From: Kiritimatiellaeota bacterium B1221
GTDB taxonomy: Bacteria > Verrucomicrobiota > Kiritimatiellia > SS1-B-03-39 > UBA6053
NCBI GenBank assembly: GCA_029269125.1
Contig: JARHXX010000008.1
Span: forward strand, 1 to 64,000
Length of the DNA stretch: 64,000 nucleotides
Direction: 5' to 3'
Below are positions 1 through 64,000 of the stretch, piece by piece. The notes under the pieces are model-generated. The model did no database searches. It was not told the origin of the DNA and saw only the letters and a program-made list of their open reading frames with translations. Made by a program: the position numbers and the translations under genes. How positions within the stretch are numbered: position 1 is the stretch's first letter; each line of letters opens with the position of its first letter.

Positions 1-90
1 CTCGTCCCACAAAGGGGTTTTGGGGAGCATAACTTCCCAGTTCCACGTTTACGGGGGGTCCGAGCAAAGCTTTAGCGATGCGGGTTTCAC

Positions 91-169
91 AACCCGGGTT
101 CTCAACTAATCAAGACCAAGACTTTGAAAAGTCTGCACTCTCATTCTTGGGTTGTAGAGAACCCGGGTT
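91..169. repeat. Imperfect inverted repeat in the first 415-bp non-coding stretch
   Basis: The arm at 91-106 (AACCCGGGTTCTCAAC) is matched in reverse complement at 151-169 with a 2-nt insertion. Between them lies a smaller perfect hairpin, AGACTTT/AAAGTCT at 119-134. Both arms contain AACCCGGGTT. It may be a degenerate mobile palindromic element. The rest of 1-415 holds only a likely gene remnant at 252-356 and no recognisable RNA gene. Confidence 0.5.
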
Positions 170-251
170 CCGCGTACCCATCGGCATAAATGCCCCGGGA
201 GAAACGCCGTAAACGGAGGACTCGGAAGTTTTCACACCCGAACAAAAGACA

Positions 252-356
252 CTGCTTCCACACCTCCGCATTGGCTTGGGCAAAGTCTTCGAAGCGGATA
301 GGCGCCGAACCGGTCAGCTCTTTCACATCCTGCACAGCCGCTTTGTTAAAAAATAT
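252..356 (-). pseudogene. Possible C-terminal remnant of an NAD(P)H-binding (NmrA/SDR-like) protein
   Basis: The minus-strand frame opens directly after an in-frame TAA at 357-359 and has no plausible ATG start. It reads AAVQDVKELTGSAPIRFEDF and then AQANAEVWK. This resembles the C-terminal tail of atypical SDR/NmrA-like reductases, where a 'TGxxPxxFxxFxxxNAxxW' type stretch ends the protein. After about residue 30 the frame continues into sequence that looks non-coding. With no N-terminal Rossmann part it cannot be a working enzyme. The assignment rests on motif memory only. Confidence 0.35.
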
Positions 357-415
357 TTACGAATCTTTTACAACTCCATGACAACCCGGGAAGGCAAAAT
401 GACTAGCATGGCATC

Positions 416-1534
416 ATGAAAACCATAACCTCTCTCCTGCTGTTCCTGCTCCTGATTTCAAACCCCGCATTCACTGCCGTCGACGATAAGGAAGTCCGCC
501 CCCGCATCGAAGTATGTTTCGTTCTGGATACCACCGGTTCCATGAGCGGTCTCATTCAGGGGGCTAAAGACAAAATTTGGTCCATCGTGGGCGATCTGCA
601 GGATGCGGAAGTGGTACCGGAGCTTCGCATCGGTCTGGTGGGCTATCGTGACCGCGGAGACGATTACGTGGTGAAAGTCCATGAAATGACCGGCGATCTG
701 GACGCCATGTTCGACACCCTGCTGGCGTTTCAGGCAGGCGGAGGCGGGGACCGGCCGGAATCTGTGAATGAAGCCGTACGCACCGGTCTGAAAAACATGG
801 ATTGGTCCGACGACCCTAAAACCTACCGAACCATTTTTCTGGTGGGGGATGCCCCGCCCCAAACCGGATACGATGAACCCCAACTGAAAGATCTTTGTAA
901 GATCGCCAAGAAGCAAGGCATCATTATCAACACCGTGCTTTGCGGAGGAGACAATGAAACCCGCAAGATCTGGAAAGACGCCGCCCAGACCACCGGAGGA
1001 AACTTTGCGGCCATCGAACAAAATGGCGGGGTCCAGGTGATCGAAACCCCCTTCGATAAAGAAATCCAGAAACTGAACCGGAAAGTCAACGACACAGTCA
1101 TTCTCTACGGAGACCGGGACACCCAGGCGGCCGGACGGCAGAAAACTGAAAATGCGGCGGCCGAAACCGTGTCCTCGGTTTCCCGGGCGGTCTGGAATTC
1201 AAAATTCAATTTCAGCAAAGCCATTACCGGCAGTGAAGATCTGGTGGACGCGCTCAGCGAAGGAACGGTCGATGTCAAAGACCTGGACCGGAAACAACTC
1301 CCCGCATCTCTGCAGGAAAAAACGCCCGCAGAACTTCAAAGTTATGCAGCGGCTCAATTAAAAACCCGCAAAGCATTACAAAGTCAGATCCTGGAAATTT
1401 CACGGAAGCGAGACAGGTTCTTAAAAGAGGAAATGAAAAAAAACGGTCGCAATGAGGATGCCTTTGATCAAAAAGTGCGCCAAGCCACCCGGGCACAGGC
1501 GGCAGCCAAAGGTATTTCTTATACATCGGAATAA
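416..1534 (+). CDS. Secreted von Willebrand factor type A domain protein
   Basis: A protein of 372 residues starting with a hydrophobic signal peptide (about residues 1-21, ending near AFTA), so it should be exported to the periplasm or beyond. The VWA domain spans roughly residues 33-220. Its metal-ion-dependent adhesion site is intact in the first strand (Asp38-Thr-Thr-Gly-Ser42-Met-Ser44). A later stretch (VGDAPPQTGYDEP) fits the usual loop after beta-strand 4. The C-terminal third (about 230-372) is charged and helical, with a likely coiled coil near 325-350, and has no recognised fold. VWA domains bind ligands through a divalent cation; the partner cannot be told here. The gene stands alone on its strand; the next gene begins 147 bp downstream. 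Confidence 0.8.
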   Translation: MKTITSLLLFLLLISNPAFTAVDDKEVRPRIEVCFVLDTTGSMSGLIQGAKDKIWSIVGDLQDAEVVPELRIGLVGYRDRGDDYVVKVHEMTGDLDAMFDTLLAFQAGGGGDRPESVNEAVRTGLKNMDWSDDPKTYRTIFLVGDAPPQTGYDEPQLKDLCKIAKKQGIIINTVLCGGDNETRKIWKDAAQTTGGNFAAIEQNGGVQVIETPFDKEIQKLNRKVNDTVILYGDRDTQAAGRQKTENAAAETVSSVSRAVWNSKFNFSKAITGSEDLVDALSEGTVDVKDLDRKQLPASLQEKTPAELQSYAAAQLKTRKALQSQILEISRKRDRFLKEEMKKNGRNEDAFDQKVRQATRAQAAAKGISYTSE

Positions 1535-1681
1535 GGAGACTCTTCCCCAAGTATTCCCTTCGCCGCTGGGAAGCTTCTCGGGCGGTAAAAATTTCAGAAT
1601 TGGATTTCCCATTTCTTTCAAAACCTCTACACCCCCCAAAAAATCCCTCCTCCGTTTCCACAAAGAACCCCAGAAACCCTT

Positions 1682-2143
1682 ATGAAAAAAACACTTCTCC
1701 TCTTCTTCGCTTACCTTTGCATCTGCGCTCTTACCTGCGCCAAAGAACCTCTTTCCTCCCAACAACAGGTCCTCGCCCTCGAAAAACAAATGGCAGTGGC
1801 TCTGGTGGCCACCGACAAAGAAACCCTAACCACTTTGTTTGCGGAAGACCTTATGGTCAACAATCCCGGCAACTCTGTTCTCACCAACCGCGATCAGGTA
1901 ATGGCCCGCGTGGACCGTGGTATCATCCGCTACGAAAGCTTTGAGCAGACGGTCGAAGAGGTTCGGGAATATGAAGGAATGGTGATTGTGATGGGACAGG
2001 AAACTGTACGCCCCAGTAAGGGCGCCCCCGGCGCGGGCCATACCCTACAGCGGCGCTTCACCGACATCTGGATGTTGCGCGACGGCGTATGGAAACTCAC
2101 CCTCCGTCACGCCAACGTGATTCCGCCCAAACCCAAGTCATAG
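1682..2143 (+). CDS. Secreted NTF2-like (SnoaL/DUF4440-type) protein
   Basis: A protein of 153 residues with a signal peptide (about 1-20, ending ALTCAK). The mature part is one NTF2-like cone fold: an N-terminal helix (LALEKQMAVALVATDKETL), the typical 'LFAEDLMVNNPGNSVLTNRDQV' segment, and a final strand pair (FTDIWMLRDGVWKLTLRHAN) characteristic of the DUF4440/SnoaL-like group. Such proteins are small enzymes or ligand binders; nothing here fixes the substrate. The region between it and the preceding VWA gene has no strong terminator, so co-transcription is possible. The next 579 bp carry only repeats. Confidence 0.7.
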   Translation: MKKTLLLFFAYLCICALTCAKEPLSSQQQVLALEKQMAVALVATDKETLTTLFAEDLMVNNPGNSVLTNRDQVMARVDRGIIRYESFEQTVEEVREYEGMVIVMGQETVRPSKGAPGAGHTLQRRFTDIWMLRDGVWKLTLRHANVIPPKPKS

Positions 2144-2204
2144 CCTTTCATAAAACGAATTCGGAGATCCCCGTTAAGGGCCTGTTGATTTATTCAGAAA
2201 CCTT

Positions 2205-2345
2205 CCTGAAAACGCCAAAGGCGTGACCCTATCCCAGCCAAGGGTGCAACCCTCGGGGTTTGTATCCCAAGGGTTCTAAGCGCTGAAAGTTCGGCCCTAT
2301 ATCACGCTTACATAATGGTTTATAGGGTCGCACCTTCAGTGCTAA
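2205..2345. repeat. GC-rich palindromic intergenic repeat, family A
   Basis: Short self-complementary units follow each other: CGCCAAAGGCG near 2212, the GGGTGCAACCCTCGGGG block near 2243-2259, and a pair of GGGTTCTAAGCGCTGAAAG and TATAGGGTCGCACCTTCAGTG segments that can pair with each other around the GCCCTATA core. A related unit occurs at 51255-51380. It has the look of the widely scattered non-coding repeats of Verrucomicrobiota and Bacteroidota genomes. The short open frames across it are not genes. Confidence 0.5.
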
Positions 2346-2404
2346 ATTATATTTCATCCGTTGAAATCTTACCCGGCGCAGGCATCTTCGCGCATTAGGC
2401 ACAG

Positions 2405-2700
2405 GGTGATCTTCGCGGACCGTTGGTCCGTAGGATGGGTGGCGATCCGGAACCCGGCGCTGCGCACCGGGCTGGTATCGTTGAGGACCCTTGGCCCGAC
2501 TTACCTGCATCCAACATACAGGGGATACCTGAGCCCATCAGCCTTCCGATCTACTACGTCCGATCTCCGACCCTCCCTTTTGGACAGCATTCACCCAGCA
2601 TTTCGGGCCAACGGTCCGCGAAGATACCAGCCCGGTCCGCGCTTGCGCGGGCTGGGACCCCACCAACCCTCACGTGCCGGGGCCAACGGTCCGCGGAGAT
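2405..2700. repeat. Inverted and direct copies of a GGCCAACGGTCCGCG repeat, family B
   Basis: GGCCAACGGTCCGCG occurs at 2606-2620 and again at 2681-2695, and in inverted orientation at about 2415-2429. The sequences next to the outer copies are also inverted: AAGATACCAGCCCGGT (2621 onward) against ACCGGGCTGGTATCGTT (about 2467-2483). The unit is therefore an inverted pair plus one extra partial copy. Together with family A it fills the 2144-2722 gap; I see no gene there. Confidence 0.65.
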
Positions 2701-2722
2701 CCCCCCCCATTTCAAATCCCCA

Positions 2723-4030
2723 TCACGGAAAAATCCCGCGCAATTCATATATCTCTTTAAGATGCTCCAGGGCCGCCGCATACGAGGCAATCCGCAGACT
2801 GCAGTCATATTTTGTAGCGGCCAACAGCACCCGTTGCGCGCCATCCTGCATGATGCGTTTCAATCGGCGATCCACGGTTTCGGCATCCCATTGTTCACTC
2901 TGCCGGTTTTGTTTCCATTCGAAATAACTTACCGTTACCCCGCCCGAATTGCAGAGGATCGCCGGCAGAATGGTCACTCCCCGCTCCACCAGCATGTTCT
3001 CTCCTTCGGGCGTCACCGGCGCATTCGCCGCTTCCACCAACACTTTGCATCGAATCAGTTTGGCATTGCCCTGATGAATCATTTGCTCCAGCGCGGCCGG
3101 AATCAGCAGATCCACCTCACAGGAATAAAATTCTTCTTCGCTGATCTCCCCGGCTCCCTCAAATCCCAAAACCGATCCGGTCTCGCGCACATAGGTTGCC
3201 AAGGCCTCTGCATCGATGCCTTCGGCATTATAAATCGCGCCCTTGTGATCCATCACCGCCAAACATTTCGCCCCTTTTGCCGCCAGCAACCGAGCGGTCC
3301 AGGATCCCACATTTCCATACCCAATTAACGAATACGTGCAGACCGACAGATCAAGTCCCATGCCCGGCATCAGCACTTCCAACACATCCACCACCCCCTG
3401 CCCGGTCGCTTTTTCCCGTCCTTCGGATCCACCGAAGGCCAACGGTTTTCCGGTGACCACCGATCGGGCCTCCACCTTGTTATTGATTTCGGCAAAATTG
3501 ATGTAGGTATCCGCCATCCACGCCATCACCTGGGCGTTGCTCCCCATATCCGGCGCGGGAATATCGTAGTCCGGACCAATATTACTGCCCAGAGCCGCCG
3601 TGAATCTCCGGGTAATCCGCATCAGTTCATCCGTGCTCACACTGCGCGGATTCAGTTTAAGCCCCCCTTTGGCCCCTCCATACGGTAAACGCATCAGCGC
3701 ACACTTCATGGTCATTAACACCGCCAGCGATTTGATGTCATCCAGGTAGACATCCTCATGATAGCGAATGCCACCTTTGTAGGGGCCGGCCACATTGTTG
3801 TGCTGCACCCGGTAGCCTTTAAACAACTGATAAGATCCGTCATCCATGCGCACCGGAAAATGCACCATCAATTCATTTTTGGGCTGGGCCAGAATCAATT
3901 GTTCCCGATGGGACATGCCAATCCGCTGGGAGGCTTCCAGTACCGCCGAAATGGTCTGATAATAAATATTGTCCGGTTCATAGGACATTTCCAATTCGTC
4001 AAAAAGTGTATCAACAGCTGGAGAATTCAT
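2723..4030 (-). CDS. Glu/Leu/Phe/Val dehydrogenase family protein (glutamate dehydrogenase)
   Basis: A 435-residue amino-acid dehydrogenase that should interconvert glutamate and 2-oxoglutarate with NAD(P)H and ammonia in the cytoplasm. The N-terminal catalytic domain has the dinucleotide-independent signature GPYKGGIRYH with Lys85, then Lys109 and Lys121 in PYGGAKGG. This matches the spacing of Lys89/113/125 in the second GDH of this window. The Rossmann domain follows, with GYGNVGS near residue 245. The protein is only distantly similar to the GDH at 25135-26472 and belongs to the NAD-linked or dual-specificity branch by its shorter loops; cofactor choice is inferred. It starts 4 bp downstream of the STN-like gene's stop, so the two are probably one transcript. 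Confidence 0.88.
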   Translation of the reverse strand: MNSPAVDTLFDELEMSYEPDNIYYQTISAVLEASQRIGMSHREQLILAQPKNELMVHFPVRMDDGSYQLFKGYRVQHNNVAGPYKGGIRYHEDVYLDDIKSLAVLMTMKCALMRLPYGGAKGGLKLNPRSVSTDELMRITRRFTAALGSNIGPDYDIPAPDMGSNAQVMAWMADTYINFAEINNKVEARSVVTGKPLAFGGSEGREKATGQGVVDVLEVLMPGMGLDLSVCTYSLIGYGNVGSWTARLLAAKGAKCLAVMDHKGAIYNAEGIDAEALATYVRETGSVLGFEGAGEISEEEFYSCEVDLLIPAALEQMIHQGNAKLIRCKVLVEAANAPVTPEGENMLVERGVTILPAILCNSGGVTVSYFEWKQNRQSEQWDAETVDRRLKRIMQDGAQRVLLAATKYDCSLRIASYAAALEHLKEIYELRGIFP

Positions 4031-4033
4031 ATT

Positions 4034-4384
4034 TTATGGCGCAGGGTTAGGTAAAATCCAGATACTGCCGCGTTTGATTTCCGCGCGGGTGCCGGACATT
4101 TGAAGAATGGTCGCAAAGGCATCGACACCGGAGACACCCCTGATCGAAAAGGTCAGCACTTTTTCTTCAGCCTTTACATCCGGTGAAATGACGAAATTCA
4201 CTTCCAAATCCTCTGTCTTCGTCAACTCGCGCAAAACATCAAGCGCCTCCCGCAAATCTGCATTTTTCAGAGTTATTTCCGGAATGGTGGTTTCCTTCAG
4301 TAGATGGGTATTCGCAGGGGAAAGGTTTTGTGCAAACAACAATCCACAGGGGAGAAAAAAGTATAGGAGCCGAAGATGTTTCAT
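4034..4384 (-). CDS. Small secreted protein with a secretin/TonB short N-terminal (STN)-like domain
   Basis: I place the start at the ATG at 4382-4384, which gives a 116-residue protein with a clear signal peptide (MKHLRLLYFFLPCGLLFAQN). The open frame extends 29 codons further upstream, but that part lacks secretion features. The mature part (IPEITLKNADLREALDVLRE through FAITLQMSGTRAEI-like strands ending in GSIWIL) has the beta-alpha-beta pattern of STN/secretin N-domains, found in outer-membrane secretins and TonB receptors. Alone it cannot form a channel; it may be a periplasmic interaction module. It reads straight into the glutamate dehydrogenase gene 3 bp later. Two identical-pattern palindromes lie just upstream. 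Confidence 0.6.
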   Translation of the reverse strand: MKHLRLLYFFLPCGLLFAQNLSPANTHLLKETTIPEITLKNADLREALDVLRELTKTEDLEVNFVISPDVKAEEKVLTFSIRGVSGVDAFATILQMSGTRAEIKRGSIWILPNPAP

Positions 4385-4400
4385 CCTGCCAAACTGAACC

Positions 4401-4446
4401 TTCCGAGCTTCGGAATCCAGAAAAATCTGCCTTCCGACCTTCGGAA
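4401..4446. promoter_or_regulatory. Two palindromic boxes between divergent genes
   Basis: TTCCGAGCTTCGGAA (4401-4415) and TTCCGACCTTCGGAA (4432-4446) are nearly identical palindromes whose starts are 31 bp apart, about three helical turns. They lie between the divergently read STN-like gene (start 4384) and the NifX-like gene (start 4501), as expected for a dimeric repressor acting on one or both. No regulator is identified. Confidence 0.45.
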
Positions 4447-4500
4447 ACTTTGCAGGCTTCCCACTTTCCATTTACGAACATTCATGGTATTTACCAATTC

Positions 4501-4893
4501 ATGACATACTCATCCCCTATACTATCAGTCCCCATTATTCGGCACACGGGTTTGCAAAGTCCGGTCTCCCGTCACTTTGGAAAATCACCATTTCATGCTC
4601 TGATCGATCCCGCATCCCGTAAAATCATCGCATGGGTTGAAAAACCCGCGGCCAAAGACACCTGCGCCCCCATCGAAGAATTATCAAAGGCCGGCGTTAC
4701 CAACGTTGCCTGTGTCGGACTGGGGAAAGGCGCATTGGCCCGCATGCAAAATGCCGGGATCTCAGTATTTCACACCACCGGAAACACCTTGGAAGAAGTC
4801 ATCACCCAATGGAACAACGGGGTCTGTTCGGAAATCACGCCCGAGCATCTTTGCGCCGGTCATGAGCATGATCACGATCATGCCCACCCCTGA
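4501..4893 (+). CDS. NifX/NifB-type dinitrogenase iron-molybdenum cofactor-like protein with His-rich tail
   Basis: The start is at the ATG 4501, where similarity to the family begins (PIIRHTGLQSPVSRHFGKSP); the open frame runs 57 codons further upstream through the palindromic regulatory region and is not believed. The 130-residue product is a single ribonuclease-H-like NifX/NafY-type domain: 'VSRHFGKSPFHALID' at the N-terminus and 'GVTNVACVGLGKGALARMQNAGI' in the middle. Members bind iron-sulfur or other metal clusters. The end is metal-binding by composition (Cys-Ala-Gly-His-Glu-His-Asp-His-Asp-His-Ala-His). No nif genes are nearby, so nitrogen fixation is not implied; a metal-cluster or metal-storage role is more likely. 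Confidence 0.75.
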   Translation: MTYSSPILSVPIIRHTGLQSPVSRHFGKSPFHALIDPASRKIIAWVEKPAAKDTCAPIEELSKAGVTNVACVGLGKGALARMQNAGISVFHTTGNTLEEVITQWNNGVCSEITPEHLCAGHEHDHDHAHP

Positions 4894-4990
4894 ACCTATC
4901 CGCATGCCCCCTCCTTTAGCAAATACGATTGGGCCCACGCCGGCAAAACTGTTATCTTCGAACTTTAATCATCCGGGCCGTTTCTCCGTT

Positions 4991-5761
4991 TCACATCTGC
5001 GGAATCACCACTGGTGCGCTTTCGCCTTCGGGATGAAAGATCCTGGATTCAATGCCATATGTTCGGCGGATCACATCGGAGGTCAGCACGTCTTTGGGTC
5101 TGCCGCAGGCCATCAGCACCCCATCTTTAAATGCGAGCAGCCGGTCCGCATAACGGGCGGCCGCCATCAGATCATGCAATACGATCACCACCGTCTTTCC
5201 GTTCTGGGCCAGGCGTCGGGACAGCGAAAGAATTTCGCATTGATGTCCTATGTCCAGCATGCTGGTGGGTTCATCGAGCAGGATCACCGACGCCTGTTGC
5301 GCCAAAATCATGGCCAGCCAGCAGCGCTGACGCTGTCCGCCGGAGAGCTGATCCACCTGGCGGTCCGCAAGATCCGTGATGTCGGTATCGCGCATCGCCT
5401 CTTCCACGATCACATCGTCACTGCGGGAACGTCGTTGAAAAAGTCCCTGATGCGGATGGCGTCCGTAGTGAATCAGTCCCCGCACCGTCAGGCCTGCGGG
5501 TGTCATCGGACTCTGCGGCAACAGGGCAATCTGCTGCGCCCGTTTGCGTGCGGAATAACTTTCTAACAGATCGTCATCCAACTTCACGCTTCCCTCATCC
5601 GGCAGTTTAAGTCCTGCGCAGGCACGCAGAAAAGTGGATTTTCCACAGCCGTTCGGTCCCACCAGAATCGATAATTCCCCCGGAGAAAAGCTCACACTGA
5701 GCCGTTGAACCGCGGTGAGCGATCCATAGCGAAGAATTAAATTTTGGGTACTGAGTTTCAT
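4991..5761 (-). CDS. Iron-complex ABC importer, ATP-binding subunit
   Basis: A 256-residue ATPase of the FecE/FepC/BtuD type that powers import through the two FecCD permeases encoded upstream. Walker A (GPNGCGKST, residues 35-43), the LSGGQ signature (139-143) and Walker B (VILLDEP, 159-165) are all intact. I use the ATG at 5759-5761 because it overlaps the permease stop as ATGA, a translational-coupling junction; a longer frame starting at 5824 would run 63 nt into the permease gene. It is the last gene of the iron-uptake operon and converges with the NifX-like gene; the 97 bp between them show no clear terminator. Confidence 0.93.
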   Translation of the reverse strand: MKLSTQNLILRYGSLTAVQRLSVSFSPGELSILVGPNGCGKSTFLRACAGLKLPDEGSVKLDDDLLESYSARKRAQQIALLPQSPMTPAGLTVRGLIHYGRHPHQGLFQRRSRSDDVIVEEAMRDTDITDLADRQVDQLSGGQRQRCWLAMILAQQASVILLDEPTSMLDIGHQCEILSLSRRLAQNGKTVVIVLHDLMAAARYADRLLAFKDGVLMACGRPKDVLTSDVIRRTYGIESRIFHPEGESAPVVIPQM

Positions 5762-6744
5762 TCGGATTCGTCGGGAGAGCTGGATAGCAGAAAGAGCAGG
5801 AAAAGCCCACCCAGGATACGGCATACAATACCGACCGGCAACTCAATCGGGGCTAATAAAATGCGTCCGAGGGTATCCCCGGCCAACACCAGAAATCCTC
5901 CCGCCAGCACAGAGCCGATCACCGGCACATCCCGGGAACGGTTGAGTCGGTACAGCAACACCGGAGAAGCCAGGGCGATAAACGCCAGCGGTCCGCCCAC
6001 CGACAAACCGAGTCCGGTCACGATCACCGCCAGCGCCAGGGCCGAAAATTTCACTTTGGATACCGGCACCCCCAAAGTGTGGGCCACCTCTTCGGACAGT
6101 CCCAGCAAATTGAGCTGTCGGCGCAGCATCAAGGCCGGAGGCACACAGATCAGCAGTCCCACAAAAGCCGGCAGCGCCGCCGCATATCCGCGTCCCACAA
6201 AGGATCCCAAACTCCACACATATACTTCGGTGGCATGCTGAATTTGTCCGCGGCTTAACAGCAGTTCATTGAGCGCGCGAAACAAATGCGACACCCCGAT
6301 GCCCACCACCAAAATTCGGTATCCGTTTTGCCCCAGTCCTTTGGTGAACAACAGCAGCAACCCAAAAGCTCCCAACGCCCCCACGGTCGCAATCTGCCAA
6401 TTGCCCACCGACGGCACCACTGAAAACAGGGTCATGGAAATCACCAGAAACATCGCCCCGTCATTCACCCCCAAAATTTCAGGACTGGCCAGGCGGTTGC
6501 GGGTCACCGCCTGCATCAGCGCGCCCCCCAGTCCCAGTGCAGCCCCGGCGGTCCAGGCCGCCACCGACCGGGGCAGGCGAATTTTGGACAGAATCAACTC
6601 CGGTACCCTTTCCGCAGTTCCGCGAAGCGCCTGCCACAAATCGGAAGGGGACAGTGATATTTCTCCGGCACAGAGCGCAATCACGCCCACCGCAAAGGTG
6701 AGGCTGATCAACACCCCGCACACCCAGACACTGCGCCGGTTCAT
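5758..6744 (-). CDS. FecCD-family iron-complex ABC transporter permease (second)
   Basis: A polytopic membrane protein of 328 residues, the normal length for FecCD/BtuC permeases, with about nine to ten hydrophobic segments. The family hallmark near the cytoplasmic coupling helix is present (LGLSVGGPLAFIALASPVLL), as is the early 'LPRSVAAWTAGAALGLGGAL' stretch. It should pair with the permease at 6741-7742 as a heterodimer for a ferric siderophore, heme or cobalamin-type cargo. Its ATG overlaps the previous permease stop (6741-6744), and its own stop overlaps the ATPase start. Confidence 0.92.
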   Translation of the reverse strand: MNRRSVWVCGVLISLTFAVGVIALCAGEISLSPSDLWQALRGTAERVPELILSKIRLPRSVAAWTAGAALGLGGALMQAVTRNRLASPEILGVNDGAMFLVISMTLFSVVPSVGNWQIATVGALGAFGLLLLFTKGLGQNGYRILVVGIGVSHLFRALNELLLSRGQIQHATEVYVWSLGSFVGRGYAAALPAFVGLLICVPPALMLRRQLNLLGLSEEVAHTLGVPVSKVKFSALALAVIVTGLGLSVGGPLAFIALASPVLLYRLNRSRDVPVIGSVLAGGFLVLAGDTLGRILLAPIELPVGIVCRILGGLFLLFLLSSSPDESE

Positions 6745-7742
6745 GCTGAAGCCTCGCCGGTAAAGTCAGACGATCTCGCCAGGCGAATCAAAATCGGCGT
6801 TCCCAGAAAAACCACAATCACCGAAAGCGGCGTTTCGTAGGGGGCGATCACCGTGCGCGCCAACAGATCCGCCGCCAACAAAATCACCGCGCCGGAAAGT
6901 GCGGAATAAATCAGAAACCGGGCCATGTCCCCTTTCGAAAATCCGCGGGCAAAATAGGGAGCGGCCAACCCCAGCAGCACCACCGGTCCGGTCAAGGCAA
7001 TCGAACATCCCGTCAACAGCGTGACCGCCCCCACCGCCAATAGCCGGAGCAGGCCCGGTCGATGTCCCAGGGACGACGCCACATCATCCCCCAATTGCAG
7101 GGCGTGCAGCCCGCGGTACAACCAGGCACTCAACCCAAACGCGAGCAGGCAGGCAGGAAGAATCGAGAGTACCGCCGCAGTGGAAAGGCCGGACAGGGAG
7201 CCCAAAACCCAGAAGCGGTATTGGTCGAGAGAGTTTTGCTGCTGAAGCAAAATGTACCCGATCAATCCCTGAAAGGTCGAGGCGATGGCCAGCCCTGCCA
7301 ACACCAACCGCAGGGGTTGCAAGCCCCCCCGCCCGCGGCTGGCGGTCCACATCACCAACGTGGTCCCCAACAGCGCACCGGAAATGGCAAACAGCTGCCA
7401 GGAGAGCATGGTCTCCGCGGAAAAATAGCTGATGCCGATGACCACGCCCAGGGCCGCCCCGCCGTTGATGCCGAGAATATCGGTTTCGGCCAGAATGTTT
7501 CGGGTAACGGTTTGCAAAAGGGCGCCGGCCAGCCCCAGTGCGGAGCCCACCACAATCGCCCCGAGGGTGCGCGGAAAGCGGATGGTGGTCATCACCATTT
7601 CCACATATGCCGCGTCTTCCACCGGCAGGCGATGCTGCATCCATTCCAGGATTTCTGCCGGTCCTGTACGCGACCCGCCCAAACAAAGGGACAGTGCCGA
7701 AGTCAGCACCAGCAGCACGCCTAAAATCCACAATCCACGCAT
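6741..7742 (-). CDS. FecCD-family iron-complex ABC transporter permease (first)
   Basis: A polytopic inner-membrane protein of 333 residues, homologous to the following permease. The N-terminal 'IRFPRTLGAIVVGSALGLAG' block and the later 'GPVVLLGLAAPYFARGF' coupling region are typical of FecC/FepD/BtuC proteins. Together with the second permease it forms the channel that receives cargo from the lipoprotein encoded 6 bp upstream. Two different permease genes argue for a heterodimeric FecCD-type rather than BtuC2-type importer. The cargo is inferred to be an iron complex from the operon's TonB receptor and reductase. Confidence 0.92.
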   Translation of the reverse strand: MRGLWILGVLLVLTSALSLCLGGSRTGPAEILEWMQHRLPVEDAAYVEMVMTTIRFPRTLGAIVVGSALGLAGALLQTVTRNILAETDILGINGGAALGVVIGISYFSAETMLSWQLFAISGALLGTTLVMWTASRGRGGLQPLRLVLAGLAIASTFQGLIGYILLQQQNSLDQYRFWVLGSLSGLSTAAVLSILPACLLAFGLSAWLYRGLHALQLGDDVASSLGHRPGLLRLLAVGAVTLLTGCSIALTGPVVLLGLAAPYFARGFSKGDMARFLIYSALSGAVILLAADLLARTVIAPYETPLSVIVVFLGTPILIRLARSSDFTGEASA

Positions 7743-7748
7743 CTGCTT

Positions 7749-8720
7749 TTATTTGCTCAGCGCGTTGGCAGTATCCTGAAGAACCTGCATGGCGGCCAGC
7801 GGGCCGCCCACGGAAGTCCACAGGGACCCATCCACTTCACTCACCGCCCCTGCCCGGAAGGCGGGGAGCTGCTGAAATGCGGGGGTTTCCATGGCGGAAT
7901 CCATGGCTGTGCGGGCTTCCCCTTCGGTGGCCAACGTGCCGATAAACACATGATCCGCATCGATAAGATGTAACTCTTCAAAGCTCAAAACCGGCGAATG
8001 AGCCACACCTTCGAGCTGTTGCGCCTCCGGGGTTTTTAATCCCAGCTCTTTTAAGACCTGACGTGAAAAGCTGCCGTCCAGCATAAACATGGGACCCCGC
8101 GGATTCCAGCGCACCACACTCACCGTAGCCCCATTCCGATCTCCCAAACGCGCTTGCGCGTTGGCGAGCTCTTTCTGGTATCCGGCCAGAAATGCGGAGG
8201 CTTGTTCTTCCCGTCCCAGCAAATCGCCGAGACGTGCCAACAAACTTTTCCAGGTGTCTTCTCCGCCGTAGGTGACCACCACCGGGGCGACTTCTTCGAG
8301 TTGCGCGGCCAGGCCTTCGTCCGCCCATCCTCCCAACAGGATCAGATCCGGTTCCGCCTGGATCACCCGGTCAAAGGAAGGCCGGTACAATGCGCCCAAC
8401 AGGGGGATGCCTTCGGTTTTCCCTTCGAGGTATCGGGGGAATCCATCCTGTCCGCGGCCCGCACAGGCACCAACCGGTTTTAAGCCCAGGGCAAGCAGCG
8501 CATCCAAATCGGCTTCGCTCAGGGCGATGACCCGGGTGGGGTTTGACGGAATCTCAACCGTTCGTCCGGCCGCATCCGTAATCGTCCGCAAAGACACGGA
8601 TTCGGTTGCGCTTTCTTCGCTTTCAGGGACGGGTTGGCCACAAGCGGAGAAAATGAAAAGGAACGCGGCAGGCAAGCCTGCAACGTTCCCGAAGGTTCTT
8701 AATTTTTTTAATATTTTCAT
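7749..8720 (-). CDS. Iron-complex ABC transporter substrate-binding lipoprotein
   Basis: A protein of 323 residues with a lipoprotein signal peptide: the hydrophobic run ends FIFSACGQ, so Cys27 is the likely lipidated residue. The mature part is a class III periplasmic binding protein (FepB/BtuF/FhuD type), recognisable from 'ITDAAGRTVEIPSNPTRVIA' at its start, 'DLILLGGWADEGLAAQLEE' in the first lobe and the long connecting helix at 'GDLLGREEQASAFLAGYQKE'. It would pass cargo from the outer-membrane receptor to the FecCD permeases. Its ATG shares one base with the receptor's TAA stop (TAATG at 8718-8722). Confidence 0.9.
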   Translation of the reverse strand: MKILKKLRTFGNVAGLPAAFLFIFSACGQPVPESEESATESVSLRTITDAAGRTVEIPSNPTRVIALSEADLDALLALGLKPVGACAGRGQDGFPRYLEGKTEGIPLLGALYRPSFDRVIQAEPDLILLGGWADEGLAAQLEEVAPVVVTYGGEDTWKSLLARLGDLLGREEQASAFLAGYQKELANAQARLGDRNGATVSVVRWNPRGPMFMLDGSFSRQVLKELGLKTPEAQQLEGVAHSPVLSFEELHLIDADHVFIGTLATEGEARTAMDSAMETPAFQQLPAFRAGAVSEVDGSLWTSVGGPLAAMQVLQDTANALSK

Positions 8721-10780
8721 TAGAACTTATACGCAGCCGCCAAACGGATGTCCCGGCCGGGTTCCGGCAGACCGGCAATCCGGTCCAGACTGGAGTTGTA
8801 TCCGTAGGTGGTGTGCTCCATATACTGCTCATCGAAGGCGTTTTTAACGGTGAGGGTTAAGGTAAGCGCTTCAACCGAAACGGGGGTCCACTGACAATAA
8901 AAATCGTGTACCATAAATCCGTCTTTGTTCGGGAATCCGTCGGGCAGACCGTCCAGTTCCTCCACCACGCGGCCGTTCCAGCCGACAACCACCTGCTGTT
9001 CGGGGAAGACGTATTCGATCACACCAATCCAGGTACGGCCGGTGGAGGCACCCAACGCAATGTTGACTTCATTCACCAGGCTTTCGCCTTCGTATTCGGG
9101 TTCGGTGTAGTTCATGCTCACGGATGTGCGGAGGTTCCCGGTGCGGTAGCCCAAAGAGGCAGAGTATCCGGGGATTTCAACATCACCCTGATTGCTGCGA
9201 TCCACATAACCGATGTAGTCTTCGATTTTGTTTTGGAAGACTTCAACGTTTGCGTCCCATCCACCATGGGCAACGGTCACCCCGGCTTCAAGGTTGGTGG
9301 CGGTTTCGGGATCCACATCCGGATCCACTTCTTTACTCGCATTGCCAATCCAGAGCGCTTCGCCCACCGCGATGCCGCGGATGGCCTGAGAGGCGTTGGC
9401 GTAAAAGTCCAATCCTGCTTTCGGGGTGACGGTTACACCGGCATTGGGACTGAAACCATTCGAATCAACATTCACATCATTGCGGTCGGTGTAGTCATAG
9501 TAATCCCAACGGGTCCCAAAACTCAGCAGGACCTTCTCGGAAACCTGCCAGTTATCCTGAATGAACAGGCCGCTGACGCTTCCGTCTTCAGTGCCATCCT
9601 GCCAACTGGAGAATGAAAAGGGATTCGCACCGGTGGAGTTGTTGGAGAACTCCGCTTCGTCCCAGCGCAGGTTGGTTCCATAGCTGATCATGTGGAAGCC
9701 GGCCGCGTCCAGTTCCGAGGTGTTTTTGATATCCAAACCGGTATTGCGGGAGCTCAATTCGAAGTCGTAGAACTCATTCTGGAAGAAGGGAGGTCCACTG
9801 GTGGATGCTTCGAGACTGGTTTGCTTGGAACTGTAATCATTGATGTAAGCGGTGGCTTCCACATTCCAAACCGTGCTGTCTTCGGGCTGCCATGCATAGT
9901 TCAAGGTTCCGGAGTTCCGGTGAGACTCCTGATCGGTCACCGGGTTGATGATCACCGGATGCACAATGTCACCCGTGAAGTTGTTCCGGAGACGGCGGGG
10001 GCCATCGTCGGTGTAACGGTCGTATCCCACAGTGTAGGAATGTCCGTTTCCGAAGGCACCATCCGCTTTGATGGACAGCTGATCCTGTTCGATGCCGGTG
10101 TACTCCACTTCATCGCCATTGCCGTCACTGTAGTTGTCGGCATCAAAATAAGAGTACAGCACCATCAGGTTCACAGAGTCATTGATGCGCCCGTATCCGG
10201 CGCCTGTCACTTTATACGCTTCCGCGTTGCTGTAACCACTGGTTTTCAAAAGTGCGCCACTGTCTTTACCCGGCTCCAGCAAATCACTGGCATTTTTCGT
10301 AACGAAACGAACAGAACCTCCCAGGGCTCCGGGTCCGGCCGTCGCAGCTCCGGCACCGGAATCGACTTCGATGCCTTTGATGAACTCGGGGTCCAACATG
10401 ATGTGGGCCTGATGGTGATAAACAGAAGTCGGTTGACGCGCGCCGTCGACCTGTACGTTGATCATGGTGTCTTCGATACCACGAATATAAATCTTCTGAG
10501 CGGAAGGAACGCCGCCCCCGCCCACAGAAATTTCAGGGTCCAAACGGAAGACATCGCCCAGGGTGGCGGCCTGTACTTTTTCGATTTGCCCTTCATCAAT
10601 AACACTGACCGTGCGGACCGTGCTCATTTGTTGGGGAATGACGGTGAGGTGATCGAGTTCAACCACTTCTTCAGATGAAACGGCAGCTTCTGCTGAAGCC
10701 GCGGCTTCTTCCGCGCGGAGGCCTGAGATCGTCACCAGTCCGAATGAGAGCAGGAGAGAGATTTTAGATATATTTTTCAT
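8720..10780 (-). CDS. TonB-dependent outer-membrane receptor for an iron complex
   Basis: A protein of 686 residues with a signal peptide (about 1-24, ending LRAEEA), a plug domain around 45-170 (ATLGDVFRLDPEISVGGGG..., 'KIYIRGIEDTMINVQVDGAR') and a 22-strand-type barrel ending in a terminal aromatic (LAAAYKF). The plug segment with HHQAHIMLDPEFIKGIEVD and 'GAGAATAGPGALGGSVRF' is typical of siderophore and heme receptors. The heme-receptor FRAP/NPNL pair is not evident, so a siderophore cargo is slightly favoured. It is followed without a gap by the binding protein, permeases and ATPase, and preceded by an FNR-like reductase: a complete import-and-release pathway. Iron regulation by the nearby Fur-family protein is plausible but no clear Fur box was found. 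Confidence 0.92.
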   Translation of the reverse strand: MKNISKISLLLSFGLVTISGLRAEEAAASAEAAVSSEEVVELDHLTVIPQQMSTVRTVSVIDEGQIEKVQAATLGDVFRLDPEISVGGGGVPSAQKIYIRGIEDTMINVQVDGARQPTSVYHHQAHIMLDPEFIKGIEVDSGAGAATAGPGALGGSVRFVTKNASDLLEPGKDSGALLKTSGYSNAEAYKVTGAGYGRINDSVNLMVLYSYFDADNYSDGNGDEVEYTGIEQDQLSIKADGAFGNGHSYTVGYDRYTDDGPRRLRNNFTGDIVHPVIINPVTDQESHRNSGTLNYAWQPEDSTVWNVEATAYINDYSSKQTSLEASTSGPPFFQNEFYDFELSSRNTGLDIKNTSELDAAGFHMISYGTNLRWDEAEFSNNSTGANPFSFSSWQDGTEDGSVSGLFIQDNWQVSEKVLLSFGTRWDYYDYTDRNDVNVDSNGFSPNAGVTVTPKAGLDFYANASQAIRGIAVGEALWIGNASKEVDPDVDPETATNLEAGVTVAHGGWDANVEVFQNKIEDYIGYVDRSNQGDVEIPGYSASLGYRTGNLRTSVSMNYTEPEYEGESLVNEVNIALGASTGRTWIGVIEYVFPEQQVVVGWNGRVVEELDGLPDGFPNKDGFMVHDFYCQWTPVSVEALTLTLTVKNAFDEQYMEHTTYGYNSSLDRIAGLPEPGRDIRLAAAYKF

Positions 10781-10830
10781 ATAGTTCTTGGGTTGCGGGA
10801 TTCATCCGGCCTGTAAACAGCGGGATGGGG

Positions 10831-11538
10831 TTAATGATCGAAATTTTCCAAGCGGATCCGCGATTCAGGGATGCCGCGTTGAACGACCAACGATTTAAGA
10901 GATTCAATAAACGATTCTGAACCACTGATAAATACGGCGGGTCCCTTCTCCGGCTGCAGGCAGGCGTCTAAAGTGCTTTCAATTTCTGAACGGCCTATAC
11001 GGTGCTGCTCCCCTTCTAATTCTGAGAGCGTTTTTTCGTAGAGGAACCCTTTGGATGCGACATGCACCAAAGTCCATGGATGATCCAGTCCCCGCAATTC
11101 AATGTCCTTAATCAGCGAGCGAATGGGGGTGATGCCAATTCCACCGGCAATAAATACCAACGGGGTACCCGCAGGCAGATCCGCAAGCGTGAACAAACCC
11201 GACAAACTGAAAATTTTGACTTTGCCCCCCATCGAGAGCTCTTCAAACTTTTGCTTGTAGGGCGATTCCGAAGACAAATCCATGGAAATGAGAAGCCCCT
11301 CTTCCAATGGGGAGGTCGCAATCGACATGTGACGAACCGTTTTACGGTCAATGTCTTCGCCGGGCGCCACCAAATGCAAATATTGCCCGGCGGTAAATTT
11401 ATATCCACGGGGTTTCGTAAAGGTATAACTTACGGTACGGCCGTATTCAGGGACCACCGAGATCAATTTGACCGTTTTTACTTTTAACACGAAAGGACGG
11501 AGGACTTTCCGTATCCATTTGTTTTTGGGAGGGCGCAT
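10831..11538 (-). CDS. FAD-dependent ferredoxin--NADP(+) reductase-like oxidoreductase
   Basis: A flavoprotein reductase of 235 residues. The FAD domain carries the RxxS-type flavin motif as RHMSIATSP with a preceding TAGQYLHL strand. The NAD(P) domain has GGIGITPIRS and ends with the 'FISGSESFIESLKSLVVQRG' block. No iron-sulfur or heme domain is fused. Being first in the iron operon (50 bp before the TonB receptor), it may reduce the imported ferric complex to release Fe(II), as siderophore-interacting reductases do. This is inference: it belongs to the general FNR fold rather than the classical SIP or FSR families. A sigma70-like promoter lies about 40-65 bp upstream. Confidence 0.8.
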   Translation of the reverse strand: MRPPKNKWIRKVLRPFVLKVKTVKLISVVPEYGRTVSYTFTKPRGYKFTAGQYLHLVAPGEDIDRKTVRHMSIATSPLEEGLLISMDLSSESPYKQKFEELSMGGKVKIFSLSGLFTLADLPAGTPLVFIAGGIGITPIRSLIKDIELRGLDHPWTLVHVASKGFLYEKTLSELEGEQHRIGRSEIESTLDACLQPEKGPAVFISGSESFIESLKSLVVQRGIPESRIRLENFDH

Positions 11539-11575
11539 TTTACTTTATAAAGTTAGTTTTCAAACAAAAGACAGG

Positions 11576-11604
11576 CCTATACATTCAAAAAAGCAATCTG
11601 ACAA
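11576..11604 (-). promoter_or_regulatory. Candidate sigma70 promoter of the iron-uptake operon
   Basis: On the minus strand the sequence reads TTGTCA (11599-11604), a 17-bp spacer and TATAGG (11576-11581), a good match in spacing and in the -35 box. It lies about 40 bp upstream of the reductase ATG. A 12-bp palindrome, ACTTTATAAAGT at 11542-11553, sits between it and the start codon and could be an operator. The area is AT-rich. Confidence 0.45.
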
Positions 11605-11669
11605 GCATATGTTTTACATATAATACAAAAGAAAGCTTAATAATTCTTCAAGAAGCTACATACAAATAA

Positions 11670-11696
11670 AACCCCCGCCATTACCTGACGGGGGTT
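11670..11696 (-). terminator. Rho-independent terminator after katG
   Basis: An AACCCCCG/CGGGGGTT stem (11670-11677 with 11689-11696) around an 11-nt loop. On the minus strand it is followed by TTTATTTGTA. It begins 28 bp past the katG stop, so it separates katG from the iron operon downstream. Confidence 0.75.
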
Positions 11697-11723
11697 GGAT
11701 TTTTTCGTGACAGAGTCGCGTGA

Positions 11724-13964
<2,241 letters not shown>

Positions 13965-14387
13965 TTAGTTTTGGCAATCCGGGCAAATCCCCCAGTATAT
14001 CACTTCCGCCTCATCAATCATAAAGCCATGGGGATCTTTGGCTTCCAGACAGGGTGCGTGACCTACGGAACACTCCGTATCCACCATTTTCGCACATTTC
14101 CGGCAAACCAAGTGATGGTGATTGTCCTGCTTAATTTCGTATCGGGCGGTGGATCCGGCGGGTTGAATCCGGCGCAGCAGGCCCTGATCGGTCATGATGT
14201 TTAACGCATCATAAACCGCCTGGCGGGAAATCGTGCCAATTTGTTCACGCACTTCATCGCAAAGCGCATCCGCTAAAATGTGAGGAGACTGGCGCACCGC
14301 ACGGTAAACCGCCAAACGCTGTGCGGTTACCTGCAGCCCTGCCTTACGCAAAGCGCCTTTGTCGTGGTTGCTTTCTGTCATATCCAT
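13965..14387 (-). CDS. Fur/PerR-family metalloregulator
   Basis: A DNA-binding repressor of about 140 residues. I prefer the ATG at 14385-14387 (or 14379-14381): the open frame continues to a TTG at 14459, but that would put a 33-bp palindrome inside the coding sequence, and family similarity begins only at GALRKAGLQVTAQRLAVYRA. The winged helix is followed by the His cluster in NHHHLVCRKCAKMVD, with the CxxC zinc pair, and a second pair, CPDC, at the C-terminus. This structural zinc site is typical of Fur and PerR. Being first in an operon with katG suggests a PerR-like peroxide sensor, but iron sensing cannot be excluded. Confidence 0.88.
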   Translation of the reverse strand: MDMTESNHDKGALRKAGLQVTAQRLAVYRAVRQSPHILADALCDEVREQIGTISRQAVYDALNIMTDQGLLRRIQPAGSTARYEIKQDNHHHLVCRKCAKMVDTECSVGHAPCLEAKDPHGFMIDEAEVIYWGICPDCQN

Positions 14388-14431
14388 AAACTGGATATAA
14401 TCATATTCTGGATATTGTCCAGAATATGATT
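14381..14431. promoter_or_regulatory. Operator-like palindromes upstream of the fur-katG operon
   Basis: A perfect inverted repeat with 14-bp arms and a 5-bp spacer occupies 14399-14431 (AATCATATTCTGGA / TCCAGAATATGATT). An adjacent smaller one, TATCCA-5-TGGATA, covers 14381-14397 and overlaps the likely start codons. The CTGGATAT segment recurs 17 bp apart. This is the position and style of a Fur/PerR autoregulatory site, although the bases differ from the Bacillus PerR and E. coli Fur consensus. Confidence 0.65.
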
Positions 14432-14539
14432 GCAACATTTTATAGGCTAAGCCATTCAAACTTCGGCAAAACTATCGGTTATGCGTATATATCGATAATT
14501 TTGAGGGCATTTCCCCCCCCCACCCCGTTCTTCTGATCC

Positions 14540-14812
14540 CTAGCCCACAACCTTCACAATTTCTGATGCCGCCCAAACCAGGCTGACTCCCAACAGAATG
14601 ACTGAAGCGCATCCTCCACTGCTGGTGACCTGCGGATATTTTTCAGGATCCTGCGCCATCAATGTTTTGTGCAGAGCCTCCACCCCTTCTTTGGCCTCTT
14701 TGAGACCTTGCCCGGTGGCGGCGCGATAGGCTTTAATGGCTTCGATTTTACGTCCGGATGCCAGGGCATCGGATATTTTCTGGGATTGTTCGGGGGTCAG
14801 TTGTTCATTCAT
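14540..14812 (-). CDS. Small membrane protein with a ribosomal L7/L12 C-terminal-like domain
   Basis: A 90-residue protein. Residues 20-48 (GRKIEAIKAYRAATGQGLKE, then AKEGVEAL) match the conserved helix-turn-helix of the L7/L12 C-terminal domain (the 'KIEVIKxVRExTGLGLKEAK' type). The C-terminus is one hydrophobic segment (SVILLGVSLVWAASEIV) that should anchor it to the membrane. It lacks the L7/L12 N-terminal dimerisation and hinge regions, so it is not the ribosomal stalk protein. Similar short proteins occur widely without a known function. It is read divergently from the pseudopilin-like gene 52 bp away. Confidence 0.65.
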   Translation of the reverse strand: MNEQLTPEQSQKISDALASGRKIEAIKAYRAATGQGLKEAKEGVEALHKTLMAQDPEKYPQVTSSGGCASVILLGVSLVWAASEIVKVVG

Positions 14813-14864
14813 AAGGATTCTTTAACCATTCGACTTCAAAAAGACAACAGATTATAATTTCTTC

Positions 14865-15311
14865 ATGCCTAAAGGTTTTTTTAGATTTTCGGCCGGGTTG
14901 GTTCTCCTTGCTTGTGCCGTGGTGCTCCTGCTTCCCAGCATAAGCACTTGTCCACCCGACAAAAAATCCAGAGCCCGGTCTCTGGCGCAAAATATTCTGC
15001 TCGCCACCCGTTTATACGCCAACGAATACGGCGGACAGCTTCCGCCCCCATCGAAAACCGGCAACGCCGCAACCATCCAGGTGCTCATGGGCAACAACCC
15101 CAAGCAGATCATCTTTCTTGAATCAGATCTTCCCATGAAACCCGGTGATGATTACCTCGATCCTTGGGGGCAACCTTTTCAAGTCACCATCGATGATTCA
15201 AAGATCTCGGTTCGTTCTTACGGCAAAAACCAACAGGACGATCAGGGGGAAAAAGATGATTTGGTAGAGACCCATACGTTCAAGCCGCCCTCCACGGTCT
15301 CCGGGCATTGA
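14865..15311 (+). CDS. Pseudopilin-like exported protein (GspG C-terminal-like)
   Basis: A 148-residue protein with a single N-terminal membrane segment (FSAGLVLLACAVVLLLPSIS) followed by a helix (SLAQNILLATRLYANEYGGQ). The segment 'DDYLDPWGQPFQVTIDDSKISVRSYGKN' closely resembles the DPWGxPY calcium-loop end of type II secretion major pseudopilins. The prepilin cleavage motif (G/FTLIE) is absent, so it is probably an anchored relative rather than a processed pseudopilin. No other type II secretion gene is next to it. The function is unknown. Confidence 0.55.
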   Translation: MPKGFFRFSAGLVLLACAVVLLLPSISTCPPDKKSRARSLAQNILLATRLYANEYGGQLPPPSKTGNAATIQVLMGNNPKQIIFLESDLPMKPGDDYLDPWGQPFQVTIDDSKISVRSYGKNQQDDQGEKDDLVETHTFKPPSTVSGH

Positions 15312-15367
15312 AATCTTCCCGTTGGCTCTTGTTTCATCGTTAGATGATACCTCAGCACGCTATGGCC

Positions 15368-15445
15368 CACCAGGCGGATGAACTAAAAACTCAGGAGGAC
15401 AGACTAAAAACCTGAATTCCCGATGACAGGATTCCGCCTGAGAGG
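15368..15445. repeat. Short inverted repeat between convergent genes
   Basis: CAGGCGGA (15371-15378) pairs with TCCGCCTG (15433-15440). Inside lie two direct copies of a GACTAAAAAC/GAACTAAAAAC segment. It separates the pseudopilin-like gene from the convergent acetyltransferase gene and could act as a weak bidirectional terminator or be a repeat remnant. Confidence 0.35.
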
Positions 15446-15471
15446 ACGGGGTTTTCAGCCTTCTTTGTATA

Positions 15472-16035
15472 TCATTTCCCCGGCGTCCCAGCCGAAGCCT
15501 CCAACACAAACACATCATGGCCCACCCCATCGATCCAAAAAGCCAACTCCTGCCTTTCCGTAATCTCGAAGCCGCAATTCTGATAGAGCTTGAGCGCCTT
15601 TAAATTGTGGACTTCCACTTGCATCAGAAAATGTTCAATCTGCCAAAGTGCCTGAATCTGACGGACCCCTTCTTCCACCAGAAGCTTGCCGAAGCCCTGC
15701 CCGCGAAAAGCCTGCTCAATAAATGTGCTGTAAATCAGTCCCACCAACGCTCCCCGGTGATTCCGAATCCGAATCCCCGTCATCCCCAGCAATTGCTCTC
15801 CCTGCCAAGCGCCAATCAAGGCCGCCCGCCCCTGCATCCGGTAACGCAAAAGTTGCCGGCGGTAATAAGGCATCCGTCTTGCCAGCTCCACCCGCCGCGG
15901 CGTTCCAAAATAGATGTCACACTCCCGGATCGCCCGGTGCCGCAACTGCATCAACGATAAAGCATCTTCCGGCTCCAAAAACCGGATTTCCACCACGCCC
16001 TCCTCCTTAACCATAGGTTTATGTATCTTACTCAT
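15472..16035 (-). CDS. GNAT-family N-acetyltransferase
   Basis: A 187-residue protein with one GNAT fold. The acetyl-CoA pyrophosphate-binding motif A is clear (YSTFIEQAFRGQGFGKLLVE, with R/Q-G-x-G-x-G/A as RGQGFGK), followed by motif B (VEVHNLKALKLYQNCGFEI). It transfers an acyl group from CoA to an amine; the substrate cannot be deduced. The start is the ATG at 16033-16035; an internal ATG eight codons later is possible. It is transcribed away from gltB, and a 228-bp intergenic region separates the two. Confidence 0.8.
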   Translation of the reverse strand: MSKIHKPMVKEEGVVEIRFLEPEDALSLMQLRHRAIRECDIYFGTPRRVELARRMPYYRRQLLRYRMQGRAALIGAWQGEQLLGMTGIRIRNHRGALVGLIYSTFIEQAFRGQGFGKLLVEEGVRQIQALWQIEHFLMQVEVHNLKALKLYQNCGFEITERQELAFWIDGVGHDVFVLEASAGTPGK

Positions 16036-16263
16036 AGGAAAAAACGTAAAAGGGACCCATTTTGCGGTTCATAACATACAATAATGTAACATTTTAGCTT
16101 TCATGCGACGAAGCTGGAAAATTTTTACTTGTTCTAGATACGTACTGTGTGTAGGAATGGAACCCATTTTGTATTCGCTTCGAGACAAGGCCCTGCGGGT
16201 CCTTTCTGAAACATTTCTTATCAAACGCTTTGTTAAAAGCAAAATTTGCCAAGAGAAAAATTT

Positions 16264-19200
16264 ATGTCTAACTTAGATCAGTATCGACCAGCCAACTATC
16301 CGCCTTCACAGGGACTCTATTCTCCTGACCAGGAGAAAGACGCCTGTGGCGTCGGCTTTATCTGCAACATGAATGGGAAACAGTCCCATGACATTATCCA
16401 TCAGGCCATGGAGATTCTGGTTCGGCTGACCCATCGGGGTGCTGAATCTGCAGATAACCGTACCGGTGACGGCGCAGGGGTATTGCTTCAGACCCCTGAC
16501 AAATTTTTCCGCCGCGTCTGTGCCGAACAGGGGATTGAACTCCCTCCAAAAGGCAAATACGCGACCGGCCTGGTTTTTCTCCCGAAAGACGAAACCGAAC
16601 GCAACCTGATTAAAGCCCGCTTCGAAGCCGAAATTGCTGAAAACAAACAGCAGTTCCTCTGCTGGCGCAAATTGCCGGTCAATGTGGATGTGCTGGGTGA
16701 ATTGGCCGCCGCTTCCGAACCGGAAATGGAACAGGTCTTCATCGGTATGGGCGAAGGCGTCGATGATGCCCGCTCTTTTGAACGTGAACTCTATATCATC
16801 CGTAAGGGCGTCGAAAAATACGTGGTGGAAACCCCCGAAATCACCGACAAACAGACTTTCTACGTTCCGTCCCTCTCTTCCCGGATCATGATCTACAAAG
16901 GTCTGCTTAAACCGGAAGATTTCGAGGCTTATTATACGGACCTGCTCGATAAAGATGTGGAAACCAGCCTGGCCCTCGTGCATCAGCGTTTCTCCACCAA
17001 CACCTTCCCCGCATGGCGTTTGGCCCAGCCTTTCCGTTTGCTTTGCCACAACGGGGAAATCAACACTGTCCGCGGAAACGCCAACTGGATGAATGCCCGT
17101 CAGGGTCAGTTCCAGAGCGAAATCTTCGGGGACCGTATCGAGAAACTGGCCCCCATTTGCATTCCGGGCAACTCGGATTCCGCCACGCTGGACAATACCT
17201 TGGAATTGCTCTACCACACCGGCCGCGATCTCCCCAAAGCGATGATGATGATGGTGCCGGAAGCCTGGCAGAATCACATGACTATGTCGGACGAGAAAAA
17301 AGCCTTCTACGAATATAACTCCTGCATGATGGAGCCCTGGGACGGTCCGGCGCTGATGCCCTTCTCCGATGGAACGTTTGTAGGAGCAATTCTGGACCGG
17401 AACGGACTTCGTCCCGCCCGTTACCTCGTCACCTCCGACGATCAGGTCATTATGGCTTCCGAAACCGGTGTCGTTGATATTGATCCGGCCAAGATTGTCA
17501 AAAAAGGCCGTTTGGAGCCGGGCCGGATGTTCCTCATCAATCTGGAAGAAGGCCGCATCATCGAAGACGGTGAAATCAAAGGCGCCCTCACCACCAGCAA
17601 GCCCTACCGTCAGTGGTTGGACGACAACATGGTGAACATCCACGAATTGCCCTCCGCTCCTTATGAAGATCCTTTCGTGGGCGAGGAACTGATCAATCAG
17701 CAGCAGCTCTTCGGATACAGCCAGGAAGATTTGCGCATTGTCATGAAACCCATGCTCGAAAAGGGCATTGAAGCCCTCGGCTCCATGGGTGTGGACATTC
17801 CGCTGGCCGTGTTGAGTGACAAACCTCATCCGCTCTATAACTATTTCCGCCAACTCTTCGCTCAGGTCACCAATCCGCCCCTGGACGGGATCCGCGAAGA
17901 AATTGTGACCTCCCTGGTGACCAACATCGGGATGGAGCGCGACCTTTTCAAGGAAACGCCGGAACACGCGGCCATGCTCAAGCTGGAACAGCCGATACTC
18001 ACCGACAGTCGGCTGGCCCGCATTTTGGCATCCACCAAGCCTGCCGTGCAGGCCATCCGTATTCCCATCCTTTTCGAAGGTGGAAACGGCGAAAACCTGG
18101 ATGCGGCCCTGCAGACGGTATGCCGGAAAGCTTCACAGGCCGTTGCCGACGGTAAAACCATTTTGGTCCTCTCCGACCGGGGCGCCGGCAAAGAAAACCT
18201 GCCCCTGCCCGCCTTACTGGCCACTTCCGCGGTTCACCATCATTTGATCCGTGAAGGCACCCGTACCCGGGTCGGCATCGTGGTGGAAACCGCCGAAGCC
18301 CGCGAAGTGCAGCACTTTACCTGCCTCTTCGGCTATGGAGCCGGCGCGGTGAATCCTTACCTGGCCATGGCCACAGTCAGAGACATTGCGGAAAAAGATC
18401 CTGAATTGACTCCCGAAAAAGCCATTCAGAATTACATCAAAGCGCTGAACAAAGGCATTCTGAAAGTAATGTCCAAAATCGGAATCTCCACCCTGCACTC
18501 CTATCGCGGAGCCCAGATTTACGAATGCGTGGGTTTGAAACAGGAAATTGTCGACAAATATTTCGTGGGCACCCCCACCCGCATCGAAGGTGCGGATATG
18601 GATGCCCTCGCACTCGATATTCAGAAACGCTACCAACGCGCGTTCCCCGATATTCACGTTCCGGAAAATCTGGATCTCGATGTGGGCGGTATGTACCAGT
18701 GGCGCCGGCGCGGTGAACGTCACCTGATTTCCCCCATGCTGGTGGCCACCCTCCAGAAATCCACCAAGATCAAAGACCAGAAGGGATATCGCGAATATGC
18801 CAAAATGGTGAACGAACAGAGCAAAAAACTCTGCACCTTGCGCGGTCTCATGGAGTTTGATCTGGAAGGGCGCGAACCCGTGCCTTTGGATGAGGTTGAG
18901 CCCTGGACCGAAATCGTCAAGCGCTTCAAAACCGGCGCCATGTCCTACGGTTCCATCAGTCGCGAAGCCCACGAAACTTTGGCCGTGGCCATGAACCGGA
19001 TGGGTGGAAAATCCAACTCCGGTGAAGGAGGCGAGGAAGAGCACCGCTACAAACTCGATGCCAATGGCGACAGCCGTTGCTCCGCCATTAAACAGGTGGC
19101 TTCCGGACGTTTCGGGGTGACCAGTTATTACCTGACCCAGAGCAAAGAAATTCAAATCAAGATGGCCCAGGGCGCCAAGCCCGGTGAGGGCGGTCAGTTG

Positions 19201-20856
19201 CCCGGCCTGAAAGTGAACCAAACCATTGCCAAGGCACGTCACAGTACGCCTTACGTCGGTCTGGTATCTCCCCCGCCCCATCATGATATTTATTCCATTG
19301 AGGATTTGGCCCAGCTGATCCACGACCTGAAAAACGCCAACAAATATGCCCGCATCAATGTGAAGCTGGTATCTGAAGTCGGTGTAGGAGTGGTCGCAGC
19401 CGGGGTTGCCAAAGGCAAAGCCGATGTGGTGTTGATCAGCGGATACGATGGCGGTACCGGGGCCTCCCCTGAAACCTCCCTCAAACATTGCGGACTGCCC
19501 TGGGAGCTCGGATTATCCGAAGCCCATCAGACCCTGCTGCTGAACAATCTGCGTAGCCGAATCACCGTTGAATGTGATGGTAAACTGATGACCGGACGTG
19601 ACGTGGCGATTGCCTGTCTGCTCGGCGCCGAAGAATTCGGTTTCAGTACTGCACCTTTGATGGTCATGGGTTGTATCATGATGCGCGTTTGCCATCTGAA
19701 CACCTGTCCCGTGGGGATTGCCACCCAGAATCCTGAACTTCGCAAGAAGTTTAAAGGAACCCCTGATGACGTCATCACCTTCTTCCACCTGGTGGCCGAA
19801 GAATTGCGCGAAATCATGGCTTCTCTCGGATTCCGCACACTGGATGAAATGGTCGGTCACAGCGATGTCCTGAAAATGGGCAAAGCCATCGAACATTATA
19901 AATCCCGCGGACTGGACTTCAGCAAGATTCTGTACAAACCCGAAGTGCCGGAAGACACGCCCCTGCGCAAAACCATTCCGCAGGATCACGGACTCGACAT
20001 CGCACTCGACAATGAGTTGATTCGCAAATGTGAGTACGCATTGGAACAGGCCGAGCCCGTTCACTTCCAACAGAAGATTGTGAACGTCAACCGTACCTGC
20101 GGCACCATGCTCTCCGCGGAAATCAGTCGGAAATACGGTGAAGCCGGCCTGCCGGATAATACCATTAAAATCGACTTCGACGGACACGCCGGACAGAGTT
20201 TCGGCGCCTTCCTTGCCAAAGGGGTGCAGTTCCATCTCTTTGGAGATGCCAACGACTACTTCGGAAAAGGACTCAGCGGAGGACGTCTGGTGGTGCAACC
20301 ACAAAAAGAATCCCCCTTCAAAGCCGAGAAAAACGTCATCATCGGAAACGTGGCCCTCTTCGGTGCCACCAGCGGTGAAGCCTACATTCGGGGCATGGCC
20401 GGCGAGCGTTTCGCCGTTCGTAACTCCGGTGCCAAAGCGGTTGTCGAAGGCGTGGGAGACCATGGCTGCGAATACATGACCGGTGGCTGCATCGTCTGTA
20501 TCGGACATACCGGACGCAACTTTGCGGCCGGGATGAGTGGCGGTATTGCTTACGTACTTGATGAAACAGGTGACTTCAGCGAACATCGTTGCAACCACGA
20601 ACTGGTGGATCTCGAAGACATGGTGGATCCCGAAGATGTAAACAACCTCCGCAGTATGCTCGAGGCACATCAACGGAAAACCCAGTCCGCAGTCGCAACC
20701 AAAATTCTGGACGACTGGGAGGAATTCCTGCCCAAGTTTATCAAAGTCATGCCCCGCGATTACAAACTCGCGTTGGAGCGTCTGGCCCGGGAACGGGAAG
20801 CCGAGCAACAGCAGTTGCAGGAAACTTCCGAGGCCTTGAACTCGAATCAGAACTAA
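16264..20856 (+). CDS. gltB: Glutamate synthase, large (alpha) subunit
   Basis: A subunit of 1530 residues that uses glutamine-derived ammonia to turn 2-oxoglutarate into glutamate. The start is the ATG at 16264; an in-frame TTG six codons earlier is less likely. A short propeptide precedes the catalytic Cys28 (DACGVGF), the N-terminal nucleophile of the class II glutaminase domain (about 28-430). A central domain follows, then the FMN-binding synthase barrel (about 830-1200), where Cys1137, Cys1143 and Cys1148 supply the 3Fe-4S cluster ([15 protein letters not shown]). The C-terminal GXGXG beta-helix contains repeated G-x-x-G-x-x-x-G units. gltD follows after 18 bp. Confidence 0.97.
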
Positions 20857-20874
20857 CCTTTAGAGAATATCGTT

Positions 20875-22359
20875 ATGGGAAAAATTACCGGATTCATGGA
20901 GTTCAAACGCGAACTCCCCACGAAACGAAAAGTCGAAGAACGGATCAAGGACTACAAGGAATTGTACCTGCCCGTTCCGGAAGAGAAAAAACAGGAACAG
21001 GCAGCCCGCTGCATGAACTGCGGAATTCCCTTCTGCCACACCGGTTGCCCGCTGGGAAATCTGATTCCGGACTGGAATGACTTGGTCTACAACGGAAACT
21101 GGAAAGCCGCGCTTACACAGCTCCACGCCACCAACAACTTCCCGGAGTTCACCGGACGTCTGTGCCCCGCCCCTTGTGAAGAGGCCTGTGTGCTCGGTAT
21201 CCACGAACCGGCCGTCACCATCGAAGAGATTGAAAAATCCATCGTGGAAAAAGGCTTTACCGAAGGATGGATTACCCCCGAGCCTCCCGAAACCCGCAGC
21301 GGTAAAAAAGTCGCCGTGATCGGTTCAGGCCCTTCCGGTCTGGCCTGCGCCCAACAGCTCAACCGCGCCGGCCATCTGGTCACCGTTTACGAACGTGCCG
21401 ACCGGATTGGCGGCCTGTTGCGCTACGGGATCCCCCACTTCAAAATGGAAAAATGGGTGATCGACCGCCGGATCAAAATCATGGAAACCGAAGGCATCAC
21501 CTTTAAAACCAAAGTGGCCGTCGGCACCGACATCACCAAAGCAGATCTCGAAAAAGATTTTGATGCGGTGGTCTTCTGCGGTGGCTCCACCAAATCCCGC
21601 GACTTACCCATTGAAGGACGTGAGCTCGAGGGTGTGGAATTCGCCATGAGCTTCCTCCCGCAATCCAATGCCCGGGTCGAAGGCGATGACATTCTGGCCA
21701 AAGGTATTTGGGACAAAGAAATTCTGGCCACAGATAAAGACGTGATCGTGATTGGAGGCGGGGATACCGGTTCTGACTGTATCGGCACTTCCATCCGTCA
21801 GGGGTGCAAATCGGTTGAGAACTTCGAACTGATGCCCATGCCTCCTGTCGGACGCCCTGAGCACCAACCCTGGCCTTTCTGGCCCATGAAGTTCCGCAGC
21901 AGCACCTCTCACGAGGAGGGCTGTGAACGTCACTACAGCATTTTAACCAAACGCTTTATTGGCGAAAACGGAAAACTCACCGGACTGGAGTCTGTGCATA
22001 TCGAAATGGAAATCCCCCCCGGTGGCGGACGTCCGGAAATCAAAGAAATTCCCGGTACCGAAAAAGTGTGGCCCTGTGATTTGGCCGTACTCGCCCTCGG
22101 ATTTCTGGCCCCGGAAACCGATACCATCGTTGCCCAATACGGATGTGAACTCGATGCCCGCGGCAATGTAAAAGTCGGCGAAGACTTTATGAGTTCCGTA
22201 CCCGGATTTTTCGCGGCCGGTGACTGCCAGCGCGGTCAGTCCCTGATCGTCTGGTGCATCTCCGACGGACGCGAATGCGCCGCCTCCGTAGATGAATACC
22301 TCATGGGCAAACCCTCAGAACTCCCCCGTAAAATGGGACCTGAAATCCCCCGGGTGTAA
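20875..22359 (+). CDS. gltD: Glutamate synthase, small (beta) subunit
   Basis: A 494-residue NADPH-oxidising subunit that passes electrons to the large subunit. The N-terminal iron-sulfur domain has Cys46, Cys49, Cys54 and Cys58 (ARCMNCGIPFCHTGCP) and a second set, Cys97, Cys101 and Cys105 (RLCPAPCEEAC). The FAD-binding Rossmann motif VAVIGSGPSGL lies near residue 145 and the NADPH motif VIVIGGGDTGSDC near 290. It ends with the usual 'FAAGDCQRGQSLIVWCISDGR' FAD loop. It forms an operon with gltB, closed by a terminator about 50 bp after the stop. Confidence 0.97.
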   Translation: MGKITGFMEFKRELPTKRKVEERIKDYKELYLPVPEEKKQEQAARCMNCGIPFCHTGCPLGNLIPDWNDLVYNGNWKAALTQLHATNNFPEFTGRLCPAPCEEACVLGIHEPAVTIEEIEKSIVEKGFTEGWITPEPPETRSGKKVAVIGSGPSGLACAQQLNRAGHLVTVYERADRIGGLLRYGIPHFKMEKWVIDRRIKIMETEGITFKTKVAVGTDITKADLEKDFDAVVFCGGSTKSRDLPIEGRELEGVEFAMSFLPQSNARVEGDDILAKGIWDKEILATDKDVIVIGGGDTGSDCIGTSIRQGCKSVENFELMPMPPVGRPEHQPWPFWPMKFRSSTSHEEGCERHYSILTKRFIGENGKLTGLESVHIEMEIPPGGGRPEIKEIPGTEKVWPCDLAVLALGFLAPETDTIVAQYGCELDARGNVKVGEDFMSSVPGFFAAGDCQRGQSLIVWCISDGRECAASVDEYLMGKPSELPRKMGPEIPRV

Positions 22360-22405
22360 CATAGGCATTCCTGCCTGTGATCACGAGCGGTTCCACCGCG
22401 CGTGC

Positions 22406-22440
22406 AAAAAATCCCTCCGCAATCCGGAGGGATTTTTTTT
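22406..22440 (+). terminator. Rho-independent terminator after gltBD
   Basis: The stem ATCCCTCCG (22411-22419) / CGGAGGGAT (22425-22433) has a 5-nt loop, an A-run before it and eight T after it. The A-run makes it usable on both strands, though the minus-strand gene stops before reaching it. Confidence 0.9.
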
Positions 22441-22520
22441 GGAGCGCGGACACTCCTGTCCCGGCGGGACCTTCAGCCGGGCAATCTTCTGAACGCGAAC
22501 CCACAAGTGTCCGTGCGCCC
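22441..22520. repeat. Palindromic repeat GCGCGGACACT ... AGTGTCCGTGCGC
   Basis: GCGCGGACACT at 22443-22453 is answered by AGTGTCCGTGCGC at about 22507-22519 with one mismatch. It sits between the gltD terminator and the convergent gene. The unit resembles dispersed palindromes often seen between genes in Verrucomicrobiota genomes. Confidence 0.45.
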
Positions 22521-25052
22521 TCAGGTCTGAAAAAGCTCTACCTGCTGACTGAACACATTCGCCCGAAAGTGAAGATTTGGTAGGTCCACCACATGCAGCG
22601 CTTCAAGAATGGACGCATCTGTTTCAGGCAACAACTCCTTCAGGATGGATGGATATTCAAACAGCATATCCAAATGAAACACATTTCCGGGTTCACCCGG
22701 TGACACCGCGGCATAGAGAATCTCACACTCAATCAGCTCGTTCAGAAAGTGCGTTCCCAAAGATGCGTCAGGCACCAGATTGTCGTGCATGCCAATTCGC
22801 TCCAGGATCGCAATAGAGCGGTTAATGTCTCCAAACCGTACCGGCACGCCTAAAGAAGGTTCACGACTCCCCCACCGTCCCGATCCAATGAGCACGTAAC
22901 GGATATTCTCCGGCGTCAAACGGTTCAGTCGTCCAATGGCTTTGGCGACCCCGTGTTGTTTTTGTTCCGTGAGCATCGAATACGCTTCACTTTTCACTAA
23001 AATCACCCGGTCAATTTGACTGTACAGCCCGACTCCAATTACCGGTCCTTTTGCATCGATCCATTTGTGCCTCGGCAATAGATCAACGCCCAAATCCCCG
23101 TCTTCATCGTTCCGGATTTGGAAGGGGCGGCACTGAAGAATGTTTATCCGGTACTCAAGATTCCGCAGAAAGTTCACACTAAACTCAACATCCACCGGAA
23201 CCCCATACGCCTGCTCCAAAGCCTCCAATATCCGGCGTAAATCTCCCATCAGTTCTGTTTTGTGAAGCAGTCCCTTAAAAGTGAGTCGCGGATATTTTTC
23301 CCCGGGCCGGCATGAGGTGAAAAGCTGCAATGGCAGGGCTGCATCCTCAGTAACCATTTCATCAAAGGAACCGGAAGTTATCCGGTTTCCGCTTAAATCC
23401 AGCGCATCCATTTTCCGCTGCGTATTCTCATGTGTGGCGGAAGGTTGCAAATCAGGGGCGTTCAGTGCGATTACCCGGGTGTGGTCATCTTCGTTTGAAT
23501 CCACCGCACGGGTCCCCAGTCCGAACACCAAGCGTATCACCCCCGCCCCTGGATCAATATCCCGATGCCATACATAAGGATTGTAAGAAAGCCCCACCCC
23601 GGCCAGCTGCGGATAGTAATACCTCCCGTAACGCTGCCCCGACACCCGTTGTAACAACAAGGCCATTTGCTCATCCCGGTGCAGCAAGCCTCTCCGTTTT
23701 CGATACCGTAATGCCTCCTCGTCCAGTGCACTGGCATACACCTGGCGGATCGCATCCAGCAAAGCCTCTAATCGCGCTTCCGGCGGACCTTGATTTACAC
23801 AAAATATACTTTCGTATTTACCCGCAAACGCATTTCCATAACCATCTTCCAACAGCGAACTGGATCGGACAATAAACGGCGCCTCACCAAAGTAACTTAA
23901 CATATCCCTGAATTGCTGAATGGTATGTTGAGGAAACGTTCCATTCAAAATCCGTACTTTGGCTTCATCCACGCCTTCTAAAAAAGTTTCGGAATCCCGC
24001 TGCTGTTGACGGATCCACCACACTTGATTTTGAATAAGAAAGGTATAATAAATTTCCGATCCCACATGAAAGGAATCATGTGCTTCCAGTTTTTGATGCA
24101 GGTCGGGTTCCCGTTGCCGCAGAATTCCCCGGGCAATGATCATCCCCGCAGCTTTCCCGCCAATGCGACCGCTGCCAATCAGGCGGTTGCAGATCGCGAG
24201 CAGATCTTCCAAGATCAACATCTCACGCGCCAGCTTATGCATCTGAGGATCCTCGCCTATCATTTCGAGCAAAATCTGTTCGAACAGAGAATGCTTTTTC
24301 TCTGTGGAGACGGGGCGGTCCTGATACTCATCTCTTAACAATTCTTTTGCCGTTAAGACCAGTCGCTTCCAGCGGTCCGGACGGGGTTCCGACAACAACC
24401 CACGCCAATCAGAACTGCGTAAAACTTCGGCAATTTCAGCGCTGGACTCCACCGGGCGAAAGTCATCCCCCTCCCGCATATGGATATGATTAAGAACTTC
24501 ACCCGACCGGTATTGGACCTTCAGCGGACGGATGTAAAGCTGTCCATGATGACTGAACACATCCAGCATAAACTGGGTCGTTTCATAAATGGGCGTGCGG
24601 GCAAACTGACTGTGGGTATGCCGATAGATCGCGAAATAAGCCAGGCGTTGATACGCGAGTAAACGGGGACAGGTGAGCATAAAAAAATTGCCCAGCATGG
24701 AATCTGCCCGCCAAGTTTCGCTGAGCTCGGAAAGACAGTCAAACACACAAACCGATCCTTCACCCGAGTGAGTGATGACATCGTGTACTTCATTTACAAA
24801 ACCTTCAAACCCCTGTGCAGGATCCGGGCTGTGAATTTGATAGCACTGCCCGGGTGTGAGGAGTTCCGGATGGGAAGCAAAACGAAAGTAGATCAGACGT
24901 TTACCGTCGCGGTGTGCCGCCTCCGCGTAGGGAACCACAAAATCCCGATACTCCTGCCAGCTCTCCACTTGCCAGACGATGTTATCGCCTGGCAAAACAC
25001 CTTTAAGAACTTTATCAAGTCCGGGAAGGCCCGTCGTACAAGAGGTGGACAT
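22521..25052 (-). CDS. KaiC-like/ATP-grasp fusion protein related to PEP synthase N-terminal domain
   Basis: An 843-residue cytoplasmic protein. Residues 5-200 look like a RecA/KaiC-type domain (TTGLPGLDKVLKGVLPGDNI) but the P-loop is gone: where GxxGxGKT should be, it reads WQVESWQEYRDF, so this half probably cannot bind ATP in the usual way. Residues about 290-800 match the PEP/pyruvate-binding ATP-grasp domain of PEP synthase: IGGKAAG (297-303), VRSSSLLEDG (395-404), AGKYESIF (410-417) and a late ILQCRPF strand. The phosphohistidine swivel domain and PEP-binding barrel are missing, so it is not a PEP synthase. It may phosphorylate or adenylate an unknown partner. It follows the GDH gene by 82 bp. 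Confidence 0.75.
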   Translation of the reverse strand: MSTSCTTGLPGLDKVLKGVLPGDNIVWQVESWQEYRDFVVPYAEAAHRDGKRLIYFRFASHPELLTPGQCYQIHSPDPAQGFEGFVNEVHDVITHSGEGSVCVFDCLSELSETWRADSMLGNFFMLTCPRLLAYQRLAYFAIYRHTHSQFARTPIYETTQFMLDVFSHHGQLYIRPLKVQYRSGEVLNHIHMREGDDFRPVESSAEIAEVLRSSDWRGLLSEPRPDRWKRLVLTAKELLRDEYQDRPVSTEKKHSLFEQILLEMIGEDPQMHKLAREMLILEDLLAICNRLIGSGRIGGKAAGMIIARGILRQREPDLHQKLEAHDSFHVGSEIYYTFLIQNQVWWIRQQQRDSETFLEGVDEAKVRILNGTFPQHTIQQFRDMLSYFGEAPFIVRSSSLLEDGYGNAFAGKYESIFCVNQGPPEARLEALLDAIRQVYASALDEEALRYRKRRGLLHRDEQMALLLQRVSGQRYGRYYYPQLAGVGLSYNPYVWHRDIDPGAGVIRLVFGLGTRAVDSNEDDHTRVIALNAPDLQPSATHENTQRKMDALDLSGNRITSGSFDEMVTEDAALPLQLFTSCRPGEKYPRLTFKGLLHKTELMGDLRRILEALEQAYGVPVDVEFSVNFLRNLEYRINILQCRPFQIRNDEDGDLGVDLLPRHKWIDAKGPVIGVGLYSQIDRVILVKSEAYSMLTEQKQHGVAKAIGRLNRLTPENIRYVLIGSGRWGSREPSLGVPVRFGDINRSIAILERIGMHDNLVPDASLGTHFLNELIECEILYAAVSPGEPGNVFHLDMLFEYPSILKELLPETDASILEALHVVDLPNLHFRANVFSQQVELFQT

Positions 25053-25134
25053 TTTATAGAAGGTGGGAGTTGGAAGTTAGGATGGGGGCAGGTTTAGACA
25101 TCAGAATGTTATTCCGCCCCTCCCCCTCAGATCT

Positions 25135-26496
<1,362 letters not shown>

Positions 26497-26636
26497 TTAT
26501 CGGCTCCTATGACACACACCGGCAGGAATCAATGGTATTCTGAAACGCAAAGAAATTTGCGGGCCCGGACTCCTCAAAACTCAGTTCCAGGCTCGAACTC
26601 AAGCACCGTCACCCCTTTTCTTTTTTCATCCTTCAC

Positions 26637-26999
26637 TCAGGGATTCACGGAGGGCGCAGGCAATTTAAACACCGGAGCGTTTTGCTCCCAGTGCACATCG
26701 GAATATCCGAAATGATACCCGCGCCCGCCAGATCTCACATAAAACAGAAAAGACGGATCAAGGATTCTCTTGTGCGGGAATGAAGCGTTTCCATCCTCGT
26801 CGGTGACGACATCGGGATACAAAAGGTGGCCGGAATTCATCGACATCATCCCAATGCACGCGCCACTGACAGGCTTCCCAAACTGATTTTCAACTCGCAT
26901 CGAATGGATGCGGTGTGACTGACACGCTGTAAGCATGCATAAAATGATAAGAAGAGATGAACCGCAAAATGAACCCAACCCCCGTCGGCTCCTAAACAT
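26637..26999 (-). CDS. Small lipoprotein, last gene of the CHAD-ParA operon
   Basis: A 120-residue protein with an N-terminal hydrophobic stretch and lipobox (IILCMLTACQ), lipidated at about Cys26. The mature part (MRVENQFGKPVSGACIGMMS, then VVTDEDGNASFPHKRI) resembles a carboxypeptidase-regulatory-like or Ig-like beta sandwich, as in 'xPVxGAxVxxxxxxGxxTTDxxGxF' domains. No function is known. It overlaps the NUDIX gene by 8 bp (26992-26999), so it belongs to the same transcript, although its envelope location sets it apart from the other five products. Confidence 0.65.
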   Translation of the reverse strand: MFRSRRGLGSFCGSSLLIILCMLTACQSHRIHSMRVENQFGKPVSGACIGMMSMNSGHLLYPDVVTDEDGNASFPHKRILDPSFLFYVRSGGRGYHFGYSDVHWEQNAPVFKLPAPSVNP

Positions 27000-27369
27000 G
27001 TTTACTCATTTCTTTCAGCACCTCATGCAGATCTTTTTTCAAATATTTCTCCGCATCTTTCAGTGAAACCTCCATCCGTTTCCGCTCCTGCTGTTCCGGA
27101 TAGCGGTCTTTTACTTTTTTGACCCGCATTAAATATATGTGCAGATAATCCGCTTTGCACGAATTCACTTTAAACTTCCGGTGCTCCGGCTCCACCCTGC
27201 CGATTAATCCCGCCTCCTCAAACGCTTCCATTTCTACAACATCCCGGTCCTTCTTTCCCTTTTCACAATGCCCTTTCGGAAAAATCCAATAGGAACGGTC
27301 TTTGTTTTGAATTAACACCACCTTCCCTCCAGACGTAACCGGAAAAGCACCTACTTGATATTCACTCAT
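26992..27369 (-). CDS. NUDIX hydrolase
   Basis: A 125-residue single-domain NUDIX protein. The box is recognisable but partly altered: GHCEKGKKDRDVVEMEAFEEAGL keeps Glu residues of the REUxEE part (ME-A-FEE) while the Arg and the first Glu of the consensus are replaced. Other fold features (WIFPKGHCEKG, EHRKFKVNSCKADYLHIYLM) match the diadenosine-polyphosphate/diphosphoinositol group. It likely cleaves a pyrophosphate bond in a nucleotide or polyphosphate-type substrate, but the altered box makes activity uncertain. It overlaps both neighbours (4 bp with the CYTH gene, 8 bp with the lipoprotein gene). Confidence 0.8.
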   Translation of the reverse strand: MSEYQVGAFPVTSGGKVVLIQNKDRSYWIFPKGHCEKGKKDRDVVEMEAFEEAGLIGRVEPEHRKFKVNSCKADYLHIYLMRVKKVKDRYPEQQERKRMEVSLKDAEKYLKKDLHEVLKEMSKHV

Positions 27370-27830
27370 ACTGGCTTCCCCCTTACGGCCAAATTTTTAT
27401 TTTTGTAACGGGCGTCATCCGTCACTTCGGATCCCAAATAAGCCGGGAGCGGAAAATCTCTGCTTTCCTGTTCTGAGGGAAATTCCACTTCCGCCACCAC
27501 CAATGACGCCAATTCTTTTTCATACACATCCAACTCCACCACATAATCCCCTTCAGGAATTCGATATCGTTTCTTTTCAATACGCTGCCCCTCAGTGAGA
27601 GGCCACAACTGCATAAATTGATCTTCACTCAACTCGACCTCTTCTTCCATACGCACCAGTCCACTCCCCTGCTTTACGGTGAGCAGGTAACGGGATGGTT
27701 CATCCCGCAACCGCACTTCGGTTTCACCGGTCGTCAGATACCCCTGACGTAAAAAGTGATATTCCACTCCCCGTAAATCCGGCAATGTTTGAATCAAAAA
27801 TTTCCGTTCGATTTCATAACTTTTATTCAT
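27366..27830 (-). CDS. CYTH-domain phosphatase-like protein
   Basis: A 154-residue CYTH (triphosphate tunnel) protein. The start is the ATG at 27828-27830, one base into the ParA stop (TAATG); the frame extends upstream inside parA but is not believed. The signature ExExKF appears as YEIERKFL at residues 5-12, with later tunnel residues in EVRLRDE, LTVKQGSG, RIEKKRYRIP and YVVELDVYEK, all typical of bacterial tripolyphosphatases and CYTH adenylyl cyclases. It likely hydrolyses tripolyphosphate or a nucleoside triphosphate. The neighbouring CHAD and NUDIX genes favour a role in inorganic polyphosphate turnover. Confidence 0.85.
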   Translation of the reverse strand: MNKSYEIERKFLIQTLPDLRGVEYHFLRQGYLTTGETEVRLRDEPSRYLLTVKQGSGLVRMEEEVELSEDQFMQLWPLTEGQRIEKKRYRIPEGDYVVELDVYEKELASLVVAEVEFPSEQESRDFPLPAYLGSEVTDDARYKNKNLAVRGKPV

Positions 27831-28567
27831 TATTCCTCCGTCACTTCTTTCCATAAATTCCGAAAAGCCATACTGGCTGCATGGCGCGGCGCATAGGCCA
27901 ATACCGGCTCCCGATGCACGCCCATCGCCTCCACCTGCGCGCAATAGGGTATCATCGTTTTTAATAAACGTTTTTCCGATGCACGCAGCGTCTCCACACT
28001 GTCCTGATGCAAGCGCTTGCGTTTTTCCACCATGGAAAAGAAAGGGCGTAACTTTTTCTTCTTATAATCTTTCTGGTCAAAAAAAACTTTTAACTGCTCG
28101 TAAGTTCTTAAGGAAAGCGTGGTGGGGATGACCGGAATCAGCACCACATCCGCAGCTTTAAAAATATTTTCAGCCACATGACTGAGCGTGGGCGGACAGT
28201 CCAATACAACCTGGTCGTAGTCCCCCGAGACCTCCGACACAAAATCCGCCAGACGGCTTTTTGACCGCTTCATCCCGTCGAGAACCGCGTCAAAGTTCCG
28301 GTACGCCCGATGGGCGGGCAACAAGTGCAATCCGGGATAATCCGTTTCCCGAATCGCCTCCAGGGCCCCGGATTTTCCCTTCATCACCGCCCGGGCGTCG
28401 CTTTTTCCCGACGACCGGATGCGGAAATAATATCCCGAGGCCCCCTGTTGATCCAAATCGATCAATAAGGTGCGATTCCCCGCCCGGGCGGCGTAATACG
28501 ACAGATTCACTGCCGATGCCGTTTTTCCCACCCCGCCTTTACTGCTGTATAACGCTATGATACTCAT
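27830..28567 (-). CDS. ParA/MinD-family ATPase without HTH domain (type Ib-like)
   Basis: A 245-residue Walker-type ATPase. It begins directly with the deviant Walker A (SSKGGVGKTASAVNLSYY; KGGVGKT at residues 10-16), has the Asp of A-prime in YDQVVLDCPPTLS and the 'VLIPVIPTTLSLRTYEQL' switch. There is no N-terminal helix-turn-helix and no C-terminal membrane amphipathic helix, so it resembles small type Ib ParA proteins (ParF, delta) that pair with ribbon-helix-helix partners. Such a partner is encoded two genes upstream. The ATG overlaps the CHAD gene stop by 4 bp. It may move DNA or a cargo such as a polyphosphate granule along the nucleoid. Confidence 0.88.
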   Translation of the reverse strand: MSIIALYSSKGGVGKTASAVNLSYYAARAGNRTLLIDLDQQGASGYYFRIRSSGKSDARAVMKGKSGALEAIRETDYPGLHLLPAHRAYRNFDAVLDGMKRSKSRLADFVSEVSGDYDQVVLDCPPTLSHVAENIFKAADVVLIPVIPTTLSLRTYEQLKVFFDQKDYKKKKLRPFFSMVEKRKRLHQDSVETLRASEKRLLKTMIPYCAQVEAMGVHREPVLAYAPRHAASMAFRNLWKEVTEE

Positions 28568-30093
28568 TGGTTTTCCTCCCCGAACAACGCTTCAAATCGG
28601 ATCATCATTTTTCCGTCACAAAATTCCGCAAACCGTTCCTGCACATGCGAGCGTGCCTCCAATTGCTTGGCCGCCAGCACCACAATCAATCCTCCCAGTG
28701 CGGCCGCACATTGCCGGTCCGGCTGATGCACCTTTTGTAAATACGTCTGCATGTTTTCTTTTTGCACGGCGCAGTCATTAAATTCTCCCAATACATTCTG
28801 CAACCCCTTCATCCGCTTCAAAATCTGTTTCAAAGGCTTGGGTGCCATCAAGGATGAAAACAGCTCCAACAGATAACGCAATTTTTTGCACTCAATCCGC
28901 AGGGCATGCACTTCCTCATCCTCGGTATTTTCGTTCAGAGACCGTCCAAATTTCTGTACGTGTTTAAAATGCTTCAACAGTTCTTTGCGCACCACTTCCC
29001 CCATCTCTAAATCCGCATATTTCCCCCGGGGAAGGTTGGCATTCCGCCACCAGTCTTCCAAGGATGCCAAATGTTCCCTATAAGCTTTCGAAGCCAGCCT
29101 TCGCGACGTGCACCCCTTCACCCGGGAACGTTCCGCGCGGAAATCCTTAAACACTCTGTCCAATCCCGGAGCCAAAAAAGCCGGCAGTTGACTTCGGTAT
29201 GCCCCCTCTTCCAGCAGGTAAACATCCAGGTCACGGTGCCGGTTAGTCTCCCGGGCCAGATTGCCGAACTCTTTCTTTAACCACTTGGTTTCCGCTGGCG
29301 GGTAGGCACCTTTAATCAGGGTAATGACAGAACGGAGTTTTCGGATCGCAACCCGGTAGTCATGCAAAAACTCGCTATCAATATCATCGATGATCCCCTG
29401 TTCATTTTGCCGTACCACCTTCATCATTTCCTGGGCAATGTGGGTGACCGCGGCATGCACACTTTGATCGCCCCGCAAATCGATCATGGATTTCGGTGAT
29501 AAAGGTCGTTCCGATTTTTCACTCCATTGCAAAATGGTGTCAATCAGCCGGGTCGAAACGGATTCCAAGCCCGTCTGACTCGATAGCAGGCCGGAAATTT
29601 CTTCCGCTTCGTGATCATATCCCTCCAAAGGCCGGATTTGCAAAGTAATCCGGGCCTCCTCCCTCTCCTCTAAGGATCCCCGTTCCTGCAACAGCCTCAG
29701 CACAATTTTTCCATCTTCATTGCGCACATTCAATTGCTGGCAGATGAAAACCACGGTTGCGAAAGGTTGGGCCGCCCGGAGTTTCAAATAAGACTTCAAC
29801 TCCGACTGAAATTCACCCGCAGGGAAGTCCCACCAAAAGACCGGACGCTGGTGGCGGACCACGCGGTCGGAGACCACCTCGTTCGAAATGAGATCCTCCG
29901 CATCCACCAAACGAAAACGCCCTTGTGACCGGATCAGTGCCCGCCCTTTATCAATCAGGTTACAGTCGAAACTGTCATAAATCTGTACGGATCTTGACGT
30001 GTGACTTCCACGATCCACAGAATATTTTTCACCCAACGCCGACTGAATCACCGGAAGCTCCCCCTCCATGCATTCCCAAAATGTCGTCCTCAT
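28564..30093 (-). CDS. CHAD-domain protein with a CYTH-like N-terminus
   Basis: A 509-residue protein in two parts. Residues 1-190 look like a degenerate CYTH domain (QIYDSFDCNLIDKGRALIRS corresponds to the usual 'YYDTxDxxLxxxGxxLRxR'; a later VLRLLQERGSL strand fits). Residues 230-500 form a CHAD domain with its paired conserved-His helices: 'HDYRVAIRKLRSVITLIKGA', 'ETNRHRDLDVYLLE', 'VHALRIECKKLRYLLELFSS' and 'LGEFNDCAVQKEN'. CHAD is a basic helical bundle that binds polyphosphate and in other bacteria locates to polyphosphate granules. The gene lies between the RHH and ParA genes, overlapping both by 4 bp, an unusual place within a partition-like cassette. Confidence 0.88.
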   Translation of the reverse strand: MRTTFWECMEGELPVIQSALGEKYSVDRGSHTSRSVQIYDSFDCNLIDKGRALIRSQGRFRLVDAEDLISNEVVSDRVVRHQRPVFWWDFPAGEFQSELKSYLKLRAAQPFATVVFICQQLNVRNEDGKIVLRLLQERGSLEEREEARITLQIRPLEGYDHEAEEISGLLSSQTGLESVSTRLIDTILQWSEKSERPLSPKSMIDLRGDQSVHAAVTHIAQEMMKVVRQNEQGIIDDIDSEFLHDYRVAIRKLRSVITLIKGAYPPAETKWLKKEFGNLARETNRHRDLDVYLLEEGAYRSQLPAFLAPGLDRVFKDFRAERSRVKGCTSRRLASKAYREHLASLEDWWRNANLPRGKYADLEMGEVVRKELLKHFKHVQKFGRSLNENTEDEEVHALRIECKKLRYLLELFSSLMAPKPLKQILKRMKGLQNVLGEFNDCAVQKENMQTYLQKVHQPDRQCAAALGGLIVVLAAKQLEARSHVQERFAEFCDGKMMIRFEALFGEENQ

Positions 30094-30242
30094 TTTTTCC
30101 CTTTCAAGTAATTTTCGATAAGCGTTTCTAAAATTTTCTGCACACTGGTATCTTCTTTAATCGCACGGATTTTCAACGCTTTTAAAGTCTTCTCCTCCAG
30201 ACGCAGTGAGGTGTTCTTTAATTTAATTTTATTCTTTGCCAT
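30090..30242 (-). CDS. Short ribbon-helix-helix DNA-binding protein
   Basis: A 50-residue open frame from the ATG at 30240-30242 to a TGA sharing four bases with the CHAD start (ATGA, 30090-30093). It is basic and lysine-rich, with a clear RHH pattern: a strand (KLKNTSLRLEE), helix A (KTLKALKIRAIKED), the turn TS and helix B (VQKILETLIENYLKGKK). This is the size and fold of CopG, ParG and omega-type regulators. As the first gene of the operon, preceded at 10 bp by four 8-bp-spaced repeats, it should bind them as a dimer array, both repressing the operon and acting as the ParB-like centromere binder for the ParA two genes downstream. The role is inferred; the reading frame is directly visible. 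Confidence 0.78.
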   Translation of the reverse strand: MAKNKIKLKNTSLRLEEKTLKALKIRAIKEDTSVQKILETLIENYLKGKK

Positions 30243-30251
30243 ACCTACAGA

Positions 30252-30283
30252 TGAAGTCATGACGTCATTATGTCAACACATCA
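30252..30283. promoter_or_regulatory. Four tandem 8-bp repeats: operator/centromere-like site
   Basis: The 8-mers TGAAGTCA, TGACGTCA, TTATGTCA and ACACATCA run head to tail from 30252 to 30283, sharing the TCA end and a TGAcGTCA consensus. They begin 10 bp upstream of the RHH start codon. RHH proteins bind direct repeats as stacked dimers, for example 8-bp met boxes by MetJ and 7-bp repeats by omega. A TTGACA-like -35 (30271-30276, minus strand) falls inside the array, so binding would block transcription. Confidence 0.6.
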
Positions 30284-30478
30284 TTTTTCATATTTTTTTC
30301 ATGTACCCCAATCCTCCCGTCATTGCTCGATACGAGCCGATATTAAAGCCGCTTTCCCGGGAAACACCATTTCAGAACCAACGCAGCTCAAAAATGCCGG
30401 TCACCGCCTTTTGAGGGCGGTAATGGATTCGGCCGAACAAAGCTTGCATCTGAAAATACCTTCTGCAAAATCCCTCGT

Positions 30479-30724
30479 ATGAACACAGAAACCCTCACCA
30501 CCTTTTTTGCCTGGAGCACCACCTTTCACATTGTATTTCTACTCTTGTGCAGTGTGGTCATCATGGGCTTCCGCAAACCCATCGCCCAAATCCACGCCAA
30601 AATCACCGGCCTCTCCGAAGCCGAATTATACAGTCTCTACTTCCGCTTCCTGGCCAATTATAAACTGGGACTCCTCCTGTTCAGCCTGGTCCCCTACCTG
30701 GCTTTGCGGTTGATGGCATCGTAA
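30479..30724 (+). CDS. Small two-TM membrane protein (DUF6868-like)
   Basis: An 81-residue protein with two hydrophobic helices, about 15-31 (FHIVFLLLCSVVIMGF) and 60-78 (KLGLLLFSLVPYLALRLMA). The stretch between them, AKITGLSEAELYSLYFRFLANYK, is the conserved part of a small family found in many marine bacteria. The function is unknown. It is transcribed alone on the plus strand, divergent from the RHH/CHAD operon, so the 236-bp region between them holds both promoters and the 8-bp repeat array. Confidence 0.6.
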   Translation: MNTETLTTFFAWSTTFHIVFLLLCSVVIMGFRKPIAQIHAKITGLSEAELYSLYFRFLANYKLGLLLFSLVPYLALRLMAS

Positions 30725-30812
30725 CCCGGGCTTTCAGCCAGAAGGGACATAGGCTTTAGCCTGCGGGTGTAGAATGCAGGAAACCTATATCCCTTCAGCA
30801 GGAATGCCTGCG
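30725..30812. repeat. Palindromic intergenic repeat, family C
   Basis: AGAAGGGACATAGGCTTTAGCCTGC (30742 onward) pairs imperfectly with GCAGGAAACCTATATCCCTTC (30776-30796) around a short loop, and AGCAGGAATGCCTGCG forms a further small hairpin. It lies between convergent genes and may also end transcription. Confidence 0.5.
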
Positions 30813-31340
30813 CTACTCCAGCACCTCAATTTTCGACGCATTTACCACCAGTGCCTGCTCCGTCGAAAGCGGCGCCACAACCCCTTTCACTTTCACGCGG
30901 CTCAGTTCTTTGAGTCCGTTGACCCCACGCAGATCATTTGCCAACACGTTTCCTCCGGCATCCATGACCTGCACCGTCGCCGTTCCGGAAAGCAGCCCTT
31001 CACGGGTTTCACAACAGGCGTCCCAAGGCGTTTCACAGTGCCCCTCCTCATCCATCAGATCACAGGATGTGATCGCCTGTTCGTCTCCCACCACCATAAG
31101 TGCCCGCCCATTGACAAAGGGCGTTTCGGAGCCCATGATTTTTGCCACAAAAACGACTTCATCTCCGGGTTGCACCTGGGTGCGTAACTCGGGAATACTG
31201 CCGGTCTCGGCATCGGCCACCGATTGAAAAACCGCTGACAGTTCCGGTGGTGTTTCGGCCATCGTCACACTTTCAGTTTCTTTTTGGCAGGCCGCCATCA
31301 TGACTATAAAAGGAAGAAGCAGGAGGGTAGTTTTCATCAT
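30813..31340 (-). CDS. Lipoprotein of unknown function, last gene of the export operon
   Basis: A 175-residue protein with a lipoprotein signal (PFIVMMAACQK, Cys18). The mature part is acidic and contains a Cys cluster (TSCDLMDEEGHCETPWDACC), then 'VQVMDAGGNVLANDLRGVNGLKELSRVKVKGVV', which looks like an OB-fold or TlpA-like beta strand series. The repeated Cys may hold a metal or disulfides. It starts 17 bp after the second FtsX permease gene, so it most likely serves the same exporter. I do not recognise a characterised family. Confidence 0.6.
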   Translation of the reverse strand: MMKTTLLLLPFIVMMAACQKETESVTMAETPPELSAVFQSVADAETGSIPELRTQVQPGDEVVFVAKIMGSETPFVNGRALMVVGDEQAITSCDLMDEEGHCETPWDACCETREGLLSGTATVQVMDAGGNVLANDLRGVNGLKELSRVKVKGVVAPLSTEQALVVNASKIEVLE

Positions 31341-31357
31341 TATTCAGGGGGTTAGAT

Positions 31358-32506
31358 TTAATCACGTAATGCTTGAGGAAGAGGTGGCGCCAAACAGCGG
31401 AAGGCGGGCGGCAAAGTGCCGATCACCCCCAACAACATGCCAGCGACCAGACCAATGAAAAGTGTGCTGGGTTCCAGATCCAGTTCAATCGCGCCCGCCC
31501 CGAAAGGCAGCACCCGATTGTTCAATATCAACCGGGCCAACACCGCACCGGTCAACGTCCCCACCATCGCAATCAACAAAGATTCCTGCAGGAGGGAAAA
31601 CAAAATGGTCGTCCGACTGAAACCCACAGCCTGTAACGTCGCGGTCTCCCGCACCCGGGAGGCAAAGGCGGCATACAAAGTATTCAGTCCGCCAAAAACC
31701 GCCGCCGCCGCAATCAGCAAAGCGGTGGTCCAAATCATGGTGCGCACCGGCGCATAGAAGGCGGCCAGCTTGGCGTAATAGACACTTTCCGAAACGGCCG
31801 ACAATTCCAGATCAAGACGTTGCCGGGTGAACAATTCCACATCAACCGCATCCGCCCCGGGTTTTAATCGAAGTGCGACAGAACTGACAGTGTCCCGTTG
31901 CGCAATGGTCCGTAAATCCTGCAGCGGCATCCAGATTTCAGATTCCATCACCGTTCCCGGTGCAGCCATAATGCCACTGATTCGCATCGGCACTCCGTCA
32001 AAGCTCAAGACCTCTCCCACCGCCACATCTTCCGGATTCAAATCCAGGCGGCGCCATGCCAGTCGACCCGCAAGCATTTCCCTCGGACCGGGGAAGTGGC
32101 CTTCCTGAATCACCACCTCCGGATGCACCAGCAGCACGGCGGGTGTCACCCCTCTCACCAGTCCGCGCACTTCCTGCCCCGAAGCGCTTTTTAAGGCGGC
32201 CATGTGCACAATTTCCGGAGACACCGCACGTTGCCCCATCACCACCTCCACTCCCGACAAACTGGTTTCTGCAATGCCCGCCGCCTGTTCCGACACTTCA
32301 CTGCGCTGCATACTTTCTTCACTCCCGGCGCCCAGCAGCAACATATTCTGGGGAGAGGCCGTGGACTGCAAACTGCGGGTCATCCCCACATTCATCGCAT
32401 GGGCCCCCATCACCAACAACACCACCAACGCAGTGCCGGCAATGCTTTGCATTAAACGGGTTTTATCCCGTGACAAATTTCGAACCGCATAAGTAAAAGG
32501 CAACAT
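31358..32506 (-). CDS. FtsX-like ABC transporter permease (second)
   Basis: A permease of about 382 residues with the MacB/FtsX layout: one N-terminal membrane helix (SIAGTALVVLLVMGAHAMNV), a large periplasmic domain and three C-terminal helices, with the hallmark 'ETATLQAVGFSRTTILFSLLQESLLIAMVG'. I use the ATG at 32504-32506; a GTG one codon earlier directly abuts the preceding stop. It is homologous to the permease encoded just upstream, so the pair form a DevC- or LolCE-like heterodimer driven by the ATPase at 33654-34358. It probably moves a lipid, lipoprotein, peptide or metal-chelate outward rather than importing. Confidence 0.85.
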   Translation of the reverse strand: MLPFTYAVRNLSRDKTRLMQSIAGTALVVLLVMGAHAMNVGMTRSLQSTASPQNMLLLGAGSEESMQRSEVSEQAAGIAETSLSGVEVVMGQRAVSPEIVHMAALKSASGQEVRGLVRGVTPAVLLVHPEVVIQEGHFPGPREMLAGRLAWRRLDLNPEDVAVGEVLSFDGVPMRISGIMAAPGTVMESEIWMPLQDLRTIAQRDTVSSVALRLKPGADAVDVELFTRQRLDLELSAVSESVYYAKLAAFYAPVRTMIWTTALLIAAAAVFGGLNTLYAAFASRVRETATLQAVGFSRTTILFSLLQESLLIAMVGTLTGAVLARLILNNRVLPFGAGAIELDLEPSTLFIGLVAGMLLGVIGTLPPAFRCLAPPLPQALRD

Positions 32507-32509
32507 CAC

Positions 32510-33664
32510 TTAACTCCTCAAACTTTCGACAATAGGACGGCGAACTGAAATCCATGCCGGATAAAGTGCGGCCAGTCCCCCGAGCAACAAGGCAATCCCC
32601 ATTCCCCGCACAACCAAACTTGCCTGCGCACTTACCGCCATAATCTGTCCTTCGTTACCAAAACTCAAATGGGACAAACGCAGAAACAGCCACGCGCCGC
32701 AGGCACCCACCAGTCCACCCGCCAGACCCAGCAACAAGCCTTCCAGCAACACCAGCCAGGCGATCGCACGGTTGGGAAATCCCAGCGTCTGCAACACCGC
32801 ATTTTCTTTTACCCGACTGCGCACCACCAGTAAAACCGCGTTCGCCACCAAACCCATCACCGCCACCACCGCGCCCAGCCCAATCCAGCGGGTGAAGCGG
32901 GTGAGATCAATAAGCTCCCGTGCCGCCTGCGCAAAAAATGCGGTTTCAGGCTGAGTGAAAGTCGGAGATTCCCCACTCCGAAAACGGGAATCAATTTCTT
33001 TGGCCACCCGGTCAAGATCCGCGGGATCACTCACCCGCACATTAAATTGGGTCACCTCCCCCAAACCCTTGCTGGAGGTCTGCTGCAGAAAAGGCAAATG
33101 CACATAGGCCACATTGTTGTCCTGCGCGTTGGGCGAACGAATGATGCCATTGATCCGCACCCGCACCCCCGCGGCCGCAAAACTGTCACCGGGTTTAAGT
33201 CCGCGGCGCTCCGCCAGATTTTCTCCCACCAGTGCGCCGTCATCCGTCTGTTCCCAGGCTGAAAGCGATCCGTCCAACACTTCGATTTCCGGCGCATAGC
33301 GGCTTAACAATTGCGGAGGCACCCCGCGAAAAGTCACCACATCCAGACTCGCGCCGCAGTTGTTCACCGTGATCTGAATGGGAATCACTTCCCGCACGCC
33401 GTCGATCTGTTTAATTTCATCCGCATAATATTCCGGCAGACGGCTGGTCGACGGACAATAGCGGTTTTCCCTGAAGACCACCAAGGTGGCTTCGGAAGCC
33501 TGCTGACCGGTCACGGCCGCCACCGCCGACTGCATACTTTCCACCAGCGTGAACAGGAAGATCCCCGCCCCGATTCCCACCAGCGTCAGCAAGGTGCGCA
33601 CCCGATGGCGAATGAGCTGTTTCATCGCGAACGGAACCAAATTGAAGAGACCTTTAATGGACAT
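32510..33664 (-). CDS. FtsX-like ABC transporter permease (first)
   Basis: A 384-residue permease with an N-terminal helix (RTLLTLVGIGAGIFLFTLVE), a periplasmic domain (about 45-260) and three terminal helices including 'VKENAVLQTLGFPNRAIAWLVLLEGLLLGL', the FtsX/MacB signature. It starts 11 bp inside the ATPase gene (33654-33664), which is tight translational coupling. Together with the second permease, the ATPase and the membrane-fusion protein it makes an ABC exporter of the DevBCA or MacAB type. No outer-membrane TolC is encoded in this window. Confidence 0.87.
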   Translation of the reverse strand: MSIKGLFNLVPFAMKQLIRHRVRTLLTLVGIGAGIFLFTLVESMQSAVAAVTGQQASEATLVVFRENRYCPSTSRLPEYYADEIKQIDGVREVIPIQITVNNCGASLDVVTFRGVPPQLLSRYAPEIEVLDGSLSAWEQTDDGALVGENLAERRGLKPGDSFAAAGVRVRINGIIRSPNAQDNNVAYVHLPFLQQTSSKGLGEVTQFNVRVSDPADLDRVAKEIDSRFRSGESPTFTQPETAFFAQAARELIDLTRFTRWIGLGAVVAVMGLVANAVLLVVRSRVKENAVLQTLGFPNRAIAWLVLLEGLLLGLAGGLVGACGAWLFLRLSHLSFGNEGQIMAVSAQASLVVRGMGIALLLGGLAALYPAWISVRRPIVESLRS

Positions 33665-34358
33665 TTTCAGCCTCCAGCAAACGGCCTTTTTCCAGATGCA
33701 GTGTCCGGTCCGCAGCGGCCGCCGCCTTGGGATCGTGGGTCACCATGATGATAGTTTTCTGTTGCTCTTTGGCCAGGTTGCACAAAAGCTCCAGTACGGC
33801 ATCCGCCGACTGCCGGTCCAGATCCCCGGTCGGTTCATCCGCAACCAACAATTCAGGATCGGCGACCAGCGCGCGGGCAATGGCCACCCGCTGTTCCTGT
33901 CCGCCGGATAGTTCCCGCGGAAAATGATGCATACGCTCCGCCAAACCCACCAGGGCCAGGGCGGCCTCCACCCGTTCGCGACGATCGCGTCGACTCTGCC
34001 CGTCCGGCAACAGGGGAAGCTCCACATTTTCAAAGGCACTTAACACCGGGATCAAATGATAGATCTGAAAAATATAACCCACATGCTTCGCCCGCCACGC
34101 GGCCAATTTACGTCGGGAAAATTCGTGTACCGGAATCCCCCCGATGTTGATTTCCCCTTCGCTGGGAGAATCGATGCCCGACAATAAATTCAACAAAGTG
34201 GTTTTCCCGGAACCCGAAGGCCCCATCAACGCCAGAAATTCACCGCGCTGCACCTCCAGATCCAAGGCCTCCAGGGGAGTAACCCACTGGGAGCCTTTCT
34301 TATATCTTTTAGCGATACCCTTACAACATACCAGCGCTTGACCTTCAGAAACATTCAT
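33654..34358 (-). CDS. MacB/LolD-type ABC transporter ATP-binding protein
   Basis: A 234-residue ATPase with Walker A GPSGSGKTT, the signature LSGGQEQR and Walker B ELLVADEPTGDLD, the form typical of the MacB/LolD/FtsE group ('EPTGxLD'). It energises the two FtsX-like permeases encoded directly downstream. Its ATG overlaps the adaptor stop as ATGA (34355-34358), and its 3' end overlaps the first permease. Being separate from the permeases it matches DevA or LolD rather than the fused MacB. Confidence 0.92.
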   Translation of the reverse strand: MNVSEGQALVCCKGIAKRYKKGSQWVTPLEALDLEVQRGEFLALMGPSGSGKTTLLNLLSGIDSPSEGEINIGGIPVHEFSRRKLAAWRAKHVGYIFQIYHLIPVLSAFENVELPLLPDGQSRRDRRERVEAALALVGLAERMHHFPRELSGGQEQRVAIARALVADPELLVADEPTGDLDRQSADAVLELLCNLAKEQQKTIIMVTHDPKAAAAADRTLHLEKGRLLEAENVH

Positions 34359-35752
34359 CGACTTTCTCCATTCACTTCATTTACCAAAACACCATTTTTT
34401 AATCCGGACGGTTGCCCCAACACCACCCGTTCACCCGGACGCAACCCTTTGCGCACCGCCTGATAATTTTCTCTAAGCTCCGCACCCAATTCTATGGTTC
34501 GCGATGCCGCCCGCTGACTCACCGGGTCCACCACCCAAACCAGATTTTCTCCCTGAACCGCCTCCCGGGGAACCCACACGGTTTCCGAAGGCCGGAAGGT
34601 TTCACCCCCGCGCTTTCCGAGCTTCGGAATGCTCATAAACTCCACCCGGCAGAGCATTTCCGGACGCATTCGCGGATCGGGATTTTCAATCGCGACTTTA
34701 ACCTGCAGCGTATTCCGGGTGAGGTCGGCCTGCCCCGCAATCCGGGTCACGGTGCCTTTAAATTCCCTGTCCGAAAAGGCGGAGAGCTGAATCCTTGCCG
34801 GCATTCCCGCCGTGACCCCGGCCGCATCCGCCAGCGGCACGTCCACCCGCACCTGTAATTTCTGCGGATCGTACATACTTACCACCGTCGCACTTTCCGG
34901 ATCATCCATCCCCCGCATCCGCTTGCCACCCGGATTTGCAAACCGGTGCATCACCACCCCGTCCACCGGGGCATAGATTTTGGTTCGCTCCAGATCCGTT
35001 TTTGCACGCGCCACTTTCGCCTGCAATTCGACAACTTTCGCTTTGGCGGATTCGATGCCCGCCAGTTCCACCGCCTGATGCGCCTTGTGCCCTTCCCATT
35101 CCGCTTTTGCCGCGGCCAATTCCGCTTTGCCCACGGCCACTTCCCGTTCCACCTGCAACCGCTCATCTTCAGGGACCACCCCGGCATCCAAAGCCAATAC
35201 CCGGCGCAGGCGGTCTTCCTGCTCATTTAAACGGGCGCGGGCCGCGTCCACGCCCGCCAGAGCGCGGTGACATTCCGCTTCGGCCCTTTTGACCGCTTCT
35301 TCTTTTTCGACCTGCGCCGTTTTTGCACCCAAAAGTGAGGCCTCCAAAGCGCGCAACTGAAATTCAAAATCCACCGGATCCAGGGTCGCCAGCAATTGAC
35401 CGGCTTTGACGCGCTCGCCTTCGAGCACTTCCACGCTATCCACCAGGCCATCCACCCGTACCGGTACCCGGATGGGGTACGGGTCGGGTTCGATCCAGCC
35501 GGAAGCCTGCGATAAAATTTGCGAAGCCCCCGCCGGGGTTTCGTTGGCGGATCCGCGGTTCTCCAGCAGCAAAGCGGGCGCGGTTTGTACATCCAGCCGC
35601 GGACGCAGTTTTTCTCCGAACAGCAATCCGGAGAGGAGGAGGAAACCGATGAGGAGTGCGGGCAACAGCAACCAGGAGCGGTGTTTGGAGCTGCGCGATT
35701 GAGACGCAGACACGGGCCTGCGTTTAAGGGAATCAAGATGGGAAGATGTCAT
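34355..35752 (-). CDS. Periplasmic adaptor (HlyD/MacA-family membrane-fusion protein)
   Basis: The start is the ATG at 35750-35752 (MTSSHLDSLKRRP); a longer frame reaches 35824 but lacks support. The 465-residue product has one N-terminal membrane anchor (LLLPALLIGFLLLSGLLFG), a lipoyl half (IRVPVRVDGLVDSVEVLEGERVKAGQLLATLDPVDFE), a long coiled coil (about 135-250, rich in Ala, Glu, Lys and Leu), the second half-lipoyl motif (IYAPVDGVVMHRF) and a beta-barrel with VDVPLADAAGVTAGMPARI. It would link the ABC exporter to an outer-membrane channel. The coiled coil is long enough to span the periplasm. It is the second gene in the operon, 90 bp after the Cys-rich gene. Confidence 0.88.
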   Translation of the reverse strand: MTSSHLDSLKRRPVSASQSRSSKHRSWLLLPALLIGFLLLSGLLFGEKLRPRLDVQTAPALLLENRGSANETPAGASQILSQASGWIEPDPYPIRVPVRVDGLVDSVEVLEGERVKAGQLLATLDPVDFEFQLRALEASLLGAKTAQVEKEEAVKRAEAECHRALAGVDAARARLNEQEDRLRRVLALDAGVVPEDERLQVEREVAVGKAELAAAKAEWEGHKAHQAVELAGIESAKAKVVELQAKVARAKTDLERTKIYAPVDGVVMHRFANPGGKRMRGMDDPESATVVSMYDPQKLQVRVDVPLADAAGVTAGMPARIQLSAFSDREFKGTVTRIAGQADLTRNTLQVKVAIENPDPRMRPEMLCRVEFMSIPKLGKRGGETFRPSETVWVPREAVQGENLVWVVDPVSQRAASRTIELGAELRENYQAVRKGLRPGERVVLGQPSGLKNGVLVNEVNGESR

Positions 35753-35842
35753 AGAGTTAATCGAAAGGTATGCAAAGATCGTCAAACCCGGAGGTTCGGA
35801 ATTTTTAGGCACAGAAAACCGCAAAGCGGCATTTCGATTCGT

Positions 35843-36271
35843 TCAACATCTCAAATTTCCAGACCGCAGAATCAGGGGCGGTCCGGTATCAGGGCATACA
35901 TCTGATCTATAGAAAGATCGGTGACTCTTGGGCCAAAGGGCATCAGAGATTTTAAGATATCTGACAGGGATTAGGGTCAGAAGCGGCCGGGAAACCCCGG
36001 GAGCCACCGACCCAACTTCTAAATCCCGGTCCACTTCCAAACAACAGGAAGCGGCTTCAATCCCCATGGGGACAGAGGGTTCTTGGCAACACGAATCATC
36101 CATCCCAGGTGCGGCCGACAGCTTTTCGCAACACACATCCTCACAGGGACGATGTCCGGCACAAAGATGTTTGGGCATGAACAGGAAACCCAGGCAAAGC
36201 AACAACGCAAAAGCCCGGAGCATTCCGGAGCATTCGGCTTTTGAAGTTTGTTTGGGTTTAAGATCTTTCAC
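35843..36271 (-). CDS. Small Cys-rich exported protein preceding the export operon
   Basis: A 142-residue frame opened by a GTG at 36269-36271; an ATG at 36221-36223 would give a shorter product beginning MLRAFALLLCLGFLFMPKHL, a good signal peptide. The mature part has repeated Cys pairs spaced along 40 residues (CEDVCCEKL, DSCCQEP, SCCLEV), which suggests metal or thiol chemistry. The C-terminal half has no recognisable domain. It resembles in style, not in detectable sequence, small periplasmic metal-binding proteins encoded beside heavy-metal or copper efflux genes (CopL type). If it does sense metal, the exporter may be a metal or metallophore efflux system; that is inference. Confidence 0.55.
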   Translation of the reverse strand: MKDLKPKQTSKAECSGMLRAFALLLCLGFLFMPKHLCAGHRPCEDVCCEKLSAAPGMDDSCCQEPSVPMGIEAASCCLEVDRDLEVGSVAPGVSRPLLTLIPVRYLKISDALWPKSHRSFYRSDVCPDTGPPLILRSGNLRC

Positions 36272-36434
36272 GGCTTTACATTAACTGCAGAGAAGAAAAA
36301 AAGCAAGTCACGCGTATGACATGCACAAACCGTACCGCCTGTGCACGCATGGCATGACAGGAAGACTGTAAAGAATTCATACCGCATCCAGATGATTTTT
36401 CAGCATGGTAAGGAGAGCAAAAAGCCAAGCCCCT

Positions 36435-37115
36435 TCATCTTGGATTCAATACGTCGCATTCGTCATGGGGTTTGCTGTAGACGGCATCCCACTCCTCTTT
36501 GGTGTAGGATCCCCAATGTCCATCTCCGAAAATCACACTCATGGTTCCTATTCCTGTACGCGTGGGGTCATAATGTCGAAAATGCCCCGTGAAATTAGAG
36601 TAATACAATTGAAATGCGTTCCTGGAATCTGCCAGCATGATACTTTCCGCCAAGTTCGTATTGCGGGCAAATAATCCGGCATAAGCTGGGTTCAATCCGG
36701 TGGAATGCACGTTGATACTGTAGAATTTTATGTTGGGACAGCGATTTTGTTCAGGCGTACCCCAGCCATCATAATTTTCAGCTCCTTCCAAATAGGGACT
36801 CATCAGATCTGTCCAACGGCTGGCCCCTCCTCCGCCCGCAGGAGAAGGTATTTCTCCTTTATGATCCAAGGCATAAAGCATCAACGCATCATACATTTCC
36901 CCTTTTCGCTGACCACATTGCACAAACCGTGCCCGTTCCATTACGGCCCCTGCCACCGGGAACACCAGCGTCATGAGCAAAGCAATAATCGCAATCACCA
37001 CCAGTAACTCAATTAGTGTAAATGCGGCGCGTGAATCCGCTATCCGCGGTTTAGAACAACTGTCCTTCTGCGGATAGATCCGGAGCGAAGGGTGGGTGTG
37101 AGTTTTCGCTTTCAT
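36435..37115 (-). CDS. Prepilin-type N-terminal methylation-domain protein
   Basis: I use the ATG at 37113-37115 (MKAKTHTHP). The protein has about 226 residues. A long positively charged leader precedes AAFTLIELLVVIAIIALLMT, the type IV prepilin/pseudopilin segment, with Ala in place of the usual Gly before the cleaved Phe. The C-terminus carries the GDGHW motif (SVIFGDGHWGSY) typical of the large prepilin-like family of Planctomycetes, Lentisphaerae and Verrucomicrobia. The role of that family is unknown; they probably form pseudopili or surface fibres on polysaccharide-related loci. It lies downstream of a LacI gene and an 18-bp palindrome. Confidence 0.8.
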   Translation of the reverse strand: MKAKTHTHPSLRIYPQKDSCSKPRIADSRAAFTLIELLVVIAIIALLMTLVFPVAGAVMERARFVQCGQRKGEMYDALMLYALDHKGEIPSPAGGGGASRWTDLMSPYLEGAENYDGWGTPEQNRCPNIKFYSINVHSTGLNPAYAGLFARNTNLAESIMLADSRNAFQLYYSNFTGHFRHYDPTRTGIGTMSVIFGDGHWGSYTKEEWDAVYSKPHDECDVLNPR

Positions 37116-37189
37116 AATTTTGATGGGTGAACAGAAGGCCCTCCACCATTTGCAGAGCACGCTTCTTCACAGCACCCATTCTATCTCAG

Positions 37190-37207
37190 TTTGCATTTTA
37201 ATGCAAA
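37190..37207. promoter_or_regulatory. 18-bp palindrome upstream of a prepilin-like gene
   Basis: TTTGCATT-TT-AATGCAAA is a near-perfect palindrome 75 bp before the prepilin-like gene and 33 bp after the LacI stop. Its form (inverted half sites, central TT) suits a dimeric regulator; the LacI-family protein beside it is an obvious candidate, though LacI-type sites usually have a central CG. Confidence 0.4.
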
Positions 37208-37239
37208 TCTAAGAAATTTTGAAAGCTTCCCGAACAGAA

Positions 37240-38262
37240 TTAACCCGCAGAAGTACGCGGAATAAATTTCATATGTACAAAGCGGGTTTGTTTGGGGGCA
37301 TCCGGATTTGCAATTTTTGCGGTCACACATTGAAAGACCTCCTGGGCCACTTGATCGTGCATACGGTCAATAGTGGCCAATGCAGGCGCCCATACCACCC
37401 CGGTAGGGGCATTATTCAGGCCAACAATGGCCACGTCTTCCGGAATACGAATGCCCCGATCCTGCAGTTCACGCATCACATACAGGGCCCCCACATCATT
37501 CACACAGAAAATGGCGTCGACCGACACCTCTCCGGGAAATGCATTTATGATCGCATTCCGGTGCTGCTCGCTGTGCTCCCGCGGAATGGTGGTTTTGGGC
37601 ATGGGAATCAAGGTATGCTCATGCTCCTCCAACCCGTAATCACGACAGGCTTGGCGAAATACTTCAATTTTAGGCGGATTGGATTCTTCGGTGGGTTCGA
37701 TCAGGATACTTACCCGTTTTCTCCCGGTTTTTGCGAAATGGGCGACCACTTCGCGCATGGCGTTATAGCGGTCATGCACCACCAGCTCCCCCGGAAATTC
37801 GGATACTTCTTCACGCGATACCGCCACCACTGCCGGAATCGCCTTTAAGGCATTCACGATTTTCTCATTACTCAACAGCGAAGGGATGGAATGTAAAAAT
37901 AAAGCATCCACGCCCCTCCCCGCCAGCTCATGAATTTGTGAACACAGCACATCCAAATCCTGGGTGGCAGGGGCTGAATACGTCGCCAAATTTTCCGCAT
38001 TCAGCAATTTCACCAGTGACAAACTAATTGCGGAATCCCCGGCCCAGGGGTCGGCCACCGGCCAAATCGCACCAATCGCATGAGTGCGGCTTCCCCGCAG
38101 ACCCGAAGCCATGCGGTTCGGCTGATAGCCCATTTCCTCACAGGCTTTTGCCACCCGCTCCCGGGTTTCATCGCTGATGCGGCCGTTGTTATTAATGACC
38201 GCAGAAACGGTACGTTGGCTCACCCCAAGTTTTCGGGCAATCTCAGTTTGGCTGGGGGTCAT
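37240..38262 (-). CDS. LacI-family transcriptional regulator
   Basis: A 340-residue repressor. The N-terminal LacI helix-turn-helix is clear (TEIARKLGVSQRTVSAVINN, then NGRISDETRERVAKACEEMGYQPN with the hinge helix region). The C-terminal periplasmic-binding-like ligand domain begins near residue 60 and includes 'EDVAIVGLNNAPTGVVWAPA' and 'DRMHDQVAQEVFQC'. The ligand is unknown; by location it should be a sugar or oligosaccharide released by the nearby beta-helix or GH57 proteins. It begins 6 bp after the second prepilin-like gene, so it sits at the end of a three-gene transcript. Confidence 0.9.
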   Translation of the reverse strand: MTPSQTEIARKLGVSQRTVSAVINNNGRISDETRERVAKACEEMGYQPNRMASGLRGSRTHAIGAIWPVADPWAGDSAISLSLVKLLNAENLATYSAPATQDLDVLCSQIHELAGRGVDALFLHSIPSLLSNEKIVNALKAIPAVVAVSREEVSEFPGELVVHDRYNAMREVVAHFAKTGRKRVSILIEPTEESNPPKIEVFRQACRDYGLEEHEHTLIPMPKTTIPREHSEQHRNAIINAFPGEVSVDAIFCVNDVGALYVMRELQDRGIRIPEDVAIVGLNNAPTGVVWAPALATIDRMHDQVAQEVFQCVTAKIANPDAPKQTRFVHMKFIPRTSAG

Positions 38263-38268
38263 GAATTT

Positions 38269-38904
38269 TTAGTGGGCTCGATTAGGGTTTAATAACGGAC
38301 ATTGTTCATGCGGACGGGTAATGAGAGGCGTGCCGTAAGGCAATGTATCCCAATGGCCATCACCGTAAATCACACTCACATCCCCAATCCCCTCACGGGT
38401 CGGATCATTGTGACGGAAATGAAAGTAACTGTTCCACCGATTGGAGAAAAGATAAAAAGAACTCCGAGTATCGGATAACATCAGGGTTTTACTGGATCCC
38501 TGCGCACGGATACTGGTGCCGCCCATGTAATAATTAAATCCAATCGAGTGCGTGTTCAGCCAGGGATATTCATCCACCAACGGACACTTGTACTGAGGGG
38601 GAATCGAATAATTACTCTTCCAGCCGGGGTCTAAATAGGGATTAACGTAATACGCAAAACGGCGTTCCGGACCACTTTTCGATCCGGACGGGCTCGGCAA
38701 AAGTCCGCCGTGTTCAATGCCGTACTGAAACAGTCCCAAATGGACGTTTTTAAGCCGACTGGAGCAGGTGGTGAGTTTCGAACGCTCAATCATCGATCCC
38801 ACCACGGGGGACAGGAGAGAAATCAGTAGGGCAATAATCGCAACCACCACTAACATTTCAATGAGGGTGAAACCGGACTTTTCTTGGGGGGATTGTGTAT
38901 TCAT
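38269..38904 (-). CDS. Prepilin-type N-terminal methylation-domain protein
   Basis: A 211-residue protein with a short leader (MNTQSPQEKSG) and a canonical cleavage site before FTLIEMLVVVAIIALLISLL. The globular part ends with SVIYGDGHWDTLPYG and is closely similar in its last 60 residues to the other prepilin-like protein here (both have 'HxDPTRxGIGxxSVIxGDGHW'). The two are probably paralogues secreted and assembled alike by a type II/IV system encoded elsewhere. It overlaps the preceding membrane-protein gene by 4 bp (ATGA, 38901-38904) and is followed at 6 bp by lacI. Confidence 0.85.
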   Translation of the reverse strand: MNTQSPQEKSGFTLIEMLVVVAIIALLISLLSPVVGSMIERSKLTTCSSRLKNVHLGLFQYGIEHGGLLPSPSGSKSGPERRFAYYVNPYLDPGWKSNYSIPPQYKCPLVDEYPWLNTHSIGFNYYMGGTSIRAQGSSKTLMLSDTRSSFYLFSNRWNSYFHFRHNDPTREGIGDVSVIYGDGHWDTLPYGTPLITRPHEQCPLLNPNRAH

Positions 38905-39608
38905 TGGACGGGGAGCTCAGGGGTAAAGATATAATTCTTTTCAAAAATTTCCATTGCGGCCTCCCGGGAAGTCGGGACCGGAGGAACTTGCGTGCGGGGT
39001 TGAATGCTCACGACACCCGCGATGCCCGGGGGAAGTTTTGTCTCCCAATTTTCAGGCAGAACATCGTCCATCAATCCATATAGCGGCGGAAATTCTATAC
39101 GTCCCAATACGTAGGGATCCACCGGCAAACCTGCAAAAGACACCACCGCAACCACCCCATCATGCGGCTCTAACATCTCTTGGAAATCACGGGTTCGGCG
39201 GACCAGTCCTCCCGGGAGCTGACTGCTTTCGATCGTCCCCACCCGGGTGGCATCAATCGGCACCAGGCTGTACGCGTCACCCAAGGTCTCCTGAAGCCCT
39301 TTGAGTTGCACTTCCGGGATGGCCTGTATAATCGGGTCGGGATCGCCCGGTCGCAATTGAATAACCGCAACCACACCGCCGCCGGGCACATCCTGAAGAA
39401 TCCTTTCGCCAAAAAGATTGCCCAACACCTGATCCATCACCACCATCTCCTCCACGGCAGGCGCTTTTTCCGTGCGAAAAGAGGAAAGACTGGCAATGAT
39501 CGCAATCACCGCAGGAATCAATGCCCATTTTTTTAAAACGGGATTTTGTTTTCCGGCGATAAACAGGCCGGTGGTGACGACGAGAAGGAGGAGATAAACA
39601 AAGAACAT
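38901..39608 (-). CDS. Membrane-anchored protein of unknown function
   Basis: A 235-residue protein with two N-terminal hydrophobic helices (MFFVYLLLLVVTTGLFIAG, and WALIPAVIAIIASLSSF) and a soluble domain of about 180 residues rich in Val, Pro and Gly. Phrases such as GGGVVAVIQLRPGDPDPI, 'EPHDGVVAVVSFAGLPVDP' and 'GIAGVVSIQP' suggest a repeated beta-alpha unit, perhaps three copies of a similar strand. I recognise no known domain. As the first gene of a transcript with a prepilin-like protein and LacI, it may help place or process the pilin-like product; this is a guess from position. Confidence 0.55.
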   Translation of the reverse strand: MFFVYLLLLVVTTGLFIAGKQNPVLKKWALIPAVIAIIASLSSFRTEKAPAVEEMVVMDQVLGNLFGERILQDVPGGGVVAVIQLRPGDPDPIIQAIPEVQLKGLQETLGDAYSLVPIDATRVGTIESSQLPGGLVRRTRDFQEMLEPHDGVVAVVSFAGLPVDPYVLGRIEFPPLYGLMDDVLPENWETKLPPGIAGVVSIQPRTQVPPVPTSREAAMEIFEKNYIFTPELPVQ

Positions 39609-39910
39609 ATTTTTTTTCGTGGGATGTTGACTTACGCTAAGAAATCCTGCAGTGATGCTACGTAATACCTTTGTGCCGATTTTTTCAATAAAAAAAATTA
39701 GATTCTTATGAGCGGCCCAATGGTGTAACGCACAAAAGACGGCCTTTATGACATTTTCCTCCCTTTTTCACCTCTCTTTTCCCTGCGGGAAAAAGCCTCG
39801 GAACCACCCTTAAACAGGAAGTTCCTGTTCGCGTGGCTCAGCATTGGGCAAATGAATTTCTTATGTTAGTATACCCCCATACCTTATCAACCCCCAAGGA
39901 GACCTCCCCC

Positions 39911-40444
39911 ATGAAATCCCTCTTACTATTGAGTACCCTCGCCTTCTCTCTGCTTTCCGCCCCCCTGCTGACGGCAGATGACAATTTACTCAAAAATCCC
40001 GAATTGGAACAGGCCGAAGACGGGAAAGCCCCCAAAGGATGGAAAACCTACAGCAACAAACAAAAAATCTCCACCGATAAAAAGGAAGCTCCCGACGGCA
40101 GCAACCAAAGCCTGCGCGTGGATTTGATCGCCGACGGCGGAAAAGCTCTGGGACAAATCGTGCAAAAAATCCCGGTGAAAGAAAAAACCGATTACGTTCT
40201 GAAGCTGGACATGAAAAGCAGCAAATCCGGAATAGGTGTGGGACAAGTGAAATTAATGTCTCTCCGCTCCGAATTGAAACGGATCCCCACCGAAACCAGC
40301 TCAAAAAACTGGTCGACCATCGAACTGGAATTCAACAGTGGCAATGCCGACAACATCCTGGTGCTGCTTCGCTACAAACAAAAAGAGGGTCTGATTGGCG
40401 AAACCGTTTGGTTCGCAAATCCGGTACTCATCGAAAAAAAATAA
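39911..40444 (+). CDS. Secreted stand-alone carbohydrate-binding-like protein
   Basis: I use the ATG at 39911, which has an AAGGAG Shine-Dalgarno at 39896-39901 and a signal peptide (MKSLLLLSTLAFSLLSAPLLTA). The 177-residue product is one jelly-roll (CBM4/9-like) domain: 'NLLKNPELEQAEDGKAPKGW' opening, a central 'IVQKIPVKEKTDYVLKLDMK' strand pair and the closing 'IELEFNSGNADNILVLLRYK'. It is visibly homologous to residues 20-165 of the beta-helix protein at 41995-44199 (QRIPVKADTRYRL, NSGNADQLMVQMRW), though here no catalytic part follows. It likely binds polysaccharide outside the inner membrane. In the same direction, GH57-like and beta-helix genes follow. Confidence 0.75.
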   Translation: MKSLLLLSTLAFSLLSAPLLTADDNLLKNPELEQAEDGKAPKGWKTYSNKQKISTDKKEAPDGSNQSLRVDLIADGGKALGQIVQKIPVKEKTDYVLKLDMKSSKSGIGVGQVKLMSLRSELKRIPTETSSKNWSTIELEFNSGNADNILVLLRYKQKEGLIGETVWFANPVLIEKK

Positions 40445-40492
40445 ATTTTCACAACCTACATAAATAACCCCATAACCTACATTTAGATTCTT

Positions 40493-41875
40493 ATGACAAA
40501 ACCCGGTATTATCTTCATGCCTCACGGCAACCTGCAGTACTCCCAACTTCCCCCCGAACGGCGGGCCTGGGTGGTGAATGAATCCTATAAACCTTTGTTC
40601 GAAATGGTCCGTGACCACGGATACAAAATTGCCTTCGAAGCTTCCGGCTGGACCCTGGATTTGATGGCCCGTGAAACCCCCGAAGTCATGGCCCTGCTCA
40701 AGTCGCTGGTCCAAAACGGCCAGGTGGAAGGTGTCGCCTCCCCGCATATCCACATTATGATTCCGAATATCGATGCCGATGTCGGACTGGCCACCTTAAA
40801 GAAAGGACTCGACACCTGGGAACGCCTCACCGGCGTCCGCCCGGAAACCGGCTGGAATCCGGAGTGCGGCTGGGCGGGATTTGTCCCCGAAATCTACAAA
40901 GAAGCCGGCTTTAAACGTTTGGTGATGGATGCCGACTCCTACTTCCTCTCCTACCCCGAAATCCGCGAAGCCACGGGACTCCGCTACGACGTGCGCGGAC
41001 ACAGTAATAAAAACCACCTGTTCAAAATCGAAGAATACATCAAAGATAAAAAAGATTATCTGCAGTATTTGACCAACCTGTCCACGGCCCCCAATGGCTT
41101 GGAAATGATTTTCCGCTCCGACTGCATGGCCAACCCCATGTTGTGGTACCTGATGGGCGCCACCGAAGGCATGCGCGATGAACCGGTTTCTTCCGATGAA
41201 ATCCGCGCCCTGTTTGAACGCTGGCATGAACGTGCACAGGCCACGGGTACTTTTGTGATGCCCTACGCGGAAGATGCGGAATACATCGGCACCAGTGCCT
41301 ACTTCTATGTCAAACAATTCAATCAGGCCCGCTTCTTCGAACCCGAACCCGATAGTATTGTTCGCTTTAAAGGCATGCTGGACATGGCGATTGAAACCGG
41401 TTTTGAACTGACCACCCCCTCTCTGGCAGCCAAAGCGTCGGAAACACGCTTGGCCAACGAAAAAATTGCCTGCATCGAAAACGGTGCCGCCTGGCACGGC
41501 GGCACCGCCAAAGCCTGGGCAAATACCGGCTGGTCCCGCATTCTGGATCCGGTCTGCCGCAACATTCTCGACGGCATCCGCACCCTCTGTCCCGCCGGAC
41601 TGAGTCAGGTGGACGGCGCCCTGAAAGATGCGCTGGAATCCGTCACCTCCGCTTACGTTTCGGATGCCCGCTGGCCGCCACAGCCCACCACCCCCGGACG
41701 CTTCAACGTGCGGGAAAGTCTGGACGATCTCCGCGACGCAAACCTGGCAATGGAGCGCGCGATGAAGGATATGGGCGTCAGTGAAGAACGCGGACTCTAT
41801 TCTCCGCGCCTGATGGAAACCCAAATCCAGGCCATCGATGATGAGTTGATGGACCTCCCCTTCTTCGGGGAGTAA
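40493..41875 (+). CDS. GH57-like polysaccharide-active enzyme
   Basis: A 460-residue protein with no signal peptide, so probably cytoplasmic. It has the (beta/alpha)7 shape of glycoside hydrolase family 57: HGNLQYSQLP near the N-terminus, 'SPHIHIMIPNIDADVGLATL', the nucleophile block WNPECGW with Glu124, and the acid block PYAEDAEYIG with Asp261 near residue 260. GH57 enzymes act on alpha-glucans (amylase, 4-alpha-glucanotransferase, branching). The last 120 residues are helical and hold no known module. It could instead be a deacetylase-like relative, as both share the barrel. It follows the CBM gene by 48 bp and precedes the beta-helix genes. Confidence 0.7.
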   Translation: MTKPGIIFMPHGNLQYSQLPPERRAWVVNESYKPLFEMVRDHGYKIAFEASGWTLDLMARETPEVMALLKSLVQNGQVEGVASPHIHIMIPNIDADVGLATLKKGLDTWERLTGVRPETGWNPECGWAGFVPEIYKEAGFKRLVMDADSYFLSYPEIREATGLRYDVRGHSNKNHLFKIEEYIKDKKDYLQYLTNLSTAPNGLEMIFRSDCMANPMLWYLMGATEGMRDEPVSSDEIRALFERWHERAQATGTFVMPYAEDAEYIGTSAYFYVKQFNQARFFEPEPDSIVRFKGMLDMAIETGFELTTPSLAAKASETRLANEKIACIENGAAWHGGTAKAWANTGWSRILDPVCRNILDGIRTLCPAGLSQVDGALKDALESVTSAYVSDARWPPQPTTPGRFNVRESLDDLRDANLAMERAMKDMGVSEERGLYSPRLMETQIQAIDDELMDLPFFGE

Positions 41876-41885
41876 TCCGACAGTC

Positions 41886-41948
41886 AAAGGTCGGAGGCCG
41901 GAAACAAAATCGATAGCGATATCGAAACCGTGTCCGCCTCCGACCTGA
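41886..41948. repeat. Stem-loop repeat with an ATCGATAGCGATATCGA core
   Basis: GGTCGGAGGC (41889-41898) pairs perfectly with GCCTCCGACC (41936-41945), enclosing ATCGATAGCGATATCGA (41909-41925). A related unit is at 57820-57920. It lies between the GH57-like and beta-helix genes and may trim or stabilise the transcript. Confidence 0.55.
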
Positions 41949-41994
41949 ATTCCCTATTTGCTCAATTCCCCCATTTCCCCACACTAGAGACCCA

Positions 41995-44199
41995 ATGAAA
42001 ATTCCATCCCTTCCCGCAATCCTCTCCCTCTTATTCCTTTCCGGATTTCTCCACGCCCAGGAAAACCTTCTGCCCAACGGCGATTTTTCAACCTGGTCCG
42101 ACGGCAAACCCGCCCACTGGTCCATTTGGACCAAAGGCCAGGAGATCACCCAAAGCGAAGGCCCCACAACCGAAAGCAAGAGCCTGAACATCACCCTGAA
42201 AAAAGCTTACGGCAAAAAAAGCGGCGAAATCATTCAGCGTATTCCGGTCAAAGCCGACACCCGCTACCGCCTCTCCGCCCAGGTGAAAGGAGACGGCGAA
42301 GGGATTCTGCAAATCAAACGCCTGTCCGGGAAAAAAGAACTTTCACGCCACAGTTCCAAATCAAATAAAGGCCCGGAGTGGAGCGAAATTTCCGTCACCG
42401 TAAACAGCGGCAATGCCGACCAATTGATGGTGCAGATGCGCTGGAATCAGGAAGAGAAAAATCTGGATAAAAGTGTGGCCTTTGCCGACATGCAACTCGT
42501 CGAACTGGGAGATATGACCCACACCGGCGAAGAAGTGCCGCCGCGGATCGTGGCCACTTACAACAATCTCGGCATCTACTGGAAACCCACCGGCGGCACC
42601 GCAAAAAAAGAAGTCACCGTGGCCTACCGCAAAAAAGGAACGAGCCAATGGAAGGAGGCGCTTCCCCTGTGGTTCGACGACATGCAGCATCCCGGCAGTA
42701 CCGAACAGCATACCGCGGAATATCGGGGCAGTATCGTCTTGCTCGAAAGCGGCACCCCCTACGAAGTGAAACTCACTTTTGACGGTCAGCTGGAACGCAT
42801 CGTCGAGGCTCAAACCCGGTCTGATAACTTTAAAATCGCCAAACGGGTGGAACTCCCCGCAACGCAAACCGAAACCTTTGTGATCACCGAAGGCGGTTCC
42901 GAATCCGAAGGCTACGTTTTATATGAAATGCCGGAAGGGAGCGCGTGGGATCTCGCGGACCAGGCGGTGGCCAACATCGAAGTTCAGGCCTCCTACGTCA
43001 TCCTCCGCGGTCTTACCCTCAAAGGAGCCAAGAACCATGGAATCGTGCTGAAAAATGTTACCGATGTGGTGATCGAAAATTGTGATATCAGCGGCTGGGG
43101 CGAAACCCGTGCCAGTGGTCAGGCCAAAAACCTGAATGCGGCCATTTTTGCGAACGCCAAAGGACTGGAACGCATCACCATTCAACACAACGACCTGCAT
43201 CACCCCCGCAGCGACAGCAACTCCTGGAACCAAAAACGGCCCGGCACCAACAGCAGTCATCCCGAAGGCCCCCAGGGCATCGTTTTCCGCGGGGGACAGG
43301 GCGGACACGTCATCCGTTTCAACCGTATCTATTCCGACTTTGACCATATGTTTAACGACGGCATGGGCGAAACCAAAAACTTCAGTTACGGCGGATTCCC
43401 GGTGAAAGACAGTGATGTGCACGACAACTTTGTTTCACACTGCTGGGATGACGGATTGGAAATTGAAGGCGCCGACATGAACGTGCGGGTCTACAACAAC
43501 TATATCGACAACACCTACGGTGCCATCGGTGCCGCCGCCCCTTCGCTCGGACCGCTGTATATCTTCCGGAATGTGTACGGCGTATCCATTAAACACAACG
43601 GCACCAACCCCAATGATTATCGCGGACACTATTTGGTGAAACTCGGAAACGAGAAACCGCAATGGACCCACGGACGCATGTACATTTTCCACAACACCAA
43701 TCTGCAGCCTCCCGCCTTTGAAGGATTTACGGACCTCACCAGCGGGGCCCAGTCCGGGATTGTGTTCACCTCCAATAAAAAGACCCAAAAGAACATTGTC
43801 ACCCGCAACAACCTGCTTGACGTCCGCAAAGACCGTGACTGGGCCATTCGGGATACTCAGCTCACAGAGAGTAACGACTTTGATTACGACATGCACGATG
43901 GGCGCACCATGTACAAGGAAGGCTCCGGTGCCAACAACATCATCGCCAACCCCACCTACCGCAGAACGGAAAACGGATTACTCGAACTGGTTCCCGGCAC
44001 CCCGGGTCATGATGCCGGTGCGCGGATCCCGAACTTTAACGACGGCTATGTCGGGGACGCCCCAGATATGGGCGCGGTGGAGACCGGCGTCGACCGCAGA
44101 CCGGCTCTCTGGCCGGAGTTTCCGGAATGGCTCGGTGAAGGCTCCGATACATCCACAACCGAAGCGCCCGCAGAGGAACCCGTAGAAATCACAGAATGA
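41995..44199 (+). CDS. Secreted right-handed beta-helix protein with N-terminal CBM
   Basis: A 734-residue exported protein (signal peptide MKIPSLPAILSLLFLSGFLHAQ). Domains: jelly-roll carbohydrate-binding domain 22-170; a fibronectin-like strand region 185-290 (RIVATYNNLGIYWKPTGGTA, LPLWFDDMQHPG); and a parallel beta-helix from about 310, with successive turns such as 'GIVLKNVTDVVIENCDIS', 'GHVIRFNRIYSDFDHMFNDG', 'DNFVSHCWDDGLEIEGADMN'. Beta-helix proteins of this kind are usually polysaccharide lyases or hydrolases; conserved His-Asp pairs (SDFDHMFND, SHCWDDGLEIEG) are candidate active-site residues. Its stop overlaps the start of a paralogue at 44196-44199 (ATGA). Confidence 0.8.
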   Translation: MKIPSLPAILSLLFLSGFLHAQENLLPNGDFSTWSDGKPAHWSIWTKGQEITQSEGPTTESKSLNITLKKAYGKKSGEIIQRIPVKADTRYRLSAQVKGDGEGILQIKRLSGKKELSRHSSKSNKGPEWSEISVTVNSGNADQLMVQMRWNQEEKNLDKSVAFADMQLVELGDMTHTGEEVPPRIVATYNNLGIYWKPTGGTAKKEVTVAYRKKGTSQWKEALPLWFDDMQHPGSTEQHTAEYRGSIVLLESGTPYEVKLTFDGQLERIVEAQTRSDNFKIAKRVELPATQTETFVITEGGSESEGYVLYEMPEGSAWDLADQAVANIEVQASYVILRGLTLKGAKNHGIVLKNVTDVVIENCDISGWGETRASGQAKNLNAAIFANAKGLERITIQHNDLHHPRSDSNSWNQKRPGTNSSHPEGPQGIVFRGGQGGHVIRFNRIYSDFDHMFNDGMGETKNFSYGGFPVKDSDVHDNFVSHCWDDGLEIEGADMNVRVYNNYIDNTYGAIGAAAPSLGPLYIFRNVYGVSIKHNGTNPNDYRGHYLVKLGNEKPQWTHGRMYIFHNTNLQPPAFEGFTDLTSGAQSGIVFTSNKKTQKNIVTRNNLLDVRKDRDWAIRDTQLTESNDFDYDMHDGRTMYKEGSGANNIIANPTYRRTENGLLELVPGTPGHDAGARIPNFNDGYVGDAPDMGAVETGVDRRPALWPEFPEWLGEGSDTSTTEAPAEEPVEITE

Positions 44200-45881
44200 A
44201 ACTCCCCCGTACCCTTCTCACCGGCGCCCTCCTCCTGCTCCAAAGCCTCCCGCTTCTCCAAGCAGAAGCTCCACGAGCCGTCGCAACCTTCCAAAGTTTG
44301 GGACTGTATTGGAAACCCGACGGGGGAAGTGTCGACCGGGAGGTACGCGTTCACTATCGCAAAGCGGGAGCAGAAAACTGGCGGGAGGCCATGCCCCTGT
44401 GGTTTGACGACATGCAGCACGACGGGGGCATGGAAGCCCACTCCCGGGAATACCGGGGAAGTATTGTCCAGTTGGATGCCGGAAGTGACTACGAAGTAAA
44501 ATTAAAGTTGCAGGATGGTGAGGAACGGATTCTGCAGACCCGCACCCGCTCCGACAAATTTAAAATTGCCCGGACGGTCAGCCTGCCCGCTTCAACGGAT
44601 GAAATTTTCACCATTACCGAAGGCGGAAGCGAAAGCGAAGGGTACGTGCTTTATGAAGCCGCTCCGGATGCTGTATGGGATGCCGACAATCAGCTCGATC
44701 ATCAGGTGAAAGTCGACGCCTCCTATGTTATTCTCCGCGGACTGCATTTAAAAGGCGCCATCCAGCACGGCATTGTGCTGGGCGACGTCACCGATGTGGT
44801 CATCGAACATTGCGAAGTGAGTGGCTGGGGACGCACCCGGGAAAACGGTGAAGCCGTCTGTTATAATGCGGCCGTGTTTTCGCAGGGAGAAAACCTGGAA
44901 CGCATCACCATTCAATACAACGATTTTCATCACCCGCGCAGCGACAGCAACTCCTGGAAACAGCGCCGACCCAACGGCAGTTTCCATCCGGAAGGCCCGG
45001 CCGGGATTGCCTTCTTCGAGGGACAGGGCGGACACGTCATCCGCTTCAACCGCATCTATTCCGATATGGAACACATGTTCTACGATGTGCTGGGCGGACG
45101 GAAAAACTTCAGCTACAGCGGCTTTCCCGTCAAAGATACCGACATCCACGACAACTTTATTTCCCACAGCTGGGACGACGGTCTGGAGATTGAAGGCGCG
45201 GATATGAACGTGCGGATTTATAACAACTATATCGATATGACCTACGGGGCCATCGGCGCCGCCACCGCCTCGCTCGGACCGCTGTACATTTTCCGCAATG
45301 TGTACGCCGTCTCCCGCAAACACGAAGGCACCGACCCCAACAGTTACCGCGGACACTACCTGGTGAAAATCGGAAACGAAAACCTCAAATGGACCCACGG
45401 CCGCATCTACATTTTTCATAACACCTCCCTGCAGCCCCCGCCCTTCGAAGGATTCAGTGACAAAAGCAGCGGCGCCCAGGCCGGGATTGCGTTTACCTCG
45501 AAGAAGAAGACCCAGCGGAACATCGTCAGCCGCAACAACCTGATTCACCTCCGCAAACCCTCAGACTGGGCCATCCGCGATACCCAACTCACCCCCAACA
45601 ACGATTACGATTACGACATGCACGACGGCAAGGCCATGTACGCCGAAGGGAACGGGAGGAACAACATTCAGGCCAGCCCGGTCTATCGGCGACGCAACGA
45701 CGGCCTTCTGGAACTCGTTCCCGGCAGCCCGGGCCACGACGCCGGCCAGCGTCTGCCCAATTTTAACGACGACTTTGCCGGTAAAGCCCCCGATATGGGG
45801 GCCGTGGAAACGGCAGGAAGCACCGCCAAACCCGAACTTTGGCCGGAATTTCCTAAAGCATTAAATGAATCAGAGAAATAA
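44196..45881 (+). CDS. Secreted right-handed beta-helix protein, tandem paralogue
   Basis: A 561-residue secreted protein that duplicates the fibronectin-like and beta-helix parts of its upstream neighbour but lacks the N-terminal CBM. Identical blocks include LPLWFDDMQH/MPLWFDDMQH, HPRSDSNSW, 'GQGGHVIRFNRIYSD', 'SWDDGLEIEGADMNVRIYNN' and a shared end, PDMGAVETxxxxxPxLWPEFP. The signal peptide is at 1-22 (LLTGALLLLQSLPLLQAE). The pair look like a recent tandem duplication with division of labour on one polysaccharide. Translation is coupled to the first copy by an ATGA overlap. No sugar specificity can be read from the sequence. Confidence 0.8.
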   Translation: MKLPRTLLTGALLLLQSLPLLQAEAPRAVATFQSLGLYWKPDGGSVDREVRVHYRKAGAENWREAMPLWFDDMQHDGGMEAHSREYRGSIVQLDAGSDYEVKLKLQDGEERILQTRTRSDKFKIARTVSLPASTDEIFTITEGGSESEGYVLYEAAPDAVWDADNQLDHQVKVDASYVILRGLHLKGAIQHGIVLGDVTDVVIEHCEVSGWGRTRENGEAVCYNAAVFSQGENLERITIQYNDFHHPRSDSNSWKQRRPNGSFHPEGPAGIAFFEGQGGHVIRFNRIYSDMEHMFYDVLGGRKNFSYSGFPVKDTDIHDNFISHSWDDGLEIEGADMNVRIYNNYIDMTYGAIGAATASLGPLYIFRNVYAVSRKHEGTDPNSYRGHYLVKIGNENLKWTHGRIYIFHNTSLQPPPFEGFSDKSSGAQAGIAFTSKKKTQRNIVSRNNLIHLRKPSDWAIRDTQLTPNNDYDYDMHDGKAMYAEGNGRNNIQASPVYRRRNDGLLELVPGSPGHDAGQRLPNFNDDFAGKAPDMGAVETAGSTAKPELWPEFPKALNESEK

Positions 45882-46012
45882 GTTCCAAAGAAAAAAATAC
45901 CCTTCTGATGCTAAATAATTGCAAAAAAAGGGATTGCAACCCATTGCATCTACGTAATACCCTGTTGGTAGTAACAAATAATCACCCTGATTCAAAAACC
46001 CAGGAGACCCTT

Positions 46013-47581
46013 ATGACTTATTCCCCTTCCCCCTTCACCCTTCTTTCTCGTTCCTGTATACTTGCCGCAAGTATCATAAGCTACGTAAGCGTATCCAATC
46101 CAGCCTTTGCCCAACTACGCACTTGGGACAATGAGGATGGAGATGGGGCTTGGTTAACCGCACTCAATTGGTCTGGGGATGATGTCCCGGATACAGCCGG
46201 GGAAGATGCCAGCATTGGCGATGTTGGCGGTAGCCCCTCCACAGTTCTACTCAGGCCTATTAATGGCACCACGATCGACATAGGTTCTTTAACCATCGAT
46301 GCCGGTAGTACTTTCAACAACCGTTTCGATAGTGGGACTCTTAATCTAACCGGAGGATTATCAAACAGCGGGACTCTTTCCCATACGTCAAGTCCCAGCA
46401 GCAACGCACGCAATGTGTATTTAAATATTAGTGGGACCAACCAAATTTTTAATACGTCTACCGGTGAAATTGACTTTGGAGGAAACAGCGGTCGAAACCG
46501 AATAAATGTTTATATGACCTTAGATGCCCAGAATCAAAATGACGGGAATATCAACGTTGAAATTACAGGTAGTGCCGACCGCGATACTAAAAGGCTACGA
46601 CTAGAAAACTCTGGGACCTTCACCAATAATGGATCTATCTTAATTCGTGACACCCAAAGCAGCACCTCCAGCTATGCGCAGTTCCAGCTCTTAACCAATT
46701 CTGCAGCCGTAACTTTGGGAGGAACCGGATCCATAACGCTGGATGTGGGTACGCTCACAGATTCCAACCGCGCCCGCATTCTGGGAAACAGTAGTGGAAG
46801 TCCTGCAGAACTGACCAACAGCAGCACCCACACGATTCAGGGAGCAGGTCTGGTCGGATCTACCCTAAACCTTACCAATGACGGTTTGGTTCATGCCACC
46901 GGGGATACGGCAATATTAGACGTAAACCCCACAAATACCGTAACCAACAATGCAAGCGGCCGCATGGTGGCTTCCGGTATTGCGGGCATGAATATCGGGG
47001 GAGGATCGGGTGATATCTTCACCAACAACGGCCTGCTGGAAGCGCGCAGCGGCAGTGGCATGAACCTACTCGCTACCTCAACCTTGAACGGCACCATTGC
47101 CGGTGGCGGTACTTACACGGCAACCACCCTCTCCCTTACAGGATCTGCCACCCTGGCAGCCGGAGACCTCTCCAATGCTGACGGGACCGGGTCTTCCACG
47201 GTCGGAAGCCTAGATGTCACGGGTGATTTGGCGTTCGCCGATACCACCATCATGAATTTCCAACTCGGTGACAACAGCGCCGCCGGGATCAGCTTTGATA
47301 CCGTAAACGCGACCGGTGCGCTCACCCTGGATGGGGTATTAAATGTGGAAGACCTCGCCGGATTCGGCGTCGGTACCTATCGCCTCTTCACTTTCAGTGC
47401 CGGTAACCTCACCGACAACGGCGTAACTCTGGGAAGCACCCCAGGTGCCTATACCTACAGTCTGGATGCCGATAATGCAGGTGGGTTCGTCGACCTGACT
47501 GTGATCCCGGAACCCTCCACCTTCGTGATGCTGTTTGGCTCATTCGGTCTGCTTTACCTGCTCCGGAAAAAGCGCCGCTAA
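46013..47581 (+). CDS. PEP-CTERM protein with beta-strand-repeat passenger
   Basis: The start is the ATG at 46013, six bases after AGGAG. Product of 522 residues. A signal peptide (LLSRSCILAASIISYVSVSNPAFAQ) precedes an asparagine-, glycine- and threonine-rich passenger with autotransporter-like beta-strand repeats: 'DIGSLTIDAGSTFNNRFDSG', 'TLNLTGGLSNSGTLSHTSS', 'FTNNGSILIRD'. The C-terminus is a PEP-CTERM sorting signal: PEPSTFVMLFGSFGLLYLLRKK plus arginines, meaning exosortase processing in the envelope. No exosortase is in this window. It lies between beta-helix genes of the polysaccharide region and ends with a strong terminator. Confidence 0.85.
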   Translation: MTYSPSPFTLLSRSCILAASIISYVSVSNPAFAQLRTWDNEDGDGAWLTALNWSGDDVPDTAGEDASIGDVGGSPSTVLLRPINGTTIDIGSLTIDAGSTFNNRFDSGTLNLTGGLSNSGTLSHTSSPSSNARNVYLNISGTNQIFNTSTGEIDFGGNSGRNRINVYMTLDAQNQNDGNINVEITGSADRDTKRLRLENSGTFTNNGSILIRDTQSSTSSYAQFQLLTNSAAVTLGGTGSITLDVGTLTDSNRARILGNSSGSPAELTNSSTHTIQGAGLVGSTLNLTNDGLVHATGDTAILDVNPTNTVTNNASGRMVASGIAGMNIGGGSGDIFTNNGLLEARSGSGMNLLATSTLNGTIAGGGTYTATTLSLTGSATLAAGDLSNADGTGSSTVGSLDVTGDLAFADTTIMNFQLGDNSAAGISFDTVNATGALTLDGVLNVEDLAGFGVGTYRLFTFSAGNLTDNGVTLGSTPGAYTYSLDADNAGGFVDLTVIPEPSTFVMLFGSFGLLYLLRKKRR

Positions 47582-47599
47582 GCCTTTCTGTTCGATATG

Positions 47600-47628
47600 A
47601 TCCCCCGCAAGTCGGGGGATTTTTTTTG
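47600..47628 (+). terminator. Rho-independent terminator after the PEP-CTERM gene
   Basis: ATCCCCCG (47600-47607) pairs with CGGGGGAT (47613-47620) over a 5-nt loop, followed by eight T. It is 19 bp past the stop codon. Confidence 0.92.
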
Positions 47629-47654
47629 TTTCAAAATTTCGCATGTGAATCCCT

Positions 47655-49118
47655 ATGAAAGCCCTCTCGATAATCATCCTGCTCTCTCTCGGTACCGCCT
47701 CACAACTCCCGGCCGCCGAATATTTTATGTCCCTGCAAGGCGCCGGAAATCAATCCGGTGAAAACTGGGAAAACGCCTTCCCTTTTTCCGAGGCGGATCC
47801 GGTGATCAACACCACCATGGCCCCCGGAGACACCCTGTTTCTGGAGGGAAACAACTACGGTTCCGCCACCCTGAAAATCCGCGCCAGCGGAAATGAGGAG
47901 GCGCGGATGCAGCTGGTCGGGGTCGACCGGGGCGTCGAGGGCTTTCCACGTCCCGCGTTTATGGGAAAAAGCCGCAGCCTGAATGCCGGGGCCAACATTG
48001 TGCTTCAACAGGGCGCCTCTTTCTGGACCCTCAAAAATTTGCAGAGTCACCGGCGCGGCTGGGGGCTCAAAACCGTAGGACAAAACCGGCGGCTGATCAT
48101 CGACAGCGTGTACACCCACAACACCGTGAATGGGTTTGGGTTCTATGACTGTGATGAACTGCTGGTCATCAACTGCAAAGCCGAACGCTACACCCGCTAC
48201 GGATTTCACCTCGCCCACTCCTGCGATAAAGTCATCATCCGCCGCTGTTATGCCGACTGCAGCGGTACCGGTGACGAACCGGATCCGGGCTGGTGGCGTC
48301 AGGCAAACCCTGTCGGCTTCTACTTCCACACCGACCGCGGCAAGGACAATCCCTATAACACCCAAATTCTGGTGGAGGATTGTGTCACCCGCAACAACCG
48401 GGAACAAACCCCGCAGAAGGGTGACTTCGAACAGGGCGACGGCTTCATGGCCGAGTTCCGGAACCGTGACCTCACCTTCCGCCGCTGCCTCTCCTATGAC
48501 AATCAGCAGGGCGCCTACGATATGAAAGGGGAAGAGCAGGTGTTCGAAGACTGCTACGCCCTGCGCAGCGGCAACGGGTTCAAAATCTGGAACAATGCCA
48601 CCATGACCAACTGCATTGCCGCCGGCACCCGCGGAAACACCGTCATGCTCATCGGCAAAAAAGAAAACCCCAACCACATTCTGAATGCCGAACACTGCAC
48701 CTTCCATGTCGGCACCCAGGGCACCGGGGCCGCGGTATGGATCGAACGCGGCAAACGCGGCATCACGCAGGCCACCCTGAAAAACTGTCTGGTCACCCGG
48801 GCCAAATCTAAAAAAGAATACCGGAAAAGTTCTATCATGGGCGGGTACAGCGGTGCGGGTGGCAATGTGGATCTGTTGAAGGACAGCCCCGATGTCAGCC
48901 CCCGCTTCGACAAAACCGCAAATCTGGAAAATCCTCCGCAATATACCCGGTTTGTGGAACCTTGGCGCCCCTGGGCAGAGCCCCAAACCGCCAGCGCCTT
49001 CGACAGTCAGACATTCGGAAAAACCAAAGGTTATCATTCCACCCGCAATCCCAGCCCCCTTCCTCTCTGGGCCGCCATCATCGCTAAAGCCGACCGCGAG
49101 CGTCTCCCCCTGAAATAA
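47655..49118 (+). CDS. Secreted parallel beta-helix protein (pectate-lyase-like)
   Basis: A 487-residue exported protein (signal peptide MKALSIIILLSLGTASQLPAA). The fold is a right-handed beta-helix of lyase type: 'NWENAFPFSEADPVINTTMA' and 'PGDTLFLEGNNYGSATLKIR' open it in PL9-like fashion, and turns such as 'FGFYDCDELLVINCKAERYT', 'DFEQGDGFMAEFRNRDLTFRRC' and 'FKIWNNATMTNCIAAG' follow. It probably cleaves or binds a plant- or algal-type polysaccharide. It is not closely similar to the tandem beta-helix pair upstream. It stands beyond the PEP-CTERM terminator, 74 bp after that gene's stop, so it needs its own promoter. Confidence 0.7.
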   Translation: MKALSIIILLSLGTASQLPAAEYFMSLQGAGNQSGENWENAFPFSEADPVINTTMAPGDTLFLEGNNYGSATLKIRASGNEEARMQLVGVDRGVEGFPRPAFMGKSRSLNAGANIVLQQGASFWTLKNLQSHRRGWGLKTVGQNRRLIIDSVYTHNTVNGFGFYDCDELLVINCKAERYTRYGFHLAHSCDKVIIRRCYADCSGTGDEPDPGWWRQANPVGFYFHTDRGKDNPYNTQILVEDCVTRNNREQTPQKGDFEQGDGFMAEFRNRDLTFRRCLSYDNQQGAYDMKGEEQVFEDCYALRSGNGFKIWNNATMTNCIAAGTRGNTVMLIGKKENPNHILNAEHCTFHVGTQGTGAAVWIERGKRGITQATLKNCLVTRAKSKKEYRKSSIMGGYSGAGGNVDLLKDSPDVSPRFDKTANLENPPQYTRFVEPWRPWAEPQTASAFDSQTFGKTKGYHSTRNPSPLPLWAAIIAKADRERLPLK

Positions 49119-49203
49119 CTCAGAATCCCGAGATTCCTGATACCGAAAATTTGCCTTGCCAATTCCCTGCTTGCCTCCCCCAACATCCGCTAGCCATTTA
49201 AAT

Positions 49204-49242
49204 GTTATAATTCACATAACAATCTGAATAGTAACATGTTAC
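49204..49242. promoter_or_regulatory. Operator-like palindromes before the metal-efflux ATPase
   Basis: GTTAT-7-ATAAC (49204-49220) and the perfect 12-bp palindrome GTAACATGTTAC (49231-49242) sit 38-76 bp before the P-type ATPase start. Their GTTAT/ATAAC style recalls Zur-, Fur- or MntR-type boxes. Which regulator binds is unknown. Confidence 0.5.
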
Positions 49243-49279
49243 ATTCGCTTTAATCCGTATGTTGTGATATATTGTCTGT

Positions 49280-51190
49280 ATGGAAAGCACCCTTCATACA
49301 GATGACGCCCCTCAAATTGAAACTCTCCTCATGCTGCTTTGCGGACTGGGGCTGCTGGCAGGAATCGGCCTTGGATTCTCCTCCCTCCCTCTTCCCCTGC
49401 AACAGCTGTGTTGGGTACTGGCATACGGCGCCGGAGGGTATTTCGGGGTGGTTGAGAGCTTCCAGTCCCTGCGCAAAGGGCAGGTCGATGTGGATCTGCT
49501 CATGGTGCTGGCGGCCCTGGGCGCGGCCTATATCGGCCACCCTCTGGAAGGCGCCATGCTGCTGTTCCTGTTTGCCCTGTCCAATGTTTTACAGAATGTG
49601 GCCATGGAACGCTCCCGGAGTGCCATTCAGTCGTTGATGAAACTGCGGCCGGAAAGAATCCATTGTCAGCTGAACGGCCAATGGACCCTCTGCCCGGTGA
49701 CCGAAGTGCAGCCCGGCACCCGGGTGTTGGTAAAACCCGGGGAAAGCATCGCGCTGGACGGAGAAGTACTCAGCGGAAAAAGTGCGGTGGACGAGTCTTC
49801 CCTCACCGGTGAATCCCTGCCGATAGCCAAATCCGAGGGAGACAGCCTCTTCTCAGGAACCGTCAATCAAAGCGGCAGTCTCGAATACGAAGTGACCAAA
49901 TCCGAAGCAGAATCCACGCTTTCAAAGATCATTTCCATGGTGGAAAACGCCCAATCTGAAAAGGCAAGCAGCCAACGTTTTCTGGAAAAGGCGGAACAGG
50001 TTTATGCCGCCGGAGTTATTCTGTTTACGCTCGGTCTGATTTTTGTCCCCTGGAAAGTGTGGGGGCATCCTTTCGAATCCTCCTTTTACCAAGCCATGAC
50101 CGTCATGGTGGTGGCCTCCCCCTGTGCGCTGATCATCAGCACCCCCGCCGCCTTCCTTTCCGCCATCGGCGGCGCCGCCCGCAGAGGGGTTTTGTTTAAA
50201 GGCGGGGTTCATTTGGAACGCATGGCCGGAATCAAAACCCTAGCCTTCGATAAAACCGGAACCCTCACCCGCGGAGAACCCACCGTCACCCATCTCATAC
50301 CTGTACCCGGAGAGTACCAGGCAGATCCCAACGAGCTCCTCCGGAAGTTGGCCGCGGTGGAGGCCCATTCAGAACATCCCCTGGCTGAGGCGGTACTGAA
50401 AGCTACCCGCGCACGAAATCTTGAGATCCCGGAACCCCAAAACTTTCAGTCTATTCCCGGCAGAGGTGCCGTTGCCACCATGGAAAATCAGGAACTCATT
50501 GCAGGTAGCCTGCGATACTTCGAAGAAATAGAGGTCCCGATCCCGACTGAACTTCTGAAACGCTGCCATCAGCTTCAGGATCAGGGACACTCGCTGATCC
50601 TGGTGGCGGAACAAAGCGAATCCCTGCATCTGCTCGGTGTGGTGGCCCTGGCCGATGAAATCCGGGAGGATGCCGCCCGTATGATTAAAGGATTAAGGAA
50701 ACGCGGAATTGAACGTATTGCCATGCTCACCGGGGATCACCCCCGGGTCGCCGCGCACATTGCGGGCCAACTTGGCATCGATGATGTGTTCGCCGGCCTG
50801 CTTCCCGAACAAAAGGTGGACATCATCCGCGAACTGCAAAAAGAAGGATCCGTGGCCATGGTGGGTGACGGGGTGAATGATGCCCCCGCCCTCGCCACCG
50901 CAAACTTGGGAATCGCCATGGGCGCCGCCGGTACGGATGTGGCCATGGAAACCGCCGACGTGGTGTTGATGAGCAATGACCTCTGTCATTTGGTCAACGC
51001 CTTCGCCCTCGCCCAACGCAGTCGGCGGATCGTCGCGCAAAATCTGATCTTTTCCTTGAGCGTGATCCTGATCCTGGTGATCAGCACCCTCACCATCGGC
51101 ATTCCCCTTCCCCTCGGGGTCATTGGACACGAAGGTTCCACCGTGCTGGTGTGTTTAAACGGATTACGACTGTTGTCTTTTAAAGTTTAA
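49280..51190 (+). CDS. P1B-4-type heavy-metal efflux ATPase
   Basis: A 636-residue P-type ATPase of about eight membrane helices. Ser-Pro-Cys (280-282, ASPCALIIS) in the transport helix and HEGST (617-621) near the C-terminus are the paired marks of subgroup P1B-4, rather than the CPC form of copper or zinc pumps. The phosphorylated Asp324 (DKTGT), the HP locus (SEHPLAEA) and GDGVNDAPAL are intact. There is no N-terminal HMA metal-binding domain. Members (PfeT, FrvA, CtpD) pump Fe(II), Co(II) or Zn(II) out of the cell, and several answer to Fur or PerR. It would complement the iron import operon in this window. Palindromes lie just upstream. Confidence 0.9.
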   Translation: MESTLHTDDAPQIETLLMLLCGLGLLAGIGLGFSSLPLPLQQLCWVLAYGAGGYFGVVESFQSLRKGQVDVDLLMVLAALGAAYIGHPLEGAMLLFLFALSNVLQNVAMERSRSAIQSLMKLRPERIHCQLNGQWTLCPVTEVQPGTRVLVKPGESIALDGEVLSGKSAVDESSLTGESLPIAKSEGDSLFSGTVNQSGSLEYEVTKSEAESTLSKIISMVENAQSEKASSQRFLEKAEQVYAAGVILFTLGLIFVPWKVWGHPFESSFYQAMTVMVVASPCALIISTPAAFLSAIGGAARRGVLFKGGVHLERMAGIKTLAFDKTGTLTRGEPTVTHLIPVPGEYQADPNELLRKLAAVEAHSEHPLAEAVLKATRARNLEIPEPQNFQSIPGRGAVATMENQELIAGSLRYFEEIEVPIPTELLKRCHQLQDQGHSLILVAEQSESLHLLGVVALADEIREDAARMIKGLRKRGIERIAMLTGDHPRVAAHIAGQLGIDDVFAGLLPEQKVDIIRELQKEGSVAMVGDGVNDAPALATANLGIAMGAAGTDVAMETADVVLMSNDLCHLVNAFALAQRSRRIVAQNLIFSLSVILILVISTLTIGIPLPLGVIGHEGSTVLVCLNGLRLLSFKV

Positions 51191-51249
51191 AATCCAGGCC
51201 CCCTGAAGGGGGACTGATTGTTGAAAAAGAGTTGACTTAAATTTTAACA

Positions 51250-51385
51250 GAAATTTCGCAACGTAGCCCCAACGGGGCGGCATTCCAAAGGCCGGGGTGC
51301 AAGCCCCGGTAGTTGTGTGCCCAATATTGATTAGCCCTATCAGGGCGGTATTCGCCTCTATTTTAAATGCCGGGCTTGCGGCCAA
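51250..51385. repeat. GC-rich palindromic intergenic repeats, family A relative
   Basis: GCCCCAACGGGGC at 51267-51279 is self-complementary, followed by AAGGCCGGGGTGCAAGCCCCGG and then AGCCCTATCAGGGCGG. The style matches 2205-2345 (GGGTGCAACCCTCGGGG). No gene is present in the 213-bp gap between the ATPase and the convergent operon. Confidence 0.5.
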
Positions 51386-51403
51386 TATAGGAGATGACAT
51401 CAA

Positions 51404-52483
51404 TCAACTCTTAAGCAATGCTCTGGCGTCCATCACCACCAACTGCGGAAGATTGTCCACCACCCGGTTCATGTAGATGCGTTGACCCTCATGCGACCAC
51501 ACCGGATGCGCATGGCAAAGCTGCCGGGGCGGATGCGCGATTTGCCAGTCAAATTTCGGATCCGTATAGCGGACCAGTTCCCTGATCGTGTCAGAACTTA
51601 AATGATAGGCATACACCATGGTTTCATCATTCACGTAATCATCCGTCAACAGGATCCCTCCCCGGGGATGCATTGCAGGATGCCCCTCACCCGGAAACCG
51701 GCACAACACCTCCGCTGCGCCGCCCAGCGGATCCCAAAGGTGCACCTCCCCGGGTTGACCCGCAAAACCCATGATCTTTTTCCCGTCCGGCGTCCAGTTG
51801 GGGTGATGATGAAAGCTTCCGATAAATCGGACATCCTGCCCCTGATCATCCGCGGCAATCAGCACCTTCACCACCTCCAAACCCGGATGGGCCTTGCGCT
51901 GTTCCTCATTGGTAAACACCACAAACCACTGCGATCCGTCTGGAGACCATTTGCTGTGTTTGAAATTCATCAGCGACTTATCAATTTTCTCCAAATCCAG
52001 ATGCCCGCGACAAGCCTCCCAGGCCCGGTCCACATCCAACACCTCTTGCAGTGAACCATCATCGATATCGATACGGAAACAGGCCTTCTCTTTAGGAGGA
52101 CGTGCCGCCCCCCGCCAGTTTTTGCTGGGGGCCAGCCCTCTTCGGGTTTGCGGATGAATCGTGTCAATCGCCCCCGGAAAGCTTTGTACAATCTCCCCCG
52201 ACAAACTGGCAATCTGCACCTGATCGTTGGCGGTAAAATAAATATGTTCCGAATCGAGCCATCCCTGCTGGGCCGCCCCGTGTGCCGATCCCGGACAGGA
52301 CATTACCTCCGTCACCCGGTCCCCTTCCCGCTCCCGAATGCAAATGGTCCCGTGATCCAGTGGCTTGCCATCAAATCGGAAATACACGACCTTCTTGCCA
52401 TCCGGACTTTCCGGCACCACATCAAAATAGGTGTGAATCGAAGGTGCCTCCGCCACCGCTTGAAATCGAAGGTGCGGATTCAC
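51404..52483 (-). CDS. Oligogalacturonate lyase-like beta-propeller protein (PL22-like)
   Basis: A 359-residue protein without a signal peptide, starting with GTG (52481-52483), whose last bases overlap the upstream stop as GTGA. It is a TolB-type beta-propeller with repeated SPDGxxxxF blades: 'FDVVPESPDGKKVVYFRFDG', 'HSKWSPDGSQWFVVF', 'HPNWTPDGKKIMGF', 'HAHPVWSHEGQRIYMNRV'. The conserved HHHP and HAHP residues fit the manganese site of oligogalacturonate lyases. Those enzymes split unsaturated oligogalacturonides in the cytoplasm, which suits the YesU-like gene beside it. The exact substrate is inferred. Confidence 0.72.
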   Translation of the reverse strand: MNPHLRFQAVAEAPSIHTYFDVVPESPDGKKVVYFRFDGKPLDHGTICIREREGDRVTEVMSCPGSAHGAAQQGWLDSEHIYFTANDQVQIASLSGEIVQSFPGAIDTIHPQTRRGLAPSKNWRGAARPPKEKACFRIDIDDGSLQEVLDVDRAWEACRGHLDLEKIDKSLMNFKHSKWSPDGSQWFVVFTNEEQRKAHPGLEVVKVLIAADDQGQDVRFIGSFHHHPNWTPDGKKIMGFAGQPGEVHLWDPLGGAAEVLCRFPGEGHPAMHPRGGILLTDDYVNDETMVYAYHLSSDTIRELVRYTDPKFDWQIAHPPRQLCHAHPVWSHEGQRIYMNRVVDNLPQLVVMDARALLKS

Positions 52484-53172
52484 GATAACGGTTCTTTCAG
52501 TGTGTGAACCTGCAGGTTGGCATACTCCGCAATCAGCGGCGTCATCTGACGAAACCCAATTTTTCCACTTCCGAGGATCGGACCCGTCGATTCGCCGTCA
52601 TCCGTCCACCGGAAACATTCCAGTCCATCAATCGCAAACCGGACATGGGGACCTGACTTGATCACCTGAATCCGATAGCTCTCTTTCATATCCGGAATCG
52701 AAGGCAGCGGATCCGGCCCCTGCGCCACCAAATGAAAGCCATGGCTTTTGCGAAGGTTGCAGGTGGTGAAGGCACGCTCCACCGGATGTTTCCGCCGGAA
52801 ATAACTCACATGCAAGGCATTGATATCTCCGGAGTGATACTGCTGGTAAGGGCCATTACGGGTTGCCAGTGCGGGATCCAGTACATCTTCTCCATTGTGC
52901 CCTTTGGCCGCAAAAAACAAAATGCTCAATCCCGGCTCCTGAATCGCCCGGTATTCCCAGCTGATGCAGATATGATCGGGAAAAACTTCCGGACACCACG
53001 CCACCAGATTGGCGGCCTGCCCCTCACCCGGATCCATGGTTCCCTCCAAACGCCAGCGTCCCCGCGGAAAGCTATACGCCCCCTCCCCCTCAAGTTGAAA
53101 ACCATTCAGATCCTCCGCACAGGCCAAAGGATTTTCATACAAAAGCGAATCAATACAATCTGAGTACAGCAT
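52480..53172 (-). CDS. DUF1961 (YesU-like) family protein
   Basis: A 230-residue protein with a concanavalin-like (jelly-roll) fold expected from the DUF1961 family. The conserved core is unmistakable: 'FPDHICISWEYRAIQEPGLS', ILFFAAKGHNGEDVLDP, 'YQQYHSGDINALHVSYFRRK' and the final 'GKIGFRQMTPLIAEYANLQV'. B. subtilis YesU is encoded in the rhamnogalacturonan gene cluster, so a pectin-related role is likely, though no activity is established. No signal peptide is present. It overlaps the lyase-like gene by 4 bp and follows a cupin gene by 51 bp. Confidence 0.88.
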   Translation of the reverse strand: MLYSDCIDSLLYENPLACAEDLNGFQLEGEGAYSFPRGRWRLEGTMDPGEGQAANLVAWCPEVFPDHICISWEYRAIQEPGLSILFFAAKGHNGEDVLDPALATRNGPYQQYHSGDINALHVSYFRRKHPVERAFTTCNLRKSHGFHLVAQGPDPLPSIPDMKESYRIQVIKSGPHVRFAIDGLECFRWTDDGESTGPILGSGKIGFRQMTPLIAEYANLQVHTLKEPLS

Positions 53173-53223
53173 CCACCCACCTAAAATAAAATTTATAGTA
53201 CAGGCAAGCCAACAGCCAAAGAT

Positions 53224-53553
53224 TTACCGCTCATCTCCAAAGTGAACCGCCAGCCAGATGGTGAGCGGATCCGCAGAGGTGGAGAGCACCCGGTGTCGGG
53301 TTTGTGCGGGAATCGATACGTAATCGCCCTCTTTCAGTTGAAAAGGCGGGGTCCCCTCCATCTCCAAACAGGCCTCCCCCTGCAAAACGATCACCCATTC
53401 GTGATCCTCCGGATCAAACCAGCCCTCCTCCGGCGCGGACTGACCGGCCGACACAATCCGCTCCACCCGGGTCGTCCCCTTTCCCGCGAGTTGTTCAAAA
53501 ACCTCTTGGCTGAGATCTGCAGGTAGATTCTGAAAAATATTTTCCGTTTTCAT
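53224..53553 (-). CDS. Cupin-domain protein
   Basis: A single cupin barrel of 109 residues: 'WFDPEDHEWVIVLQGEACLE' and 'LKEGDYVSIPAQTRHRVLST' with the usual HxH-less motif 1 (DHEW) and motif 2 ending in His (TRHRV). A metal site is possible but the motif 1 histidine pair is reduced, so binding rather than catalysis may be its job. Small cupins often accompany sugar-acid or pectin degradation. Its ATG overlaps the stop of the upstream phosphatase-like gene as ATGA (53550-53553), so it belongs to the same operon. Confidence 0.8.
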   Translation of the reverse strand: MKTENIFQNLPADLSQEVFEQLAGKGTTRVERIVSAGQSAPEEGWFDPEDHEWVIVLQGEACLEMEGTPPFQLKEGDYVSIPAQTRHRVLSTSADPLTIWLAVHFGDER

Positions 53554-54392
53554 CGTAAAGCGCCCTCAGACAAATCATAACTTACCACCACCGGACGGTG
53601 GTCACGAAAGCCGGGAACTTTTGCAAACCGTATCGGCAAATCCACCATTCCGGACGCTTCGGGCAGCACCGGTAAATCTTTGGGTAAGTGAAACACATGG
53701 TCAATCCGCGTCCTCGCATAATACGTTTCCCCCAGATCAAAGCTCCCGTCTCCAAAACTTTGCATGATCTCACTATAGAAGGCCCCATCCGATCCGGGAT
53801 CAAAATTGTAATTTAAATCACCGGTGACGATGCGTACCGCTTCTTCCCGTCCTGAAACATGTGCCAGGGCACAACGGATATTCTCCACGTTCTCCTCCGT
53901 GCCCCTGGCGGGATGCGGCGCATGCACACCCAACACAAAAATCGGGGTTGCATTCCGGGACCGCAAAGAAACCCCCAAAGTAGCTCTTCCGCCACATTCA
54001 AACACCTCCACCGACTGGATTTCCAGCGGACTGAACACCGCCATCACCTGATTCCCATGACCGGTTTTTCCCGCATGCACCTGCCACGTCTCCCCCAGTA
54101 AATCCGCCAGCTGATCCGCCTGCTCCACACGGCCCAGCTCCTGCAACACCACCACATCCGCCGCCAGACCCGAAATCAGCGATGCGACCGCTGGAACATC
54201 CACATCTTTTAAATTCTTATCTGCGACTGGCGCAAAATATCCCACGTTCCAGGTCACCACCCGGAATTCATCAGCTCCCGGCTCCACATATGCAAAACGT
54301 TTGGCAAAACGATGACGTGACCAGGCACTTAAAAGGGAAACACCGAGGATCCCCACAAAGAGGATGGTACACTTTTTTTTGGATAGCTTCAT
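53550..54392 (-). CDS. Endonuclease/exonuclease/phosphatase-family membrane-anchored protein
   Basis: I use the ATG at 54390-54392 (MKLSKKKC), which begins a single hydrophobic anchor (CTILFVGILGVSLLSAW); the frame extends 32 codons further up without support. The EEP fold is recognisable: 'FRVVTWNVGYF' (Asn), 'ADVVVLQELGRVEQ' (catalytic Glu), 'FVLGVHAPHP', 'VTGDLNYNFDP' (Asp-Leu-Asn) and the end 'PGFRDHRPVVVSYDLS' (Asp-His). All main residues are present. It faces the periplasm and may be a nuclease, a phosphodiesterase or a lipid phosphatase. It is the first gene in the pectin-related operon, divergent from the deacetylase gene. Confidence 0.8.
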   Translation of the reverse strand: MKLSKKKCTILFVGILGVSLLSAWSRHRFAKRFAYVEPGADEFRVVTWNVGYFAPVADKNLKDVDVPAVASLISGLAADVVVLQELGRVEQADQLADLLGETWQVHAGKTGHGNQVMAVFSPLEIQSVEVFECGGRATLGVSLRSRNATPIFVLGVHAPHPARGTEENVENIRCALAHVSGREEAVRIVTGDLNYNFDPGSDGAFYSEIMQSFGDGSFDLGETYYARTRIDHVFHLPKDLPVLPEASGMVDLPIRFAKVPGFRDHRPVVVSYDLSEGALR

Positions 54393-54526
54393 TGAAATTT
54401 CCACTCTCCTGAAGCCAGCCAAAAAATCAACCTCAAAAATTTGACCCAGCTGCATCCCATACCTCTCCCCGACATTCAAATAGCACACCGCTTGACTATG
54501 TCACATAAACCTGCCACATCTTCAGC

Positions 54527-56413
54527 ATGATACATCGTCCCTGGTTCTTTATATTTCCGATACTCTCTTTCCTGTTTCCTCTCCACGCTGCCGATGTGGA
54601 TCTTCGGTTCTATACCCGGGAAATTATCATTCAGGATGCGGGCAACGCGGGAGAATTGGTCCCCTGTCCGGTTTTAGACAACAAGGATTTTGCCTTCACC
54701 GCCCGTTGGGATGACAGCAATCCCAAGCACTACCGGATGCAGGAGCTCATGCAAAAATACGGTTTCAAAGGAACGTTCTTTTTGAATCATAAGCCCGATC
54801 ATCCCCCCATGAATTTCATCAAACTGAAAGCATTACAGGCCGACCTGGGCGCACACTCCATGACCCATGCCCGCCTGGCCTCCGAACTCACCATCAACCG
54901 TATGTTTTGGGAAGTCGCCGAAATTCGGGCCATCATTGAGGCCGAAGGGGACCGTCCCATCAACGCATACTGTTTTTCCGACGGGAACTACCGCAATGAT
55001 GTTCGGAAAAATATGCAAGGGCTCATCGCTGAATCCCTGCAGCGGGTTGGCTACACCCACAATGTCTCCCCAAAGTTTGCCAAATCGCTGCCTGCAAATC
55101 TCGACCCTGTGAGCACCGTGTATTACTGTACCGCGGGAAATGACAGAAATCCCTCGCTCGAACATTTCGAAAAAACATTACAAGAACGACTGGCCAACCC
55201 CGAATGGCAAAATGATGAACCTTGCCTCAGCATGGGCGTGCATGTTTGGATGTCGAATCAAAAAGCCTGGGACAGTATGGAAGCGGTCTACCAAAAATAC
55301 GGCGGAAAGGAAAATTGGTGGTATTGCTCACAAACTGAATATGCCGCCTACCAAAAACTTCTTCAAACAGTCGAAATTTCATCTCCCCAAAAACGCGGGA
55401 ACGATTTAGTCTATCAGGTTCAGCTTCCATACGCCGCTGACATTGGATCCGACGTCGCTTTGACACTGTGCTATTCCGGATCGGCCACAGGTATCCGAAT
55501 GGATGATGCCCCCCTGCCGTATCGCTCTCAAAAAGGCAAATATTTCTTTCACGTCTCTCCGCCAGCATTTGCGGGCACGCCCAAAAAAATCAGTTATCAG
55601 CCGATGTCCAAAGAAGATGCGCCAATCCTCTCGGACACTCCCAACGAAACCGCGATAGATGCCACCCTGCAGATCACCGGAGAGCACAGTTTGTCATTAA
55701 ATCTTACCGCTTCAGAAAAAAGTGAAATCAAAAATCTGCAGGTACGATATATCTTACCGCCAAAATATGCGAGTCCTCCCGTCGCTACTATAACCGCCCC
55801 TGTTACAGGTACATCAGTGACCCACCCACAAGAACTGCATGAAATCGCTTCAGGAGAATTCTCCTGGGGAAAACCCTTCCTGCTCTGCCAAATTGATTAT
55901 TTAAATCATGGTCAACCAGAACGGGTCTTCACATCCCTGTTCGAACCCACCGTTCTCCCGCCTGAAAATATGGGGTATCGGGACCAGTCATGGGTTTCTA
56001 CTTTTTTTAGCGACCGGAAAATTTGGGAGGATGCCCTTCCCATGTCAAATCCGGAGGCAGACCTCATGCCGGCTCTCAAATGGATCGGCGCCAGCGATGC
56101 AGAACGTCTGGTCTTTAATGAAAATATTTCAGATATGGGAGAACGTCTACGCGAGGAACTAAAGACGCAGACAGATGAAACAAATTATTTTATTATCATC
56201 ACCGATTTTGAGTCCCCGAAAGCAGGACGTTTAATTAGCCGCAGTTACAAGCACAGCAAAGAAGTGTATTTAAACGGGAAAAAGCTTAGCCCCAAAAACG
56301 GAGAGGATCTGATCGTCCGCCAAGGGCCCAATCGATTGGTCAGTCTGCACAAAGTAACGAAATTCACCGGACGCATGCATCACAGCTTCACCTATGAAGT
56401 CAGAAACCCTTAA
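54527..56413 (+). CDS. Secreted polysaccharide deacetylase-family protein
   Basis: A 628-residue exported protein (signal peptide FIFPILSFLFPLHAA). The NodB domain covers about 45-290: the first motif FTARWDDS supplies Asp, and the second, GAHSMTHARL, supplies the HxxxH metal ligands; MQELMQKYGFKGTFFLN is typical of the fold. Later residues (about 300-560) are beta-rich and unrelated to known modules; the end (LISRSYKHSKEVYLNGKKL) is a further beta domain. It likely removes acetyl groups from a polysaccharide outside the cytoplasm. It is transcribed away from the phosphatase-cupin-YesU operon and has 134 bp upstream with no evident operator. Confidence 0.78.
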   Translation: MIHRPWFFIFPILSFLFPLHAADVDLRFYTREIIIQDAGNAGELVPCPVLDNKDFAFTARWDDSNPKHYRMQELMQKYGFKGTFFLNHKPDHPPMNFIKLKALQADLGAHSMTHARLASELTINRMFWEVAEIRAIIEAEGDRPINAYCFSDGNYRNDVRKNMQGLIAESLQRVGYTHNVSPKFAKSLPANLDPVSTVYYCTAGNDRNPSLEHFEKTLQERLANPEWQNDEPCLSMGVHVWMSNQKAWDSMEAVYQKYGGKENWWYCSQTEYAAYQKLLQTVEISSPQKRGNDLVYQVQLPYAADIGSDVALTLCYSGSATGIRMDDAPLPYRSQKGKYFFHVSPPAFAGTPKKISYQPMSKEDAPILSDTPNETAIDATLQITGEHSLSLNLTASEKSEIKNLQVRYILPPKYASPPVATITAPVTGTSVTHPQELHEIASGEFSWGKPFLLCQIDYLNHGQPERVFTSLFEPTVLPPENMGYRDQSWVSTFFSDRKIWEDALPMSNPEADLMPALKWIGASDAERLVFNENISDMGERLREELKTQTDETNYFIIITDFESPKAGRLISRSYKHSKEVYLNGKKLSPKNGEDLIVRQGPNRLVSLHKVTKFTGRMHHSFTYEVRNP

Positions 56414-56451
56414 CCGACAGGCTTCCTTTCCGTTTTTTAATCACAGACATT

Positions 56452-57246
56452 TCAGGTGGCGGTATCCCGCCGGGACGAAGAGAGGTCGCGCTGATTCCAG
56501 GCCACGCAATCCGCGTAGGAGACATCTCCGCCAAACAGATCCAGTGCAGAACCGATGGTCAGATCCACCTTCCCGCCACTCAGCTCCTCCACCCGTGCCA
56601 GATCTTCAAATTCTTTGGCACCCCCGGCATATGTCACTGGCAATGGGGAATGTTCTCCCAAAAACCGGATAAGATCTTCATCCATTCCCCCGCGCAACCC
56701 CTCCACATCCGCGGCATGAATCAAAAATTCCGAGCAATACGGCGCAAACAGTTTTAACGTTTCCGGAATGATCCGCATATCCGTCACGGTTTGCCAGCGG
56801 TTGATGGCCACCCACCATTCCCCTTCCGATCGGCGACAACTCAGGTCGATCACCAGTTTCTCGGGTCCCACCGCTTTGGACAAGGCTTTTAAGCGCTCCA
56901 TCGAAAAGTGACCCCGCTCATCAAACAGCCAGGAAGTCACAATTACTTTGGCTGCGCCGGCCTCAATCCACGAAGGCGCATTCACAGCCGAAATGCCCCC
57001 ACCGACCTGCAAACCATTTGGCCAGGCATTCAGCGCCGCGATAGCAGCCGGACGGTTACCCGGCCCCAATTGAATGACATGCGCCCCCGTCAATCCATCG
57101 CGCATGTACTTGGCCGCATAATAATCCGCACCCTGTACACTGACATAATTGGTGTCGGGGCCCGCTCCCTCATCCGAGAGCGTACCGCCGACAATTTGTT
57201 TGACCTGACCCTGGTGCAGATCAATGCATGGACGAAAGCGCGTCAT
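56452..57246 (-). CDS. hisA: Eukaryotic-type HisA, ProFAR isomerase
   Basis: A 264-residue TIM barrel that opens the ring of ProFAR to PRFAR, step four of histidine synthesis. The sequence follows the fungal/plant His6 branch rather than bacterial HisA: FRPCIDLHQGQVKQIVGGTL at the start, 'HVIQLGPGN', 'LQVGGGI', 'KVIVTSWLF', 'LVIDLSCRR', 'FLIHAADVEGLRGGMDEDL' and 'YAGGAKEFEDL'. Bacterial HisA begins 'IPAIDLKxGxxVRL' instead. The catalytic Asp (CIDLH) and the second acid (HAADVEG) are kept. It follows ilvH by 7 bp and may share its transcript. A transfer or an ancient shared branch is possible; only phylogeny can tell. Confidence 0.88.
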   Translation of the reverse strand: MTRFRPCIDLHQGQVKQIVGGTLSDEGAGPDTNYVSVQGADYYAAKYMRDGLTGAHVIQLGPGNRPAAIAALNAWPNGLQVGGGISAVNAPSWIEAGAAKVIVTSWLFDERGHFSMERLKALSKAVGPEKLVIDLSCRRSEGEWWVAINRWQTVTDMRIIPETLKLFAPYCSEFLIHAADVEGLRGGMDEDLIRFLGEHSPLPVTYAGGAKEFEDLARVEELSGGKVDLTIGSALDLFGGDVSYADCVAWNQRDLSSSRRDTAT

Positions 57247-57253
57247 GAGTTCT

Positions 57254-57802
57254 TCAGGTTAAACCGTTGCCGCGGGTCATCACCACTTTACCCGTCCGCA
57301 CCAATTCAATGATGCCAAACTTCTGCATCATCCCCACCATGGCATCCAGTTTTCCGCTATCTCCCGTTACCATGAACACCAGACTTTCCGGTGCGAGATC
57401 CAAAGTTTTACAACCAAAGTGTTCCGCAATCTGCAACGCTTCACCCCGCTGACCTGCACCCACCGTAATTTTCACCAAGGCCAATTCTTTGGCCACCACC
57501 GCTTCATCCGTATGATCATAGCAACTGATCACATCGATCAATTTGTTGCATTGGGCTTTAATTTGATCCAGGCCGGATTCCTCACCGCGTGCGCCAATGG
57601 TCATGCGGGAAAAGCGCGCTTGCGCCGAGGGGCTCACCACCAAAGATTCAATATTATAGCCACGGCGCGAAAAGACTTGAGCGATACGCGCAAGCACACC
57701 CGGCTTGTCATTCACCAACACACTCAAGGTGTGCAAAGGGTATTCAGGTTGAGGCAGAACAATAGTGGCCGGATGGTCCGTAGTTTCGATTTCAGTTTTC
57801 AT
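57254..57802 (-). CDS. ilvH: Acetolactate synthase, small (regulatory) subunit
   Basis: A 182-residue regulatory subunit: an N-terminal ACT domain (HTLSVLVNDKPGVLARIAQV, FSRRGYNIESLVVSP) and a C-terminal ALS-associated domain (VMVTGDSGKLDAMVGMMQKF, GIIELVRTGKVVMTRG). It binds valine to give feedback inhibition of the large subunit encoded upstream. The 123-bp gap between the two genes holds an imperfect inverted repeat. The length matches IlvH rather than the short IlvN. Confidence 0.95.
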   Translation of the reverse strand: MKTEIETTDHPATIVLPQPEYPLHTLSVLVNDKPGVLARIAQVFSRRGYNIESLVVSPSAQARFSRMTIGARGEESGLDQIKAQCNKLIDVISCYDHTDEAVVAKELALVKITVGAGQRGEALQIAEHFGCKTLDLAPESLVFMVTGDSGKLDAMVGMMQKFGIIELVRTGKVVMTRGNGLT

Positions 57803-57819
57803 AATAGTTAAAAGGGTCA

Positions 57820-57920
57820 GAGGTCAAAAGTTAGAGTCAGAAGTTTCAAAAACCGATATCGATGTCGTAATCAAATCCCCGGTGATTCAGAGATTCTCGA
57901 TTACGACACGATATCGATGG
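57820..57920. repeat. Inverted repeat with ATATCGAT core between ilvB and ilvH
   Basis: CGATATCGATGTCGTAATC (57854-57872) pairs with GATTACGACACGATATCG (57899-57916) with one base missing. The preceding AGGGTCAGAGGTCAAA segment and the ATATCGAT core recall the repeat at 41886-41948. It may shape the mRNA between the two subunit genes. Confidence 0.55.
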
Positions 57921-57925
57921 CGGCA

Positions 57926-59653
57926 TCACGTAGAGCCGGTCGGCTTCTCCATTTTATGACGCGGTTTCTCGGTGATCATATCTTCCAGCGCGGCACCGGC
58001 CGGAATCATCGGGAACACATTGTCTTCCTTCACCACTTCACAGTTGATCAAACAAGGGCCATCCGTGTATTCCAATGCACGGGTCAACACCTTTTCAATG
58101 TCTGCGGGACGTTTGATTTGAAACCCTTTCACTCCGTAAGATTCCGCCAGCTTCACAAAGTCAGGATTGCCCTCAAGATCCACACCGGACTTCCGGTTGT
58201 CGAAAAACAACTCCTGCCACTGACGAACCATCCCGAGGAAATGATTATTCAGCACCAGAATTTTCAACGGGAGCTTTTCCAGCACAGCCGTTGCCAGTTC
58301 AAACAGGGTCATCTGGAACCCCCCGTCACCGACAACCGCAACCACCACATCATCCGGACGGCCCAACTGGGCACCGATCGCGGCCGGGAAACCAAACCCC
58401 ATGGTACCCGCTCCACCAGAGGAAACCCAGTTCCAGGGGGCTTTGGTTTTGTTGAATTGGGCAGACCACATTTGATGCTGTCCCACGTCGGTACACACAA
58501 TCGAACTGCTTTCCGTCAGGCGGTCCCACACATCCAGGACGTGCTGCATTTTTAATCCACCCTGGATTTTGTAATGCAGAGGGAAACGTTTTTTGTACCC
58601 TTCCAGAGTCGCCAACCAGCTTTCGGTGGCAAGCGGTTTAATCTGTTTGTTTAAGGCGGTCAACACCACCTTGGCATCGCCCACAATTTTAATATCCGGC
58701 TTGATCATTTTCCCCATTTCGGAAGGATCAATGTCAATATGAACAATGGTTGCATTTTTGCAGAACTTGTCGGGCTGACCAATTATGCGGTCATCAAAAC
58801 GGGATCCGATGTTGATCAGCAGATCCGCTTCACAAACCGCTTTATTTGCATAGGCGGTTCCGTGCATGCCCAACATCCCCAAGGCCAGTTCGTGGGTTTC
58901 GTCAAAGATCCCCTTGCCCAACAAAGTGTTGCAAACCGGAATACGGGCAGTCTCCGCCAGCTCTTTCAACTCAGGACCGGCATGCGCCAACATCGCACCA
59001 TGCCCGGCGAGAATCAGCGGACGCTCCGCCTGGCCAAGGGCTGCCGCCACTTCGTCGACGCCTTTGCTGTCAATCTCATATGCGGATTCCGGATTGTACC
59101 CCGGCAAATCAATTTCCGCATCCAAAGGCGCATCACAGGGGCCCTGACTTACATTTTTGGGCATATCAATCAGCACCGGTCCCGGACGTCCGGAAGTCGC
59201 CAAATAAATCGCCTCTTTGGTGACCCGGGGAATATCCGCCGCATCTTTCACCAAATAACTGTGCTTCACCACCGGCATGGTGATCCCGAAAATATCTGCT
59301 TCCTGGAAAGCATCTTTCCCCAGCATCCAGGTCACCTGCTGACCGGAAATGATCACCATCGGTACCGAATCCATGTGTGCCGTCATAATCCCGGTAATGG
59401 TGTTTCCCGCACCCGGACCGGAGGTTACCAAAACGGCAGCCGGTTTCCCGGTTGCACGGGCATATCCATCCGCCATATGCGTGGCACCCTGCTCGTGGCG
59501 GGCCAAAACAAATTTAATTTTGGTGCCCGCGGTCTCCAGGGCATCAAAAATCGGCAAGGCCGCGCCTCCCGAATATCCGAACATTATTTCAATCCCACCT
59601 GCCTCCAGGCATTTTAATAGGGTCTGTGCACCGTCTCTGGCTTCTGCATTCAT
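57926..59653 (-). CDS. ilvB: Acetolactate synthase, large (catalytic) subunit
   Basis: A 575-residue thiamine-diphosphate enzyme making 2-acetolactate or 2-aceto-2-hydroxybutyrate for branched-chain amino acids. The ThDP-activating Glu is in LARHEQGATHMADGYAR (residue about 53), and the ThDP motif is GDGGFQMT...N (VVGDGGFQMTLFELATA, 'LKILVLNNHFLGMVRQW'). FAD-binding and the 'SGPGAGNTITGI' strand are typical. An AGGAGAC Shine-Dalgarno precedes the ATG at 59651-59653. Regulation through a leader peptide was not seen; the upstream region is AT-rich and non-coding. Confidence 0.96.
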   Translation of the reverse strand: MNAEARDGAQTLLKCLEAGGIEIMFGYSGGAALPIFDALETAGTKIKFVLARHEQGATHMADGYARATGKPAAVLVTSGPGAGNTITGIMTAHMDSVPMVIISGQQVTWMLGKDAFQEADIFGITMPVVKHSYLVKDAADIPRVTKEAIYLATSGRPGPVLIDMPKNVSQGPCDAPLDAEIDLPGYNPESAYEIDSKGVDEVAAALGQAERPLILAGHGAMLAHAGPELKELAETARIPVCNTLLGKGIFDETHELALGMLGMHGTAYANKAVCEADLLINIGSRFDDRIIGQPDKFCKNATIVHIDIDPSEMGKMIKPDIKIVGDAKVVLTALNKQIKPLATESWLATLEGYKKRFPLHYKIQGGLKMQHVLDVWDRLTESSSIVCTDVGQHQMWSAQFNKTKAPWNWVSSGGAGTMGFGFPAAIGAQLGRPDDVVVAVVGDGGFQMTLFELATAVLEKLPLKILVLNNHFLGMVRQWQELFFDNRKSGVDLEGNPDFVKLAESYGVKGFQIKRPADIEKVLTRALEYTDGPCLINCEVVKEDNVFPMIPAGAALEDMITEKPRHKMEKPTGST

Positions 59654-59793
59654 GTTTAAAGTCTCCTGTTACTTACAAAAAGTGATGAGAAGAGCTAAAT
59701 AACTCCATAATCGATTTATGGCAAATCAAAATATGAACTTTTTTACATAAACATCTAATATCGTTAAATCGTTCACAATAAAATATACAATTT

Positions 59794-60444
59794 TCACACG
59801 ATAACCAACTCATCCCAGCAGTCCTGATCATGAAAATCTAATTTATTAAGCTGAGAGCAGGAGGAATGCACCGGATCAGGGTTCCCTTGGTCATAATCAT
59901 ATCGACAAAAGGAAAATGTCCAGCCCGCTCCCGGCCTCAAGGGCTCGAGCCCCAGGGCTTTCATTGAAATCTTTGCAAACACACACCACTGATCCCGCGC
60001 CGGCTCCCGCAAAACCTGACTCTCCAGGACCGGATCAGGAAGTAACCAATCGGCCTGCAAGCCGGCTTTCCGTCCCTCATAAAAGATCTTCGAAGAGGGA
60101 ATGCGGTACTGAAACAGCTGATTGTGCGGGCCGACATGCAATTCATAATAGACGTCAGCCCCCTGAGGCTTAAGGAAAATCTCAAACACATCCCCCTTCA
60201 GGAAGGCCGGAGCATTCAACTCCCGAACCGGATTAAAGATATCCCGGTCCTCCAATTCCGCATAAACCACAAAGCCTTCCGGCTCCCAGCCCATCCACAC
60301 CTTCCCCGGCATAAACCCCGGAACCGGTTGCGTTCGCCACGTCTGCTGCAAAGGCAATGCAGACTGCCTGCAGAAATACGTTCCCCACTCCTGAAAAGAA
60401 GCTCCGGGACCAAGCAGATACGGATGACACGCAACCAAAGACAT
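59794..60444 (-). CDS. CBM9-like/DOMON-type carbohydrate-associated protein
   Basis: A 216-residue single-domain protein with no signal peptide. It has the family 9 CBM-like arrangement: 'GKVWMGWEPEGFVVYAELED' and 'DIFNPVRELNAPAFLKGDVFEIFLKPQG', then 'YYELHVGPHNQLFQYRIPSS', and the close 'GAGWTFSFCRYDYDQ' with 'SSCSQLNKLDFHDQDCWDEL'. This resembles xylan- or cellulose-binding domains that stand alone as cytosolic sugar-recognition proteins in PVC bacteria. No catalytic site is seen. It begins 11 bp after proC's stop, so it may be its downstream operon partner, although the functions look unrelated. Confidence 0.7.
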   Translation of the reverse strand: MSLVACHPYLLGPGASFQEWGTYFCRQSALPLQQTWRTQPVPGFMPGKVWMGWEPEGFVVYAELEDRDIFNPVRELNAPAFLKGDVFEIFLKPQGADVYYELHVGPHNQLFQYRIPSSKIFYEGRKAGLQADWLLPDPVLESQVLREPARDQWCVFAKISMKALGLEPLRPGAGWTFSFCRYDYDQGNPDPVHSSCSQLNKLDFHDQDCWDELVIV

Positions 60445-60455
60445 GCTTTTCCGGA

Positions 60456-61262
60456 TTATTCTCCGGCCAACACTTTGGAACGTGCCGCAGCCGCCAGGGT
60501 CCCCGCCTTAATTCCCGCATGTACCTCCCGGGCATCGAAGCATTCGGTCGCGGCAAAGGTGGTGCCCCCCTTCGAAGTTACCCGTTTACGCAGTTCATCG
60601 GCAGCCAATCCTGTTTCCTCCATCAATCTTCCGGCACCGATCACGGTTTGCAGCACCAACTCACGGGAAATTTCAGGATCCATGCCCATTTCCTCTCCCG
60701 CAGCCAACATGGATTCAATCAAATAAAATACATACGCAGGTCCGCTGCCGGAAAGCGCCGTGACGGCATGCAAATCCGACTCCGCCACGACCACCGCTTT
60801 GCCCACACATTCCAGCGCGGTTTTGACCGCCTGTACATCTTCATCCTCCGCCCGACTGCCTGCCGCCACTCCCGCGACCCCGCATTTGACCAGTGCAGGC
60901 GTATTCGGCATCACCCGCACCACCCTCACATTCCCCCCCAAAGCGGATTCCAAAGTCAAAGCCGTCACCCCCGCAGCAATACTCACCCATCGGGCATTGT
61001 CCGCCAGACCTTTTAAAAGACCGAGAACATCCTGCATTTGCTGAGGCTTTACACAGAGCCAGATTTCATCCGCACCCGCAACCGCCTCCACATTGTCTAC
61101 AGAGGTTTGAATACCATATTTTTCCCGAAGTTCCGCAAGGCGCTCTTCACGGATATCCGTGACCACGACCGCGTCCGCGCGCACCACCCCGGCCGAAAGC
61201 ATGCCGCTCAGCAAAGCTTCCGCCATATTTCCACCACCAATAAAGACTGTTTTGTTACTCAT
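60456..61262 (-). CDS. proC: Pyrroline-5-carboxylate reductase
   Basis: A 268-residue enzyme that reduces pyrroline-5-carboxylate to proline with NAD(P)H. The start chosen is the ATG at 61260-61262 (MSNKTVFIGGGNMAEALLSG), four codons after a possible in-frame ATG. The Rossmann motif GGGNMA opens the protein; 'WVSIAAGVTALTLESALG', 'VRVMPNTPALVKCGVAGVAAG' and the C-terminal signature 'ALSGSGPAYVFYLIESMLAAG' are all normal. The enzyme is the usual decameric ProC. It lies 33 bp after the YggS-like gene's stop; the YggS-ProC pairing is common in bacteria. Confidence 0.96.
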   Translation of the reverse strand: MSNKTVFIGGGNMAEALLSGMLSAGVVRADAVVVTDIREERLAELREKYGIQTSVDNVEAVAGADEIWLCVKPQQMQDVLGLLKGLADNARWVSIAAGVTALTLESALGGNVRVVRVMPNTPALVKCGVAGVAAGSRAEDEDVQAVKTALECVGKAVVVAESDLHAVTALSGSGPAYVFYLIESMLAAGEEMGMDPEISRELVLQTVIGAGRLMEETGLAADELRKRVTSKGGTTFAATECFDAREVHAGIKAGTLAAAARSKVLAGE

Positions 61263-61295
61263 AAATTTATTCACCTTTCCACCTGCACCGTGGAT

Positions 61296-61982
61296 CTACT
61301 TTCGACTTCCAAAAATATCTGTTCCCACTCTCACCATGGTCGCCCCTTCACGAATGGCCACCTCCATGTCATGCGACATCCCCATTGACAAAAACGCCAA
61401 AGAAAAACCGGTTTCCAAAGCCGCCCGATCCCTTAATTCCCTTAATTGCCTGAAATAGGGTCCCGCCTTCTCCGGGTCTTCAGAAACAGGAGGAATCGTC
61501 ATCAGTCCTTCCACACTGATATGCATGCATCCCGCCGCCTCCTCTAAAAGCGGAATCAGCTCCTCCGGTGCAATGCCGAATTTACTCCCCTCCCCGCTCA
61601 CATTCACCTGCAGCAAAATATTCTGCACAATTCCCTGCTCCGCCGCCTCTTTATCAAGCGCATGCATCAATTTCGCCGAATCCACCGAATGAATACACGC
61701 AAAGCGGCAATGAATAGCGTGTTTCACTTTATTCGACTGCAAATGACCAATTAAATGCCACGACACCGCACTCGATAATTCAGGCTGTTTCACCAAAACC
61801 TCCTGAATCCGGTTCTCCCCCAACAGCATTTGTCCGGCATTTACCGCTTCCCGAACCGTATCCACATCCTTTTTCTTACTCACCGCAAGCAAAGCCACTT
61901 CGGAAGGGTCCCTACCGCAACTTTCACACGCGCGGGCAATACGGGCCTGTACTTTTTCAATATTTTCAGCTATATTCATCAT
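61296..61982 (-). CDS. YggS/PLPBP-family pyridoxal phosphate-binding protein
   Basis: A protein of about 228 residues; I use the ATG at 61980-61982, preferring it to a GTG five codons earlier (61995-61997). The PLP lysine is in VALLAVSKKKDVDTV (Lys near residue 37), then 'LLGENRIQEVLVKQPEL', 'WHLIGHLQSNKVKHAI' and 'LSMGMSHDMEVAIREGATMVRVGTDIFGSR' are all family signatures. YggS proteins keep free pyridoxal phosphate balanced and have no known enzyme activity. It is divergent from rpmI and upstream of proC. Confidence 0.95.
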   Translation of the reverse strand: MMNIAENIEKVQARIARACESCGRDPSEVALLAVSKKKDVDTVREAVNAGQMLLGENRIQEVLVKQPELSSAVSWHLIGHLQSNKVKHAIHCRFACIHSVDSAKLMHALDKEAAEQGIVQNILLQVNVSGEGSKFGIAPEELIPLLEEAAGCMHISVEGLMTIPPVSEDPEKAGPYFRQLRELRDRAALETGFSLAFLSMGMSHDMEVAIREGATMVRVGTDIFGSRK

Positions 61983-62170
61983 GTTATTGCCATACACATG
62001 TGCAAAGAAAACCCGTTTGTCAGCCCAATTCAGAGCTGGAAAGTCAGGAAAGTGTTTATCCTATCACTTTTCCTATAAAAAACCTAGACAGCGGACAAAT
62101 AACCCCTTATAGGTTTCCGCCCTTGTCCCAGATAAAGGACTCCTCTTTTAACCAATTAACCCTTTTCGTC

Positions 62171-62359
62171 ATGGCTAAATCAGCAAAAACCAGAAAATCC
62201 GTCGCTAAAAAATTCAAACGAACCGGCACGGGCAAACTCGTGTTCCGCTCACCCGGTGGACGCCACTTGTTGACCAGCAAAACCCGCAAACGCAAACGCA
62301 ACCTTAATCAGGATAAGGTCATGTTTGACGGCGACGCAAAACGTTATACATCCATTTGA
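62171..62359 (+). CDS. rpmI: 50S ribosomal protein L35
   Basis: A 62-residue basic protein (AKSAKTRKSVAKKFKRTGTG, then RHLLTSKTRKRKRNL) clearly of the L35 family. The start is the ATG at 62171; a longer frame from 62000 is not believed. In most bacteria infC comes first in this operon, but here the YggS-type gene is the upstream neighbour and infC is absent. About 170 bp of untranslated leader precede it; an L20-binding autoregulatory leader may be present (AACCCCTTATAGG region), though I could not fold it reliably. Confidence 0.97.
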   Translation: MAKSAKTRKSVAKKFKRTGTGKLVFRSPGGRHLLTSKTRKRKRNLNQDKVMFDGDAKRYTSI

Positions 62360-62384
62360 TTCTATTTTTTAAGGAGAAACTCTC

Positions 62385-62741
62385 ATGCCACGTTCTACCA
62401 ATGCCCCCGCTTCCCGCAAACGCCGCAGCAACCGCCTGAAAAAGGCCCGTGGTTTCCGCGGTGGACGCAGTAAACTTTTCCGTACCGCGACTGAAGCGGT
62501 TGACCGCGCCGAATGCATGGCCACAGATCATCGCCGGACTCGCAAACGTGATTTCCGTCGCCTGTGGATCACCCGTATTTCTGCGGCCGTGAAACCCTTC
62601 GACATGAACTACAGCACCTTCATGAACGGCCTGAATAAAGCCGGAATTGAATTGAACCGCAAAATGCTGTCAGAAATTGCCATTCACGATCCCGCTGGAT
62701 TTGAAGGCATTGTAAATCAAGCCAAAGCGGCACTGAACTAA
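62385..62741 (+). CDS. rplT: 50S ribosomal protein L20
   Basis: A 118-residue basic protein with the L20 hallmarks: ASRKRRSNRLKKARGFRGGR at the N-terminus, 'RTRKRDFRRLWITRISAAVK' and a terminal ' NYSTFMNGLNKAGIELNRKML' helix-rich domain. It binds 23S rRNA and often represses its own operon. A Shine-Dalgarno AAGGAG lies before the ATG. It follows rpmI by 25 bp and ends at a clear terminator. Confidence 0.98.
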   Translation: MPRSTNAPASRKRRSNRLKKARGFRGGRSKLFRTATEAVDRAECMATDHRRTRKRDFRRLWITRISAAVKPFDMNYSTFMNGLNKAGIELNRKMLSEIAIHDPAGFEGIVNQAKAALN

Positions 62742-62767
62742 ACTTTTCAAAGTTATGGTTTCTTTCA

Positions 62768-62794
62768 CACCCTGCCTCGGCAGGGTGTTTTTTT
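62768..62794 (+). terminator. Rho-independent terminator after rpmI-rplT
   Basis: CACCCTGCC (62768-62776) pairs with GGCAGGGTG (62779-62787), followed by seven T. The loop is effectively a CTCG-type tetraloop. Confidence 0.93.
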
Positions 62795-62877
62795 ATGGAT
62801 GACGGGTGGAGACTGCGTCACGGAGGGGGACCCTTGCGGTGGCTTTTTCCTTACCAATCACGATCAGACTGCCGCCA

Positions 62878-63648
62878 TTAAACCTCTATTTCCAATCCGT
62901 CCCAGGCCATCTCTACCCCTGCAGGCAGGGAATCGTTGTGGACATGGTAATCAATCGGGCAGCCCATGTGCGTAAGATACGACTGAGGCGCACCCACCTC
63001 TTCCAGCCATTCCAGACTTTGCATCAAACTCAGATGTGAAGGATGGGGCTCGATTCGCAGGGCATTCAAAATCATCACATCCACTCCTTCCAGAACGGAA
63101 AGGGCCTGTTCGGGAAGCCCCGAACAGTCCGGCACATATCCGATACTGCCCTGCAAGGTATCAATCCGCATTCCCACACAGGGAATATTTCCATGCGGTA
63201 CCGGAAAGGATCTGAAAGTCATGCTGCCCAGGGGCACCGCATGCTGCCAATCACAAAATTTCAACAAAGGCACCGCCGTTCCCGGCTTCCGCTTTTGGGT
63301 GACATAAGGATAGAGCTCAGCCAAGCGGTCCAAAACCGACGCCTCACTCCAGATCGGCAGAGCCTCCCCCTGCATCCAGCTGAAGCGTCTGACATCATCC
63401 AAACCCATTACATGATCTGCGTGCTGATGGGTGATAAATACCGCATCAATTCTTTTCAGCGCGGCAGCCAATGCCTGCATCCGAAAGTCCGGCCCCACAT
63501 CCACCACCACGGAAACCTGATCATCCCAGAGGGAGACGCTCGATCGGGTTCGCATATTTTTCGGTTGTCTCCCCCTGCAAACCGGGCAATCGCACCCCAA
63601 AGCAGGGACGCCGTGTGACCATCCTGTTCCCAGAAACCGGAGTTTCAT
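62878..63648 (-). CDS. MBL-fold metal-dependent hydrolase (PhnP-like)
   Basis: A 256-residue metallo-beta-lactamase-fold hydrolase. The metal motif is HQHADH (residue about 75-80, 'VFITHQHADHVMGLDDVRRF'), and further ligands lie in PVPHGN and at the end (YLTHMGCPIDYH). The N-terminal GCDCPVCRGRQ holds Cys residues as in the PhnP/RNase Z-like group. It probably splits a phosphodiester (cyclic phosphate). The ATG shares one base with the TPR gene's TAA stop (TAATG, 63646-63650). Confidence 0.88.
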   Translation of the reverse strand: MKLRFLGTGWSHGVPALGCDCPVCRGRQPKNMRTRSSVSLWDDQVSVVVDVGPDFRMQALAAALKRIDAVFITHQHADHVMGLDDVRRFSWMQGEALPIWSEASVLDRLAELYPYVTQKRKPGTAVPLLKFCDWQHAVPLGSMTFRSFPVPHGNIPCVGMRIDTLQGSIGYVPDCSGLPEQALSVLEGVDVMILNALRIEPHPSHLSLMQSLEWLEEVGAPQSYLTHMGCPIDYHVHNDSLPAGVEMAWDGLEIEV

Positions 63649-64000
63649 TATTCCAGTAAAGACGTGGCCTGCAATGCCAAAATGCAGCGGTCACGTTGAA
63701 TGAGATAGCTGACCATTACCTCAAGGTTCACCTGCGTCTGCTGCGCGATAAGCAGGGCATTGCCAATCGCCTGCTCTGCTTCACCATATTCTCCATTTTC
63801 AAAATGAATCTGAGAAAGCGTACTCCAAAGATGATGACTTCGCGGTTGCACCACTTTCGCAATTTCGGCCAAACGTGCAGCACGATCAAGATCCCTCAAT
63901 CCCGGCTCCTCAGTAGTGGCAAACAACCAAGCCAAATTGTTCAGACACTGAAAGTGCAACGGAATCTTTTCCAGTACCGCCTGATACTCCTGAACGGCCT
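63648..64000 (-). CDS. TPR-repeat protein, C-terminal part (runs off the window edge)
   Basis: The frame stays open to the window edge; the apparent start at 63959 is only an internal TTG. The visible 117 residues contain tetratricopeptide-like helices: 'AVQEYQAVLEKIPLHFQCLN' and 'NLAWLFATTEEPGLRDLDRA', 'AARLAEIAKVVQPRSHHLWS', 'TLSQIHFENGEYGEAEQAIG', 'NALLIAQQTQVNLEVMVSYL'. The 'FATTxExxLRDLxRAxxLA' unit is common in long TPR proteins of PVC bacteria. It is translationally coupled to the MBL gene (TAATG). The N-terminal part and function are outside the view. Confidence 0.75.
   Translation of the reverse strand, partial: AVQEYQAVLEKIPLHFQCLNNLAWLFATTEEPGLRDLDRAARLAEIAKVVQPRSHHLWSTLSQIHFENGEYGEAEQAIGNALLIAQQTQVNLEVMVSYLIQRDRCILALQATSLLE

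Follow-up and report, generated by a model that had tools for sequence, protein, structure and literature searches.

A ParA-type ATPase co-inherited with a CHAD protein: a candidate positioning module for polyphosphate granules

ParA-type ATPases move DNA and carboxysomes around the cell, and polyphosphate granules are widespread storage bodies. The locus described here raises the question of how the two might be connected. That is, what does a ParA-type ATPase do in an operon that also encodes a CHAD protein, a CYTH protein and a NUDIX hydrolase? We propose that these genes form a polyphosphate-granule module in which CHAD is the cargo adaptor and ParA its positioning ATPase, a reading to which we assign a probability of roughly 0.6. 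In what follows, the window is the whole stretch of DNA that was analysed (64,000 nucleotides).

All six open reading frames first read from the sequence alone were confirmed on the minus strand, between 26637 and 30260 (table 1), and successive genes from RHH to lipoprotein overlap by 4, 4, 1, 4 and 8 bp as described. CHAD, AAA_31/ParA, CYTH and NUDIX all match Pfam above cut-off. The RHH_1 match (5.3e-4, 20.3 bits) lies just under its cut-off of 20.5 and is backed by seven aligned homologues with an invariant NTSLRL strand; RHH is accessory to the module. Relatives have no homologue of the lipoprotein at the neighbouring loci, and by this comparison it is outside the conserved gene set. In a PADLOC search for defence systems the only match was a short P-loop overlap. 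Next to the module lies a glutamate dehydrogenase gene, both in the window (25135-26472, same strand, downstream) and in genome G068 (L050 4007-5302, divergent, upstream).

Table 1. Features of the operon and its predicted operator (window coordinates).
Feature	Coordinates	Strand	Remarks
RHH protein	30090..30260	-	56 aa; conserved start probably 30242 (50 aa); RHH_1 20.3 bits; likely autoregulator
CHAD polyphosphate-binding protein (predicted)	28564..30093	-	N-terminal domain ~1-200 and CHAD domain 219-446; PF05235 3.5e-56
ParA-type ATPase	27830..28567	-	245 aa, no N-terminal HTH; 4-bp overlap with CHAD; AAA_31 1.4e-33
CYTH protein, predicted tripolyphosphatase	27366..27830	-	ExExK motif; PF01928 4.3e-6
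NUDIX hydrolase, DDP1/Ap4A hydrolase-like	26992..27369	-	PF00293 6.4e-9
Small lipoprotein	26637..26999	-	lipobox LTAC; related operons without counterpart
Predicted RHH operator	30252..30276	-	8-bp TGAC repeats; overlaps longer RHH start

The link of this gene set to polyphosphate is strong. The closest PDB matches of the CHAD protein are the C. tepidum CHAD structures 6qv7 (E 5e-59) and 3e0s (2e-59). Four residues of the C. tepidum protein that contact polyphosphate, H253, R256, R260 and R296 (PMC6537752), correspond to H244, R247, R251 and R287 here and are invariant in all 11 aligned proteins. The C. tepidum protein (CtCHAD) binds polyphosphate or its granules, and polyphosphate drives it into higher oligomers (PMC6537752). 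From the shared contact residues, the CHAD protein of the operon is predicted to be a polyphosphate binder. The CYTH family profile matches NE1496 of Nitrosomonas (3typ, 2fbl; E 8.5e-47), a characterised tripolyphosphatase. With the basic residues of the tunnel present beside the ExExK motif, and the catalytic residues invariant, the same activity is predicted for CYTH. The best PDB match of the NUDIX protein is DDP1 (7auu, E 7e-6), which, like its human relatives, has endopolyphosphatase activity. In the family alignment the NUDIX box is non-canonical against GX5EX7REUXEEXGU and keeps the ExxEExG core.

Genomic context points the same way. In genomes G192 and G293 the gene order is PPX-PPK1-PFK-NUDIX-CYTH-CHAD-ParA, and on the Paracoccus plasmid pCP157_03 the module directly follows pstA-pstB-phoU-phoB. 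The contact residues, the CYTH and NUDIX matches, and these PPK1/PPX and pst/phoU/phoB links together bear out the polyphosphate assignment of the sequence-only reading. The window's own genome encodes both PPK1 and PPK2. PPK1 is found in 14 of the 15 genomes carrying an orthologue of the operon's ParA, against a background of 283/388, a co-occurrence that is uninformative; the one genome without PPK1 (G211) has PPK2. The CYTH gene of G211 is seemingly frameshifted (L049 1265-1847). On the Thiodictyon plasmid pTs417, a full-length CHAD gene lies downstream of pstC-pstA-pstB-pstS with no ParA (L184 1-7569).

The N-terminal half of the CHAD protein had been described as CYTH-like. This did not survive profile comparison: against CYTH and YgiF, hhalign gave non-significant E values of 0.1 to 0.8. 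The domain (residues 1-200, with DTFDW... and PLKGY motifs), which has no family assignment, is conserved, and it is common to ParA-linked and ParA-less CHAD proteins. It is a candidate for the ParA contact or for a degenerate CYTH domain. There is no obvious basic, ParA-activating tail in the CHAD protein, and a structure model from the single sequence was uninformative (pLDDT 38).

Orthologues of the ParA were found in 15 of 388 genomes of the phylum at E < 1e-58, whereas the genome's own chromosomal ParA scored only 3e-26 in the same search. When plasmid, viral and chromosomal ParAs were included in a tree, those of the module grouped with a handful of lone relatives in a single clade (100/100 support), set off by a branch of 1.1 changes per site. 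By this tree, the operon ParA is a distinct subfamily, apart from other ParAs. The 80 ParA loci of viral contigs reach at most 37% identity, and none of those placed in the tree groups with the subfamily; CHAD relatives were absent from the viral contigs. The deviant Walker A motif KGGVGKT, with its signature lysine, and a DxD motif are kept, and K10, K15, D37/D39 and D123 are invariant in the 15 orthologues. The closest structure matches are Soj/ParA, with McdA also matched by profile. The arginines of the Soj motif IPRNVRL, part of its DNA-binding surface, are not kept, and one Soj-aligned basic position is. A rep-parA-parB-like locus of Nitrospinaceae, the sole find of a contig scan with the ParA protein, proved unrelated.

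The central observation is the pairing of this ParA with CHAD. In 12 of the 15 genomes that carry the subfamily, the gene immediately 5' of ParA is a full-length CHAD gene, and stop and start overlap by exactly 4 bp in eight of these 12 pairs, as they do in P. aestuarii. In the closest relative, G211, the CHAD gene crosses a contig end and is ParA-linked. Across the 388 genomes the association has a P of about 4e-16 (5e-13 by genus). Seen from the CHAD side, there are 18 full-length, close loci; ParA is linked to each of the 11 best-scoring ones and to the split G211 gene, and six of the 18 have no ParA and keep NUDIX and/or PPK1/PPX. CHAD and ParA distances are correlated (r = 0.91, or 0.66 once near copies are left out; 0 of 5000 permutations), and the two trees agree. 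The adjacency is not due to chance, and ParA stands as a recurrent, co-inherited partner of CHAD, in support of the sequence-only reading. Since the ParA-less CHAD proteins are scattered in the CHAD tree, repeated loss of ParA is suggested, in a phylum that was sampled rather than exhausted and with MAG errors that may mimic losses; phyla beyond the window's own were reached through plasmids only.

In the other direction, CHAD is absent genome-wide from three genomes with the ParA (G397, G243 and G178); G397 has just a CHAD remnant. In G243 and G178 the ParA of the subfamily follows, in place of CHAD, a gene for an SNF2-type helicase (L059 3973-7290; L061 6698-10088). Lone subfamily ParAs on Halomonas and Marinobacter plasmids have a pyruvate kinase gene nearby on the opposite strand (L067 101-835, 4131-5624; L068 3905-6747), and on the Marinobacter plasmid phbB is also near.

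RHH behaves differently. The sequence-only reading had staked itself on orthologous operons not usually lacking ParA or RHH, and the outcome is divided: ParA is present in 12 of the 18, RHH in only 3. Among the 15 genomes with the ParA subfamily RHH likewise occurs in just three, to which the Paracoccus plasmids add further cases, and its gene sits two genes upstream of parA. The octamer TGACGTCA precedes the RHH start by 25-33 bp in 7/7 RHH-bearing operons (seven cases that are not independent, four being from Paracoccus), usually within 8-bp TGAC repeats, and before 0/9 RHH-less operons. It occurs nine times in 343 kb of loci, seven of these being the sites before RHH genes. In the window it is the middle one of the octamers TGACATAA, TGACGTCA and TGACTTCA, which make up one 25-bp stretch of about three octamers. 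Its extended form TGACGTCATGA occurs just once in the 4.5-Mb genome. No centromere-like iteron array was found in the genome, which holds one short predicted operator. Most orthologous operons have no RHH, and where there is one its predicted site precedes its own gene in every case and, in extended form, is unique in this genome; RHH is therefore likelier to be an autoregulator than a partition partner, and the site looks more like an autoregulatory operator than a centromere. The sequence-only reading's 'type Ib partition cassette' is not upheld, given an RHH gene in 3/15 genomes, two genes upstream of parA, with a single short operator.

The Paracoccus plasmids carry RHH-CHAD-ParA-CYTH-NUDIX in an order identical to that of the window. 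Their ParAs nest, with 100/99 support, within a group whose other members all come from the window's own class, which makes transfer of the module probable.

Our best reading of these data is that ParA acts on polyphosphate-bound CHAD, in proposed steps that can be set out as follows. CHAD would coat polyphosphate granules via its basic pore, while ParA dimers with ATP would attach to the nucleoid without sequence specificity. Once on a granule, CHAD would touch ParA, perhaps by the N-terminal domain of CHAD, and stimulate ATP hydrolysis by ParA and its release. Granules would then follow and deplete the ParA gradient, and so end up spaced over the nucleoid and divided between daughter cells, in the way that McdB/McdA handle carboxysomes. 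The tethering and segregation of granules imagined from the sequence alone would be the result. Meanwhile, CYTH (as tripolyphosphatase) and the DDP1-like NUDIX protein may trim short chains or chain ends, and RHH, repressing from the TGAC repeats at its own start, may tune expression.

The same gene data also fit a ParA whose role is to control CHAD assembly, with no part in transport. Such a local switch or chaperone would bind CHAD and govern its assembly, its oligomerisation or the access of enzymes to polyphosphate, with no nucleoid positioning. The tight CHAD-ParA coupling with translational overlap would suit it, as would the higher oligomers that CtCHAD forms with polyphosphate (PMC6537752) and the loci that lose ParA yet keep the enzymes. 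We nonetheless consider it unlikely, as the characterised relatives of the fold (ParA, Soj, McdA and MinD) mostly position cargo and the ATPase signature motifs are intact. Granule positioning has its own points to answer: the six of 18 CHAD loci without ParA, the ParA genomes without CHAD, the lone ParAs near pyruvate kinase or helicase genes, the IPRNVRL arginines that are not kept and the want of an obvious ParA-activating tail in CHAD all count against it.

It is more doubtful still that RHH and ParA form a type Ib-like DNA-segregation cassette, stabilising the locus or a mobile carrier with the polyphosphate genes as passengers. The ParA without an N-terminal HTH, the small RHH with its basic N-terminal tail, the plasmid-borne Paracoccus copies and the conserved predicted RHH site before the operon all speak for such a cassette. 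Yet most CHAD-ParA operons lack RHH, the own genome has a single short operator, and CHAD-ParA operons lie in large chromosomal contigs, one of them a single-contig 3.2-Mb genome. Moreover, each Paracoccus plasmid has a second, larger ParA-like gene, so the module ParA need not be the plasmid's segregation protein. Lastly, this could be an ordinary polyphosphate-metabolism operon with ParA as a recurrent but functionally unrelated neighbour. Some genomes do have ParA alone or CHAD alone; against the strength of the association, the congruent trees and the joint transfer to Paracoccus, we regard this as highly improbable.

How does a granule-positioning CHAD-ParA module compare with what is known? 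According to a 2025 review, the polyphosphate-positioning proteins of Caulobacter are unidentified and the energy cost of localisation 'remains to be seen'; its table for polyphosphate granules lists AlgP alone, with ATP dependence unknown (PMC13052382). A survey of ParA/MinD cargos mentions neither CHAD nor phosphate, and the literature outside preprints and most subscription journals yielded no proposal of a ParA that serves polyphosphate granules. Because ParA and CHAD are found paired again in distant bacteria, the pair may represent the missing machinery for placing and distributing these granules. Whether it is the first ATP-driven system for positioning and segregating polyphosphate granules, with a dedicated ParA subfamily and a CHAD adaptor, phylum-wide and transferred to Alphaproteobacteria, we judge to be an even call. 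If true, ParA-type transport would extend to an inorganic polymer, and the pair offers a concrete granule-positioning candidate in cultivable Paracoccus.

Like ParF/ParG and delta/omega, the operon combines a small ParA with an RHH protein; unlike them, its RHH is dispensable, is encoded two genes upstream of parA and has a single short operator. With the CHAD proteins known as phosins (CtCHAD, E. coli YgiF and those of R. eutropha) it shares polyphosphate-contact residues and PPK/PPX/CYTH gene neighbours, whereas the coupling to ParA is added here and the N-terminal domain is not detectably CYTH. The genus-conserved folD-ppk-parA-CHAD cluster of Acidithiobacillus, where parA adjoins ppk and a CYTH-CHAD gene, resembles it in gene content and was published without a positioning interpretation (PMC10892726; PMC6416229). 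The outcome proposed here, even spacing of polyphosphate granules on the nucleoid, recalls the AlgP-dependent spacing of these granules in Pseudomonas aeruginosa, although AlgP is a histone-H1-like DNA binder with no ATPase known (PMC9239181). From McdA/McdB the module differs in its partner (CHAD, not McdB), its predicted cargo (polyphosphate) and its closest structures, which are Soj/ParA. It resembles them in the McdA profile match, in the proposed nucleoid-gradient logic and in an HTH-less ParA-type ATPase beside the gene of a cargo partner: a candidate cargo-binding protein, CHAD, is encoded with the ATPase, as McdAB-like positioning demands.
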